A stretch of DNA of 64,000 nucleotides, from positions 3,968,001-4,032,000 of the forward strand of contig OX424561.1 of assembly GCA_949152475.1 (NCBI GenBank). The letters run 5' to 3'. The DNA comes from Terebella lapidaria. Its lineage: Eukaryota; Annelida; Polychaeta; Terebellida; Terebellidae. The position numbers and the translations under genes are program-made. The notes under the pieces are model-generated. The model ran no database searches and was not told the origin of the DNA. It worked only from the letters and a program-made list of their open reading frames with translations. This document shows positions 1 through 64,000 of this stretch, in pieces; the stretch's first letter is position 1; each line of letters begins with the position of its first letter.

Positions 1-1411
1 CACGCGTTTTGGCCTTAGTTTTGTTTGGGATAATCGCATCAACTTTAAATGTTGTGTGTCTCAACTGGGTAACATGCCGTAATTTTTCTCCAAATTTCAG
101 AATTCTATCTCGAAAATTAAAAAGTTGTCAAACTAACCCAATGTTGAATTTCAACCTGGAATGAGATCAAGTAAATTTCAACAATTTATTCAGGGCTAAT
201 ATTGTGTTTATGCCCGTACATGAACCCATTGTGTTGAATAGGTTGATGTTTTTGTGCAGACTCTGAAATTCCATGCTGGGGCTGAAATTTATACTCACTC
301 GCTGTTGACAGGTCGCTGCAGGGTCGCGATGAAATATAGGCCTACACATTAACATTAATGGAAAAGAAAAAACCCCAATTGTATTAATTAAAAATGATAA
401 AAAGAAAACCTTGGACAATTATCCCAAGTGCGTGCCAGTCATTCACAGTTTATTTGAAATCAGTGGGGTCAAAAGAATGATGGGTCATGGTTTATTGGTC
501 AATAGACTGGTGAAGGCCACGTCTGTAGTATTTAATCAGTATTAAATAGAACAGAACGGGATATGATCCTCCATACATTGTGTTGTTGTTAGCAAAATTG
601 TATTGCAGTTACATGCAGTATTGCTGCCAGTAATAATGACTTTGTATGGTATGAACCTTGGTATGAATGATGCAATGATGCATGTCTATGGTTTTATTTA
701 TTTTTATGTAATTGTATACGAAATAAAATTAATGATTACGATGGCATCTGTTGAGTGACAGAGCAGGCTAACATTCATTGATGTGCGATGCGCCGCCACA
801 GAGACAATGACCTACATCAAAGATTTTCTATACAAAATCTTTGCCTACATGATCAAAGGCTGGTGAATGACGGGACATCCAACAAAGAAATGCCGACGCC
901 AATGAGCCAACAGCGATGGAAATAAAAATAGGTTTTGCGGTTAAATTCATCACGTATTGTTCTGAAATTTTCTGACGATACCTTTACACCAATAATATAT
1001 TGAAATAATATGGTTTTGTGTAGTTAATGGCCCATTTCTGCATTATCCACTCCGATTCTACAAATCAGGCCCATTTCTCTATTCTTACGCACCACAGTTC
1101 TTGACAATAACAAGATTTGGTGTTTGTAGCAGTAGGCCCGGGCTCCTGATGTTCATGTTGCTCTACATGTATGTCACTAGAACTGTCTCCTGCATTATCC
1201 ACCTGAACATAACAGGCTCAAAAGCATTAGCCAGTGGATTCATCGGAACAATTTCATCAATAAGTTCCCTTTCATTGTCCGATGAATCCACGTACATTAC
1301 CGGTGTTCACTTTACAACAACATGTAGGGCAGAGCCGCTAGTATAGGATACTGTGTATAACAACACTAGGCAGTGTGCCAGAGAATGTCTGGAGCCTGAG
1401 AATTGACCCAG

Positions 1412-1427
1412 CCAGTGACGTCACTGG
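1412..1427. promoter_or_regulatory. CRE-centred perfect palindrome
   Basis: CCAGTGACGTCACTGG is its own reverse complement and contains the full CREB/ATF consensus TGACGTCA. No gene start is seen next to it, so a regulatory role is only a possibility. Confidence 0.3.
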
Positions 1428-1942
1428 ACAGAGTACACAAGATGGCGCGCTCCAGGCTCTGCCTGGGCTGTGCTGGCCTAATTAAAAACAGCTGTGTACA
1501 ATAGAGGGGGTCTTATCACTAAATCTGAAAGTGTTAATCTTTGTTTACAGTGTATGTCAGTACTCCATACAAGTTTATTAGCAGTGTAGCATGTCCCCTT
1601 TAAAAAAATTAGGTACAAATGATGGGAAAAGTGAAGCAAAGCGGAATGAAAATAATTCCTTTTGCATTATGACAGAATTTGAATAAATTCGGATCTGTCA
1701 ATTTCTTCTATTGAATAAATTGTTCAGGCATCACCAACGAACTATGCTGTTGATGATTGAACAAATATTTAATAAAAGAAGTTGATATTTATCATTTATC
1801 GAACGTGTAAAATATATCGGTGCTGCGCCTTCAAACTGACGCCATGATACCTTGTCTCTGCAACTTTTAGACAAAGAGCAAAGACCTCTGGAAATATACT
1901 GACTGAACACTGACGACACTCTTTTTTAGAACTTTAAACACG

Positions 1943-1998
1943 GTACTTGGAAATTGGAACTTGGGACTCGGAACTTGGAACTCGGAACTTGGAACTCG
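1943..1998. repeat. Short tandem repeat (GGAACTTGGAACTC type)
   Basis: About four degenerate copies of a 14-16 bp unit built from GGAACTTGGAACTCGG. It lies in non-coding sequence; the open frames reported across it are a by-product of the repeat. Confidence 0.6.
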
Positions 1999-2739
1999 TT
2001 TTCGGGTGTCCCCTCACTGACGGATGTTGTGTTGACATCCCTTCCCGAGAGGGGAATGGCCCAGGCTCTCGATCCCATGACTGTCGCTGGCGTCTGTGTG
2101 ACAGTTGCCACCACAGGTGTCGAAACTGCAGCAATCAGCTGATTCGTCATGTTGCTCGTCAACTGACTGCCACCCGTATCTGTTGTATCGTGTCCTCCAT
2201 CACGTGCATGTGTGTAAATTCTACCGTCGGTCCCATTCAGATCTCGCTGCCACTATCATTGATATAACTTCTTGGGTAGCGCTTCCGGTCGTGCCTGGAG
2301 TCGTATCTTGGGTCTCGACTGTGTCTGCACCTGCGGTAACGGCTGTATCGGTGGCCATAACTGGCACTTGATTGCCTGATTTCGATTGACTTTCTTGATC
2401 AGTAATTGTTCATATGCGTTTTTGGAAGTCCTCATACAATAGTTTTTTTTCCTTTTGGCATGTTCCAGTCGTGTTCGGCTAAGTGGCCGAAAAGTCACAT
2501 CCCGTTCATTCGGATGAAATCCTGTTCAATCGGACATGTCCAAACTCCTCACAAGCATAATTGTCCTGTGATATATCCCCCCAACAACTACATTCTGGAA
2601 CCAAGATACCCACAACGAAAAAGGGGTAGGACCCACTCCTTCAAACGAACTACCGAGGCAGCGCCCTCATCCACATGATCCACATGATCATCAGATCCTT
2701 GAACGCATACTGCTGGCACAGCATAAACATCTCATTACC

Positions 2740-4460
2740 AGGCGTCAGAACGGATTACAAGTGGGACTCACTCAGGGCATGTCCCCATCCCAGGGTTCCC
2801 TGCTGTTCACTGAGGCACTTGCCGAGTCCAAGAACATGAGACTCTCTACCTTTGCTGCAGCACTTCGTGTTCAGAAGGCATTCGACATGGTGTGGCATAA
2901 CTCCCTGATGAGAAAACTACATATACTTGGAATGAACGACAACTGGCTCTTAAGAAAGACGATGCTGGACAATATATCCATCAGAGTCTGCGTTGGCGAC
3001 TGCCTTAGCAGACCAGCCAAGCTCTCCAAGGGTGTGGGCCAAGGCCGCCCCTGTTCGACCCATGACTGCAAGGCAATGATCAACGGTGTACTCAACATGG
3101 CCCTTACACAGTGAGTCTGGCCTTGGCATGAAGATAGGCCCATACCAACTGGTCGCCCCCACCTGAGCTGACGACATGTTAGTATTCACCAACGATTGAG
3201 ACGGAACTCCAGCTCCTCCTCGACATAGTCCTGGAATATTCCCAAGATGAGCGGTACACCATTCACCCAACAAAGTCCATGATCCTGGTGTACAACAGTG
3301 CCAAACCATTAGACACGAAGTACTCCTGGACGCTTGGAGACATAGTGATGCCTATCTCCCAGTCATGCCGGCACCTTGGTCTAGAGAGGTACTTCTAAGA
3401 TAGAGCTTCGTCAAAGATAATCAACGACTGCTTAAGCACTGCACGTTGAGCATTCTATGTCCTGATGGGTTTGGGATTTCATGGCAACAACGGTAACAGC
3501 CCCGCTGTCGTGCGTCAGATGTATCTCACCTACGTCATCCCCCGATGTATCTACGGCCTAGAAAGCATGATACTGAAGAAGTCACATCAGGAGTCAATTG
3601 AACGCTACCATCGCAAAACACTCAAGCAACTGATGATGATCAGAGGCCGTCCACTTGCTCACCGGGGTATCACCGATCACTGCCATCCTACACATCAAGG
3701 CGCTGTCACTGCTTGGGGTGATCGCCCAATAACCAGACACCATCATGCACTGAATCAGCCTATGAGGCTATGACACATGGCTGTGAAGGAAGTCAGATCG
3801 AACCACGGTTCATCTTCATGAGAGACTTTGCACAACTGTATGACCTGCCATCTCTGCCTGAACTGTTCGAAACCCCGATACCAAAGGTTCAAGGCGAGAT
3901 ATTGGTCAAAAAGAGTGCCTATGTCTTCTACGAGCAGAAGCTCCAACATGAGGCACAGGCCAAGTCAACATTCTCCAACCAGCATATAGACCTCCTCTCA
4001 CTCCATCAACCTTCACTCCTATTGTCCATGGGTTAGATCATCGGTGACCTATGTCATGCGATCCTATGTACACCTTAGACTGGCCATCGGTACCTACACC
4101 TTGCACCGCGACCAAGTGAAGTTCTACAAGAGCAACACGGACCCCACATACCTGATGTGCGCCACCACGTGTGAAGACATAACACATTTCCTTGCTCAGC
4201 GTCCTTCTCTCTATGACGAAAGGAGAATGTTCCTGAGCGACCTGGCAAACGACCTGATAGAGTAGTGATGGTATTAAGCATATTTGGCGACCCCAGTAAG
4301 TTTACCTCCCTTGTCATTGATCCATCATGGTGGTTCCATGAAGCCAAGCCATACCAGCGTATACCGGTAGTCATGTCTGAGACTCTCATCATCATTAGCT
4401 GCTACCTATATGCCATACACTGCCAGAGGAACAAACTCATCAACCCCATTGGAGGATAAT
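2740..4460 (+). pseudogene. Non-LTR retrotransposon (LINE) reverse transcriptase relic
   Basis: The fragment at 2761-3114 has the order typical of LINE reverse transcriptases: KAFDMVWH, then an L-x-KL-x-x-LG segment, then GVGQG just before the catalytic region. An A-D-D-M-L core can be read at about 3165-3185 in a different frame, so the copy is frameshifted at the active site. Further pieces at 3465-3773, 3770-4036, 4044-4265 and 4265-4459 lie in shifting frames and give the post-RT part, ending in a Cys/His-rich tail-like segment (ISCYLYAIHCQRN). It is 5' truncated and non-functional. I cannot assign the clade by eye. Confidence 0.75.
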
Positions 4461-5876
4461 CCCTATACGAGCTGGACATGCAAGAAAGAAGAACTGATAC
4501 GTGTACACAAGTCCTTGTGGTGCCTTTGATCCGGGGAGGTCTGGTGCACTAGCACCAGCTATGATTCTTGTTCTTTTTTTTTTGCTCTTCCGCCAAATTG
4601 TTGGAAAAGAGTGTTGATCTCAACTACTGTCAGGGAGTCGTCTGTCAAGGTCAAGATCGCGTAATGCCCTTTGGAGAATCTGATTGCTCGAGTTGGTTAG
4701 GCCCAGCTCACAGGTCCCACGTGCATCACACATGATACCAGTCTGCATGTATGCCCTAGTTATTTTCTTTTCCATCGGTCAATGTCAAAGCTGTCTGCAA
4801 GTTTCAACATAGGGAATGTGTAATGCCCTGTCGTCCATCTATAATTGCTACAAATATGTTGCCATCCAGTCTCATGAACAATACACGCATCTTCAAGTTC
4901 AGATATTTTGAGATAGGCATGACCCCCGAGTATTCAAGATCATCTGAGGTCAAGGTAATGGTCCCCTTCAATATCCATAATATTATCAACCATATCAGAC
5001 TCCTTTTAAATGCTCAAAACTTTTCCTCCATCGAACATTTGCATGTAGTAATATGATTGGACCATGTAGCTAGCATTGATTGAAATATTGAATCATTTTA
5101 TTCAACAATTAATACATTTTATAAATAAGACAGTCTACATGTATCTAATGAAATTAAAAATTGGGATTAAACATACAATTAACTTGAATACTGATGACAC
5201 AGTATTTTATTTATAAATTTAACATATGACAACCCTGACAACAGGGCGTGCATATCATACACTGTATCTTGTTTGTAATACATATACACACATATATGTA
5301 AAAGTTAATTTGATATATTTTTGGCCACTTATTTGTGTAGCACTATACTCCATCTCAAATATCTAGGCTGCATTAATAATCAAATTCCCAATTTGCAAAG
5401 TACTCCATGATATACAGGTGTAGAACACATATTTTTTATGTGATTATCACTATGGTGGTGATCACTCGTATATTACGGTAAACCATGCAGTAGTGTTTCA
5501 GATATTACCGGATAGTTTCATTACATAAAAGCAACCATGCACTTGTGCAACTTGCAAAAGAATATTCATTAAGCCATCAGCTCAATGCTGAAAGAAAAAG
5601 TCTTCCATCTAAAGTCCCATCTAAAACATTTTTGAAAAGAATTTCACTACCAGTAAAGTGCAAATAGTAGTGTTGTAAATTATTCTGAGGCGGAAGTGGT
5701 TTTACGTGTGTTTGTTGCATCAACTTGCATGTCAACACCCTATTGTACAACCACAGGGATATTCATGCATTTACAATTACAGTTAAAAAAAAAAAAATTT
5801 CATATTCAAACTGGGTACATGGTACATGCCTTGCATTAGCAGAAAGATTGAACAATATTTAATGTAATCCTTGATC
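4461..5876. other. Intergenic DNA and probable GLRX5 3' UTR
   Basis: No coding signal. The right part, next to the GLRX5 stop, is AT-rich and is the likely 3' untranslated region on the minus strand; TTTATT (AATAAA on the minus strand) occurs near 5098 and 5205. A 12-base A run lies at about 5786-5798. Confidence 0.4.
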
Positions 5877-6789
5877 TCATGTATCTTTTTCAGGGCTGGC
5901 TTTGTCCAACAAGGCAGAACGAATTCCAGCTTTTTTCAGTTCTTCGATTAATTCTCCATTTTGGTGCATTTCCAACATGATATCGCAGCCACCCAAAAAT
6001 TCTCCATCAAGGTAAACCTGAGGTATTGTTGGCCAGTTCGAATACTCCTTGATCCCTGTTGGGAAAAAATAAAGTATATAAAAATGTTAACCATGTGCAT
6101 GATGAAAACAATCGGAACATTATGATGTACGTTATAGAGAGTAACATCTTGACAACATGCTTCTAGTGGAATATGAATATATCTAGACAAACAATGCAGC
6201 TTTGCCCATAAGAGAAGACAATATTGTTTGTCTATAGTATGACAAAATATGGGAGCATTATGATCAATTTATTTGGAATATAGATCTACTTGGGCATGGT
6301 AATTGATCATTTTAGAATGACTGAGCATGGGTCCACTAACTAGATCGTGACTACTTCTAAGTACTTCCAGATTAGGATGACCTTATTGGGCTTAGTACCA
6401 AGTTAGTGGATTAATATAGATATAAGACACATTATGGGTACATCATGATTAGTTTCAACGAAATGGCGTGACTATAGTACTACATTATGATTAGCAACAA
6501 TTCGCGACAGAACATCACTTTTTTTACCTTGTCTGATATCTTCGTTTTCTAGCACATTATGCGCTGCATAATCTGACACTCCATGGAAGTTGAGAATCTG
6601 CACAACTGCATTGCTGAATCCGCATCGTGGAGCATCAGGCACCCCTTTCATAAACACGACGAGTTTCTTTTCTTTGACCAGGCCATCGAGATGTTCCTTC
6701 GAACCGACTGCTGCACAATAGTTCGCGGTCTGAATCACTTGTCTTGTCATACGATTAACTGAAGCACCAATCCGGAGTAACGAATTCAT
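5877..6789 (-). CDS. GLRX5: Mitochondrial monothiol glutaredoxin 5 (two exons)
   Basis: Two coding exons on the minus strand, 6789-6528 and 6055-5877, give 146 residues, the usual size for GLRX5. The intron has GTAAAA at its 5' end and CCCAACAG at its 3' end and splits codon 88. Residues 1-30 are basic and serine/threonine-rich, as in a mitochondrial presequence. The glutathione and iron-sulfur ligand elements are all present: Lys48 (FMKGVPDAP), the monothiol site CGFS at 56-59, WPTIPQV at 95-101 and GGCD at 109-112. The family protein binds a [2Fe-2S] cluster with glutathione and passes it to target proteins in the mitochondrial matrix. The C-terminus (KASPEKDT) is also GLRX5-like. Start and stop are both unambiguous. 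The gene lies head-to-head with the ankyrin-GH20 gene. Confidence 0.95.
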
Positions 6790-7213
6790 GATGTCAATAC
6801 TTTTTTTCGGGACTAACTGGGCTAAACGCAGCTTGAAAGTTGATTCGGACAGAAGTCACCTCGAGGTGCCTACCAACACCCAGGTTATTTTGTGTCCTTC
6901 CGCAATACTCACCGAAATAGTGCCAAAAACATTGATTGTGCAGATCACGAATATACATTGGAAAGACAACATTCGTTCTATGAAATGTTTATAAAAATGT
7001 ACTTGGCACTGAAACAATATAAAACATGAGAAATACACAAGCATGCAATCAAGTTTACTTATTTGTATTCATACGCGATGCAAAGATCTATGTCCACTTC
7101 CGGTCACCATTGCTTCCGGAAATAACAACAGTCCACGTCGTCTGCATATTGATGCGTCTTCCTTGCATATCGTCATTGCTACTAATATATATTTGCAGTA
7201 AATCACTCCTACA
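6790..7213. promoter_or_regulatory. Shared head-to-head promoter region
   Basis: The 424 bp between the GLRX5 start codon (minus) and the start codon of the ankyrin-GH20 gene (plus) must hold both promoters and both 5' UTRs. No clear TATA box serves either gene. The CACTTCCGG at about 7095-7103 is an ETS-type site, common in housekeeping bidirectional promoters. Confidence 0.5.
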
Positions 7214-10200
7214 ATGAATGAAGTCGTGTCTGGATTGGTAACAGCTATTGAAAATGGTAGAACGGATATTGTGAGATGCGCCATAACTACCCTTGACAAA
7301 AGTAAGTTCACCAACTAGATCTACTTCTATAGACTACGACTACGAGTAGATCTCTACCTGTCAACTGACCGGTCAGTGAGTCTTGACTTAAGTGTCAGCA
7401 TCAGCAATGCATGATGAAGAATAATAATATCGATGGATGGGTTCATTTAGGTCGGAAAGCGGGAGGGGGGGGGGGGTTGGGGTGGACCATGCATCACGAT
7501 AATGCACGCACTTTCAGTGGAATCACTGTTTTGTTTTGTGTGGACTGTGGTAGACCCAGCGCGTCGCTCAGGCTGTGGTAGACCTAGTTCTGCATAGATA
7601 GACTGTTGTTTGATCCCGCCCCACTCCCCGTGACAGTGAAAGATAGACTATTTAGCCTGAAGTGAAGTAGATCAGGCCAGAGTAGATTTAGATTAGGGCC
7701 TGCATGATTAATGGGTTAACTGCCGACGGTCTTAATAACCTCAAATAACCGACTGTTAAATCTCCAAACGATTACAGTGTAACTGGTTAACCATCAAACA
7801 CCAGTTAACTGTCTTTTATAACCTTGATCAGTGATCACCAAACCGTCTGCTCAGGCTCCTGACGAGTCTACTGACAGCCGTACCCGTTCGCAAACTTGAA
7901 TGTTCTCATTACCGTATTACATAGTACACTGTACAGATTTTTCCAGGGGAGAAAAAGCATAATTTGCAGGGTGGGGGAGGGGGTATATTGTATCCCAACA
8001 GCTGATGTCGAACGATCAATTGAACCGTGAAACTCATAGTATTACGCTATTCCTACCACAAAGAGGGGAATACCCAGGCTGATCAGAACTCAGAAGACAA
8101 AACAACATCGTACTTTTCTAAATCATAAGTTTGTTACAGTTAATCGGTTACGGTTGGGTTAATAGCCCAAATTAACCGGCTATACGTTTCACTAATCGTG
8201 CAGGCCCTAATCTAGGTTATAGATCTATCTACAATGAGAAAAACATAACTCATTCTAATCAAGCATGTGCAGATGTGGCATGTCCTGTAAAGCTTTGATT
8301 GTGATTGGCTGCATATGTTTGAATTAATATGTAATATTCCAGATAATGAAGAAATTGAAGATGAAATCAAATTGGCTGAAATTCTCAACTCCCTGCTGAC
8401 ACCTGCTGGAACTCTGCTACACTTAGCAGCGAAGGTATAAAAACTGAACGAGATGTAATTTCTAAATACATCCCTTCACTCTCGTGAAATAAGAACTCCT
8501 TCAATGAGTCTTCTTCCTCTTCAAAGTTCTTTTTTTGTTTGTTTTCTCTTCTATAAAGATCAATACACAAACTATAATTCATATAAACATGATAAATGTA
8601 CAGTTCGCAAAAAGCCTTGCATGGACCCAGTGTCCTGACTATTAACCAAAAGTACATATATACATAATACCATCGTGTCAAGTGGATTAGCTTTAACGAT
8701 CTGTGTTTTTTGCGTGTTATTCCCCACTTCTTTTTGTGATAGCTGGGACAAGTGGATGTGACTCGTGCCCTTCTCTCAGCGGGAGCGGACCCCGGCGTTC
8801 ACAACGCGCAGGGCCAGACACCCCTCGATATCGCCACGAGCGACAAAGTTCGGGCTGTCTTTGGAGAGCAACTACTGCAGGAGGTCGCTCGCAGCAAGTG
8901 AGCCTTAGCTTATTTGGTTCAATTTCGGAATATGTTACCCTAACTCTGGCAAGCATATTGATATCGTTTCAAATTTTACAGATCCGATATTGGCTCAGAA
9001 AAGAGCTAGAATGAATCAAACTCACAAAATAAAAGTTTCTCAACATCATGCTTCAATCTTTCTCAGCATTGGACACATCTGCCAGTTGGTAGCTGCCGGA
9101 GTGGATGTCAATATGTCTGACACAGAACAGAGTGCCAACTCACCCTTACACTGGGCTGCCAGCTATGGAAACAGGGATGCTGTACACTCTTTAGTCAGTA
9201 AGTGCAAACCTCAGTGGAATCCCCCATGATGAACTCCTTGTTGTTGTACATTGTTGTATGTTCTCAGGCCAAATGGTTTGGATCATTCTCTTGAATCTGT
9301 TGATTTCAGAGTTGCATTTGCCTGTTCCACTGGCTTTAGATCTATGTCATTCCTGAATTGAAAGAATGGTATTCTCCCATTCAGTCTTTTCAGCGGAATG
9401 AGCGAAATCACATTTCAAATCCAGAATACCCGACAACACCAAACAATCAGGCCTATTTTTAAAGATATCATGTACAAAATACCTACTAACTCAGGCTCAA
9501 AGATCTTTTTGTGAGCAAAGTCTTTTCTCTCAGCATATATTCATGAATATGTACATTCATGTTTACATGTATGGATTATTTTATTTTGCACACTAGAATG
9601 ACACATGAGCAAAGTCTTTTCTCTCAGCATATATTCATGAATATGTACATTCATGTTTACATGTATGGATTATTTTATTTTGCACACTCTATGTATGTGT
9701 GTGTAATCTTACTATTCTAGATTACATGTATACATGCAATATAGTACCGATTTCGCAAAACCTCACCAAAATGATAGCACGAGTAACCTGGTATTTAGCA
9801 TGTGTTAGCCCAACTTCGCCTGACCTAGCATCGTGCGATTTGATGCTAGCATTGTGTATGCGAGCATCGCTCGATACCAGCATTGCTTCTTGGCACTGTG
9901 GCACAGTAAAAGCATTTCACGTTTTTTTGTGAATTCCATTATAAGCTCGCATATGCTTGCGAACACATGATCGAGTGGTCGTATGGGCAAATGCAGTGTT
10001 TAAGTTCAGTACATCTGAAAGTCTGTATTTGTGTCCGAAATGAAGGATGCGCGCATCTGTGCGAAACAATGCTCGCCTGTTCAACTAAGACGGCCGCCTG
10101 ATGCGATGGCATCGCGCCCACTGGTCGCATCATGCGATTTGATGCTAGCATCAAGTCGCAAGTAATCGCACGGCCTAGCATTTAGCATGTAGCATTCGCA

Positions 10201-13200
10201 TGGCTAGTGAGGTTTTGCGAAATCGATACTGTATATGTGTTGTTTCATTATTTTGCTATACCCAAATGTATCATAGTGGACTAAATCTAATGGTAAAATG
10301 AACCTTTTGGAGAACATTATGATAAAATACAGTTCAGAAGTAGGAATAATAAATGACCCCAGTAAGCAGGGTAAGCCTACTTGTATTTGGATCACAAAGC
10401 ATTTTGTTGGAATACATACAACATACTATCTCAAAAATGACACGTCTGAAATTTGGTCAAACAATTTTATCTAGAGTGACTGGTCTCCATTGATACACAT
10501 GCATTGTTTGTGTATTTGTAACAAGCCACATATACTGGATATAGCTTCATACAATATTTTGTTCCCCCTTGTGAGTATTTCCATCAATTTGAATGATCGA
10601 CATGATCAAAAATGACAGATCTGATCACAATTGCTTCAATTCTTGTATCACTACAACTTGACATTTTGTACTTTGCTTATTTTATTGATTTCACCCAGCT
10701 GTGGGGTAAAATGCTGCCCATACTTAAATCATTATGACTATTAAGTCTGCAGTAGTATCAGGAATTTAGTTGATCAATATATTGATCAATATGTCCTTTG
10801 ATAGCAACTATTGGTGATGTTCAATCCCACATCAATTTAGTCATGCTGAAGTAAGGTTTCGTTACTGCTCCATGAAATAGGAATACACTACTATAATGGG
10901 TCTGTATAAGCTGTTTCAGTTGCTCAAATTAAACATGTTCAATGACAATCAGGATTTTTCAAGTGTAGGAATACAAATACATATGACATGTTGACACGGA
11001 TATGATTTTCATATTGGAGGAAATATCAACAAGGACTATAAGTTGCTCGCAGCACTTTGTCATGTTCGTGAAATTGACCCCCAAATTGTCTCATATTCTT
11101 CAGAGGTTGTTGGCATTGTAAACTTGAACACTGCTCCCAGTGATAATCAAATTGATTGGTAGAGTAACAATTTGAACAGAAATATACAAGTACAGTGAAC
11201 ACATGTTATCCATACTTGTTGCTCACTTTTAAATCATAGTTGCTTTCAGAATGTTCAAACTTCAACAAAGCATAATGTTGAGAGTATGACGTGTAATTCC
11301 AGAGCGTGGTGCGACTGTCAATGCCATCAATAAGTTCAGTGCCACGCCCCTACACGATGCTGTTGCCCGCGGTGACCTGGAGGTCATTGAGGAGCTTCTC
11401 GCCTCTGGGGCCGACCCACATCTCACAGGAAGTGAGGGGTGTGTATCCATGGTAACATAACCATGATAATCCATGGCAGTATAGCACAGTCCTAGAATGT
11501 GTCGCAATGCTGGATGGCAAATTAACTATGTCCAAAATCATTGTATATGCATCATGTACATTGTACACTGTACTTTCAATCAGTTTATGTTTTTCTACAG
11601 AAAATATAATGGGCTCAGTGCCTGGGAAGTTGCCAAGGACCAGGAGGAAATCATACAGTTGATGAACAAATACAAGGACCAAAAACTAACAAACGGATTG
11701 TCTGACGGTCAAACTGGTAGGAACACTTGTTGAATTATACAATTTATATATGTTAACACAATCAGTAGAGTTCAGATGGGTGTTATAGGAGTCACATCAA
11801 GGTTATACATTTCAATCGATCATATTTTGTCAGAAACCTTGAACCATGTGACGAACGGCACAGATTCGCAAGGCCAATCAGTGCCGCTGACACCAACAAC
11901 ACCCAATGGTATCCTGAGACTAAGCATGGAGAATCTGGCACTGAAACGCGTATGTACAGTTTGTGTTACGTTCAGGTTCAAGAATCAAGAGTGTGGAATA
12001 CATGAATGAAAAATTTGCATGTTAATTGGACTACGTTTGTTACTGTTCCAGAGCCCGAGTGTAGATTCTGCGTCCCTGGCTAGTCCCACTCTATCAGGCA
12101 TATCCAGCACGTCCCAACAGGTTACCATAGTAACAGACTCCAGACTACACTTGCTGTGGCCTCAACCCAGAAAACTTGTTCAGCGTCAAGGGGAACCATT
12201 CAAACCTGAGGGTGCACTGGTCATCTATATCAGTGATCCTCTCAAGAAAGGTGTGTGCCACCATGTTAACAAACTCTGTGATGAGGCATAGTTAGTACTA
12301 TCCTACTGTAGTGGAATAACTGGTATACCACAATGGAGATGTGAAGTTCAAATGTTGGTAATAGTAAAAATATACTTTATCGATCTGTTTGCTCAGTAAG
12401 AAAAAAGTTAAGAATGGAAAACAGAATTTGTAATTCTTTTAGCCTGAGAGTTGAATTTGAATTTGTATCACTTTGCCTTTCAAATCGCCTTTACTGACAC
12501 CTCTGTTGTAACAGGTACTTTGTACATGTTTGAAATGTTGATAAACTTTATCCCCTGCTCCGTTTCTCCTGTCAGGCTTGTCGCACACCGCTGCTGACAT
12601 GTGGATGAACCATGAACACTACCTGAGTCGGCTGAACCTGTCTCTGCACGTGGAGACGTACTCGGAGCTCCTCCCCCAGGGCCAGCCATACATCCTGACT
12701 CAGCTCAACCCCAGCATCTTCCCCCAGCCACAGAGCTATAGGCTCAATGTCTCCGAAAACATGGTCAGTTACAGGCTCAATGTCTCCCAAAACATGGTCA
12801 GTTATAGGCTCAATGTCTCCCAAAACATGGTCAGTTATAGGCTCAATGTCTCCCAAAACATAGTCAGCTCAGCATTCCACAATATGATCAGTTGACCAAT
12901 TTTACATACACAAATACCAGACCTTGGCATTATCTATACAATCAACTTGAAGTTTAACCTGTACTGAATGCTTAGGAAACAATAATGTTGCTGTTTACAA
13001 CACAGTGTATACCTATTGCCTTGCAGGTGCGGCTGGATGCCAGTGACATGAATGGACTACACTATGGAATCACAACATTCGTTCAGCTTCTGAAACTGTG
13101 CCAAGGAGATGGGATACCATCATTACAAGTGAATAGCAGATTCGTGACCCCTCATTTCTTACCCCATATATCTGACAAATCAGCTTGTTTCTACCAAAGA

Positions 13201-13682
13201 AAACCCCTCTGTTCACAGATCCAGGACAGACCAAGCGTACGAGACCGAGGCATGCTACTGGACATGTCCAAGGGCAGGGTCCCCACGCTTGTAAGTGTGC
13301 CACGTGGATTACAACAATATTTATTGTGAACCAGTATATGGAATGTACATGTTTTTCTACATGTTTCTTGTATGATAAGCGCTCGGTTGCACTGTCAGAT
13401 AACAATGTATGTAAACTGGTTATTTTGTACTCAAAACAATGTGTGGCCAATAATTGAATGTACATTTTGTACAATGTATGTTCAAGTTGTTAAATTTTGT
13501 GTTACATCCCTAATATTCATGCATGTATCTTTTACTTACAGAAATCTCTCCGAAATGTGATCTTGACACTCTCATATCTGAAAATAAACCAAGTAAGTTG
13601 ATGACATCTTCAGTACAAATGTACCATGTAATTAGGCATCCCGATTGAAAATCGGGAGGCCTTATGTTTTTGTCTGGTTTTT

Positions 13683-13714
<32 letters not shown>

Positions 13715-16700
13715 TTTTCCGCCGTTTGGTTTCCGGATCTCAACTCTTGAACGCCTTGATCTATCTTTCCGAAATTTTCACAGCTCATCCGAAATACTCT
13801 GCTCCTAACCCCTATTGTTTTTCGTCGAGATCCGAGATCCAAGATGGCCGCCAGCGGCCATTTTGGAAAAAAAAATCGGGCGATTCCTGTCAATGTCATA
13901 ATTTGATTCAGGCAATTTCCAGGGGAACAAAAATTTTTTAGGTGTATTTTTTTTTTTTTTGGACTTAGAATTTGAATTTTTCCCTCGCCTGCACCCATGC
14001 AGATGTAATACTGTAACTGAGCCATGCTACTGTATTCACTGACTGCAGCCTGCATGTCCAGCATGAGGCTAGACTCTGCCCTCTCAGCCAGTGCAGTATA
14101 TGAGAGCCCTGCTCAGTAATGCCTTACAAGATCAGCCAGTCTGTCCAGCACAGCAAATAGCCATCCCTCTCAGCCAGCCCTGCTCAGTCATGCCTTACAC
14201 GATCAGCCAGTCTGTCCAGCACAGCAATGGCCATCCCTCTCAGCCAGCCCTGCTCAGTCATGCCTTACACGATCAGCCACTCTGTCCAGCACAGCGATAG
14301 GCTCCGCCCCTCTCAGCCAGCCCTGCTCAATCATGCCTTACAAGATCAGCCAGTCTGTCCAGCACAGAAATAGGCTCCACCCCTCTCAGCCAGCCCTGCT
14401 CAGTCATGCCTGACAAGTGATAAAGCAGTAAAACTAGCATGTCCAACATGACCCTAGGCTCATATCCATGCATAATCCCTCACTCCCCCCCCCCCCCCCT
14501 CCAAAGCCTGGTTTACTAGTGTGTGTACATGGTAAAAGAATGAAGTTCCATCCCACAGAAAACAATAGTTGATTAATAAGCCAACACACATGACAGGACA
14601 TGCTTGTGGAATGATTTGCCCTGTCTGCATTTATATTGTACAAACATGTATTGTTTGAATGTTTTGTTATTCAACTCTATTTCACATGCAATGACCAAAT
14701 CATCATTGTTTTAGTTAGCTGGGAAATGTTTGGCTTTGGTTATAATATGAATGCGAAAATTCCGCTGTATTGTACAAGTTTTGAAATCACAAAATTGGCC
14801 AAGATGACACAGCATTCTTTTAGTCACGTATCATTTTATATTTGATAGGAGCACCTGAAAAATATCCCGAACATCCTGATTAAATATACTAGTACGCTGA
14901 ATAATATTGGCTGGGTAATTGTCCAATCATCTGTGGTGGCAAATGTCTGTTGGGCCAAGTTGTCAAGATGATAGAAAGCAGTTCTGGTAAGAAACTATCT
15001 GATGAGCTCTCACTCTTACCCACATACAATGGCCTGTGTATCCTTTTTAGGTTACCGGACCTATGGTCCGATAACCTATTGGCATGGCGTTGCGTCCGTC
15101 GTCCGTCGTCGTCCGTCGTCGTCCGTCGTCGTCCACATTTTTATCTTTTTTGTTTACAGGCGAATATTTCTGAAATTTTGCACAAAAATACTTAAAAATA
15201 ATTCAAGAAGGAGGTATTTTTTAGTTTTTTGATTTTCGCATTTTTTTCAAAATGGCGGCCGTTTTCGACGAAAAATGCCTGATTTTGGACTTTGGCGGCC
15301 ATTTTCTCAAAATCTGTTCAGTAACTTTTTTTCTTTTTGATAAATAACACTCCTCATATGTACTCCTATGATGTCTATAAATTTCGTTGCGCTTGAATCG
15401 CTCGAAGTGGGCCATTTTGGCCCAAACTCGGCTCAAACTCGGCTAATATCTCACTTGATATTGAGATTAGAGACTAGGAGTCAATTGTGGACCTATAGGA
15501 AATGATATATGCTGAATATTCTCGTGACCTTGAATTTGACCTCTGACCTCACTTTCAAGGTCAGAGCACAAAATGGCTTATATCTCGCTTATTATCGACT
15601 CTACAGCTTAGGAATCAATTGTGGACATATAGGAAATGATATATTCTGAATATTCTCGTGACCTTGAATTTGACCTCTGACCTCAGTTTCAAGGTCAGAG
15701 CACAAAATGGCTTATATCTCGCTTATTATCGACTCTACAGCTTAGGAATCAATTGTGGACATATAGGAAATGATATGTGCTGAATATTCTGATGACCTTG
15801 AATTTGACCTTCGACCTCATTTTCAAGGTCACAGGACAAAATGGCTAATATCTCGCTTGTTATCGACTTTACAGCTTAGCAATCAATTATGAACATATAG
15901 GAAATGATATATGCAGATTATTGTCATGACCTTGAATTTGACCTTTGACCTCATTTTCAAGGTCACAGGACAAAATGGCTAATATCTCACTTATTATCGA
16001 TTTTACAGCTTAGGAATCAATTGTGGACATATAGGAAATGATATATGCTGAATATTCTCGTGACCTTGAATTTGACCTCTGACCTCATTTCTAAGGTCCA
16101 AGGACAAACTGGCTCATATCTTGCTCCTCTATTGACTGTATGGCTTGGGAATCAATTGTGGACATGATATACATGATATAGAAAATGATATACACTGAAT
16201 ATTTTGATGACCTTGAATTTGACCTTTGCCCCTTCATTTTCAAGGCTACAGCATAAAATTGCTAATCTCTCTCTGATTATTGAACTTACAGCTTAGCAAT
16301 CAACTGTGGACATGATATATGCTTAATGTTATATATGCTGAATATTCTCTTGACCTTGAATTCAACCAGTGACCTGGCTAATACCTAAAATATTAAACAT
16401 TGTCCGGTAACCTATCTTTGGCCCTTGGCCTAATTTTTCTCAGTCCAGTATGACCATTTGAAATGATAAGAACAAATTGGGGGATGCCACAAAGCCTATA
16501 GGCTTTTATGTCTAGTTTGAGATTGAAAGCTGATATCAGGATGAATACATGTAATGCTAAAAGAAATGCGTGTTATGTGTAGTCTGTTGATGGTATTCAT
16601 GTAAAGGCTGTCTCTTGTCCCACAGTTGCAGCTGTACACTAGAGTTGAAGTCCCCAGGGATCCAGAGATACACTGGCAGTTCCCTTACACCAGGAGGTTT

Positions 16701-19700
16701 GTGCTGGTGACAACATCTCAACTCAAGACTGTGCGAGGGGTTTATAATCTTTTGAGAATTGAATTTGGGAATGAATTCTGAAACTACATGTAGTTGGTAT
16801 TCAATAAATACTGAAAGTACCATCTTTGAGCAGATGGTTAATAAAAAATTACCAAAATCCATACAAGGATGATACAGATAATTCCACGAATTATGTACAG
16901 ATATATGGGTTAATGACCATGTTCCCCCCCCCCCCCCCCCCCCCTGATTGTAGCACCCTCTTGGAGCTGGACAAGTTTTCCCAGTGCCTCAGTATCACCC
17001 TTGTGCCTGTCATTGATGTCTTGCCGAATGTGACCTTCGACGACCTTCCAGAGCTGTACACAGCTTTCGAGCAATATCTGTCCTGCTTCTCAAACACCAG
17101 GTAACCATGGTAACACAATGAATGCTTTCAATTCATGTCAGTTAATGTAATAATGACTGATATATTTTGCATGATCCATTCCAATATTTCTGGAAAGATT
17201 GTGCAAAATAATTGCCAAATTGGATCTACTATTGGAAAATATTGGACAGAGAGAAATGAAGCATCTGTAAGCCATTGATTAGGGGGAAATGTTCGTTTTT
17301 CAATAAGAAATTAATTTGTTAGTAATACTTAGTTATTTACAGAAAAGAAACTCAATTTAACATAGATCTAAAATCTTTCAGAACACCCATATCATAACAT
17401 ATTTGTCGCTCAGCCATGCATTGTTTGATAACACTTGGTCATTCCCATTACTGCCAATAGTATAACAGGTGTGGGTCCTCGGCTGAGCAGCTTTCTGATT
17501 GAGATGTCAGATACGGGGGAGATACGAGGGGATGATACAAGACGACTACTCCCCGTGCCGCCCAGTAACACGGTACAGCTGTGTGCGTACATGTTCCACG
17601 AGGCCTCGACCGACTTCCAGCAGTTCCCACAGAACACAGTACTCATGGAGTATGGATTCCAGGTATAAACAAAACTGATCATCTCGTGCAAAAATCATAG
17701 TAATTTGGTTCTTCCAAAAGAAGATTTTACAGCTTGAGGAAGTTACAAGAGTAATGTCATACTCCTTTCAGGATATAAGAGCAAAATTCAGAGCTACAGT
17801 ACATGTCTAAGTCAGAGCTACATGTCTTGTAGATGTCTGTTTCGGACGGATTCCATCTTAAAACAGCCGTATTATATGATTTGTTTATATCATGTATGTT
17901 CATAGCATTTATAAATGTATCCACATATATTTATGAATCATATTCAGATCTCCATTTTATATCACTTGTGTTTGCCTTTTTGTGAATTTATCTTCAACTT
18001 GAAAGAAGAGGTTTTTTTTTCTTGCAGGCAAATTATGACTTCCCTGGCCATTGTAAGAAGTATGAAGATTCTGGGTAAATACCTCTTCATAAGGATTCTT
18101 GAAGATCTTAAAAACTTTCTGATTTTAACATTTCCTGAAATGCAAAATTTACCAATACAAATGTTTTTGCAGGGTACCTTTCTGCGTGATACCTGGTACA
18201 GCAGCCTGGAACAGGTACGTACCACATGGAATGTATATCACATCGTATTGATGTCCTTGTGGTCTCATTCTCATTTCCATTTCCATCGGCATTTTCAGTT
18301 ACTTGCATTTCATTTCATGAAATACTCATTTATTTCCAATTAATAAACATGATAAATTTATGGAAACATGTGCCATCAACAGCCTGGCTGGATGTCCTGA
18401 GGCCGCTGTCAGTAACATCCATGCGGCGGTACAGACAGCCGTGGCCGCAGACGCACTGGGAGTCATCGTCTCCCATTGGTCAGGCGTGGGGCACCTCACC
18501 CACTTCCCAATGTGTCTGACAGGCGTCGTCACGGCAGCGGGCCTCGGCTGGAACTCCTCCGTGTCCTTAGTGAGTCCGTGGTGATGCCTGCTCTGAGAGT
18601 CCTCTTGCAGTGTTGAGTGGTATCGAGCAATGTATACTAGATTTCTGTGAATAAAATGATGAATTCCGATTTCGTTCGATTTTATCAGTAATTTTCTAGT
18701 ATTTGAAGTTTCTTTCAATGAGCATGTCAATGATCGTATTTTGATATAACTTGCTATGATGATTTAGTTGTAATTGATGGCCTGATCAGAACAATAAAGA
18801 GTCCTGCTCACTTGCTTTGACAGGACTTTGTGCACAGTAATCTGGCCGACCTGTTGAATATTCATGTGCTGGAGGACAAGGCTGGCATCGCTGGGCAGGT
18901 CATACTGGAGCTAGGCAGGGCCGAAACATACATCCTTCGATGTTCCCGCAACCAGGCTGGTACGTATGCAATTAAAATTATTCTTCCAGATTTATTTGAC
19001 ATTGTGCTAGACCAGTGTTCACCTCAGAAATTTATATGCAATATCAAGTCTTCAGGCATCATGGGAATCAAAGTCATAAACTTCAATACAGCTTATATCA
19101 ACAATAAATCAGATGGTGTTTTAATCTAAGTATCAGTAGATGAAATTCCACATAATGAAGTAACTTGTGCTCTTTGTGAAGCAATACATGTAGTCATGCT
19201 CCTTGGAAACTTTCACTCACTATCCAGTCTTGAATGATAACTTTTGTCTGTTTTCAGCAAGTGATAATAGCAAGCTGCCAGCTGAGAAAGGCTCGACTCT
19301 GTACCAACTCCTGTCCAATCCTGACAATGTGGTGCTCGAACATCTTACTCCAGAGATATTCCAGGTCAGTTCTCTTACAACTACACTGTACAACTACAAG
19401 AAAATGTTACTGTACAACATGTATCATATTAGGGATAGTACTGAATAATACACATGTACAAGTTTTCCTGCTCGAATTTTATGCACTTCACACACAAGTG
19501 TCTGGCTTTGCAATATGATTTCACACTGTTATACTACTTCAGAAGTAGTTATTTCACAATGTTTTGACTCGCTGTACAGAAGTCGATGCGGCACATTCGG
19601 AAGTGTCAGAGTGAGTTGGAGAAGGTGGATCTACAGTGTGCCGATGGCTCGATGATCCTGACAGAACTCCAGCTCACTGCGGACTTCATGCTCTCTGCCA

Positions 19701-20339
19701 GCAGGTGTGTGGTTGTCTGGCACGATCTAGTGTCATGTATTTAGCTATGTGTATAAAACGCATACATACCAACTTATATCCATAATTGGCTCATGCATGC
19801 CATGAATTGCAGTAACATTGCGATTCACAAATAACCTCCTATTGTTGCAGAATTGGTCGAGCTTTGTTGTATGCAGGGAAGAATCCTGTTGCAACTTCAG
19901 GGTACAAAGTTATCAATCCTGGCATTAGTAATTTGGTGGCAACAGCAAAAACGGATCTTGCCAATAGGTCAGTATCAGTTTAGTTGTTGTAAAATTCACG
20001 ATTTTATTAGAGGTTTCAGATACTAATATGAACTGTTTAACATTTATATGTGTATATAATACCCAAGCCTCACCCATTCAGAATTCATTCACACGTTAAA
20101 ATCTCCGTTGTGCACAGAATCAGAGGATACACTGCAATTAAAGGTAGATGTACTTTCCCCTTTCTTGGATGCTTCTCCACAATGTATCTGACTGTTGTTA
20201 CAGGTTACTGTCTCAGATTGAGGTGTACCGAGGCATGTGGTTACAGCGAAATCTTCCACAGGGCCTCTCCGAGTCTTTGCTGCTGTTCTCCGGCCTCCTG
20301 AAACAGCTCATCCCAGACGGCCCATCGATAAAAGAATAA
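7214..20339 (+). CDS. Ankyrin-repeat and GH20-like fusion protein (23 exons)
   Basis: Coding exons: 7214-7301, 8343-8434, 8743-8897, 9067-9197, 11303-11438, 11601-11716, 11834-11949, 12052-12250, 12576-12763, 13027-13128, 13219-13290, 13542-13592, 16626-16696, 16954-17100, 17461-17662, 18028-18074, 18173-18214, 18383-18569, 18824-18959, 19258-19364, 19580-19704, 19851-19967, 20204-20339. All have GT/AG borders, and the phases join into one 2763-nt frame (920 aa). Residues about 45-240 are ankyrin repeats; 240-300 is a Ser/Thr/Pro linker; 300-440 resembles the GH20 N-terminal accessory domain; 441-714 resembles the GH20 barrel; 715-920 is a helical tail. There is no signal peptide or membrane segment, so a cytoplasmic or nuclear location is likely. 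I know of no named vertebrate equivalent. The exon model is my own reading; the domain calls come from family patterns remembered, not searched. Confidence 0.82.
7461..7477. repeat. Poly-G run in intron 1
   Basis: GGGAGGGGGGGGGGGG-type run, able to form a G-quadruplex and prone to length error in sequencing. Confidence 0.6.
7694..8209. mobile_element. hAT-type MITE in intron 1
   Basis: Ends are inverted repeats: TAGGGCCTGCATGATTAATG at the left and CACTAATCGTGCAGGCCCTA at the right. This TAGGG(C)CTGCA(C/T)GATTA terminus is typical of hAT non-autonomous elements. Flanking octamers ATTTAGAT (7686-7693) and ATCTAGGT (8210-8217) agree at 6 of 8 positions, as expected for an aged 8-bp hAT target duplication. 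No transposase frame is present. Confidence 0.75.
9512..9690. repeat. Tandem duplication, 94-bp period, intron 4
   Basis: The segment beginning TGAGCAAAGTC at 9512 repeats almost exactly at 9606, including TTCATGAATATG and the following TTTACATGTATGG. Two copies only. Confidence 0.8.
9743..10230. mobile_element. MITE with 24-bp TIRs in intron 4
   Basis: The left end starts AGTACCGATTTCGCAAAACC and the right end is the inverted copy ending GGTTTTGCGAAATCGATACT, with one mismatch over 24 bp. The interior is rich in GATGCTAGCAT-like palindromes and has no coding capacity. The target duplication is not clear; the flanks are both ATAT-rich. Confidence 0.75.
12737..12866. repeat. 33-bp minisatellite across the exon 9 / intron 9 border
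   Basis: Four copies of a 33-bp unit (TATAGGCTCAATGTCTCC followed by SAAAACATGGTCAGT) start at 12737, 12770, 12803 and 12836. The first copy contains the exon 9 end and its splice donor (ATG|GTCAGT, 12763/12764). Copies two and three repeat the same donor; copy four reads ATAGTCAGC. The unit is 11 codons and stays open in the coding frame. Confidence 0.9.
13634..13960. repeat. Repeat element with 5' hairpin and long poly-T, intron 12
   Basis: Starts with a perfect stem CCCGATT-GAA-AATCGGG, then GGCCTTATGTTTTTGTCTGG, then a T run of about 37 bases broken by one C. The remainder includes CAAGATGGCCGCCAGCGGCC, a pattern seen in dispersed invertebrate repeats. Minus-strand frames here are poly-Lys artefacts of the T run. 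Confidence 0.5.
14060..14420. repeat. About 65-70 bp minisatellite, intron 12
   Basis: Around five imperfect copies of a unit containing CAGCCAGCCCTGCTCAGTCA, TGCCTTACACGATCAGCCAG and TCTGTCCAGCACAGC. Open frames over it are repeat artefacts. Confidence 0.8.
14484..14500. repeat. Poly-C run
   Basis: A homopolymer C tract inside intron 12. Confidence 0.7.
15049..16413. mobile_element. TIR-bounded element carrying a DR1-motif satellite (intron 12)
   Basis: The left end AGGTTACCGGAC and right end GTCCGGTAACCT are exact inverted repeats. Just inside the left end is a hairpin (GGACC-TAT-GGTCC) and a GTCCGTCGTC microsatellite. The body from about 15470 is seven or eight degenerate copies of a unit of roughly 115-120 bp. 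Each unit contains GACCTTGAATTTGACCT, TTGACCTCATTTTCAAGGTC and ATATCTCGCTTATTATCGAC. A palindrome AAAGCCTATAGGCTTT at about 16492-16507 lies just outside the right end and may belong to the element. No protein is encoded. The whole piece sits in intron 12 of the ankyrin-GH20 gene. Confidence 0.7.
16925..16944. repeat. Poly-C tract before the exon 14 acceptor
   Basis: About 20 C bases end nine bases before the TGATTGTAG acceptor of exon 14 (exon starts 16954) and form its polypyrimidine tract. Length changes here could affect splicing. Confidence 0.75.
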
Positions 20340-22270
20340 ACCTCGACTCTCCACAATGAGGGAATCATACATTTACCATAGAAGAATCATCATATCATAC
20401 ACTCATATCAAGCCTAATCGTTGTAATCATAGATTTGTCTTCATGAAAGTTTGACCTACCGGTAAACAGTATACAGGAAGCGATCATGAACTCGTCTTGT
20501 GAAGTTATCAGCATTGATTCAAAGAGAAGATCGCCTTTTTTCCTCAGAGAGGGAACGATCAAAGATTTGATAATACAGTGTACAATTATTGTAATGGGTT
20601 GAAAGAAGGACATTCGTTTAAGATCCTTTGCTGTTCGGTATTTTTGATACTCATGACACCGTTCGTCCCAACAGTTTTGTCACCCAAGTGGCGTCAAGTT
20701 TTGCGATCATGTTAAGATGTACTTATTGTTCTGTCGTGGGAAATCATGGGGAAGTCAGCGCATTGTGATAAGCCTACTTTGTATGTACACATACATGTCA
20801 TTGTAACTTTCTTTTTTACCAAACAACTTGAACCACAGATGATGACTTAGGTCAGGAAATTATTTGCTATAGCTCAAACATGTGCTAAATATTTCATTAT
20901 AGAATCAAGTACCTGTAGTCAATTTCTTGTGCCGGGCGTGTGTCAAATTTATGCACTTGTTACGTAAACATCACATTTTTGGATTTGTACAATAGAAGTA
21001 GATTCCACATGACTCATTTCCCTTACTTCTTGTTCCAACTCACATGATTATTGATATAGGAACTAAGCACATTCCATACTAAACTTGTACTAGAATATGC
21101 AGAATTTGTACTGCTGTTGATAGCATTATTCACTAGTCTTTCATTATTTGTGCTCTGATTGGAAGTTAAAATGATTTCAATTGTACATGTTGATCATATT
21201 GATTATTGTATTGAAAGTTGTCACATTTATTTTCACATGTTCATGTTTTCATCAGTCATAGGTAATATTTATACACACAAACTTGCCAATGTGTTTATGG
21301 TTCATTGTTTATACTAGGATCACTTAGAATTTGTACAGAGATCTGACTTTATATTGCCATCAGGCGCTGGGATTGTACATACGGATGGTTTGATAATAAG
21401 GCATTAATTTCTCAAGGACAAAACTGTGGACTCCCATCTATATCAAGAGAAATTTCATACTTCTAATAGCATTCCATGACTTACCACCTCTTTATGGAGA
21501 ACTAAGAGAGTTTGTAGTGCTTAATATAATACACTATAAGGAGGAACAAATTATGAAACAAGATTCAATGAAATATGCATAGGAATACTACACATACATG
21601 TATGATGTTTATGTAGAATCGCCTATGTAATTAGAAGAAGGGAGTCCTACTTCACCTGCTTCTTGGAGAAATTGAAGCCAGTTTTATGTCGTTCACATGG
21701 TATTTATGTACTGGGGCTTTATACAAATGATGAGTATAGGGTGGGGAGATAAAGGTTTGTGTTCGTAATCTGGGTTGATGTCAACATGTAATGGGGTACC
21801 TACGCCAATTGCAAATTCATTGAAGTCTTTCAGTACAGACCCACGTTGCATTTAATGCCCTCTTCTGGGAAAACCTTCCATGCATAACAAAGTCAGTATT
21901 GTTGACAAATTTTAGTTACTGGGCAGCATCGACCATATCCTATGAATGTGGATTAATTTTAGTCATGCATGATTAAACTGTGAAAATTGGAATGCCTTTA
22001 TATGGCAACGTGGGTCGATTTACAGGAAGACGCAAACAATTCGTACCTTACGATTATGTACACCATTGTAATACCATAGTTCTTGTGAAACAACCTTGAC
22101 TGGCTGTCTGACCAACCGAATGTTGGACAGCTGACCAAAATGCCGGTAAGCTATATTACACCTTGTACAATGGTTTGTTCTGTTGTTTTTTTGTAAATTT
22201 GCATATTCAACAAATTGTACGCGGGGGTCAAGTGTTGAGTATTTTGTAATAAAGATAATTTCATAGTATC
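20340..22270 (+). other. Probable 3' UTR of the ankyrin-GH20 gene
   Basis: No coding sequence follows the TAA at 20337-20339 for 1.9 kb. An AATAAA overlaps the stop codon (20335-20340), and the next clear one is at 22248-22253. A long 3' UTR ending near 22270 is the simplest reading, though the short form cannot be excluded. Confidence 0.45.
22248..22253 (+). terminator. Polyadenylation signal AATAAA
   Basis: AATAAA in TTGTAATAAAGATAA, followed by a T-rich stretch (about 22276-22310), as expected downstream of a cleavage site. It is probably the distal poly(A) signal of the ankyrin-GH20 gene. Confidence 0.4.
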
Positions 22271-22377
22271 TATAATTTTCAATTTTTTCTGTCAGGTGTT
22301 TTTTTGTTGTTCGTTTTATTTGGGCGGGAGCTAGGTACGTGTATCATGAGGGTTCACAAGCATCAGGTCTGGGAAAC

Positions 22378-23050
22378 AGTGGTTCAGGCCTAGGAAACAT
22401 GCCAATTCACCAGCATTGGATCCAGGAAGCCATGACTGTTCACTAGTGCCAGGTCTAGGTAAACATGCCAGTTCACCAACATTAGGTCCAGGAAACCAAG
22501 ACTGTTCACTAGTGCCAGGTCTAGGTGAACATCCCGGTTCACCAGCATTAGGTCCAGGAAACCAAGACTGTTCACTAGTCCCAAGTCTAGGTGAACATTC
22601 CGGTTCACCAGCATTGGGTCCAGGAAACCAAGACTGTTCACTGGTCCCAGGTCTAGGTGAACATGCCGGTTCACCAGCATTGGGTCCAGGAAAACCATGT
22701 CTATATAGTGCCAGGTAGTGCCATTAACCTACACTGGGTCCACTGGTTAACTAGTGCCAGGTTAGGTAAATTTGCCGATTCACCAGCATTGGGTCCAGGA
22801 AACCAAGACTGTTCACTAGTGCCAGGTCTAGGTAAACATGCCGGTTCACCAGCATTGGGTCCAGGAAACCTTGACTGTTCACTAGTGCCAGGTCTAGGTA
22901 AACATGCCGGTTCACCAGCATTAGGTCCAGGAAACCAAGACTGTTCACTAGTGCCAGGTCTAGGTAAACATGCCGGTTCACCAGCATTGGGTCCAGGAAA
23001 CCTTGACTGTTCACTAGTGCCAGGTCTAGGTAAACATGCCGGTTCACCTA
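22378..23050. repeat. 66-bp minisatellite leading into gypsy relic A
   Basis: About ten copies of a 66-bp unit (CACCAGCATTGGGTCCAGG, AAACCAAGACTGTTCACTAG, TGCCAGGTCTAGGTAAACAT). Because 66 is a multiple of three and the unit lacks stops in several frames, long false ORFs appear on both strands. The last unit runs directly into the integrase C-terminal coding sequence of relic A at about 23043. Confidence 0.9.
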
Positions 23051-23243
23051 CGTGGTAGCAGAGAGCAAGTCCAAAGAGAAAGTCGTCCGTTTGGACCTGC
23101 TGAAGCCATACCGAGGGGTCAAGCATCCAAGATGGATGAAGCAGAGAATGTCTGAAGACAGACATCAGCCTGAAGAAGATGGCATCAACCCAGAGAAAAC
23201 AGCTGAGGAGCCGGAAATAGAATCCGGTTCAGACGAAGACTAG
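23043..23243 (+). pseudogene. Integrase C-terminus of gypsy relic A
   Basis: The protein ends with the block KVVRLDLLKPYRGVKHPRWM and an acidic tail (ESGSDED), matching residue for residue much of KVVHFDMLKPYNGVKHPRWM at the end of the pol of the complete element (48950-49020). Everything upstream of this point in pol is missing; the 66-bp minisatellite takes its place. Confidence 0.85.
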
Positions 23244-23649
23244 ATACCAAGGAAGATGTCGGGAGGCCGGCAGCTTGTAGCCTAAAAGAAATAGGAGCCG
23301 AAAACAGCTAGACTCTGGTAAAACGTTGAGTTCCAGCAGATGACAATGAGAAAGATTGGTTAAGGGAGTTCCGGATAGGAGACATCCCGAGGTTCCAGTC
23401 ATGTTGAGGACGTCATCAACCGATAAAGAACGAGAATGGTGATCTACGGGAGCCCGGGTTAGAGATCTGGTGTTTTCAAGTTCAGCTGCAAGACTTTCAG
23501 CTCCGGAAGAAGAGTAACAACCCTGAGGAAGGTGGTTTCCAGTCGAGTCCAGGAATGGAGAAACCAGGAGCAACAGATCTACAAGCCAAGAAGTCTAGGG
23601 GAACAGTCGTCATCCCTCTGTAAGGACCGGACATCCCTGCAGAAGAAGA

Positions 23650-24302
23650 TGGTAATCAACCGAACCCTGCTGTTTGATGCTGCATCCTGCACGACAAGTT
23701 TGAGCAAGAAGACTGGCAGTTCAAGTTCATCTGAAGTTTCGGGTACTACATCTCAACCGAAGATATTCGGCTGAGCCGAAAAGTTTTCGGGTGAGCCGAA
23801 AAAGGTTCAGGTAACAACACCTTTTCGGCTGCCCTCACTGAGCGACATGCATGTAGTCGAAGGCGAAGGAGTTGCTGCTTCTGCCTCTACACCACGGTTT
23901 GGGCCTGCGACCTCCGACGTCATCTGAAGGAGGCACACGGGTGGTGCTACCCCCATCACACCCAGTGCCTGACAACCTGACTCAACTCCGGTGAGTTGGG
24001 TGGTTCGACTCAGCCGAGACAGGGTTTCGGACGCCTTACCAGAATTTCCACGGGCAGTGGATCTTGGGTCAAAGCGATTGAGATCCAGTAATACCGGCCG
24101 CCCACACCTCCACCCGAAGAGAGCCGAACGGTGATAGCCGAGACTGGCGGAGCTATAAAAGAATGGTCCTGGGCCGAGCAGATCGATCAACAAGAAGAGC
24201 TGTCATGGGCCGAACAGATCGACCGACAAGAAGACACCCGAAGAGTGATAGTAGAGCTAGAAGACAGCGAATATGAGATCGCCACCGAAGACATGGAGTA
24301 GA
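23650..24302 (+). pseudogene. Accessory ORF1 of gypsy relic A (C2H2 finger, acidic tail)
   Basis: A finger with C-x2-C near 23872-23880, then DLRRHLKEAHGWCYP at about 23910-23955, matches DLRRHLREMHGWKYP of accessory ORF1 in the complete element. The reading then passes frame breaks. From about 24115 a long frame gives WAEQIDQQEE, a second WAEQIDRQED and the acidic end DSEYEIATEDME before a TAG at 24300-24302, parallel to the DESEYVTADEES tail of the other copy. The finger and the acidic tail are kept; the middle is poorly conserved. Confidence 0.7.
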
Positions 24303-24385
24303 GGTAGCAAGTAGTAGATGCATTATCCAAGAATTCATATATCCAAGACGTTCGGGGAGACAACAACCATCACCACTCATCACTG

Positions 24386-24399
24386 GGGGGGGGGGGGGG
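24386..24399. repeat. Poly-G run in relic A
   Basis: Homopolymer G tract between the two accessory ORFs of relic A. Confidence 0.6.
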
Positions 24400-24488
24400 C
24401 ACCTATCCACTGACACCAGGGGGAGACACTTCTCTGGCAAACCAACCAATGAGAAGAGCTTGCTGAGAACACATGATCATCACTTCAC

Positions 24489-24496
24489 TATAAAAG
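24489..24496 (+). promoter_or_regulatory. TATA box before accessory ORF2 of relic A
   Basis: TATAAAAG preceded by CACTTCAC, at the position equivalent to the TATAAAAG that precedes accessory ORF2 in the complete element. The distance to the start codon is longer here (about 520 bp) because a minisatellite has expanded between them. Confidence 0.55.
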
Positions 24497-24542
24497 AAAG
24501 GAGCCGGACACCACAACACAGTCTGCTGTCACTCCTTGAACT

Positions 24543-24870
24543 GTGAACAACCCAAAGAGGAGCTTCCCGAAGGTCAACCCAAAGAGGAGCCTTCCACTCC
24601 TGAGTTCTTCTCCCGAAAGTCTTCCTGAAGTGGAGCCTTCCATAACCGAAGAGGAGCCTTCCAGTCCTGAGTTCTTCTCCCGAAAGTCTTCCCAAAGTGG
24701 AGCCTTCCATAACCGAAGAGGAGCCTTCCACTCCTGAGTTCTTCTCCCGAAAGTCTTCCTGAAGTGGAGCCTTCCATAACCGGAGTGGAGCCTTCGACTC
24801 CTGAGTTCTTCTCCCGAAAGTCTTCCCGAAGTGGAACCTTCCATAACCGAAGAGAGGGTTTCTCCTAAGA
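24543..24870. repeat. 66-67 bp minisatellite in relic A leader
   Basis: About five copies of a unit with GAGGAGCCTTCCACTCCTGA, GTTCTTCTCCCGAAAGTCTT and GTGGAGCCTTCCATAACCG. It lies between the TATA box and the start of accessory ORF2. Frames on both strands are repeat artefacts. Confidence 0.85.
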
Positions 24871-25014
24871 GGAGTCTTAAGCTCCAACAGTTCTTCTCCT
24901 GAAAGTCAACCTGAAAAGGAGCTTCCCGGAGACAACCAGAAGTGGAGCCTCCCAAAGTGAAACCAAAGAGGAGCCTTAAGAGGAACATTCCACTCCCGAG
25001 GTCAACACCAAAGG

Positions 25015-26520
25015 ATGGCCCGAACCAAAACTACTGCCCAGAAGAAGAAGTACCAGTGCGAGAAGTGTCAACTCGATTTTCATTCTACACATGCTTTGCT
25101 GAGATACGTGACAGAACAACACACAGCCCATGTCAATGTCTACTCCTGTGCCCAGTGTGATCACTCGAGCTGAAGAAAGCTGGACGTAAAGAAGCACATG
25201 AAAACTAAGCATGACCTGGTGGATATCAGCCCCCGGCCGCAGCGAATCAACTGGAGTGAATTCGACAAGCAAGCTGGAAAGAAGCACACACCGAAGAAAA
25301 GCCGTGAACCACGAGAGATCCGGAAGCAACCCCCGTCCGATACCGAGGCAGATTCAGCCGCCTTGGTAGCTTCCCGGACTAGACACCAAACCGGACAGCG
25401 GGCTGCCTTTCGTCTCCATGCCGATCTAGCCTTGTCAGAAACCAGCGACGAAGATGACAATGATGACATGATCACCGTTTCTGAGGGAGATGACGATATG
25501 CCTGAGAATCATAAGCCCGGTTCTACCAGAGACGACAAGAAGGGGGAAGACCACCTCTCCAACATTGAAAAGAATCCGAAGAAGAAGACAACCTGGAGTC
25601 ATTCGGCTTCACCCGAAAAGCAGCCGAAAAGCGAGGAGGGAGCCCGAAGTCGAAATCCTCTCGCTACCGGAGTCCATCTCCTAGACGTGGCCGAAGAGCG
25701 GACAGTCGAGGAAGGAGCCCCCGATGGTCCTCGTCCCAGCGAAGCCTGTCCCCACACCGAAGCCGAAGAACGGACAGCCGAGGGAGGAGTCCCAGAAGAT
25801 CTTCACGTCATGTCCGAATGTCCGAACACGTCATGTTCCCCAAGGTCAGAGGACAGCCACGGCCGATCCAGAGCTGGAGATCGTCATCATTCCCGAAGCC
25901 TAGAAAGAGACTCCAAAATATCTTCCCCAGAGATATCGAGAGCGGGAGAGTCCTCATCCAGCACCAAGCAAAGTGTTCCGGCCAAAACTACAGATGCCGG
26001 AGCCCCTTCAACTTCCACTGTGGTCGTGACTACTTCTTCGGAGCCTGCCGCTGCCGCCCTTGTCAATCTACTGTCGGACTTAAGAAGACTCTTGACCGAA
26101 CCAACCGCCAGAACCAAACTAGCCAGCCTAAAGGAGCCTCCCGCTCACGAGGAGTGGCCCAGTCCAAGAGTTCTACAATGCCTCAGGTGACTGGAGCGTT
26201 GCCAGCTTCCCGAACCTCTACTGTCATCCAGCCGGCACCAGTAACCCGAAGCAGCAGTTCGAAGAGTCAGGAGTTACAGAGCACCGAAGCCCAACGCAGC
26301 TGAAGACGCATCTTGTAGGCGCAGGCAGCCATCATCCCAGATTACAGTGTCCCGGCAGAGGCCCATCGACGCCAGTCTCCAGCGATCACCCGAGCGGGAG
26401 CGCGGGCAGCAACCCGAACAACTATTGCCGCCTCCGGAGGCCAGCATCTTCTTCCGGCCGACGCCCCCGACAGAATTCCTTTGCATTCCGGCTGTCATCC
26501 TATCTGTGTCGACCTTGGAG
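25015..26520 (+). pseudogene. Accessory ORF2 of gypsy relic A (two C2H2 fingers, RS-rich)
   Basis: From ATG 25015 the reading has two fingers, C-x2-C-x12-H-x4-H (YQCEKCQLDFHSTHALLRYV, then EQH with Tyr-Val in place of the first His position) and YSCAQCDHSS continuing KKHMKTKH. An in-frame TGA at 25171-25173 breaks the second finger. It stands where the complete element has Arg, so a CGA-to-TGA decay is likely. The same frame continues open to 26190 with an acidic Ser/Asp stretch. A Ser/Arg-rich segment (RSPSPRRGRRADSRGRSP) is read in another frame at about 25660-25830, so frameshifts have accumulated. The order fingers - acidic - RS-rich is the same as in the complete copy. Confidence 0.75.
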
Positions 26521-27043
26521 GAGGCTTCACCACTGGAATCTGTGCTGAATGAATGCAAAACATGGCATGCGGAGGGGGACATTATGACGAATCAGGGCAC
26601 ATACAGACCTCACGGAGATTTCACCAAACATATATCAGCACATAATCATTATGCAACCATCATTTCTCCGTGTCCAAAATACATATATCATAATAGATAC
26701 CGTTTTTGACTCACTGACATCTTAGTTAGATATAAAGGTAATATGATTAATAATAGTAATGATTAAAAATATGTACATATAATTATTATACATGTATATG
26801 AATATGTTATGACACAAGAGAGTCCATAGACGTTCATTTTTCATCATCAGTAGATATCAGTCCTGTTATTTCATTTTCGTTATCTAAAGTGTGCAGGCTT
26901 GCGGCGCTTCCTGGCAGAACGTCTTAGAGGCGGATCGGTCTGGTCTGTCTCACTGCTAGGCAGATCTCTGCAAAGAGAAGGGCTAGAGGGGGATTGGTGT
27001 CGTGGAGAGAGCTGCGTGGCATGGCCATACGTAGTCACTGTCT

Positions 27044-28264
27044 TTAGCGCAGGTGTGCTTCCACTCTGTTCCTCTGGGGTGATGCGGACCGGGGGATGTT
27101 CCGTGAGGCATGAGGCGTCACTCTTGTAGCAGGGGCTGATGACTCATCAGTAGATGAACTTGTATGTTCCAATATATTTTCAACTACGACAGTCCATGGA
27201 TGATACAAGTTCTGAACTTGCTCCACGGGATCGTCCTCACTGGTTGTTTCCGGTACGGTGCTGGGACGATTAGTGTTGAGATCTGGATACAAAGGAGGTA
27301 ACTGTGCATCTCCTTCGTACAGCTTGAGAACGTCCATGTGCACTATTTGAGTCTGTTGCAGATTGGATTCTTTTGCAATGCGTTAGTCTACGTTGGTGAC
27401 ATTTTTCAGTATTCGCCACGGTCCTGTCCATGGGCAGGTGAATTTGTTTGTTTGCGCTGTGGCAGGTAGTAATACCTCACTAAGTCACCAGAATGGAACT
27501 GTGGTCTCGTTTTGGTATGAGCATCGTAGCCATCTTTTGTCGAACGGCTGCCTTTTCCAAATGATCCTTGTCGAAATTGTGAACTGATCGGATTGTCTGT
27601 TGTAAGTACTCCACGTACTCTGGTCCACAGGGAGGCAGAGGTTCTGGGCTACTTGTCAGAAACATCAAGTCGAGGGGAGATTACACTCACATCCGTAGAT
27701 CATGAGATGCGGTATGCATCCAGTCAATGAGTGTACATATGTCCGATAGGCCATGAGGACAAATGGAAGGTGAACATCCCAATCGTTTCCTAGGTCACAG
27801 ATGAAAGCGCTTAGCATATTCAAGAGAGTCCAGTTAAACCCTTCCACATGTCCATCGCTATGGAGTCGTACTGATATTTATATCGCCTAGAAGTCTGGAA
27901 CAGAGCCAGCTCCTTGATCGCTATGAACCACCTTCGGTACCCCATGGTACACGATCCAGCAATTCACTAGCACATCAGCGACAGTCTTGGCGGTGTGGCC
28001 TCTAAGCGGATAGGAGTCTGTGTATTTCGAAAAGTAATAGGAGACGACTAGGATGTATCGGTGTCCTCTACTCATCACCTCGTGCATATCGAGAATGTCC
28101 ATTGTGTTACGATCAAATGGAGTTCCCCTCGGCAGCCGTGTGAGCGGTACACGTCTGGGTGTGGGTTTTCCTTTTCGTGTCATACATTGCGAGCATCGTG
28201 TGCACCAACACACGACATCCAGGGCCAAACTGGGCCAATAGTATCGCCGTTTCACACGTTCCAC
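27044..28264 (-). pseudogene. Integrase region of relic B
   Basis: The piece at 28264-27887 begins with RRYYWPSLALDVVCWCTRC, the end of the HHCC zinc module, then MDILDMHEV and HSDQGAG, the region holding the first two catalytic Asp residues. The piece at 27847-27665 has FNWTLLNML and WDVHLPFVLMAYRTYVHSLT, the end of the core. The last piece, 27343-27044, carries HMDVLKLYEGD, the GPY/chromodomain-side end. The three pieces are in different frames. Confidence 0.75.
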
Positions 28265-28480
28265 TGTGCGCTGTATTCCGAGATGTCCTACGATTCGTAA
28301 GTTGTGGAGCTGATGTAGACTTTTCCGACGCTTGAGTCAGCGGTCTGAGCAGCTACAATGGCTTGTATCATGTAGTCGGATAACCAACGTTGCCCCTCCA
28401 GAGCAACATCCGTTTGGCAGATTCAAGCTGATTGTCGTGGTGACAACATTTTTCTTGAGACCGGAAGTTTGACAGTCTCG

Positions 28481-28714
28481 TCAGCCTAGAAACTGGTTTT
28501 TGACTGGTGTCATGACGATTTGTAGTCGGCGAACTGGTAACTCTCCCGAACTGGTTTCTGACTCGGTAGTGGGTAATTGTAATCGTCCTGGACAGTCCTG
28601 ATTTTTGCAACTATGGCATCTGGACAAACCATCCGCATTGCCGTGTTGTTTTCCGGCTCTGTGCTCTATGCGGAAATCGTATTGTTGAAGTTTGGCTAGC
28701 CACCTAGCGAGCAT
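28481..28714 (-). pseudogene. RNase H end of relic B
   Basis: ARWLAKLQQYDFRIEHRAG followed by KQHGNADGLSR is the invariant end of gypsy RNase H domains. It continues out of frame into a Cys/His connection segment. Confidence 0.8.
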
Positions 28715-28798
28715 CCCATCTGCATCACTGCAGTTTTTGAGCCATCGAAGCGAACTAGGATCGGTGCGGATGAGAAAGTGTCTACCTCATAGGTAGTG

Positions 28799-29326
28799 TC
28801 AATAGTGTTGAACCATTTCGACCACGGCCAACAGTTCACGATATGTCGTACAATAGTTCTTTTGTGTTCTGGATAAAGTTTCAGGGCACCTCCGATAGCA
28901 AATACGCTTATATACTGTTGCGCTTGGGGAACTCGCCACTGGTGTTGCTTGATCGGAAGTATCTGTGTCGATGCGGTGTTGAATCACGTCAGTGCCTTCA
29001 AGTTGTCCATCAGAAGCCATGAATGTGTCCCGATATTGATAGATCAGGGCACCTCCGATAGCAAATCCGCTTATATACTGTTGCGCTTGGGGAACTCGCC
29101 GCTGGCATTGCTTGATCGGGGCGGAAGTACCTGTGTCGATGCAGTGTTGAATCACGTCAGTGCCTTCAAGTTGTCCATCAGAAGCCATGAATGTGTCCTG
29201 ATACTGATAGATCAAGTTAGCACACTGTCTGTGTTGATCGGGAGACAGTCCGGCGCGATCTACCATCTCCTGTAGATGGGGCAGGAGATCGGTATAACGA
29301 TCTGTCGTACTGGTCGAAAAAGTCAA
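28799..29326 (-). pseudogene. RT start fused to RNase H in relic B (RT core deleted)
   Basis: The frame starts with the segment before RT (TDVIQHCIDTGTSAPIKQ, RVPQAQQY). The fingers and palm with YxDD are absent. It jumps to LSRTQKNYCTTYRELLAVV, the start of RNase H. In between, the RT-start segment is present twice owing to a tandem duplication. Confidence 0.8.
28883..29216. repeat. 163-bp tandem duplication inside relic B pol
   Basis: Sequence starting AGGGCACCTCCGATAGCAAA at 28883 repeats at 29046 with few changes. The duplicated part is the RT N-terminal coding segment. Confidence 0.9.
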
Positions 29327-30352
29327 TTTCTTCTCTGGGACGGGGTTCAGCTCCTACTATACTTTCCACTGGACTCGCTATTGCGATTGGTTCAGAACGA
29401 GTCAGTGTAGTGGCACATTTGCCTGGATTAACCACAGTCACTTTGATACACCTCCTATCCAAGGACATAAGTGTACAACCCATGACCAGGTCAGTCTGCT
29501 CCGGAAACGTTGTGATGGGTTGCACAATTTGAGGGTGTTGATGTACCCGAATCTTAGAAGTGGGAACCAATTCGATAACAACCTCACTACGAGCAGGGAC
29601 TGTCAAAGCACGGCGAACGGCTAAGCGTACCGTATTTGCCTTGAGTTCTTTCTGTGCAAACAATACTTCCTTGTTTATCACGATGGTCCCTTCCTCGAAA
29701 TTCATGACATCATTAACTTGACGAAAGAAGTTCATTCCCAGAATCATTTCGTCATGAATCTGGACTACACAAAACGTAAGTGTCATGAGTTTCATACCGA
29801 TTTTTACGGTAAGTTCTATTACTCCATTGAGTAATGCACGTGACACAGCAGATCACATCGCAGGAGAGAGATCTCGGCTCCAGTGTCCAGGATAGCTTTG
29901 CTGGAATACCCTCCATACTGTACTGGCAGTCTCCAACACTCCACTGTTGGTTGAAAAGCGTCTATCACTATCGGTTCACGGGCATACCTTTCGAGCGGGT
30001 CTGGCGATGACAGCATAATCGTTGGTGACGTGGATCGGTCCGGTCCACTGGGGTAGACGAACAGTCCTCCGTCGTCTGAAATCCACTCAGCCTCCGTTTC
30101 CCTGAAGAGTTCTTCTTTCGTAGAGGCAACCCCCCCCCCCCCCCCCCTCCTGTCGCCTTGGCTCACGGGGTGGAAATTGAGATGGAGGCAATACCGGTTG
30201 TGGTACTGACACCCCTTTTTAGAGCGATGGTGTACTAGGCGAAACTGGCAATTCGGTGTGACTTGGTTCTGAATCGGAGTTGAAGCAGTGACCGGAGGTG
30301 GCCCTGAAACAGGCGTTTGCAATTGCGTCACCGGAGGTGGGTAGCTGGGCAT
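29217..30352 (-). pseudogene. Protease region of relic B
   Basis: AILDTGAEISLLRCDLL at about 29900 is the aspartic protease active site (DTGA). Downstream LGMNFFRQVNDVMNF is the conserved ILG(M)DF-type motif. The two frames, 30352-29819 and 29846-29217, overlap with a frameshift. A poly-C tract at about 30131-30148 interrupts the upstream part. Confidence 0.8.
30131..30148. repeat. Poly-C run in relic B
   Basis: Homopolymer C tract within the gag-protease region (reads as G on the coding strand). Confidence 0.7.
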
Positions 30353-30993
30353 GTATATGACGATGGATTTGGCGCAGGTATGGTCGAGGCAACACCCCTT
30401 CGTGGAGCTGCCACGATCAGGGCAACACCCCTTCGTTTCTTGGAAGACGCGTGGTCCGCAGTATCTCCCACATTTAGTTTGACGTCGACAGTGTCGGTGT
30501 CGGTGTTGGATTGTTCAACGGTGGCGATTTGTCAGTTCGGTTCTGACCTATCTTGATCTGTCCTTCAATCAGAATTACCAAACGGTGGGTTCAACTGGAA
30601 AGGCTTCATATCGTTCTTTATAAGAATGTCTCTCAACCGAAAACACTTTACCCACCGATGTCCGTGCCGTTTGCAGGAAAAACAGTTCATTGTAGCGCGC
30701 GGTGGGGGAGGTTAGTCACCACGAGGAGCAGCAGCCGCTCGTAGTACCGAGAAGAGTACTTCTTCGGAATAGTGTCCTTCGTCGTCACTGATAACACTTT
30801 GGAAGGCCTGAGCCACACATTCACGTGAACTTTTCGGAATGTCCAGCTCACTACAACCTTGGAGTCCAGTAGGGTCATAATATGCAGTGAATTAATCAGC
30901 GGTCGGAATGAATGAAGTGCTAGCTTCATTCACAGCGTAAGCACGGTCTTCCGACATTTCACTCACTCCGACATATTCCACAGTGTCGAGCCG

Positions 30994-32669
30994 TCATTTC
31001 GTTCGTGATTTGTCTCTCTGAGTATGGGCATGACGATTCTCGGCTTTTAGCACTGCCGTGAGTGCATCACTGTACGACTCGTAAGTCATTGCACACACCC
31101 TGTCGGCGATATGGTCGGGCTGACCGTCCACAAACTTGGATATGATTGTCGCCTCTCGTGACTCAGGAGTCACATCCATGAGAATCTGTTCGGCCAGAGC
31201 TCGCAGTCACTCTAGAAACTGTTCAGCATCCTCCTTCCGATCTCGGCAAATGAACGGGAAATCATCTCATTTCGATTGTCGTCATGGCACTGGCTCCCAA
31301 CTTTCCAGAAATTCATCATGGAAGGTTTCCCAAGACGTTCCAATGGGAATGTCTAGCTCCAATGCCTCGGCTCGTCCTCGTCCTCTTGAGATTGGTATAA
31401 CGATCTGCGTTGGAGCGCTCGCCGGCACGGTCGGGTGTCGAGGCAGCATAGACGAACTAGAAGACACTACCTGTGAAGCTCCCGGATAGGGAACCGTTCC
31501 CACGGAGGGAGCGACCTGTGCTGAGATCGGTACACCGATGTGGCATGGCGCGTGTTGCATCGGACCCGCTGGGGCATCACACACGCTAGCATATGGCATC
31601 GGGTATCCCATCGGTGCCATTGGGCCGATCGGTACTCTGGTATCGGGCGCAGCATAGCGATTCGGCATCGTCGTGTAGGTAGATACTCCGATGTCTGTCA
31701 TACCATAAGTTGGCGGTGCGGTTGTAGCGACGGGAACCTGTGGTGCCATGGGCTCTGCGGTTCCGTTGATCATGACCAGTGCGGATGCATATGCCTGGCA
31801 GTCCGTAATGACTGAGGGTGCTCTCCGTTGAGGAGCGGAAACTGTCGACGCTCGGGCATTGGCGTATTCCAGTAGCGACAGCGGCTTCAGGGCAGCGAGG
31901 GGTTGCTGCGTTGCGGGTGGCGCGCAGCCGTAAACCTGCGTACCGAACCTTGGATGTAATGACTGAAATGTCGTCTGGGGAACCATTTCATAATATCCGT
32001 ATTTAACTTGTGGCACTTTGTCCCTTGTACTCACAAGTGGCGACACCGAAGACCGCTCACCAACCATGTAACTTGGTCGGTAATCGTACTGTTCTAGTAT
32101 GCGTTCTGAAATCATTGCGTACTCGTAAGGTGGAACAAACACTGAGCGTCCTTCACGTACTGTAGGCTCTTGGTACACTCGTGACTGTACCGCATTCGGG
32201 TCGAATGTCGCCGTGTATGCTGGTGGTGGCATTTGGCCGAAACTGTTGGGAAGTACGAGCGGCACGCTCGTCGTTATACGGGTTGACTCCCATTGTGTCC
32301 CGGATTCTCGTTAGGAGATCTTCTGTCATGGGTCGCTTGTCGCTTTGCCTGGGTCGCTTGTAATAATGCGTCTTCGTCAAGGCTTCCTGTCGAATAGAGG
32401 GGTGATCCGCCTGGCTGTGATGTGGGTGACGCACCATGTTGCGACGCGTTATCCTGGGGCGTCCCGTACAGTCTAAACCCGGGTGGCGTACCGCACAATT
32501 GCGGGACCGTAACACTAGATGAACTTGATGACGCGTCATCTTGTCGAGCAGTTCTCACTCCGAATGTGGCTGCCAATCGCGGAAATGTCACTATTCTATC
32601 GGACGATGCGATCACAGGGAGCCCCGCTCCCGTTATCGACTGAGGTGTCGATGGCGTATGGTCGGTCAT
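30994..32669 (-). pseudogene. Gag of relic B
   Basis: The first frame, 32669-32274, is Ser/Gln-rich. A second, 32265-31282, is a 327-residue Pro/Tyr/Ala-rich frame ending in ETFHDEFLESWEPV, and a short one, 31179-30994, has VCAMTYESYSDALTAVLKAE, which resembles the gypsy gag helical region. Frames change twice, so the gene is broken. The long proline-rich N-terminal part is unusual for gag but I see no other family in it. Confidence 0.6.
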
Positions 32670-33004
32670 TCAAGTCAATGCTTACACAAAGCCGAGACTG
32701 ATTCGATCCTGGCCAACGGCGCCGATGTGATGTATTTTTGTGTCGGGAAAAATACAAACCCTTGTATCGTAACGTCTAGATTGTTGCACAAACCGACTCG
32801 TAGCGCTGAGTTTTCAATACTGTTTATGATCCACAAACGGTGAAATTCTGATGGGTCACAGTCACTCGTCCAGACACACACAAATCGATCTTTACAATAT
32901 TTGGCCTGATGGTTAACCAACAAACATGGCGGTAATTTCAGCCATCTTGTCAACTCGGCAACCTTTTTGCAAACTCATAAACTATCTATCCCATGAGCAG
33001 AAAG

Positions 33005-33013
33005 GGGGGGGGG
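33005..33013. repeat. Poly-G run
   Basis: Short G homopolymer in the flank of relic B. Confidence 0.5.
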
Positions 33014-33234
33014 GAATTCCTAGGTGTCACGTGGTGCGAATGATAACTTGTGATTGGCTGCAGGGTCTGAAGAGTAGGTCGTTGCTATGTCAATGGTGGC
33101 ACGCTTGCATGCAAATATATACTGTGGGCAGATAGTGTTGCAATGTTGTATAAGTCTGTGATGTGTCAGCGTGTGTATGTTTACGTGAGTTCGAGTTGAG
33201 TTAGGTTTCGGGGATTGAAACCTGAATAAATATA

Positions 33235-33360
33235 CTACAACCGAGACGGCCTGCAGCTGGAGCACCGGAGTCTCCCGAAGTGCCATTGCAGCCGAAGTTC
33301 AGAGACAACCGAGACGGCCTGCAGTCTGAGCACCGGAGTCTCCCGAAGTGCCCATGTAGC
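33235..33360. repeat. Two-copy tandem repeat, about 65 bp
   Basis: CCGAGACGGCCTGCAG and GAGCACCGGAGTCTCCCGAA occur twice, at about 33240 and 33308. The style (CCGGAG-rich) matches gypsy leader or LTR sequence, so it may be the remnant of the 5' end of relic B. Confidence 0.7.
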
Positions 33361-33559
33361 CGAATTCCCGGAGCTACCCCGAGAAACAGCAACAGACACT
33401 CAACGACCATCTCTATAACACTCAGTTGACCCGAAAAAAACTGTAGAAGGAAAAATCGACTTCACAGTATTCTTTAGTTCTAGTTGAGGTGTTGTGTGTG
33501 TTGTTTTATTGTATTTATTGTTTGTAAATTGAAATGTACATGCGTATGAATAAATTATA

Positions 33560-34470
33560 TATATTAGAGACTGGGAATCAATAGTGGATACATAGGAAAT
33601 GATATATGCTGAATATTGTCATGACCTTGAATTTCACATTTGATTTCGTTTTCAAGGCGACAGCTCAAAATGACTAATATTTCGCTTATTAGCGACTTTA
33701 CAACTTGGGAATCAATTGTGCACAAATATAAATTGATATAGACCGACTATTCTGATGACCATGAATTCGACCTTTGATCTTATTCTCAAGGTCAGAGCAC
33801 AAAATGACTAAAATCTTGCGTATTATTGACTTGAGATTAAATTGTGGACGTATAGGAAATGCCGGATAATTTTGATGACCTTGATTTTGACATTGACCTA
33901 ATTTTCGTGGTCACAAGACGAAATTGGTAATATGTTGCTTGTCATTGACTTTACAGCTTATTGATCAATTGTACACATATAGGAAATGATATATGCTGAA
34001 TACTCTCATGACCTTGAACTTGACCTTTGATTCTACTTTCAAGGGCAGAGCACAAAATGGCTAATATATTGCTTATTATCGACTTTACAGCTTAGGAATC
34101 AATTGTGAACATACAAGAAATTGTGTATGTCTGTTATTGTCAAGATCTTGATATTGACTTATAATCTCATTTCCAAGGTCACCTGACTATACGGCAAATC
34201 GTTTATGACCGACTTTACAACTTGACAATCAATTGTGCACATACAGGAAATGATTATGCCAAATATTCAATTTGACTTTTGACTTCATTTTCAAGGTCAC
34301 AGAAAAAATGGTAATATCTTTCTCATTATTGAATGTACAGCTTAGCATTCAATCGTGGACATATAAGAAGTGATAAATGCGTAATATTTCTGTGACCGTG
34401 AATTTGACCAGTGACCTCATTTTCACGGTTCACGGGACATAATATATAAAATATAAAATCTATATTATCG
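33560..34470. repeat. DR1-motif satellite, second array
   Basis: Six to seven degenerate copies of the same 115-120 bp unit found in intron 12 (GACCTTGAATTTGACC, ATTTTCAAGGTCA, CAATTGTGGACATATAGGAA). It ends with a segment, CCTAGCCCTTGGACTAATTTTTT, that also follows the right TIR of the intron-12 element. These are two members of one repeat family. Confidence 0.75.
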
Positions 34471-35236
34471 AATAACTTTTCCTAGCCCTTGGACTAATTT
34501 TTTTGCTCACTAATATTCTGACTCATGGCATATTTGTCATCGCCGTTGTTGCGGCGCCCCTGACTATGACTTGGAGCATGCGGCACCTGTTATGCCACAC
34601 CTGACACCGCTGCCACATGAGTTGTCACATAATGCATCCATACATTTTGCACACACCACTATGTGGAATTCAACAGGTGAGTGGCATTATCGGCTGTGCT
34701 CATGTAGTCATTCGTGGTCACAAGAATGGTTTGAATGGATTCTAAAATGCTGTGATTATTGAACCCTGTATATTTGCATGTGAATATCCTCTCTGTGTGA
34801 CAGGGTCAGTACGCTGTAAATCAAAGCGCAATCACGCTATAAATTACAGCGTTATTACGCTATAAATTCGAGCGATATAACGCTGTAATAGAGTGTAATA
34901 ATCACTGTCCGGAATCCGTTTCGGCAGAGGATATTGGGAAACGATATTTTTCGGTTGGGAAACGATATGTTCGATTGGGAAACACCTAGCTGCAAGGGGG
35001 TATGTGTTGTTTTCCTAAATAAAGTATGAAAAAATAGGTGTAATTGTTTATCAAAAGAAAGACAAACATGCGCTGATGTTGTATAAAGTCTTCAGTGTCG
35101 ACCAAACCTGCTATACTTGATGTAATATCGTTTTTTGTGACGTTAAATGCGATGAAAATCACACCGTTTTGAACAAATGAACATTGATGAATAAATATGT
35201 GTCTGATGCATACAAAAAGTAACACGAGTCAAGAGA
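34314..35236. repeat. 0.92-kb direct repeat, copy 1
   Basis: Nearly identical to 35854-36775 (offset 1540-1542 bp). It includes a DR1-satellite tail, a 63-codon frame at 34571-34762 identical in both copies, a palindromic ACGCTGTAA cluster and the TTGGGAAACGATAT motifs. The frame resembles no family known to me. Confidence 0.9.
34800..34910. repeat. Palindromic ACGCTGTAAATTACAGCGT cluster
   Basis: Runs of ACGCTGTAA, TTACAGCGTTAT and ACGCTATAAATT in alternating orientation, forming overlapping inverted repeats of about 17 bp. Also at 36340-36450 and, expanded, at 41560-41800. Confidence 0.75.
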
Positions 35237-35853
35237 AATGTGTATTACATGATCCCCACCAAAAAGAAACATTTTACATCGTCTCATTAATAAATGTTTG
35301 CTGATTTTCTGAACCATTGATGTTTCGGTGGGTAAACGATACTGTTCCGATTGGACAACAGTTCTGACATGTGTGTTTCGATTAGTAAACGATATTTTAT
35401 TGGAAATTTATGGCCCGTTAATGCTCGTTTTTGGCTATTATTCATTCATACTTATTATTTCTTCCAACAGATGGCGTCTCGTGGCTTCAACGCCAGATGT
35501 TATAAAGTTCTGTCATTCCGAGTTTGAAGACTCTAACCACATTGTGGAGCACTCATTTGACAAACACCAAGAAAAAACCTTTTCAATTACCGCTGTGGAT
35601 GAGGAAACGGGGAAAAATTAGCCCAAAGGCTAACAAATGTTACCGGAGAAATGTACAGTGTTAAGGTCTCATAGTCTGCAATGGTAATTTTTCAACAATA
35701 TCTGCACAAGGGGAAAATTGTTTTCTATAAGTTTACAATTGATTCCTGAGTTGGAAAGTCGATAATGAGCGAGATATTAGCCATTTCGTGCTCTGACCTT
35801 GAAAATAAGGTCAAAGGTCAACTTCAAGCTTATGAGAATATTCGGCATATCTC

Positions 35854-36775
35854 ATATCTTTTTCATTATTGAATGTATAGCTTAGCATTCAATCGTGGAC
35901 ATATAAGAAGTGATAAATGCGTAATATTTCTGTGACCGTGAATTTGACCAGTGACCTCATTTTCACGGTTCACGGGACATAATATATAAAATATAAAATC
36001 TATATTATCGAATAACTTTTCCTAGCCCTTGGACTATTTTTTTTGCTTACTAATATTCTGACCCATGGCATATTTGTCATCGCCGTTGTTGCGGCGCCCC
36101 TGACTATGACTTGGAGCATGCGGCACCTGTTATGCCACACCTGACACCGCTGCCACATGAGTTGTCACATAATGCATCCATACATTTTGCACACACCACT
36201 ATGTGGAATTCAACAGGTGAGTGGCATTATCGGCTGTGCTCATGTAGTCATTCGTGGTCACAAGAATGGTTTGAATGGATTCTAAAATGCTGTGATTATT
36301 GAACCCTGTATATTTGCATGTGAATATCCTCTCTGTGTGACAGGGTCAGTACGCTGTAAATCAAAGCGCAATCACGCTATAAATTACAGCGTTATTACGC
36401 TATAAATTCGAGCGATATAACGCTGTAATAGAGTGTAATAATCACTGTCCGGAATCCGTTTCGGCAGAGGATATTGGGAAACGATATTTTTCGGTTTTGG
36501 GAAACGATATGTTCGATTGGGAAACACATAGCTGCAAGGGGGTATGTGTTGTTTTCCTCAATAAAGTATGAAAAAATAGGTGTAATTGTTAATCAAAAGA
36601 AAGACAAACATGCGCTGATGTTGTATAAAGTCTTCAGTGTCGACCAAACCTGCTATACTTGATGTAATATCATTTTTTGTGACGTTAAATGCGATGAAAA
36701 TCACACCGTTTTGAACAAATGAACACTGATGAATAAATATGTGTCTGATGCATACAAAAAGTAACACGAGTTACT
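35854..36775. repeat. 0.92-kb direct repeat, copy 2
   Basis: Second copy of the repeat, same strand as copy 1, separated from it by about 620 bp that itself holds DR1-satellite units in the opposite orientation (35740-35850). The layout, two long direct repeats around a short non-coding core, would fit a small non-autonomous LTR element (TRIM/LARD type), but no TG...CA ends or primer site were identified. Confidence 0.85.
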
Positions 36776-37144
36776 AAAAGCTAAAATTTTGACCGAGGCA
36801 GTCCAAAAGGGTGTGATGACCTTGGAAGGTCATCCAATAGAAAGGGACGGTGTGTCGAGTCTTTGGAATATCTTTAAGGTTAACCTTTAAATTTGGAAAT
36901 TTGGTAAAACGACACACCGAGTGATCAAAAGTGATAGTACCTCTAAAAAGGGTTGCCAGCCGCCCCGCCGGCCGGCGCCTCAAGTCCGCAGGATGGACCT
37001 GAGACAGGGCAGAGCCACCGAGGTGACTCCGGCACGCCGCCGTGTTGCCACAGCGACGAGGCTAGAACCTAGCCTTCCTCCTCCTGCATAGACTCCTCGT
37101 CCGTGCCGCCTGTCTGTCGTCGGGGTGAACAGTAGGCGTAGTTG

Positions 37145-38421
37145 TCAGACAATCTCGCTGAAAGTTACTGCTCCCACCGGCAGACACTGCATAACCCGGA
37201 GAGCTTTACCCTCTAAGGTCCCCGAGAGGATATGCCCAGCCTCAAGCTGGGTCCATCCTTTGTACACCGCCGTCCGCCAGATCTGGAGTAAGTAATCCTC
37301 CAAATCGGCGTTGTCCCCGTTGAACCGTTTCCGCCATGAGGACTGGTCGGGCGCCTTGTCACGGGGAGAGCGCACACGACCGGCGTAACCAGCTCCGGGG
37401 TCGGCGGTGTAGGACGGCAAGGCCTGGGTACTACTTGCTCCCACGGTGGAGTCCGCTGGGGCAGACATCGACGCCGCTGGCATGGGGGCAGGGTAGCTTG
37501 TACTTGCCGTCGGGTACATTCCCGCTATCACACTACCCTGACTTGGTGCGGCCGGGACTCCCGTCGAAGCCACTGAGTAGGCTCCAGACGGGGCGGCATA
37601 ACTGGTAGCTCGGGGCCGAAGCCGCCGGTTGCCACTGTATGCCCGGTGCACCCTGACTGCCAGGATAGCCAGACCACGCAGCCCCCAAGTCGCTGTGCAG
37701 GCGCGGATCCCATTGCGGGGACTGGGGGAGGAGCTGTAGGCCCAGTCTGAGCGGCCTGATTTAACTTGAACTGTTCAAGCGCCGTAGAAATCAGCCACCT
37801 CTCCCTCTCCGACAAAGACCCCGGAGGGTTCCTGGACGGCGGAGAAGGTGAGCGGTCCCTTCGGTCAGGTCGTCCCTGGTGGGGCGACCGGGCGCGGTCG
37901 TAGCGCCCTAGCTGAGCCAACCCACCTAAGGTATTAGTGAGCTGGTCCACTGCACCCGGTGCGGACCATCCGGAATCCAGGCGAGGGACTCTGGCGGGAG
38001 TCCACCCGGCCGGAATAGGCATCTGGAACTGTTGGTCCACGCGTCCGGAGGTACTCGCGCCGGCGTTCACTCGATCCCGGACATCCGGAGATGCCCCCTG
38101 AAAGAGTGTCGCCTGCCACGACCCGCGTCCGGACGTAGGTGTGCGCGGCGTAGGGCCGTTCCCGGCTCCACCAACCACGCCTACATCACCAAGCTCCGGC
38201 AGCAACCTCTGTTGCGGCCCCGCAGGGCTCGACTCAACGTCCTGAGGCGGAGTCAACTCTGCCGGTTGGACCGTGTCCGAAGATGGGGTCCGGTTGGCGG
38301 AGGGCTCCGCGCCCCCTTCTCTATCGCCGGAGCCGCCCGAGGGCCGCTCACGGCCGTCGCGCGACCGGGTGTGGCCCGCGACACTGCCTCCCTTTCCCTT
38401 CCCTTTTTGTTTACTCGCCAT
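37145..38421 (-). pseudogene. Gag fragment of a third gypsy element (C)
   Basis: A start codon at 38421 opens a basic, Gly/Ser-rich N-terminus (MASKQKGKGKGG). After a frame change near 37600, the segment SWRKRFNGDNADLEDYLLQI followed by VYKGWTQLEAGHILSGTLEG has the gypsy gag pattern (F-x-G ... W ... L-x-G-x-A). Protease and pol are absent to the left, where sequence at 36990-37140 is GC-rich and non-coding. Codon use is far more GC-rich than in the host gene. Confidence 0.6.
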
Positions 38422-39200
38422 TTCTTGATACTTGTCCCGGAGGAGCGGACGGTCCCCAGGGACGAAGGGGCTAAGGAACTGTGACGGTAGGCTGCTACGG
38501 AACACCGTCCGGCTGATCCTGGTCACTCAGCACCACTGTAAAGTTCGGCGGGCGCCCGCTACAGGGCGTCCGGCACTACTCTACGGAATACTACAACCAG
38601 GTACAGTCAGCCGGGACGAGTCCGGCCGTCATACACTACGACATAACACATGCATCTCACCAACTCCTTAACTACAACATGCATATTACATAGTTATGGT
38701 AATGTAGCCATGTGTAGAGCCCGAGATGCCATGGGAGCGGCACCACGGAACCCGAACACGTGGGCATGTTGCTGGCCGGCCTCGCCGAAGGCACTGTCGC
38801 AGAGATGGAACTCTGAGCCAGCCCGACGGTCTGCCAGAGCCTGTGTCACACCACCCTGGGTGGAGAAGAGAACTGGCGATCCACAGGGCTTGTGTCCCCG
38901 AGTCAGCAACTGTCTCTACCCCAGCCCGGGCCCCCAATGGAAATCGTCCCCAGGGCCCGCGAGGGCCTTACCCAAGACACAGGGACGTAAAGCTCATGGC
39001 GAGCCTCTCTTCCTGCCTCTCGGCTTGCCCTAGGACAATCTCACAGACCAAGCCAAATGCTCGCGTATATATCGAACCGAGAGGCGGGAGGAGAAACTAG
39101 GTCACCACTTGTTATAGTTTACTGGGCGCGATTAGGTACAGTGCGTTGCTAGGCAGCGCACGCTCCAAACTCGAGCGGTCTAAAGATAGGCCACAATACT
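38422..39200 (-). other. Probable leader/LTR remnant of element C
   Basis: GC-rich non-coding stretch upstream of the gag start. On the minus strand, ACTTTACAG followed by TGGTGCTGAGTGACCAGG at about 38536-38515 looks like an LTR end plus a primer-binding site, but I could not match it to a tRNA. Short frames on both strands have no family resemblance. Confidence 0.35.
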
Positions 39201-39689
39201 TGTGTTTTGCAAAGACTCCTGCCGCGATCTTTGGGCAAAATCGCCACACGTATTTTTATTCTTTTGTCAACCAAAGGTTAAAATGTGCTTTCAATATATA
39301 AGCCTACATTTGTATTGCTGTCCAAAAATTCGATTATAATATATATGAAGGTTGCTGGTATAGCGGTACATAGAAATGTATCAGATAAGTATACTGACAT
39401 TTGGATTGATGAGTTTGCATCACACCATATACCACGAAGTCAACATGGGGTTATGAATATTGTAACGGTTTTGGGGCGTACCCAAAAGTTTCCCCTAGGT
39501 AATTCTATTAGTGTTTTGTGATATGATGGTTAAATAACCGTTTATTAAAATGTATATGTGTTTAAAGGTTCATTCGGTTCCGTATTGGTAATATTTAAAA
39601 GGTTTTCCGTCTCGGAACTTGGTATATTTGTAATGTTGGTAAAGCCGGAGACGGAGCCGGAACCGGAGACGGAACCGGAGACGGAGTCG

Positions 39690-40332
39690 GAACAATGGAG
39701 TACAAAAACGTAATGACGTTATTTCCAGAAGGTCATGTGATCAGCCTCGTTTTCGGTTTAAAAGGTGACGTGTCAGCCACTGATTGGTTCTAGAGTGTTT
39801 TTAGAAATTACGGAAAAATCAGTGTTTTGGCGGACTATGACGTCACAACCGTGTCAGCCACTGATTGGTTCTAGAGTGTTTTTAGAAATTACGGAAAAAT
39901 CAGTGTTTTGGCGGACTATGACGTCACAACCGGAGAACCGGAGAACCGGAGTCGGAACAATGGAGTACAAAAACGTAATGACGTTATTTCCGGAAGGTCA
40001 TGTGATCAGTACAAAAACGTAATGACGTTATTTCCGGAAGGTCATGTGATCAGCCTCGTTTTCGGTTTAAAAGGTGACGTGTCAGCCACTGATTGGTTCT
40101 AGAGTGTTTTTAGAAATTACGGAAAAATCAGTGTTTTGGCGGACTATGACGTCACAACCGGAGACGGAGTCGGAACAATGGAGTACAAAAACGTAATGAC
40201 GTTATTTCCGGAAGGTCATGTGATCAGCCTCGTTTTCGGTTTAAAAGGTGACGTGTCAGCCACTGATTGGTTCTAGAGTGTTTTTAGAAATTACGGAAAA
40301 ATCAGTGTTTTGGCGGACTATGACGTCACAAT
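39690..40332. repeat. Amplified CRE/CCAAT module in the solo LTR
   Basis: Whole or partial copies of a module of about 155-180 bp containing AATGACGTTATTTCCGGAAG, GTCAGCCACTGATTGGTTCT and GGCGGACTATGACGTCACAA. TGACGTCA occurs at 39838, 39919, 40147 and 40321, whereas the other LTRs have one such site each. Confidence 0.85.
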
Positions 40333-40340
40333 AGGTTGGT

Positions 40341-40370
40341 CACGTGACGTGGGTCTCAGGTCTATAAAAG
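40341..40370 (+). promoter_or_regulatory. LTR promoter of the solo LTR
   Basis: CACGTG at 40341-40346 and TATAAAAG at 40363-40370, 16 bp apart, directly downstream of the last CRE. The solo LTR therefore keeps an intact-looking promoter. Confidence 0.7.
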
Positions 40371-41399
40371 CCCCCGCTTCACAGCAGACGGCGGAGTTGG
40401 TGTCCTGACGTCGACCTGTGCAGACCCCTTCTCCCATAGCAGAGTACTCCCTTGCTCCGGCTTGTGTCATACCAGATGATAGCAGTTAAGTCTTCCGACT
40501 GTGCACTTGGAAAATAAACATGAAAACTTCAACCGAGTTGTTTTTCCGTGTTCGTTAGGGAACTGGAATTTATAATAAAGTTAGTTCACCGGAAAAGAAA
40601 GTAATACGGAGAAAAGGGAGATAAGTCCACAGTCGGTTAAGACCAAGTTGTAACGACGTCTTAGGGTGATCCAAGAACCCAGATCACCAAGGAAGGAGAC
40701 GGAGACGGAGGTGGAATTCAACGGAGCAACTACGGAGGCGGTACCGGATGAAGCAGTTGCAGAGGCGGTACCGGACAACGGAGTAGCAGAGGCAGTACCT
40801 GACGGAGCGGTTGCAGTGACCGGAAGTGAGAACACTTCCGAGATTCTCCATTTCAGGTGCAGTCGCAGGTTGCGGTGAGGCGGAGCCAACCGGAGCAGTT
40901 TGCAGTGAGGCGGAACCTGGCAGAGCGGTTGCAGTATTCGGAAACGGCAACGTTCCCGAATTCTCTATTCCAGGTGTAGTCGCAGTTGCAGTAAGGCAGA
41001 AAACGACGGAGCTGTTGCAGTAAAGCGGTATCCCGACGGAACAGTTGCAGTACCCGGAGACGGAAACGCCTCCGGATTCTTACTTTACAGGTGCAGTTGC
41101 AGATTGGCAGTCAGACAACGGTTAAGAGGTCCATTCCAGACCACGCTACCAACCTTCAGAGACTTCTAGCCGAAGTTCAACCGTACAGCAGTAGCAGTTT
41201 CCCGGAGTTTTACCGTTTCAGCTCCGGTTAAATAACAACTCACCCACCTCCCTAGAAAACCGGTTCATCAAGACGTCACAGAAGGGTGAAGAACCCGTTA
41301 CAATATGTAGTCAATCTAGTTATAGACCTGTAACATTCGTCTGTCATACAATGTCGATATCACTTTTTTCAGTGTTCACATTGTATATTTCTCTTGATT

Positions 41400-41830
41400 A
41401 ACAATTACACCTATTTTTTTTTTAAACTTTATTGAGGAAAACAACACATACCCCCTTGCAGCTTGGCGTTTCCCAATCGAACATATCGTTTCCCAACCGA
41501 AAAATATCGTTTCCCAATACAGTATCCTCTGCCGAAACGGATTCCGGACAAAGATGATGCTCTAATTTACAGCGTAATAATGCTCTAATCTACGCTGTAA
41601 ATTACAGCGTTATAACGCTCTAATACAGCGTATTAATGCTGTAATTACGCTGTGAATTAAAGAATAATAGAGCGTAATAATGCTCTAATTAATTTACAGT
41701 GTTAATGCGCTGTATTAGAATGTTATAAGGCTGTACTAGAGCGTAATTACGCTGTAAATTAGAGCGTTAAGACGCTGTATCGGAGCGTTATGACGCTGTA
41801 AAGAAAAGAATGCATTCCTCCAACTGGCGA
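41400..41830. repeat. Inverted copy of the TTGGGAAACGATAT / ACGCTGTAA repeat
   Basis: 41400-41545 is the reverse complement of the end of the 0.92-kb repeat (CATACCCCCTTGCAGCT, GTTTCCCAATCGAACATATC). It is followed by an expanded cluster of palindromic AATTACGCTGTAA units to about 41800. Confidence 0.8.
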
Positions 41831-42029
41831 ATGTGAGCCACCGTAATTTTCTGTCATGTGGTCTGACACATATTTTTCGTATTAGTGCCCGGGCCCATTT
41901 TGACCCCTGTGCACCCAAAGAACCCTCCCCCACTGGTATCATTTTGTCCATTAGGATGTACTGAATGAAATTAAACATGTTACCCAAAAAAGTATAGGGA
42001 TGAATTTAATGTTAACATCCTGTAAACAT

Positions 42030-42439
42030 GGATACCCCTAAATGCATTTTTCGCGATTTTCGCATACTCGAAATAAGGGGGTATACTTAAATAGCCTCCT
42101 ATGTCAGTTTTATGGCACGGATCACTACATGGTATATACCGTTGGAAAGGTAATTGCATTATCTATCAAGTAATGTCCTCAAATCACATATAGGTTGAAT
42201 ATTTATCTGTCTATGGCCAGTCAAATAAAGTTTTCATCGACAACTCTGAACAAATTCCCCGAATCCATCATGTAGTACATGGCATGAGTTTATCCCCTGT
42301 GAACCCCTCAAATTCTCAAGCCACTGGTATGATTTTATCCTCTAAGGCCGACTGAATGGAGAAAAACGTGTTACCCGTAAATATATAGGGATAAATTTCC
42401 TTGTTGACACCCTTTGAAAACGGGTTCTGCTAATCATAT
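42030..42439. repeat. Host repeat into which the gypsy element inserted
   Basis: TTTTCGCGATTTTCGCATAC, AAATAAGGGGGTATACTT and GCCAGTCAAATAAA recur at 55258-55445 on the far side of the element. The gypsy insertion is in or next to this repeat. Confidence 0.75.
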
Positions 42440-43811
42440 TGTAACGGTTTTGGGGCGTACCCAAAAGATTACCCTAGGTAATTCTGTTAGTGTTTTGTGA
42501 TATTATGGTTAAATAACCGTTTATTAAAATGTATATGTGTTTAAAGGTTCATACGGTTCCGTATTGTTAATGTTTAAAAGGTTTTCCGTCTCGGAACTTG
42601 GTATATTTGTGATGTTGGTAAAGCCGGAGACGGAGCCGGAGACGGAGACGGAACCGGAGACGGAGTCGGAACAATGGAGTACAAAAACGTAATGACGTTA
42701 TTTCCGGAAGGTCATGTGATCAGCCTCGTTTTCGGTTTAAAAGGTGACGTGTCAGCCACTGATTGGTTCTAGAGTGTTTTTAGAAATCCGGAAAATATCA
42801 GTGTTTTGGCGGACTATGACGTCACAATAGGTTGGTCACGTGACGTGGGTCTCAGGTCTATAAAAGCCCCCGCTTCACAGTGGACGGCGGAGTTGGTGTC
42901 CTGACGTCGACCTGTGCAGACCCTTTCTCCCATAGCAGAGTACTCCCTTGTTCCGGATAGAGTCATCCAGATGATAGCAGTTAAGTCTTCTGACTGAAAA
43001 TAAACATGAAAACTTCAACCGAGTTGTTTTTCCGTGTTCGTTAGGGAACTGGAATTTATAATAAAGTTAGTTCACCGGAAAAGAAAGTAATACGGAGTAA
43101 AGGGAGATAAGACCACAGTCGGTTAAGACCAAGTTGTAACGACGTCTTAGGGTGATCCAAGAACCCAGATCACCAAGGAAGGAGACGGAGACGGAGGTGG
43201 AATTCAACGGAGCAACTACGGAGGCGGTATCGGACGGAGCAGTTGCAGAGACAGGAACGACGAAGCAGTTGCAGAGGCGATACCGTACGACGGAGTTGCA
43301 GAGGCAGTACCTGACGCAGCGGTTGCGGTAACCGGAAGTGAGAACACTTCCGAGATACCCCATTTCAGGTGCAGTCACAGGTTGAGGTGAGGCGGAGCCA
43401 ACCGGAGCAGTTTGCAGTGCGGCGGAACCTGGCAGAGCGGTTGCAGTATTCGGAAACGGCAACGTTCCCGGATTCTCATTCCAGGTGCAGTCGCAGTTGC
43501 AGTAAGGCGGAAAACGACGGAGCTGTTGCAGTAAAGCGGTATCCCGACGGAGCAGTTGCAGTACCCGGAGACGGAAACGCCTCCGGATTCTTACGTTACA
43601 GGAGCAGTTGCAGATTAGCAGTCGGACAACGGTTAAGAGGTCCATTCCAGACCACGCTACCAACCTTAGAGGCTTCTAGCCGGAGTTCAACCGTACAGCA
43701 GTAGCAGTATCCCGGAGTTTTACCGTTTCAGCTCCGGTTAAATAACAACTCACCCACCTCCCAAGAAAACCGGTTCATCAAGACGTCACAGAAGGGTGCA
43801 AACCCGTTACA
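42440..43811 (+). repeat. 5' LTR
   Basis: Starts TGTAACGG and ends CCCGTTACA, a 6-bp inverted terminus (TGTAAC/GTTACA). Compared with the 3' LTR it lacks about 11 bp near 42996 (the GTGCACTTG segment) and has a few point changes. It contains the CRE at 42817-42824, the promoter below, and AATAAA at 42999-43004. Confidence 0.93.
42817..42866 (+). promoter_or_regulatory. LTR promoter (CRE, CACGTG, TATA)
   Basis: TGACGTCA at 42817-42824, CACGTG at 42837-42842 and TATAAAAG at 42859-42866. An inverted CCAAT box (ATTGG) lies upstream at about 42760. This should drive the genomic RNA. The 3' LTR has the same sites at 54244, 54264 and 54286. Confidence 0.75.
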
Positions 43812-43817
43812 ACTTTT

Positions 43818-43835
43818 TGGTGGCAGCGGTGGGAT
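43818..43835 (+). other. Primer-binding site, tRNA-Leu type
   Basis: TGGTGGCAGCGGTGGGAT begins six bases after the 5' LTR. It is complementary to an 18-nt 3' end ATCCCACCGCTGCCACCA, which matches animal tRNA-Leu(AAG) as I remember it. This is the priming site for minus-strand DNA synthesis. Confidence 0.8.
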
Positions 43836-43845
43836 CATCTGCAGT

Positions 43846-45105
43846 ATGACTACTAGACGGGGCAAATTGGCGGAACAGCAGCTGAAGGCAGCCGTGTCGG
43901 ACACGGAGCAGCCTGTAGGAGCAGTAGGAGCTGAACCATTGCAGATGCCGGTTGCGGAGAAGGAAGCAGTTCGTCCTGCCGAGCGAAAGCTGTTGCAGCC
44001 GGAAATGCAGAAAGCAGTTGCAGAAGAGCCCCTTCGGGTTCCTCAAGGAGTACAGCCTGCAGAGCAGTTAGCAGAGGCGGAAATTAACTTTCCGGACCAG
44101 GCTGGCGATCGGGAACCGGATGCGGAGCCGGAAGGCGGAGAAAATTTAGTCGACAACCTGACCAGATTGTTGGCGACCCAAATGGAGGTGTCTCAGCAGC
44201 ACCTGGCAGTAACCGGAAAGCAGCAACAGGCAGAAGCAGTACAACAACCAGCACCAAGGGCAGGAGTAGCCAGATTAATGACGTACGACGGAACTGATCC
44301 GTGGTCGGAGTATGAGGCTCACCTCCTTGAATACGCTCGGTACTACCGTTGGACAGCAGAGGAAAAGGCGCTGAACTTATGTGTCAGTTTGAGGGGTAAC
44401 GCCCGCAGCATACTACTGGATCTGTCCGCGGAGCAGAGACGCAGCTTTGATACGGTTGTGGCGGCATTAAAACAGCAGTTTTGTCCGGGGGAGAAAACAT
44501 TTGTTTTCCAGGCGGAATTGCAGACGCGGAAATTGCAGCCGGAGGAGGAGCTGTCCGAGCTGGCCAGAGACATACGGAGCAAGACGCGGCTAGCTTACCC
44601 AAAAGCAGATCCGGCAACAACAGAAGTGCTCATGAAGATGCATTTCTGCAACAGTCTGACTAGCCGAGATATGCGGTTGTCGGTATTGAAAAGCCACCCG
44701 GAAACGCTGTCGCAGGCCCTGGCTTTCGCTACCGAGTATGAGAGTATTATGAAGACGGACAACAGCAGACCAGCGGAGCGACACCGGACGAGGCAGCTGA
44801 ACACGGAGCCGGAGTGGAGCCAGCAGGTGAACGAATTGCGGAAGCAAGCCGAGCAGACTCAGCAGCAGTTGGCGGATCTGATGACTCAGGTCAAGGAAGC
44901 GGTTAGCCGGCAGCAGCAGCAGCGCAGTTCTCGAGCGGATTTAGAATGCTTCAACTGTGGCCGGAAAGGGCATTTTGCTCGAGACTGTAGGCAGCCGAAG
45001 CAGCAGCAGCAGCGGCGTCAACCACAACAGCAGCAGTCGCCGCGACAACAGCAGCAGCAGCAGCCGCAGCAGCAGCCACGACAGCAGCAGCAGCCGGAAA
45101 ACTAG
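43846..45105 (+). CDS. gag: Gag polyprotein of the gypsy element
   Basis: An intact 419-residue frame. The first 140 residues are Ala/Glu/Gln-rich and disordered. Residues about 145-320 form the capsid-like region (PWSEYEAHLLEYARYYRW, LRGNARSILLDLS, FVFQAELQTRKLQPEEELSE). A predicted coiled segment with Gln-rich heptads follows (WSQQVNELRKQAEQTQQQL). A single zinc knuckle C-x2-C-x4-H-x4-C lies at 368-381 (CFNCGRKGHFARDC), followed by a Gln-rich tail. This is the structural protein that packages RNA into particles. The pol frame is already open across the gag stop, one base back, and GGAAAAC sits right before TAG, so -1 frameshifting is the likely route to Gag-Pol. Confidence 0.92.
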   Translation: MTTRRGKLAEQQLKAAVSDTEQPVGAVGAEPLQMPVAEKEAVRPAERKLLQPEMQKAVAEEPLRVPQGVQPAEQLAEAEINFPDQAGDREPDAEPEGGENLVDNLTRLLATQMEVSQQHLAVTGKQQQAEAVQQPAPRAGVARLMTYDGTDPWSEYEAHLLEYARYYRWTAEEKALNLCVSLRGNARSILLDLSAEQRRSFDTVVAALKQQFCPGEKTFVFQAELQTRKLQPEEELSELARDIRSKTRLAYPKADPATTEVLMKMHFCNSLTSRDMRLSVLKSHPETLSQALAFATEYESIMKTDNSRPAERHRTRQLNTEPEWSQQVNELRKQAEQTQQQLADLMTQVKEAVSRQQQQRSSRADLECFNCGRKGHFARDCRQPKQQQQRRQPQQQQSPRQQQQQQPQQQPRQQQQPEN

Positions 45106-46645
45106 AGCGGGTCGCGGAAAAGGGGAAATCCGGGACCCGGAAGAGAGGACACCCCCTTAACCGGCAGGTGGTTCACGGACCCGGTCCCAGGGGCGAGGTG
45201 GGCATGTGTGTGACAGCCAGAGTATGCGGAGAACCAGTAACGCTGATAATCGACACCGGCAGCACTGTCACAATGCTCAACCTACAAACCTGGGAACGGA
45301 TCCGGAAGCCCGGAATGAAGCTGAAGCGGTCGCCGATTCGTCTTTCAATGGTTGACGGAAGTAATATACGGACGCATGGCCGGAAAGAACTCCCACTCAA
45401 CAGCGCAGGAGTAGCTGAGACCGTGACGTTCGAGATTGCAGACTGTGAAGACGAAGGAATACTGGGAATGGATTTCATCCGTTCCCGGATATCCGGCATA
45501 AATTTCGACCGAATGACCATGCAGATGGGCAGCCAGGAGGTGTTCCTCACCATGTTCGAGCAGACCAGGGAGCCGTTTCCGATCAACGCTGTAGCAGATT
45601 ACCAAATTCCGCCGGAAACGGAACAGCTGATAATAGGACAAGCAGAGAGTGTCTGGGAAGCAGAAGGAGTACTAGAAATGCCGCAGGAGCCTACTGAGAA
45701 AAGACCTTGGCTGATCGAGAGAACTTTATCCCGGATAAAGCAAGGAACAGTCCCGGTTCGAGTGATCAATGTGATGGCGGAGCCGGTAATCATCAAGAAA
45801 GGAGCGCAGTTGGCGACGATGACCACCTTAGCAGCCGGTTGCAGTGTTGTGCCGTTGGCGGAGCGGAGCAGGAAGGTGCAGATTTCCACAGAGTCGGAGG
45901 CCGGGCGGAATTGGAGCGGGTACGAGAAGCTGCGGCAGTTAGCAGAGCAGACCCAGGATGCAGTGCCGAGTCATTTCCGCGAGAGAGTAACCGACCTCCT
46001 ATTTCGGAATAAGCCGACCTTCAGTAATGATGCCGGAGAACTGGGGCAGACCAACGAGGTACAACATCAGATAAACACGGGCAGTCACCGACCGATTAAG
46101 CAGCCAACCAGACGAATTCCGCCAGACAAGAGAGAGCTGGTGAGCAGTCTGATTCAGGAGATGAAAGACAAGAACGTCATTGAAGAAAGTAGCAGTCCGT
46201 GGGCTTCCCCGATTGTTCTGGTGAAGAAAAAGGATGGGAACACCCGGTTCTGTGTCGATTACCGGCGGTTAAATGCAGTCACGGAGAAAGATGCTTATCC
46301 GTTGCCGAGAATAGACGACACCATAGCAGCCTGTGCAGACGCCAAGTGGTTCTCCACTCTCAACCTGACCAGTGGATACTGGCAGGTCGGGATGGATGAA
46401 GACGCCCGGAAAAAGTCGGCCTTCTGTGTTCCTGGCGGCCTTTACCAGTTCAAAGTCATGAGTTTCGGCTTGTGCAATGCTCCGGGTACGTTTGAGCGGT
46501 TGATGGAGAAGGTGCTGGGCGGATTGTCCTGGAAGACCTGCCTCATATATCTGGACGACATCATAGTCTACAGCAAGACCCTGGAGGATCACATCCGTGA
46601 TCTGCAGATGTTCAGCAAGCTGAGAGAGGCAGACCTAAAAGTCAA
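45105..46645 (+). pseudogene. pol: Pol: protease and RT (frame broken at its 3' end)
   Basis: The frame runs on from the gag overlap. The aspartic protease active site is LIIDTGSTVTML (about 45245-45280) and its second conserved motif is ILGMDFIRS (about 45460). RT follows: RFCVDYRRLNAV, FSTLNLTSGYWQV, CVPGGLYQFKVMSFGLCNAP and the catalytic YLDDIIVYS (about 46549-46575). An A run at 46644-46647 has an odd base count that shifts the frame, so the remainder of RT is read in another frame from here. Function of a complete family member: process the polyprotein and copy RNA into DNA. Confidence 0.9.
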
Positions 46646-47640
46646 AATGCAAGTTCTTCCAGCCGGAGGTGTCTTTCCTAGGTCACATAGTCGGCAGAGA
46701 CGGTATCCGCACCGACCCGGCAAAAACGGAGGCAGTACGGAAGTGGCGGACACCCACCAACCTGACGGAGCTGCGCAGTTTTCTGGGACTTTGCTCCTAT
46801 TACCGGAAGTTCGTGCCGAAGTTCTCCGAGATTGCAGCGCCGCTGAATCACTTGACGGAAAAAGGGGTGCAGTTCCGGTGGCAGACGGAGCAAGAGCAGG
46901 CATTTGCAGAGCTGAAGAACCGCCTAGTATCGGCACCGATACTCGGGTACCCAAGGGAGCAAGGCTGATATATCCTGGACACGGACGCCAGTGACACCGG
47001 GCTGGGAGCAGTACTGTCACAGAAGCAGGGCAACCAGGAGCGGGTGATAACCTACTTGAGCCGCAGCCTAACCAAAGAAGAACGGAGATATTGTGTCACC
47101 CGGAAGGAGCTCCTGGCGGTTGTGTTTGCGGTACAGAAGAATAAGCAGTACTTGCTGGGACGACACTTCCTTCTTCGCACGGATCATGGCAGTCTTACCT
47201 GGCTTATGAATTTCAAGGAGCCCCAGGGGCAGGTAGCCCGGTGGATTGAGCTCCTGAGTGAGTTTCATTTCGACATCGAACATCGTCCGGGGCGAATCCA
47301 TAATAATGCGGATGCCTTGTCCAGATCCCCATGCAGCCAATGCGGAAAAATCGACTGGAAACAAGCCAAGATAGACGCCTGGAACTACGGAAAAAGGATC
47401 CGGCAGACACGAAGTGAAGAAACTCCTCAGCCCAAGCCAAGGAAGGGGGGACGCCGGAAGCGGTCACGGAGATCGGGCGGAGAAGCAGAACTGACGGAGG
47501 AAGCAGTCCCAAGGAAGGCGGTTGCAGTAGCAGAGAAAGCAGCATCCCGGAAGCCGGTTGCGGTTGCGGTGACGGAGGAAGCAGCGTCCCGGAAGCCGGT
47601 TGCGGTTGCGGTGACGGAGAAAGCAGCGTTCCAGGAAAAG
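46646..47640 (+). pseudogene. pol: Pol: RT thumb and RNase H (nonsense and frameshift)
   Basis: The frame starting at about 46646 includes [11 protein letters not shown] and [18 protein letters not shown], the RT connection. A TGA at 46966-46968 stops it just before the RNase H start (LDTDASDTGLGAVLSQ). RNase H continues with SLTKEERRYCVTRKELLAVV and ends in FDIEHRPGRIHNNADALSR (to about 47330). A 90-residue basic-Ala/Val repeat-rich spacer (KPVAVAVTEEAASR twice) then separates RNase H from integrase. A further frame change lies around 47620-47640. Confidence 0.88.
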
Positions 47641-49117
47641 CGGATGCGGTTGCAGAGCAGATTAGTCTGGCGGAAAATGCGGACCAGGATACTGTGCTGG
47701 GGCAGAAATATCGACCAGATGATTTGCGGAGAATGCAGCAAGCAGAACCTTGGTACCCACTGGTGACGTCGCTGATCGACGGGAGCGGTACAGCTGGCAG
47801 TGCAGACTTTTCCAGCATGAGCAGCGAGGAGAAAGTGCTGTACGGGATGCGGAAGACCTTGCTGAAAGTCGACGGAGTAGTCTACCGGAAATGGAAAACG
47901 GCAGAAGGAACCAGCCGAATGCAGTTAATAACCCCGAAGGAGCTGAGACAGGAGATTTTCCGTCTGGCCCATCAGAGCCGGACGGGAGGACACCTCGGAA
48001 GCAGAAGGATGGCGGCTAGCATTCGGAGGCGGTATTTCTGGCCGGCTATGATGCGGGACATAAAGCAGTGGGTGCTGAGCTGTGACGAATGTGCGTCAAG
48101 AAGTATGCAGAACTTGAAACGATCTCCGATGCAGAAATACCGGTTTGGAGCGCCCATGGAGAGGGTGGCAATGGACGTGATGGGTCCGTTACCTAAATCC
48201 ACCCGGGGGAACTGTACATCTTAGTAATCAGTGATTACTTCACCAAGTGGGTAGAGGCTTACCCGATGCCGAATCAGGAAGCGGTGACGGTTGCGGACAT
48301 ATTCGTCAACCAGTTTGCAGCGCGGTACGGTATCCCGATGGAGATACACACCGACCAAGGCAGAAATTTCGAGTCCGACTTGCTGAGAAATGTTTGCAGA
48401 ATCCTGGGGATTCACAAGACACGGACAACCGCTTTCCGACCTCAGTCGGACGGTTTCATTGAGCGATTCAACCGGACGCTGCAGCAAATCCTGAGCCTGT
48501 ACGTAAGCGAGCGGCAGACCAACTGGGATCAACTAGTACCGTTGGCGATGGCAGCTTACCGGAGTACCCCGCAGGAGACAACCGGGCAGAGCCCCAATTT
48601 GCTGATGCTGGGCAGAGAAGTCAACACTCCGGTAGAGTTACTGATTGGCAGGCCGCCGGGAGAATCAACAGCAGAAGTAACAGAGTATGGCAGTCAGCTC
48701 CGGGAGCGACTAGAAGTGGTATACAAGGCGGTTCGAGCGAAATCTGGCAGAGAGATGGAACGACAGAAGAAGCTGTACAACCGGAGAAAGGTCGACAATC
48801 AGTTCCAGCCAGGAGACTGAGTGTGGATGGCGGTCAAAACACGGAAGAAGGGCAAGGCACCCAAGTTGCAGAGGAAGTGGAGCGGTCCAAAGCTAGTGCT
48901 GAGCAGATTTACCGACGTAACCTACGAGATTGCAGAGAGTGAAACTCGGCAGAAGGTGGTTCACTTCGATATGCTGAAACCGTATAATGGTGTCAAGCAT
49001 CCGAGATGGATGAGGCAGAGAATGGCGGATTCCTGGAGGCAGACGGAGCCGCCGAAGCAGAGTAGTGTTCCGGAGACGGAACAGACGGTCTCTGAGTCGG
49101 ATACGGACTCGGAGTAA
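47640..49117 (+). pseudogene. pol: Pol: integrase (frameshift and nonsense)
   Basis: The zinc module is H-x-H... C-x2-C: AHQSRTGGHLGSRRMAASI, then WVLSCDECAS. The core starts ERVAMDVMGPLPK (first Asp) and continues HTDQGRNFESDLL (second Asp) and PQSDGFIERFNRTLQ (the Glu). A G run at 48205-48209 shifts the frame between them. A TGA at 48818-48820 breaks the start of the C-terminal domain (PGD then VWMAVKTRKKGK). The C-terminus has LKPYNGVKHPRWM and an acidic Ser-rich tail ending SDTDSE, with no chromodomain that I can see. Strand-transfer enzyme of the element, inactive in this copy. Confidence 0.88.
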
Positions 49118-49850
49118 AGCCGCAGAGGACGAAGAAATATGAGAAGACGGAGTGAGCTGTAGAGCAGGAGAAGGAGATAGCTGAGACCCTGGTAAAACGT
49201 TGAGTTCCGGCAGAGAGCGACCGCAAGAAGTTGGAACAATGAGCTAGTGCTGGTTCCGGAAACAGGGCGGAGAAAGGAAGCAGAGCGGAAAAGCGGTGCA
49301 GGGACCGGATAGAGACATCCTAGAGGTTCTGACTGGGTTGAGAGCATAGTCAACCAGTCCAGGGTAGCGGCCAGGGGTCCAGAAGAACCTGGGTTAGCGG
49401 TCTAGTATCTCCAGAGAAGCAGCTACACGTCTTCCGTATTCAGAGAATTAAGACGGAAAAGTTTTCCGGCTGTAGACATCCAACCGGAGTTTCCACTTAG
49501 CAGAGACAGTAAACCGACTGCAGATTGACAGAAACGGAGAAACATCACCCCAGATAGGAAGGCGCCTCCTTCTGGACAAGAATGTATGCAGTTTCCAGTG
49601 TCGACAAGCAGTAATACCAGTGAGCAGATATGCAGTTGAAGAAGCGGTACAGATGGCGGAAACGCCCAACTTGCAGTCTAGATGTTCGTCTGGCAGGCAG
49701 ATTCAACTGGCTGAGACTCTATTCAACCCTCCTGATGGCAGAGATACTTCAAAATTGCAGATACTTCGCTCGGAGAAGCAGTTGAAAGGGAGCCGGAAAA
49801 ACCCGGAGAAGCCGGTTGAGCCGGAGACGGACACCTCTCGGTTAACGGTT
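49118..49850 (+). other. Conserved non-coding block after pol
   Basis: There is no frame of note. At 49185, about 70 bp after the pol stop, stands GACCCTGGTAAAACGTTGAG; relic A has the near-identical GACTCTGGTAAAACGTTGAG at the same distance (23311). Later matching words include ATAGAGACATCC / ATAGGAGACATCC and GGGTTAGCGGTCT / GGGTTAGAGATCT. CTG|GTAAAA could be a splice donor. Confidence 0.6.
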
Positions 49851-49867
49851 GAGTTTTTGCATAATTG

Positions 49868-49937
49868 TGACGTCACTCCTGAGGCAGCCAATCAGCGTGG
49901 AGCTCTTCAAGTCACGTGAGCAGAAAGGGTATAAAAG
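49868..49937 (+). promoter_or_regulatory. Internal promoter for accessory ORF1 (first copy)
   Basis: TGACGTCA at 49868-49875, GCCAATCA at about 49887-49894, CACGTG at 49913-49918 and TATAAAAG at 49930-49937. These are the same elements as in the LTR promoter, with an 11-bp gap between E-box and TATA. A start codon for a truncated ORF1 copy follows at 50185. Confidence 0.7.
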
Positions 49938-50660
49938 GGCCTTGAAATCGGGCTCTGAGAGCAGTTGAAGAGCAGACCTCGAGCTGTGCACATCGCTGTT
50001 AAAGTTTGGCGGAATCGAATCAAGTCCAGCATTTTCCGGCAGCGGCAGATTTTGCAGTGAAAAACGACTAAGTGTTTCCCGGAAGACCACCAGTCCGGAG
50101 AAGCGGTGCAGCAGAAGCGGTGAAGAAGCGGTGCAGTAAAAGCGGTGCAGTAGATCGACAACTTCAGTTTCCTGGCTTTCCGGAATGGCCTACTCGGCGT
50201 TCCTTGGAAGACAAGCTGCTTCTCTGGAGATACTAGACCGCTAACCCAGCGTGGAGCTCTTCAAGTCACGTGAGCAGAAAGGGTATAAAAGGGCCTTGAA
50301 ATCGGGCTCTGAGAGCAGTTGAAGAGCAGACCTCGAGCTGTGCACATCGCTGTTAAAGTTTGGCGGAATCGAATCAAGTCCAGCATTTTCCGGCAGCGGC
50401 AGATTTTGCAGTGAAAAACGACTAAGTGTCTTCCAAGGAAAGTTTAAAGTTTGGCGGAATCGAATCAAGTCCAGCATTTTCCGGCAGCGGCAGATTTTGC
50501 AGTGAAAAACGACTAAGTGTTTCCCGGAAGACCACCAGTCCGGAGAAGCGGTGCAGCAGAAGCGGTGAAGAAGCGGTGCAGTAAAAGCGGTGCAGTAGAT
50601 CGACAACTTCAGTTTCCTGGCTTTCCGGAATGGCCTACTCGGCGTTCCTTGGAAGACAAG
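49893..50660. repeat. Duplication of promoter and start of accessory ORF1
   Basis: The sequence from CAGCGTGGAGCTCTTCAAG (49893) through the leader to ATGGCCTACTCGGCGTTCCT (50185) is repeated from about 50246 to 50660. Part of the leader (AAAGTTTGGCGGAATCGAAT to AACGACTAAGTGT) is present a third time (50440-50520). Only the last copy leads into the full ORF. Confidence 0.85.
50267..50291 (+). promoter_or_regulatory. Internal promoter for accessory ORF1 (second copy)
   Basis: CACGTG at 50267-50272 and TATAAAAG at 50284-50291, duplicated from the first copy. The CRE and CCAAT box were not copied. This is the nearest promoter to the full ORF1 start at 50630. Confidence 0.65.
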
Positions 50661-51295
50661 ATCGCGGCCGGAGCAGAGATTGGGCAAGCCCTCAGCCCCT
50701 GGATTATAGCCGGCTGTGTAAGCGGTGTGACCGGATGTTCGAGAGTGAGACGGACAGGAGACGGCATGTGTGCCCAACCCAGAGGTATCATTGCTGTTTG
50801 TGTGCCTTCTACGGCAACCGGGCGAACGACCTTAGGCGGCATCTCCGGGAGATGCACGGCTGGAAGTACCCTTCCGGGAACCGTCCTCCTCAGGACGAGG
50901 CAACCCTCAACCATGTGGGAACCTTCGATTCGGCCTGGCGGGGAACAGCAACGCAGTCCCGGCGGAAGCGGTTCCGGAGATTCTGCAAACAGTCTCCCAG
51001 GGAGAAACCAGTTCCGGAGACTTATGCGGACCAGCTTCCGTTCGGACCTGACTGGGATGCCGGAGCAGCCGCCCCCATCGGACAACCGGAGTGGTTAGAT
51101 CAACCGGAATGGGCCCCGGACCCGCAGGGCTGTCTCCGGGCCGCCGAAGAAGACCAAGCGGAGGATTGGGAGGCGGAAATCCGTGCCAGAGAATACCGGC
51201 CTCCATCTCCCACCTCGGAACCGGAGACGGATGAGTCGGAGTATGTGACGGCAGATGAGGAATCCTGGACGGAAGCGAAGGCAGTGTGGCAGTAG
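50630..51295 (+). CDS. Accessory ORF1: C2H2-finger protein with acidic tail
   Basis: An intact 221-residue frame on the element strand, 1.5 kb after pol. Residues 1-25 are Arg-rich. C30-x2-C33 with H46 and C48 forms a degenerate finger. C55-x2-C58-x12-H71-x4-H76 forms a C2H2 finger (ending DLRRHLREMHGW). Residues 95-120 are basic (SRRKRFRRFCK). The C-terminal half is strongly acidic with Trp and Pro (EDQAEDWEAEIRAREYRPP, ETDESEYVTADEESWTE), which resembles a transcription activation region. The start is ATG 50630 after a duplicated promoter. The same finger and tail occur in relic A. No known retroelement protein family fits; it is neither env-like (no signal peptide or membrane segment) nor a chromodomain. 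A DNA- or RNA-binding regulator is my inference. Confidence 0.8.
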   Translation: MAYSAFLGRQDRGRSRDWASPQPLDYSRLCKRCDRMFESETDRRRHVCPTQRYHCCLCAFYGNRANDLRRHLREMHGWKYPSGNRPPQDEATLNHVGTFDSAWRGTATQSRRKRFRRFCKQSPREKPVPETYADQLPFGPDWDAGAAAPIGQPEWLDQPEWAPDPQGCLRAAEEDQAEDWEAEIRAREYRPPSPTSEPETDESEYVTADEESWTEAKAVWQ

Positions 51296-51420
51296 CGGAG
51301 GCAGATGGCAGTGTGGCAGTAGCGGAGGCGGTTGGCAGTGTAGCCGTAGACGGAGACGGTTGGCAGTTTGGCGGAGACGGAAGAAGCGGTGGCAGTTAGC
51401 AGCAACAACACGGAAAAAAA

Positions 51421-51427
51421 AATAAAA
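51421..51427 (+). terminator. Possible poly(A) signal after accessory ORF1
   Basis: AATAAAATAAA lies 126 bp after the ORF1 stop and before the ORF2 promoter. It would give ORF1 its own short transcript. It is AT-rich and simple, so the call is weak. Confidence 0.35.
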
Positions 51428-51487
51428 TAAAAAAAATTATTATTTATCCAAGAAGACCACCAGGAGGAGTTGCAGTTTGCTGAGCAG

Positions 51488-51538
51488 CCAATCATCAAGC
51501 AGATAAGCCAGTCACGTGACTTCCAGAGACTATAAAAG
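51488..51538 (+). promoter_or_regulatory. Internal promoter for accessory ORF2
   Basis: CCAATCA at about 51488, CACGTG at 51513-51518 and TATAAAAG at 51531-51538, 12 bp apart. The start codon at 51616 is 78 bp downstream of the TATA box. AATAAAATAAAAAAAATTATTATTTAT at about 51421-51447, just upstream, could end the ORF1 transcript. Confidence 0.7.
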
Positions 51539-51615
51539 GGGCAGATAGCTGTTACCGGATGCAGAAGGCAGTTTGCTGTAGCTGAGTCAACATCGACACT
51601 AAGCAGAGAATCAGA

Positions 51616-53583
51616 ATGCCGAAAGTAAAGACAACACCCCGCAAGCCCCGCCCTCACCGGTGTGGAGACTGCAACATAGAGTTCAAGAGCAAGCACACTT
51701 TGCTCCGGCATGTCACGGAGCAGCACACGAGTGAAGTCACCGTCTTCGCCTGTCCGCCGTGTGACCATTGGAGCAGACGGAAAGAGGGGACACAGAAGCA
51801 TCTGCAGTCCCGACACGCAATGGACGCGAACCCGATTCGACTAAGGGTTGGCAGAGAGCAGTTTGAGGAGAAAAGCCTCCGGTCCAAGATGACCCCACGG
51901 AAGCATCTGCAGTCCTGACACGCAATGGACGCGAACCCGATTCGACTAAGGGTTGGCAGAGAGCAGTTTGAGGAGAAAAGCCTCCGGTCCAAGACGACCC
52001 CACGGAAAAGCAAGAAGCCGGTAACACGGCTTGACCAGTTGTCGGATACGGAGTCGGAGTCGGGAGGTTCGGTTGCGTCCCGGACCCGGTACCGTTCCGG
52101 TACCCAGTCGGTGGCCGCCTTAGCAGCCGACGTTTCGTCCACGGAGGCGGGGAGTAGTTCGGAAGAAGAAGCAGAGCTGAAAATCATGGCAAGTGAAGAC
52201 GAGTTGCAGGACCCGGAGGACCCGAAGCCGGTTAAGCCGCCAGTGACCCGGAGTTCTTCCCGGAACACCTCCCGGAAAAACAGCCCAGACCCATCTCGAG
52301 GTACCGGAGCAGATCGGGACCGCGGAAAGAAGCGGAGTCGCAGCCGTTCGCCGGATAAATCCGGTCGCCATCAACGCCGGGAATATAGGAAAGAGAGCCC
52401 GGAGCGCGCCAAGGACCGAGGCGGAGAACGTGGCCGAGAGGAGAAACGACACACCCCACCCAAGTCTTCAGGAGGCAGCGTCAAGGGAAAAGGCAAGGCG
52501 GTGTATGACTACAAGTTCCGGCTGTTGGAGGAAGGTTCCAGCGGAGCAGCGGCAGAAGTTGGAGTAGCAGACATTGCGGAAATGCAGAGCAGAGACGATG
52601 AGGAAGACCTTTTCCGGAGCCCACCTCCGAGAACGACTAGCAGTGGCAGAGCAGTGAGCAGCGTGATTGTCCGGCCCGGAGGCGGAGCAGAAAGCAGATC
52701 CAGCGGCCGAGCAGATAGCCGAGCCGATAGCAGAGCAGATAGCCGAGCCGATAGCAGAACAGATAGCAGAGCAGATAGCCGAGCGGACAGCAGACCCATT
52801 GGCAGATCCGGAGGCAGGCCGGAGACCAAAGCGGAAGGCGGAACCCGGAGCAGAGCTGTCAGTGAGACGGAGACCCGAGGATCCACGGAGAGAACTTTAC
52901 CGGCAACCATTCAAGCAGTAGCCGGAAGCAGAACCAGTTCAGCGGCTAGGGATGACGGAATGGAGTCTTCCGCGTCTGACCGAAGCCATGCGGACGTGCA
53001 GAGAGCCCGGAGGAGTATCCTGGTAGACCAAGCCAGAGCTACACCCGGAATCCTGTCTCCGGTGGAAACCCGACCTCGACAGTCTTCCAGTGAGCGGTCC
53101 GGGAGGAGCCAAGTCCGTGCACCAACCCAGAGTCCACCCTACACATTCTACCCGTTTGGCGGTCCTTCAACTCAACCGTGTCCGTCCCATTGTTTCCTGG
53201 TGAATACTGGGGGACGGAGCGCTTCCGTCTTTGCACCTGCAGTCCCGGAGCACGCCAGATACTATGCAGTACGTTGGGGACCGGAGCAGTGGGGGCCAGC
53301 CGAGATGAGAGACTCCGGCGTCTATGTGGAGATCATGGAGCAGAGAGAGTCACCGTTTGGTCTCGTCCCGACCCGTCAGATCGTCCGGATTCCAGATTGG
53401 TCCATCCGGGACGAACGCCTCAGGAATGGGTTCTACGTCCCGCCCCAGTGGAGCCTCCATGATCCCGATCTTCTTCCGGTTGATGCCAGAGGAACAAGCT
53501 TCGGACGACCGTTGGTACCAAATACCATTCCACCCCGTCCGCCGTCGGGGAGTAGTTCGCGCCGTGATACTGGTGGGCAGTAG
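51616..53583 (+). pseudogene. Accessory ORF2: two C2H2 fingers plus RS-rich protein, one in-frame stop
   Basis: From ATG 51616, finger 1 is C16-x2-C19-x12-H32-x4-H37 and finger 2 is C46-x2-C49-x12-H62-x4-H67. A 105-bp in-frame duplication then repeats, and its second copy has TGA at 51916-51918 where the first has CGA. The same frame stays open to 53583. It holds an acidic/Ser part, an Arg/Ser segment (KKRSRSRSPDKSGRHQRREY, about 135-175 of the second piece), a tetrapeptide ADSR repeated seven or so times, and a C-terminal globular-looking part rich in Trp, Tyr and Pro (RYYAVRWGPEQWGP). The RS segment resembles those of splicing SR proteins. Relic A has the same layout. In this copy either a 100-residue finger protein or a restart product could be made. 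Confidence 0.78.
51796..52005. repeat. 105-bp in-frame tandem duplication in accessory ORF2
   Basis: Two copies, 51796-51900 and 51901-52005, both beginning AAGCATCTGCAGTCC. They differ by the CGA/TGA change at 51916 and a few other bases. The length is 35 codons, so the frame is kept. Confidence 0.92.
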
Positions 53584-53853
53584 TCGTCGCAAGTCGTCGC
53601 AAGTCGCCGCAAGTTGTCGCAAGTCAAGTCGGCGCAAGGAGAAGAAAGAAGAACCGTTTCCCGGATTCTAGTATAATTAAGAGTTAAAAGTGGGAAACGG
53701 AACAAGCAAGATATCCGGGTACAGTGACGGTAAACTAGTTAAGAGATACCAGTACCCGGATCACGGAAACAGTTGTGTTTGATTTTACGGACAGTTTAAC
53801 GGTTGACAATTTGTATATATGTGATATTGATCTGTTCGGGACGAACAGAGTCT

Positions 53854-53866
53854 AAGGAAGGGGGAG
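53854..53866 (+). other. Polypurine tract
   Basis: AAGGAAGGGGGAG lies directly before the 3' LTR TGTAAC, as needed for plus-strand priming. Confidence 0.85.
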
Positions 53867-55250
53867 TGTAACGGTTTTGGGGCGTACCCAAAAGTTTCCC
53901 CTAGGTAATTCTGTTAGTGTTTTGTGATATTATGGTTAAATAACCGTTTATTAAAATGTATATGTGTTTAAAGGTTCATACGGTTCCGTATTGTTAATGT
54001 TTAAAAGGTTTTCCGTCTCGGAACTTGGTATATTTGTGATGTTGGTAAAGCCGGAGACGGAGCCGGAGACGGAGACGGAACCGGAGACGGAGTCGGAACA
54101 ATGGAGTACAAAAACGTAATGACGTTATTTCCGGAAGGTCATGTGATCAGCCTCGTTTTCGGTTTAAAAGGTGACGTGTCAGCCACTGATTGGTTCTAGA
54201 GTGTTTTTAGAAATCCGGAAAATATCAGTGTTTTGGCGGACTATGACGTCACAATAGGTTGGTCACGTGACGTGGGTCTCAGGTCTATAAAAGCCCCCGC
54301 TTCACAGCGGACGGCGGAGTTGGTGTCCTGACGTCGACCTGTGCAGACCCTTTCTCCCATAGCAGAGTACTGCCTTGTTCCGGATAGAGTCATCCAGATG
54401 ATAGCAGTTAAGTCTTCTGACTGTGCACTTGGAAAATAAACATGAAAACTTCAACCGAGTTGTTTTTCCGTGTTCGTTAGGGAACTGGAATTTATAATAA
54501 AGTTAGTTCACCGGAAAAGAAAGTAATACGGAGTAAAGGGAGATAAGACCACAGTCGGTTAAGACCAAGTTGTAACGACGTCTTAGGGTGATCCAAGAAC
54601 CCAGATCACCAAGGAAGGAGACGGAGACGGAGGTGGAATTCAACGGAGCAACTACGGAGGCGGTATCGGACGGAGCAGTTGAAGAGACGGGAACGACGAA
54701 GCAGTTGCAGAGGCGGTACCGGACGACGGAGTTGCAGAGGCAGTACCTGACGGAGCGGTTGCGGTAACCGGAAATGAGAACACTTCCGAGATACCCCATT
54801 TCAGGTGCAGTCACAGGTTGCGGTGAGGCGGAGCCAACCGGAGCAGTTTGCAGTGCGGCGGAACCTGGCAGAGCGGTTGCAGTATTCGGAAACGGCAACG
54901 TTCCCGGATTCTTTATTCCAGGTGCAGCCGCAGTTTGCAGTAAGACGGAAAACAACGGAGCTGTTGCAGTAAAGCGGTATCCCGACGGAGCAGTTGCAGT
55001 ACCCGGAGACGGAAACGCCTCCGGATCCTTACTTTACAGGTGCAGTTGCAGATTAGCAGTCGGACAACGGTTAAGAGGTCCATTCCAGACCACGCTACCA
55101 ACCTTCAGAGACTTCTAGCCGGAGTTCAACCGTACAGCAGTAGCAGTTTCCCGGAGTTTTACCGTTTCAGCTCCGGTTAAATAACAACTCACCCACCTCC
55201 CCAGAAAACCGGTTCATCAAGACGTCACAGAAGGGTGCAAACCCGTTACA
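53867..55250 (+). repeat. 3' LTR
   Basis: 1384 bp, TGTAACGG ... CCCGTTACA, followed by ATAT (target duplication). TATAAAAG at 54286-54293 and AATAAA at 54435-54440, which is probably the element's poly(A) signal. It is about 98 percent like the 5' LTR by eye. Confidence 0.93.
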
Positions 55251-55450
55251 ATATCTTTCGCGATTTACGTATACTCAAAAATAAGGGGGTATACTTGGTA
55301 AATAGCCTACTTTGTCGGTTTCATTTCACAGATCACTGTGAGTTATATAACATTGGAAAGAGAATTGATTCATCTATCCAACGATGTCTTCAAATTGCAT
55401 ATATCTTTAATATTGATTTGCCCACGGTCAGTCAAATAAATTTGTCACCT
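55251..55450. repeat. Host repeat on the 3' side of the gypsy insertion
   Basis: Matches 42030-42240 (AATAAGGGGGTATACTT, CAGTCAAATAAA). See the entry for the left side. Confidence 0.75.
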
Positions 55451-56057
55451 AGATAATCCAATTACCTTTCCAACGGTATACACGGTGTACAAATCTGCTG
55501 CAGTATCTGATTGGATACGAATGTGGATAAATTATAATTAACGAATTAATGACAATTCACAACCATCAAAATTTTAGCTTGACCACAACGTAACGCTGTC
55601 ATGAAGAATGGCAACATTAAACCGCCTTAAATTTAACACTGTCATCACGCTACAAAATTCAGGACACGGGTTTTTACTACCATTGTAACTGGCCAATAAT
55701 TTTTTTTCTTGGTCAGTGAAACTATATCTTGAAAATTGTTCTCAAATATAGACAAGCCTATCAAACTGAAATAATGCATTTTATGAAACACCAGGTGAAA
55801 ACAACTTACTCGCGACATGTGGTATGTAGCGCGTGCTTCAAAGCATATCTATAGTTCGTTATTTGTATTAGAAAAAAGTTTCAGGTGCAAAATGTTCAGA
55901 TAAAGCCGCATATTTTATGTAAATTGTTTCATTCTGAAATTGATATCCCGAGAGATATGCGTATTGATAATAATCAAACATGTCAATCGCTATTATTGAA
56001 GTTAATCACGGCAATGCAGTTTTTTTCTATGATTTTACTTCTGGTTGAAATATTTTG
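55451..56057. other. Intergenic DNA, nothing recognised
   Basis: AT-rich; no coding signal or clear repeat structure. Confidence 0.4.
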
Positions 56058-56059
56058 TA

Positions 56060-56568
56060 CACTGAAAAAAATTACCTCGTCATGAACTTGTCATTATGAC
56101 AAACTTATGGGTTGTCTTCCCAATAAACACGTTTTTGACAAGGATAAAGTCGGCCTTGTCAAAGAACTCGTCACATTGACAACTTTTATGTCGTCATGCA
56201 GTGACACATACTGACACCATTTTTATGTTCAACATCAGGCATATCAAAGCAGACTTGCAGTATGGTTACAGCACAAGTACTTGATACGTCGTCAAGTGCA
56301 TTTGACGCAGTTTTGAATTTGGGCAGAGTTGCTCTGGACCCTGAGTCCGTGCAATGCATGGCCCTTCCTCGTAGAAATTCATATGACTTGATATTGCTGT
56401 AATAGTAATAATTCAAAATTTGCAGTTTCAATGACGAGGATTTGACGAGTTTAGCCTTGTCGGCGAGAAAATTTGACAACCCTAAAGTGCTCCGTTTTGA
56501 CACAAGTCAAATTGACAATCGAAAACTTGTCATTTTGACAATTTTATGACGAGGTTATTTTTTCAGTG
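56060..56568. mobile_element. MITE with CACTGAAAAAA ends and TA duplication
   Basis: Left end TA-CACTGAAAAAAATTACCTCG and right end CGAGGTTATTTTTTCAGTG-TA are inverted copies; the outer TA on each side is the target duplication, as in Tc1/mariner-class elements. The inside is rich in CTTGTCA / TTGACAA words in both orientations and has no transposase. Confidence 0.75.
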
Positions 56569-56773
56569 TACGATATATATTCTCGAGATTCAGATGATAA
56601 TCGAAAAAGCTAACAATGTCACAGTTGGTATATTCAGCTCTCAGAACATGTCAGACTCAATACAAAGTAGAAAATGAAAGTGTTCAAAAGCGACCATTGT
56701 CTTCGGTGCATTAATATTCCATTTCTAACCTTGTGATAACGAGATGTATGCACGCACGTGGGTGTGGGATCTG

Positions 56774-56919
56774 TATAAAAACAGGACTCAATGTCCAGTT
56801 ACCAACCACAAGATTGACGCTCTGCAGCTGGACATAGGAGCTCCACTTGGAAACTTATTGCAGAATGGCGACAGAACATATTGTTTGTTTTCTTCTTCTC
56901 TCTGTTCCCGCCGTCTTCG
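56774..56919 (+). CDS. Possible first exon of a secreted protein, with TATA box
   Basis: TATAAAA at 56774-56780 is 85 bp before ATG 56865. The start is followed by a short polar stretch and a hydrophobic core (IVCFLLLSVPAVFG), an ordinary signal peptide, and a strong donor G|GTAAGTA at 56919/56920 in phase 1. A next exon is uncertain: AG at about 56988 (TTTGCACAG) opens RRPMWGYPWYL and reaches CAG|GTAGAG at 57055, and further on 57202-57260 reads WMNCTTYGGNYTCAFLAKG, whose Y-x-G-N-Y-T-C resembles the end of an immunoglobulin domain. I cannot connect these with confidence. Confidence 0.4.
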
Positions 56920-57364
56920 GTAAGTACTTGTTGGAAGTGAGATCGATTTGAACGGACCCGACTAATGCCCGAGTCACATTTGCACAGGTCGCCGGCCAAT
57001 GTGGGGATATCCGTGGTATTTACCGATGTTTCGGCCGCTGATGATAGTTTGTCAGGTAGAGTCGGACGTTTGTTATACGTTTATGAACGTATTTATTGAG
57101 TGAAGCAGATAGTAAAGTGGCGATACAATGGGGAAATAAATTCCGGAAAAGTGAAGTAGAAAGAGCTATCCTCACAATCGGGGTCACAATCGCAAAGAGA
57201 GTGGATGAACTGTACAACGTACGGCGGCAACTACACGTGTGCCTTTCTGGCCAAGGGAAGAACCCAACTGGTATTGGAAATAGTGTTTATTATTAAATAG
57301 CTATCACGGTTGCTTCAATCGGCCATAATTATTTCTTATTTTCAAGGTCTGAGCCAATTAATTT

Positions 57365-57462
57365 TTTTGATAACGAAAACGTTTTCGTTACAACGAAAAT
57401 ATTTTAGTCTTGACGAAGATATTTTTCGTTGTAACGAAAACATTTTCGTTAAGCCCCAGTCC
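57365..57462. repeat. Inverted repeats of AACGAAAA
   Basis: AACGAAAACGTTTTCGTT, then TTTTTCGTTGTAACGAAAA and CATTTTCGTT: overlapping palindromes over about 100 bp, able to fold into a cruciform. Possibly the end of a small foldback element. Confidence 0.65.
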
Positions 57463-57469
57463 CATATGA

Positions 57470-57880
57470 GGCCGGTGCACTGCGACAATACACGGTGGAG
57501 CACGGCAGCTGGGCCTCCAAGATCGGATTGCTCCGGCATTGACCGGCATGTGTTTTCCACAAAAATCATCCCGTTTCACCCCGGTGTGTATTGAAGCCGA
57601 CGGTAGGATAATACATCACGGCAGATCAAGGTAAAGCCCCGGTAGTAGCCGGCACCATCACGATGTCAACACGGCGAATGCGGAGGTCATCCCGGAGCAC
57701 CATTTAGTATCCCGGACCATGCCGGCGTCAACCCGGCACTTCACGATAATAAGCACGTTGTACCCCGGCGTATGACGGCCAATGCCGGAGCAACAAGGTT
57801 GTAGCCGGCAGTAACACGAGGTCCACACGGTGAATACCGTTGTGTCACGACTGAGCCCCGTTAGAGCCCCGCTGTTTCAT
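57470..57880. repeat. CCGG/ACGGC-rich degenerate periodic sequence
   Basis: Words such as ACCCCGG, GCCGGC, CACGGCG and CCCGGA recur every 20-25 bp for 400 bp in a region otherwise AT-rich. Base composition differs sharply from the flanks. No long frame or known family. Confidence 0.5.
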
Positions 57881-58124
57881 GTCCTTAATTTTTCCCTGGT
57901 TGCGGACGTTTAGCTTAAACCCGGGATAGGGTTTACGAAGGAGAAAGCTGAGCTTAAAGACGACGGACAGTAAAAAATTTTTCTTGCACAAATATACTGC
58001 TTATGTTCATATGATATGCTACGAAATAAATAAATGTACGAATTCCATCGATATAATGCGCGTCTGGCACGATCAAAATGCTGTTCACGGTGCCCCAGCC
58101 ATGCCGTGTGTTTCAGGTAAAAGA

Positions 58125-58822
58125 ATCGTGACGTCACGATAGGTCATTACGTTTTCCATACCGCTGTATAGATACCTGTACGTTTTCCGCGGCTGCTATG
58201 ATCACCGCGGTGAGGTCAAAGAATTTTCATGCTATGAGATGGCGTTCATTAAATATTTGCGACACACCCATTTTTGGGCAGAAGGATATGAAAATTTGCC
58301 ACCATGTTCAGGAGAGTATATAGATGACACTGTTATGGTGAAATATATTGTTAACCTGAAAAATATGCACAGTCCATGCCCTAACATGGTCTCTAATCGG
58401 AAAATATTTCAAGAGGGGTGATGAGTTATAACCCACAGGTAAATATGTGCTCATCAGAATTTTCTCAAAATTTGTCTGATTATCAAGTGATATGTGTAGA
58501 TTGAAATCGTTGAATAAAAATTGGGGGTCACCGCGTTGGATTTGTTGCAAAACACTTTCGAAAGAGTTTAGCTATCCTTCGAAATCCGCCATATTATTAA
58601 TTTCAAATTGAATTAACAGCTCCAGAAAAAAATCCATACGGTAAAAACTTATAAAATTTAGTATACATGTCCAGTGGATTGTACACATGTAAAAAATGAA
58701 AAAAAAATTGGGGGTCACTGCGGCAGAATTTTCGCAATCTGCATTTGAATGTTGTATGTCGGACTAGGATCGTGCGCCCGTTTGCCACCAAAACGTCAGA
58801 GGTTTACCTATCGTGACGTCAC
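58125..58822. mobile_element. Possible 0.7-kb element with CRE-palindrome ends
   Basis: GTGACGTCACGATAGGT at 58128-58144 and its reverse complement ACCTATCGTGACGTCAC at 58806-58822 bound the region. The left end also makes a 16-bp palindrome ATCGTGACGTCACGAT. GGGGGTCAC words occur inside (58523, 58708) and again at 63167. No coding capacity; no clear target duplication. Confidence 0.5.
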
Positions 58823-59140
58823 ATCATTCGCTGGAAGCTTCTTGAAGGGAGTCTCCACTACAGAGCGCCCACAGGGCAACAGGATGCATATTCATTGAAA
58901 ATATTGTTGCTATCATTTATAACTCATACTACTCTATCATATAAGGAAAAAATCCTGAATATTATTTTTTCACCGTCCGTCGCCTTTAAGCCAAGGTTTT
59001 AGATTGCAGACGTCAAGCTTAAATGAAGCCGAGGTTCGAGCTAAGCTCTACATCTGAACCTGGTTCAAGTTTAGCTTGGATTGGAAAAACATGTGTACAT
59101 GCATGTAGTCCAGTTGCCAAATGACTATTTTCTTGTGAAG

Positions 59141-59200
59141 CATGTTTTGGCGTCATTATGAACTTTTTTTGTTGATTCATCATCTCTGAGCATTTCTGCA
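59141..59200. repeat. Left arm of a long-range inverted repeat
   Basis: AAGCATGTTTTGGCGTCATT and TTCATCATCTCTGAGCA have their reverse complement at 62604-62665. About 55 bp match with few changes. They enclose 3.4 kb containing the LINE relic. Confidence 0.8.
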
Positions 59201-59675
59201 AAAAGTGTTTTTCAAAATAACATACAAGCTCGATTGAAGCCTTTTATCTACTTCAGTGGAATCACCACCAGCCACGTCTTGAAGACGTCCAGGAGGGCGA
59301 GCTGATCACACTCTGGGGAAGGCCATTTCAATCAGGTGTTGTGTCGGAATAAATGACTGGTACATGTTGACATTGTGATATTGTGCGAACTGCTGATCGT
59401 TTGGTCGCCTAGTCATTGTCTGAGACAGCTCAGAGGGATGATGGTCAATCCATTGGCAGGTCAGCGTCATTCTCTTTCTCCATTCCATGAGCGAAATTCA
59501 TCCTAGGTCATTAGCAATAGCTGTAATGCTGTCTGAATTACTAGTGTCATAGGGTTCGTTTGCTACAAATCTGGCCGCATGTCACTGCACCTTTCCAAAC
59601 TGGTTTTATAGCTTGGCCTGATGTGGGTACCGGACCACACAGCAATATTAAATGAGGTCAAATGTGAGCTGAATA

Positions 59676-60670
59676 CTGTAAACGTATAAAATTTCACGAT
59701 GTATTAATTTCGCGAATTTCGCGTTTGAAGAGAAAACGCGAAAATAAATACCCGCGAAAATACGGCGAAAATAAATACATATGCAGACCACATCACACTT
59801 GAAATCTTATCAAAGATTTTAATGTGTTCCATCCGTGCTGTCGCTCAACAACAAAGGCATTTGTGACACGATTATCGCCCATATAGGTCGCTGAAGGTGT
59901 CACGTGTCACTCTGACGGTGGGATACTTTTCTGAACAACAGCACTATGTTAGTGTAGTTCGTCGGGAAAATGACCAGCCGTCAGAACAACTCATGTGATA
60001 ATTCTCTCACAAATGCCTTCCTTGGTTGATGTCGCCACCGTCAGTTCATGTGCTCTGGCAGAAATAAACAATCAGTAGTTTTACTAAGTATTGACCGTTT
60101 GTGTTTTGTTCACTGTCTGAACATACTATTATACTAGTATGCTAGTATTGCAACATACTAGTACTAGTATATCGTGAACATACTGTACAAGTATTGTAAG
60201 TAAGTAAGTAAGTAATTTATTTCCAGTTTTCATATATAAATCATTCAATATACAATGTGATACATAAAATGCACAATTATTTGAGGAGAGAAATAAATGA
60301 TATAAGGTATTCGAGTATTTGGTATAGTATTAGTATTAACTTTATGAAAACTAGGGGACCAAAATAGCTGGATGCTGTTTTTACATTTGGCCCTTTATTT
60401 AATGATATTAATTTTATATTGTACATGATAATTGATAAAAATAAGAACAAAAACACAAATTGTACTACTAATCATTTGCAGTTTATGGCAAAGATACATC
60501 TATGATCAATAATATTTTTGGGCCTTGTGTATTAAATTGGTACAATTACTCACCAATTTAAAATACCTGATCCCACACCCAACATAAAAACGCGAACTTA
60601 AATCCACGCGAACATGTTGAGATGTTGAAAACGCGAACATTGATACACGCGAAATTTTATACGTTTACAG
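59676..60670. mobile_element. DNA element with CTGTAAACGTATAAAATTTC TIRs
   Basis: Left CTGTAAACGTATAAAATTTC and right GAAATTTTATACGTTTACAG are exact inverted repeats, with TA on both sides as target duplication. Next to the ends are CGCGAAAAT words in inverted arrangement. The middle has a (GTAA)n microsatellite at about 60196-60215 and is AT-rich, with no transposase frame. It interrupts the LINE relic, so it is younger. Confidence 0.8.
60196..60215. repeat. (GTAA)n microsatellite
   Basis: About five perfect copies of a tetranucleotide. Confidence 0.8.
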
Positions 60671-61620
60671 TAGTCATTTGGCTTGGATGACTTGTCACAT
60701 CGAATAAGGTTTCTACAAAGAAAGCATAGTGCCCGAGTCGCTGTCGTTGACAACAAAGTATGGGTTATCATCCTGTACTGTCCTGCCACCTATGGAATAT
60801 TGATACATGTAGGTAGCAATAGGTTTTGTGGCCAATGAAATTCTGTAAAGTAACAGTTTTCAGTATTGAAATCCATTTGGCTTTTGTGAATCCAGGCTAC
60901 CAGTCTGTCAATGTCATAATGAAGGAGAATATGACCTCAGTTGACGAGATTTCATGAAAGATCAAACAAATATCCGCACACATCCTGGTGGATGATTTTA
61001 AATTCATCGTGATGTCATCTACGAAGAACAGAAACAGCAGGAGCCCCTAAACGAAACCCTTGGCGCTCCCGAAAGTACTAGATATTCAGAGGCCAGATTC
61101 CCATTGACGTGGACGTTTTGGGTTCTCTGATCCTCAAATGAACCAGTCCATAGAAGATGTTTGTCTCTGATTCCATAATAGTCCAGTTTTGCTTTTTAGT
61201 CTGGACCCGATCAAGGGTCTTGCTGAAGTCTAATATGGCCGTGTGTACTTGTTTGCACCTATTTGAGGAAGTCAAGTCATGAATCGCAATGATGAGTTGG
61301 GACTCGAATGGTGGTTATTAGTATTAGCTCCGAATCTGTGTTGGTAGTCGACTAGGATATTGTGTTCGTCAAAATGGTCCATCATGTTGCTCACCAGAAT
61401 ATGTTCCATCGTTTTGCAAATCATGCAAGTAAGTGAGACAGGTCGGTAGTGCCGCTATACCTCTATAGCATCCACATTGGGACCACATTAGCTTTCCTCC
61501 AGCATTCGTCAAACTGCTCCAACACACCGAAGCATAGCAAAATATATGCCAGGTGTATATGTCTCAATGGGGGAGGGGTGTGTGACAGTGTGTACTACAG
61601 TATCTGTTTGGCATTGGAAA

Positions 61621-62603
61621 GGACACAGCATTGAAGACCTCCAAGAGGGAAAATCACGTAATCTCACTTGGTCAACCAGAAGCAGATGAAACAAACCTGA
61701 TGGCAGAAACGACTGCCGCTTTCGGTGCCTATCATGGTTTCAAACTGAGAGGTGATATGTTTGTTCGCCACCTTCCTGTGAGGAATGTGAAGATTACAAT
61801 CTCAAAGAACACATTAGCCTCGAAACTGAAGGTATTGCCCCTATCACAAGATGATTTTGTTCAGTATCTACATCGTACTCAATTACAAGTTCTTATGTAT
61901 AAATCCGCTGCTCAATCAGACCCTCCACACTTTCACCCGACCCAACATAGTCGGAATACATTTGGAGACGGCACAATATGCATCCAACCCCGCTTCCAAC
62001 AGCCGGCCATGTTCCACTGGAAGATGTGGCAGTGTAGTTCCACAGATGTTTGACTTGTTCATATTTCTGTGCTTGTTATTCTGAACCAGATTGTTGCAAT
62101 GACCATACCAAGGAAGAACCTGTTCAGGAAGATGATGATGATGTCGATTAGAAGAAATACGAAGAATTGCCAATGACTCATAATGTTGCCACATGTAACA
62201 CCAAATTTAATGGTGAAAACATACTGTCACATATAATCATAAATTGTCATTGATTTATTGAGCCTGAATTCATACTAGTGGACAACAATAAATGTTGTAC
62301 TGAGTGGCAAATGCATGAGCATTTAATCACTTGACAAAAACCAGAATTTTCAAATATCTGGGTGGTTAATCTCGAAAATCTGATGAGCTGTTATATATTC
62401 AAGTTTGGTAGTATTATAATTGGATTCCTTGACCATGAAAACCTAGTAATAGACACCGAGTTTGTGCTTCTAAGTGGCCTAGAAGCGGATATATTGTCAA
62501 AAAAGTAAATTTAGCGGTATTCGGTGGCAGCCATTTTGTTTTTCGGCTCTGAAAAAAAATTCCCCAAGGGTGCCAAGGTGGCACCCGGCTGATTCTGACT
62601 CAG
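61621..62603. other. Sequence right of the LINE relic, not recognised
   Basis: A 140-codon plus-strand frame (61631-62053) has no recognisable motif and runs across the direction of the LINE relic. It may be part of the LINE 5' region read backwards. I do not call a gene. Confidence 0.35.
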
Positions 62604-62665
62604 GAGTGCTCAGAGATGATGAATCAGCAAAAAAAAGTTCATAATGACGCCAAAACATGCTTTTC
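62604..62665. repeat. Right arm of the long-range inverted repeat
   Basis: TGCTCAGAGATGATGAATCA and AATGACGCCAAAACATGCTT, reverse complement of 59141-59200. Confidence 0.8.
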
Positions 62666-63149
62666 TGCAGTTCTGCTGGACTATATGGAATAGGTACTCA
62701 TAGACACTTGATCAGTGCTGATAGAGACGGGGCTTCAATGCAGAACGCTTAAATTACGTGTACGTACCTGAACAAATATAATGTTACATATATCATCCTA
62801 TTTGTGAAAATGAACTCCCAATGTGCAGGCCGAGTCGTCGAAAGAGGGTTAATAATCTGCCCCAGTACCTGTGCTCCACGATTTTCCGTGTGGTTCCATG
62901 CGATCACTGACCGAGACGGGACTTGAGCAGCTGGTGAGTATTGCTCTTCACATTGAACTCAAAACCCTGTGCACGGATTTCAACGACTTTCTCACCGGAG
63001 CGAATACAAACTCACGTGGTGAGCGATTTGTCAGTTAACGTAGTCCGCTACAAACATGGAGGTAACGGAGGGTCAAAATTTGAAAGTCATTTCTTGAATA
63101 TTATCTCTTCAAAATGACATTATTTTATAGAGTGAATGATCAGCGTCCT

Positions 63150-63340
63150 AGTACTGAAAAGAAAATAGGGGGTCACCGTGCTCGTTTCTTCTACATATTC
63201 GATCAAAATCACACATATTTACCTAAAATGACATAAATTCTGGCATTTTTGCACATTTTTTTGTCCATATTCACATCTTGCATCGTGTATTCCATGCGAA
63301 CGGATACGGTGACCCCCTGTTTTCTTTTCAGTTCTGGGAT
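63150..63340. repeat. Inverted repeat around GGGGGTCACCGT
   Basis: TACTGAAAAGAAAATAGGGG with GGTCACCGT at 63153-63181 is mirrored by ACGGTGACCCCCTGTTTTCT at about 63305-63335. Arms of about 30 bp enclose 120 bp. The GGGGGTCACCG word also occurs in the element at 58.1-58.8 kb. Confidence 0.75.
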
Positions 63341-64000
63341 GCTGAACAGTTACTCTATAAAATATATCTTTTTGAAGCTCTAGATTATGTTGATACAGGT
63401 ATTTATGTTGCTCTGGTGAACTGGGTGACTGACCGTACCCAGTTCTGGAACCTCCCCAATCAAGCGCTAATTGACGAACAAACTTGTTCGCCTGACACAC
63501 TTGCAGCAATCGAACACCTACTAGAAAGGTCTTCAATGTGTTCAGTTCGCGTGCATGCAGTACATGCAATACTGTTTAGTTATTTGTACGAAATATCACC
63601 CCATAAATATTCGAATGCACTGGCAACAACACTTTATCGCTAGTCTGGCCATTTCTGTTTTTAGGAGCAACGCGCCCCCAAGCGAGTCTGGGAACGATCA
63701 CAGATTTCCCGCCAATTTACCAAGAGGTCAAACGGCCTTGGAACAGCATACTTACACTTGAGGGCTCTCCGACGAAGGTATCTAGGTACTAAGTATACGA
63801 GTCAGCCGCACATAAAAACACACAACAAGAAATATCAATTTCTATTTCAGCTTTCTAAAAATAATAATCGATGTTGTCTTTTAATTGGTAGCCTACCATA
63901 TTCAGCAACGTATACAGACCAACTGCATGTCTATATTACGAGAGACCGGGATCGTGCTGGTGGGGGATCTTACTGGCGGGCACTGGCTGGAGCCGCGGCG
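63341..64000. other. Right end of window, no gene called
   Basis: A plus-strand frame runs 63278-63643 (121 codons) through the inverted repeat into unique sequence, with an overlapping minus-strand frame of similar length. Neither shows a family pattern. The remaining sequence is featureless to the end. Confidence 0.35.

Follow-up and report, generated by a model that had tools for sequence, protein, structure and literature searches.

LTR retrotransposons without an envelope are usually pictured as having one promoter and one polyprotein. The gypsy errantiviruses carry env, and the foamy virus Tas is an accessory protein which activates both the LTR and an internal promoter. The element described here, found in a stretch of 64,000 nucleotides (the window) of the Terebella lapidaria genome (761.6 Mb in 438 contigs), resembles errantiviruses in having extra sense ORFs between integrase and the 3′ LTR, but these ORFs have no membrane segment or signal peptide. 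It may also resemble foamy viruses, for which the available part of the source describes an internal promoter besides the LTR promoter, ahead of the Tas/Bel accessory genes near the 3′ end (PMC7828637); foamy viruses are however Retroviridae with env, whereas the window element has two internal blocks which are putative promoters. A third possible likeness, consisting of repeated words in non-coding DNA, is to the VANDAL elements, whose VANC is presented in the accessible portions of two sources as an element-encoded, sequence-specific protein with short repeated non-coding targets that differ by family (PMC5735166, PMC10398659). VANDALs are however DNA transposons of plants, no relation to VANC is seen in the window element, and anti-silencing would here be a guess. 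The nearest printed case that we found, according to the part of the source at hand, is the plant Retand group of gypsy elements, which have a likely DNA-binding accessory ORF after pol (PMC11963269). As far as that part goes, the Retand ORFs are antisense and encode TRP28, while those of the window element are sense, of the C2H2 type and accompanied by promoter-like blocks (PMC11963269); no match to TRP28 was obtained in a Pfam scan of the window element. Troyka elements are animal LTR elements close to Metaviridae, but they end in CG...CG where the window element has TG...CA, and the consulted portion of their description mentions no accessory gene (PMC12440569). LTR retroelements with accessory regulators are a kind already known, into which the cassette would fall; among the open-access PMC papers searched, we recognised no gypsy element whose accessory genes are of the C2H2 or TatD type.

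The initial annotation had placed a Ty3/gypsy element with two zinc-finger ORFs after integrase at 42440..55250, and the assignment to gypsy agrees with the LTRs, the ATAT flanks, the CCHC gag, the protease, RT and integrase domains and the purine tract. The features of the window copy are as follows.

42440-55250, plus strand: Ty3/gypsy element, with paired LTRs, flanks and gag/pol domains
42440..43811, plus strand: 5′ LTR, with a promoter-like block (TGACGTCA at 42817, GTCACGTGA at 42835, TATAAAA at 42859)
43821..43836, plus strand: primer-binding-site-like stretch, first letters TGG, found by eye
43846..45105, plus strand: gag ORF, 419 aa with a CCHC knuckle, an open frame (ORF list, Pfam)
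45168..49117, plus strand: pol (protease, RT, RNase H, integrase), in several broken frames in the window copy
49868..49936, plus strand: promoter-like block A (TGACGTCA at 49868, CCAAT at 49888, GTCACGTGA at 49911, TATAAAA at 49930)
50247..50290, plus strand: duplicated partial block A (GTCACGTGA at 50265, TATAAAA at 50284), present among the copies read in the window copy only
50630..51295, plus strand: ORF-A, 221 aa, intact, with two zinc fingers (finger 1 C2HC-like, finger 2 CCHH)
51488..51537, plus strand: promoter-like block B (CCAAT at 51488, GTCACGTGA at 51511, TATAAAA at 51531)
51616..53583, plus strand: ORF-B, stop-interrupted here, with two N-terminal CCHH fingers, then an RS-rich and repeat-rich low-complexity region and a C-terminal part
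51791..52000, plus strand: 105-bp tandem duplication within ORF-B
53854..53866, plus strand: polypurine tract before the 3′ LTR, found by eye
53867..55250, plus strand: 3′ LTR

The two LTRs, of 1372 and 1384 bases, are 98.47% identical (1351/1372 aligned bases), and ATAT adjoins the element at both termini. With its TG...CA ends, primer-site-like stretch, polypurine tract and gag-pol order, the element belongs to the Metaviridae (Ty3/gypsy). The Pfam scan gave the domain order CCHC, Asp_protease_2, RVT_1, Integrase_H2C2 and rve, RNase H being placed by position, and pol frames of more than 1400 aa are open in other copies of the family. A further LTR copy, 88.7% identical to the 5′ LTR and without an internal part nearby, lies at 39901-41300 of the window. 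Just outside the element are inverted repeat arms (42126-42165 and 55450-55489, 90% complementary), and the element may sit within another repeat.

Of the two long plus-strand ORFs announced after integrase, ORF-A is intact, but ORF-B is not one open frame in the window copy, as an in-frame stop (51916-51918), which falls within the tandem duplication, breaks it. In 21 of the 29 other ORF-B-centred copies read, ORF-B has the same start and stays open for 590 aa or more. The leader of ORF-A is partly duplicated (49893-50660); this duplication, the broken pol and the promoter-like blocks are additions to what the initial annotation noted. The tandem finger spacing C-x2-C-x12-H-x3..5-H is found in both ORF-B fingers and in the second ORF-A finger, in agreement with the spacing claimed for both ORFs; in single-protein scans, every accessory protein scanned scores under the gathering cut-off of the C2H2 Pfam models. 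Hydropathy shows no membrane segment or signal-peptide-like stretch in ORF-A or ORF-B, the maximum over 19 residues being -0.01 for ORF-A and 0.12 and 0.82 for the two ORF-B pieces, which rules out env, as had been proposed on the same grounds. The protein search with ORF-A found one match, P0001 (177 aa, from an 868-base contig), with 74% identity over 66% of the query, and that with ORF-B piece 2 found no relative at E 0.001 among the 7992 candidates scored. The reading that we prefer, and to which we give an even chance, is that the proteins of the cassette are self-encoded DNA-binding regulators acting on the LTR and the internal promoters.

Searches of the genome gave 227 matches for ORF-A (708 first-look candidates, 150 scored) and 81 for ORF-B (2509 first-look candidates, 79 scored). 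Among the other ORF-A-centred loci (n = 19), 18 have the integrase end upstream, and all 19 have the post-integrase spacer upstream and ORF-B downstream. The other ORF-B-centred loci (n = 29; two copies are common to both sets) have an ORF-A type upstream in 28 cases and an LTR downstream in all 29. L031, the exception, lacks pol and ORF-A, its gag and protease frames lying immediately 5′ of ORF-B, and is an internally deleted derivative. The pooled omega (dN/dS), computed from open-frame copies only, so that nonsense changes are left out and missense ones kept, is 0.24 for ORF-A (29 type-1 loci; 2.08 and 1.51 in the wrong frames) and 0.145 for ORF-B (21 copies; 1.71 and 1.70 in the wrong frames). 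ORF-A and ORF-B are genes of the element itself, on which purifying selection is strong. The initial annotation had foreseen two refutations, a lack of purifying selection between copies, which the omega values contradict, and ORFs that are host genes captured once, in one copy only; this second explanation, together with that of an assembly chimera, is contradicted by the high copy number, the fixed position (19/19, 28/29 and 29/29) and the selection, and can be considered as good as ruled out.

The ORF-A genes are of diverged types, A1 and A2 being about 71% identical in DNA with an omega of 0.22 and a dS of about 1.5, whereas the flanks of elements with different ORF-A types are 96-100% alike, which indicates that the ORF-A segment was exchanged or diverged alone. 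Among L009-L058, some copies fuse the start of one ORF-A type to the end of another, the types being about 29% apart in DNA. Such diverged forms in otherwise near-identical elements are reminiscent of an arms race, as would be expected if the proteins acted against a host defence (zinc-finger repressors, piRNA or DNA methylation) in some way that does not involve binding to the DNA of the element itself. We find this improbable, considering the omega of 0.22 between the types and that a host partner is not known.

The promoter-like blocks share a design in which GTCACGTGA is followed after 10-15 bases by TATAAAA, with a CCAAT or ATTGG box upstream; TGACGTCA is additionally present in the LTR and in block A. 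There are five such blocks, one per LTR, two 5′ of ORF-A (where the block is duplicated in the window copy) and one 5′ of ORF-B, and all CACGTG and all plus-strand TATAAAA of 42440-55250 fall inside them. The general pattern occurs 2436 times genome-wide against 3 for the reversed control, while block A has 624 and block B 465 matches with at most 3 mismatches, against 0 for the controls. Four block-A sites about 2264 bases apart at G000:C3:54622874-54629693 represent a tandem array of a part of the element. Since recombination can copy LTR-like pieces, the internal blocks could be fossils derived from the LTR rather than promoters, with ORF-A and ORF-B translated from spliced or full-length RNA. 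This is unlikely, as the blocks are intact in most copies (A in 22/24 sites, B in 42/45 with copies counted once, that of the 3′ LTR in 28/28) and kept in the older relative L060, where block A keeps 93 of 100 columns, other nearly gap-free stretches of 100 columns keeping 65-95 and the well-aligned ones 73-95; moreover, neither ORF-A nor ORF-B is preceded by an acceptor that scores above shuffles. The non-coding spacer stretch at about 49330-49430, after integrase, keeps 95 of 100 columns in L060, i.e. more than block A. No RNA structure signal was obtained for the conserved spacer near 49300-49450 (z +0.62), so that reading it as an RNA structure is not supported.

Repeated 8-mers are enriched in the LTR (z 33) and the spacers (z 12-85) compared with the PR-RT region (z 1.8), and the LTR of L059, an element of another family, has a different repeated word (z 7.4). 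Repeats by themselves prove little, since high values are also reached by gag, which has CAG runs (z 36.5), and by host DNA (z 6.5 and 31).

The pattern of the LTR core led to L059, which represents a separate gypsy family (its second integrase piece is 41% identical) and has a 640-aa two-finger gene directly after integrase. Searches with the accessory proteins of L059 and its relatives, and with the sister integrase (125 matches), were compared by position; this was done for 98 of the 125 integrase matches, the last 27, which are window-family-like, being left out, and 54 of the 98 come from other families. A listed two-finger match lies downstream on the same strand in 38 of these 54, at 80-529 bases from integrase in 37 cases and at 3030 in one, the chance expectation being about 0.02 of the 38 integrase/two-finger pairs. 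Another six have a gene in which the fingers are joined to a TatD domain. Five of the ten without a listed match were read, of which L068, L069, L070 and L072 have two-finger ORFs and L071 has none downstream of its integrase. Such a gene is thus found in 48 of the 54 relatives from other families, with five of the remaining six unread. For the window family, 18 of 44 integrases match the 22 ORF-A/ORF-B positions entered for comparison, and among the matches listed for 150 integrase cores of all kinds, at least 9 two-finger and at least 14 finger-TatD genes lie within 2.5 kb. The short downstream flanks of the control loci L001-L008 (eight, of which one is copia-like and two overlap) contain no such fingers. 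In the integrase tree, 14 rows of the group split from 6 control rows with full support, the rows having been picked by similarity and the controls representing about two lineages; L077, the row for L071, where the gene is absent, is inside the group. In the copies read, the cassette genes occupy a fixed place between gypsy integrase and LTR, and two-finger genes also follow integrase in other gypsy families, which means that more than one element has the trait.

In the PDB, a profile of nine sister finger regions matched successive fingers of CTCF (E about 1e-13), with PRDM9 as the best hit (1.5e-15). It covers both fingers of ORF-B (hhalign probability 81%, E 1.3e-5), from which ORF-B is probably kin to the sister gene, whereas its match to ORF-A is weak (19%, E 0.0012) and leaves a relation between ORF-A and these genes uncertain. 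An acidic motif, F-x-P-D-Y, possibly an activation motif, is common to L059, L064, L065, L073, P0002, P0003 and P0005; ORF-A has F-G-P-D-W, and the motif is absent from L062, L066, L068, L069, L072 and ORF-B. The finger-TatD fusion is exemplified by one of the sister loci.

L073:573-2129: accessory gene of 519 aa, with two finger-like motifs and a TatD domain (PF01026, E 2e-35)

The HxH, E, H, H and D metal-binding motifs, which we take to be the metal ligands of TatD, are present in this protein, as is one hydrophobic stretch (1.84). Scoring 83 of 306 candidates gave 86 matches to this gene in the genome, and 16 related proteins were found elsewhere, of which P0002-P0005 have finger-like motifs and TatD, and P0016 is from the sea urchin Diadema antillarum. 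The fusion raises the question of a nuclease role in a retroelement, and would suit cDNA or end processing if the fingers directed the pre-integration complex, or integration as such, towards particular sites in chromatin in the manner of a chromodomain or of the Ty3 targeting factor. The gene also adjoins integrase in the sister families, but in the loci read it is a separate gene with no integrase fusion, and the internal promoter layout better suits an early regulator; we consequently assign a low probability to a targeting function.

Splice acceptor scores were compared with those of shuffles for ten sister genes. Strong acceptors precede the start codon in L064, L068, L069 and L070 (p 0.003-0.007), fair ones in L065, L062 and L059 (p 0.05-0.11), and poor ones in L066, L072 and L073, while neither ORF-A nor ORF-B has an acceptor better than shuffles. 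This difference suggests that the sister families probably splice their message and that the window family probably uses internal promoters. The plausible acceptors in seven of the ten sister genes, four of them strong, also bear on whether the proteins could bind the RNA of the element for export, packaging or splicing control, like Rev-like factors or the CERV protein of Cer1, the latter being a precedent in the part of its description available, since unspliced RNA would need help leaving the nucleus. The 33 RS/SR dipeptides of ORF-B piece 2 would fit such a role as well. We nevertheless hold RNA binding to be doubtful, as the profile matches are to DNA-binding C2H2 proteins and the 49300-49450 spacer carries no sign of RNA structure.

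We return to the cassette proteins as DNA-binding regulators of their own element. The initial annotation had proposed that they regulate the element by binding nucleic acid, perhaps at its promoter or on its RNA, and the conserved cassette, together with the similar genes of related families, suggests retroelements which encode their own regulators. Two element-encoded, two-finger proteins of nuclear type would be produced from two internal promoters, which would be laid out like that of the LTR (CCAAT or ATTGG, the CACGTG palindrome and TATA). The proteins would bind short repeated motifs of the LTR and of the non-coding spacers, and this binding would activate the element or protect it from silencing, a role as transactivator or anti-silencer being the most likely. 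If the proteins turn on the element or keep it open, they would be early regulators made from their own promoters, with gag-pol expressed from the LTR. Three steps of this model are inferred from sequence features: the promoter function of the blocks, the binding of DNA by the proteins and their action on their own element. We counted in favour of this model the gene order, the selection, the blocks, the recurrence of two-finger genes in sister families, the profile matches to CTCF and ORF-B and the repeated words of the LTR and spacers, and against it that gag and host DNA have repeats as well, that another spacer stretch is kept as well as block A, that ORF-A fits the sister profile poorly, that ORF-B piece 2 found no relative among the candidates scored, and that the RS-rich ORF-B suits RNA as well as DNA.

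A broader proposal, which we put forward tentatively, is that the whole gypsy lineage may be organised like complex retroviruses, with a two-finger DNA-binding master regulator after integrase which would be spliced in the sister families and is in some of them fused to TatD. The window family would have duplicated this gene and placed both copies under copies of the LTR promoter, giving an autoregulated programme of early and late expression, with target motifs that differ from family to family. If true, complexity like that of retroviruses would have arisen independently outside Retroviridae, in a gypsy lineage with its own conserved zinc-finger genes and a number of promoter-like blocks. 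With the cassette it would also become possible to test in a concrete case if retroelements of animals code for activators or anti-silencing factors that are sequence-specific, which have so far been best shown in plant DNA transposons.
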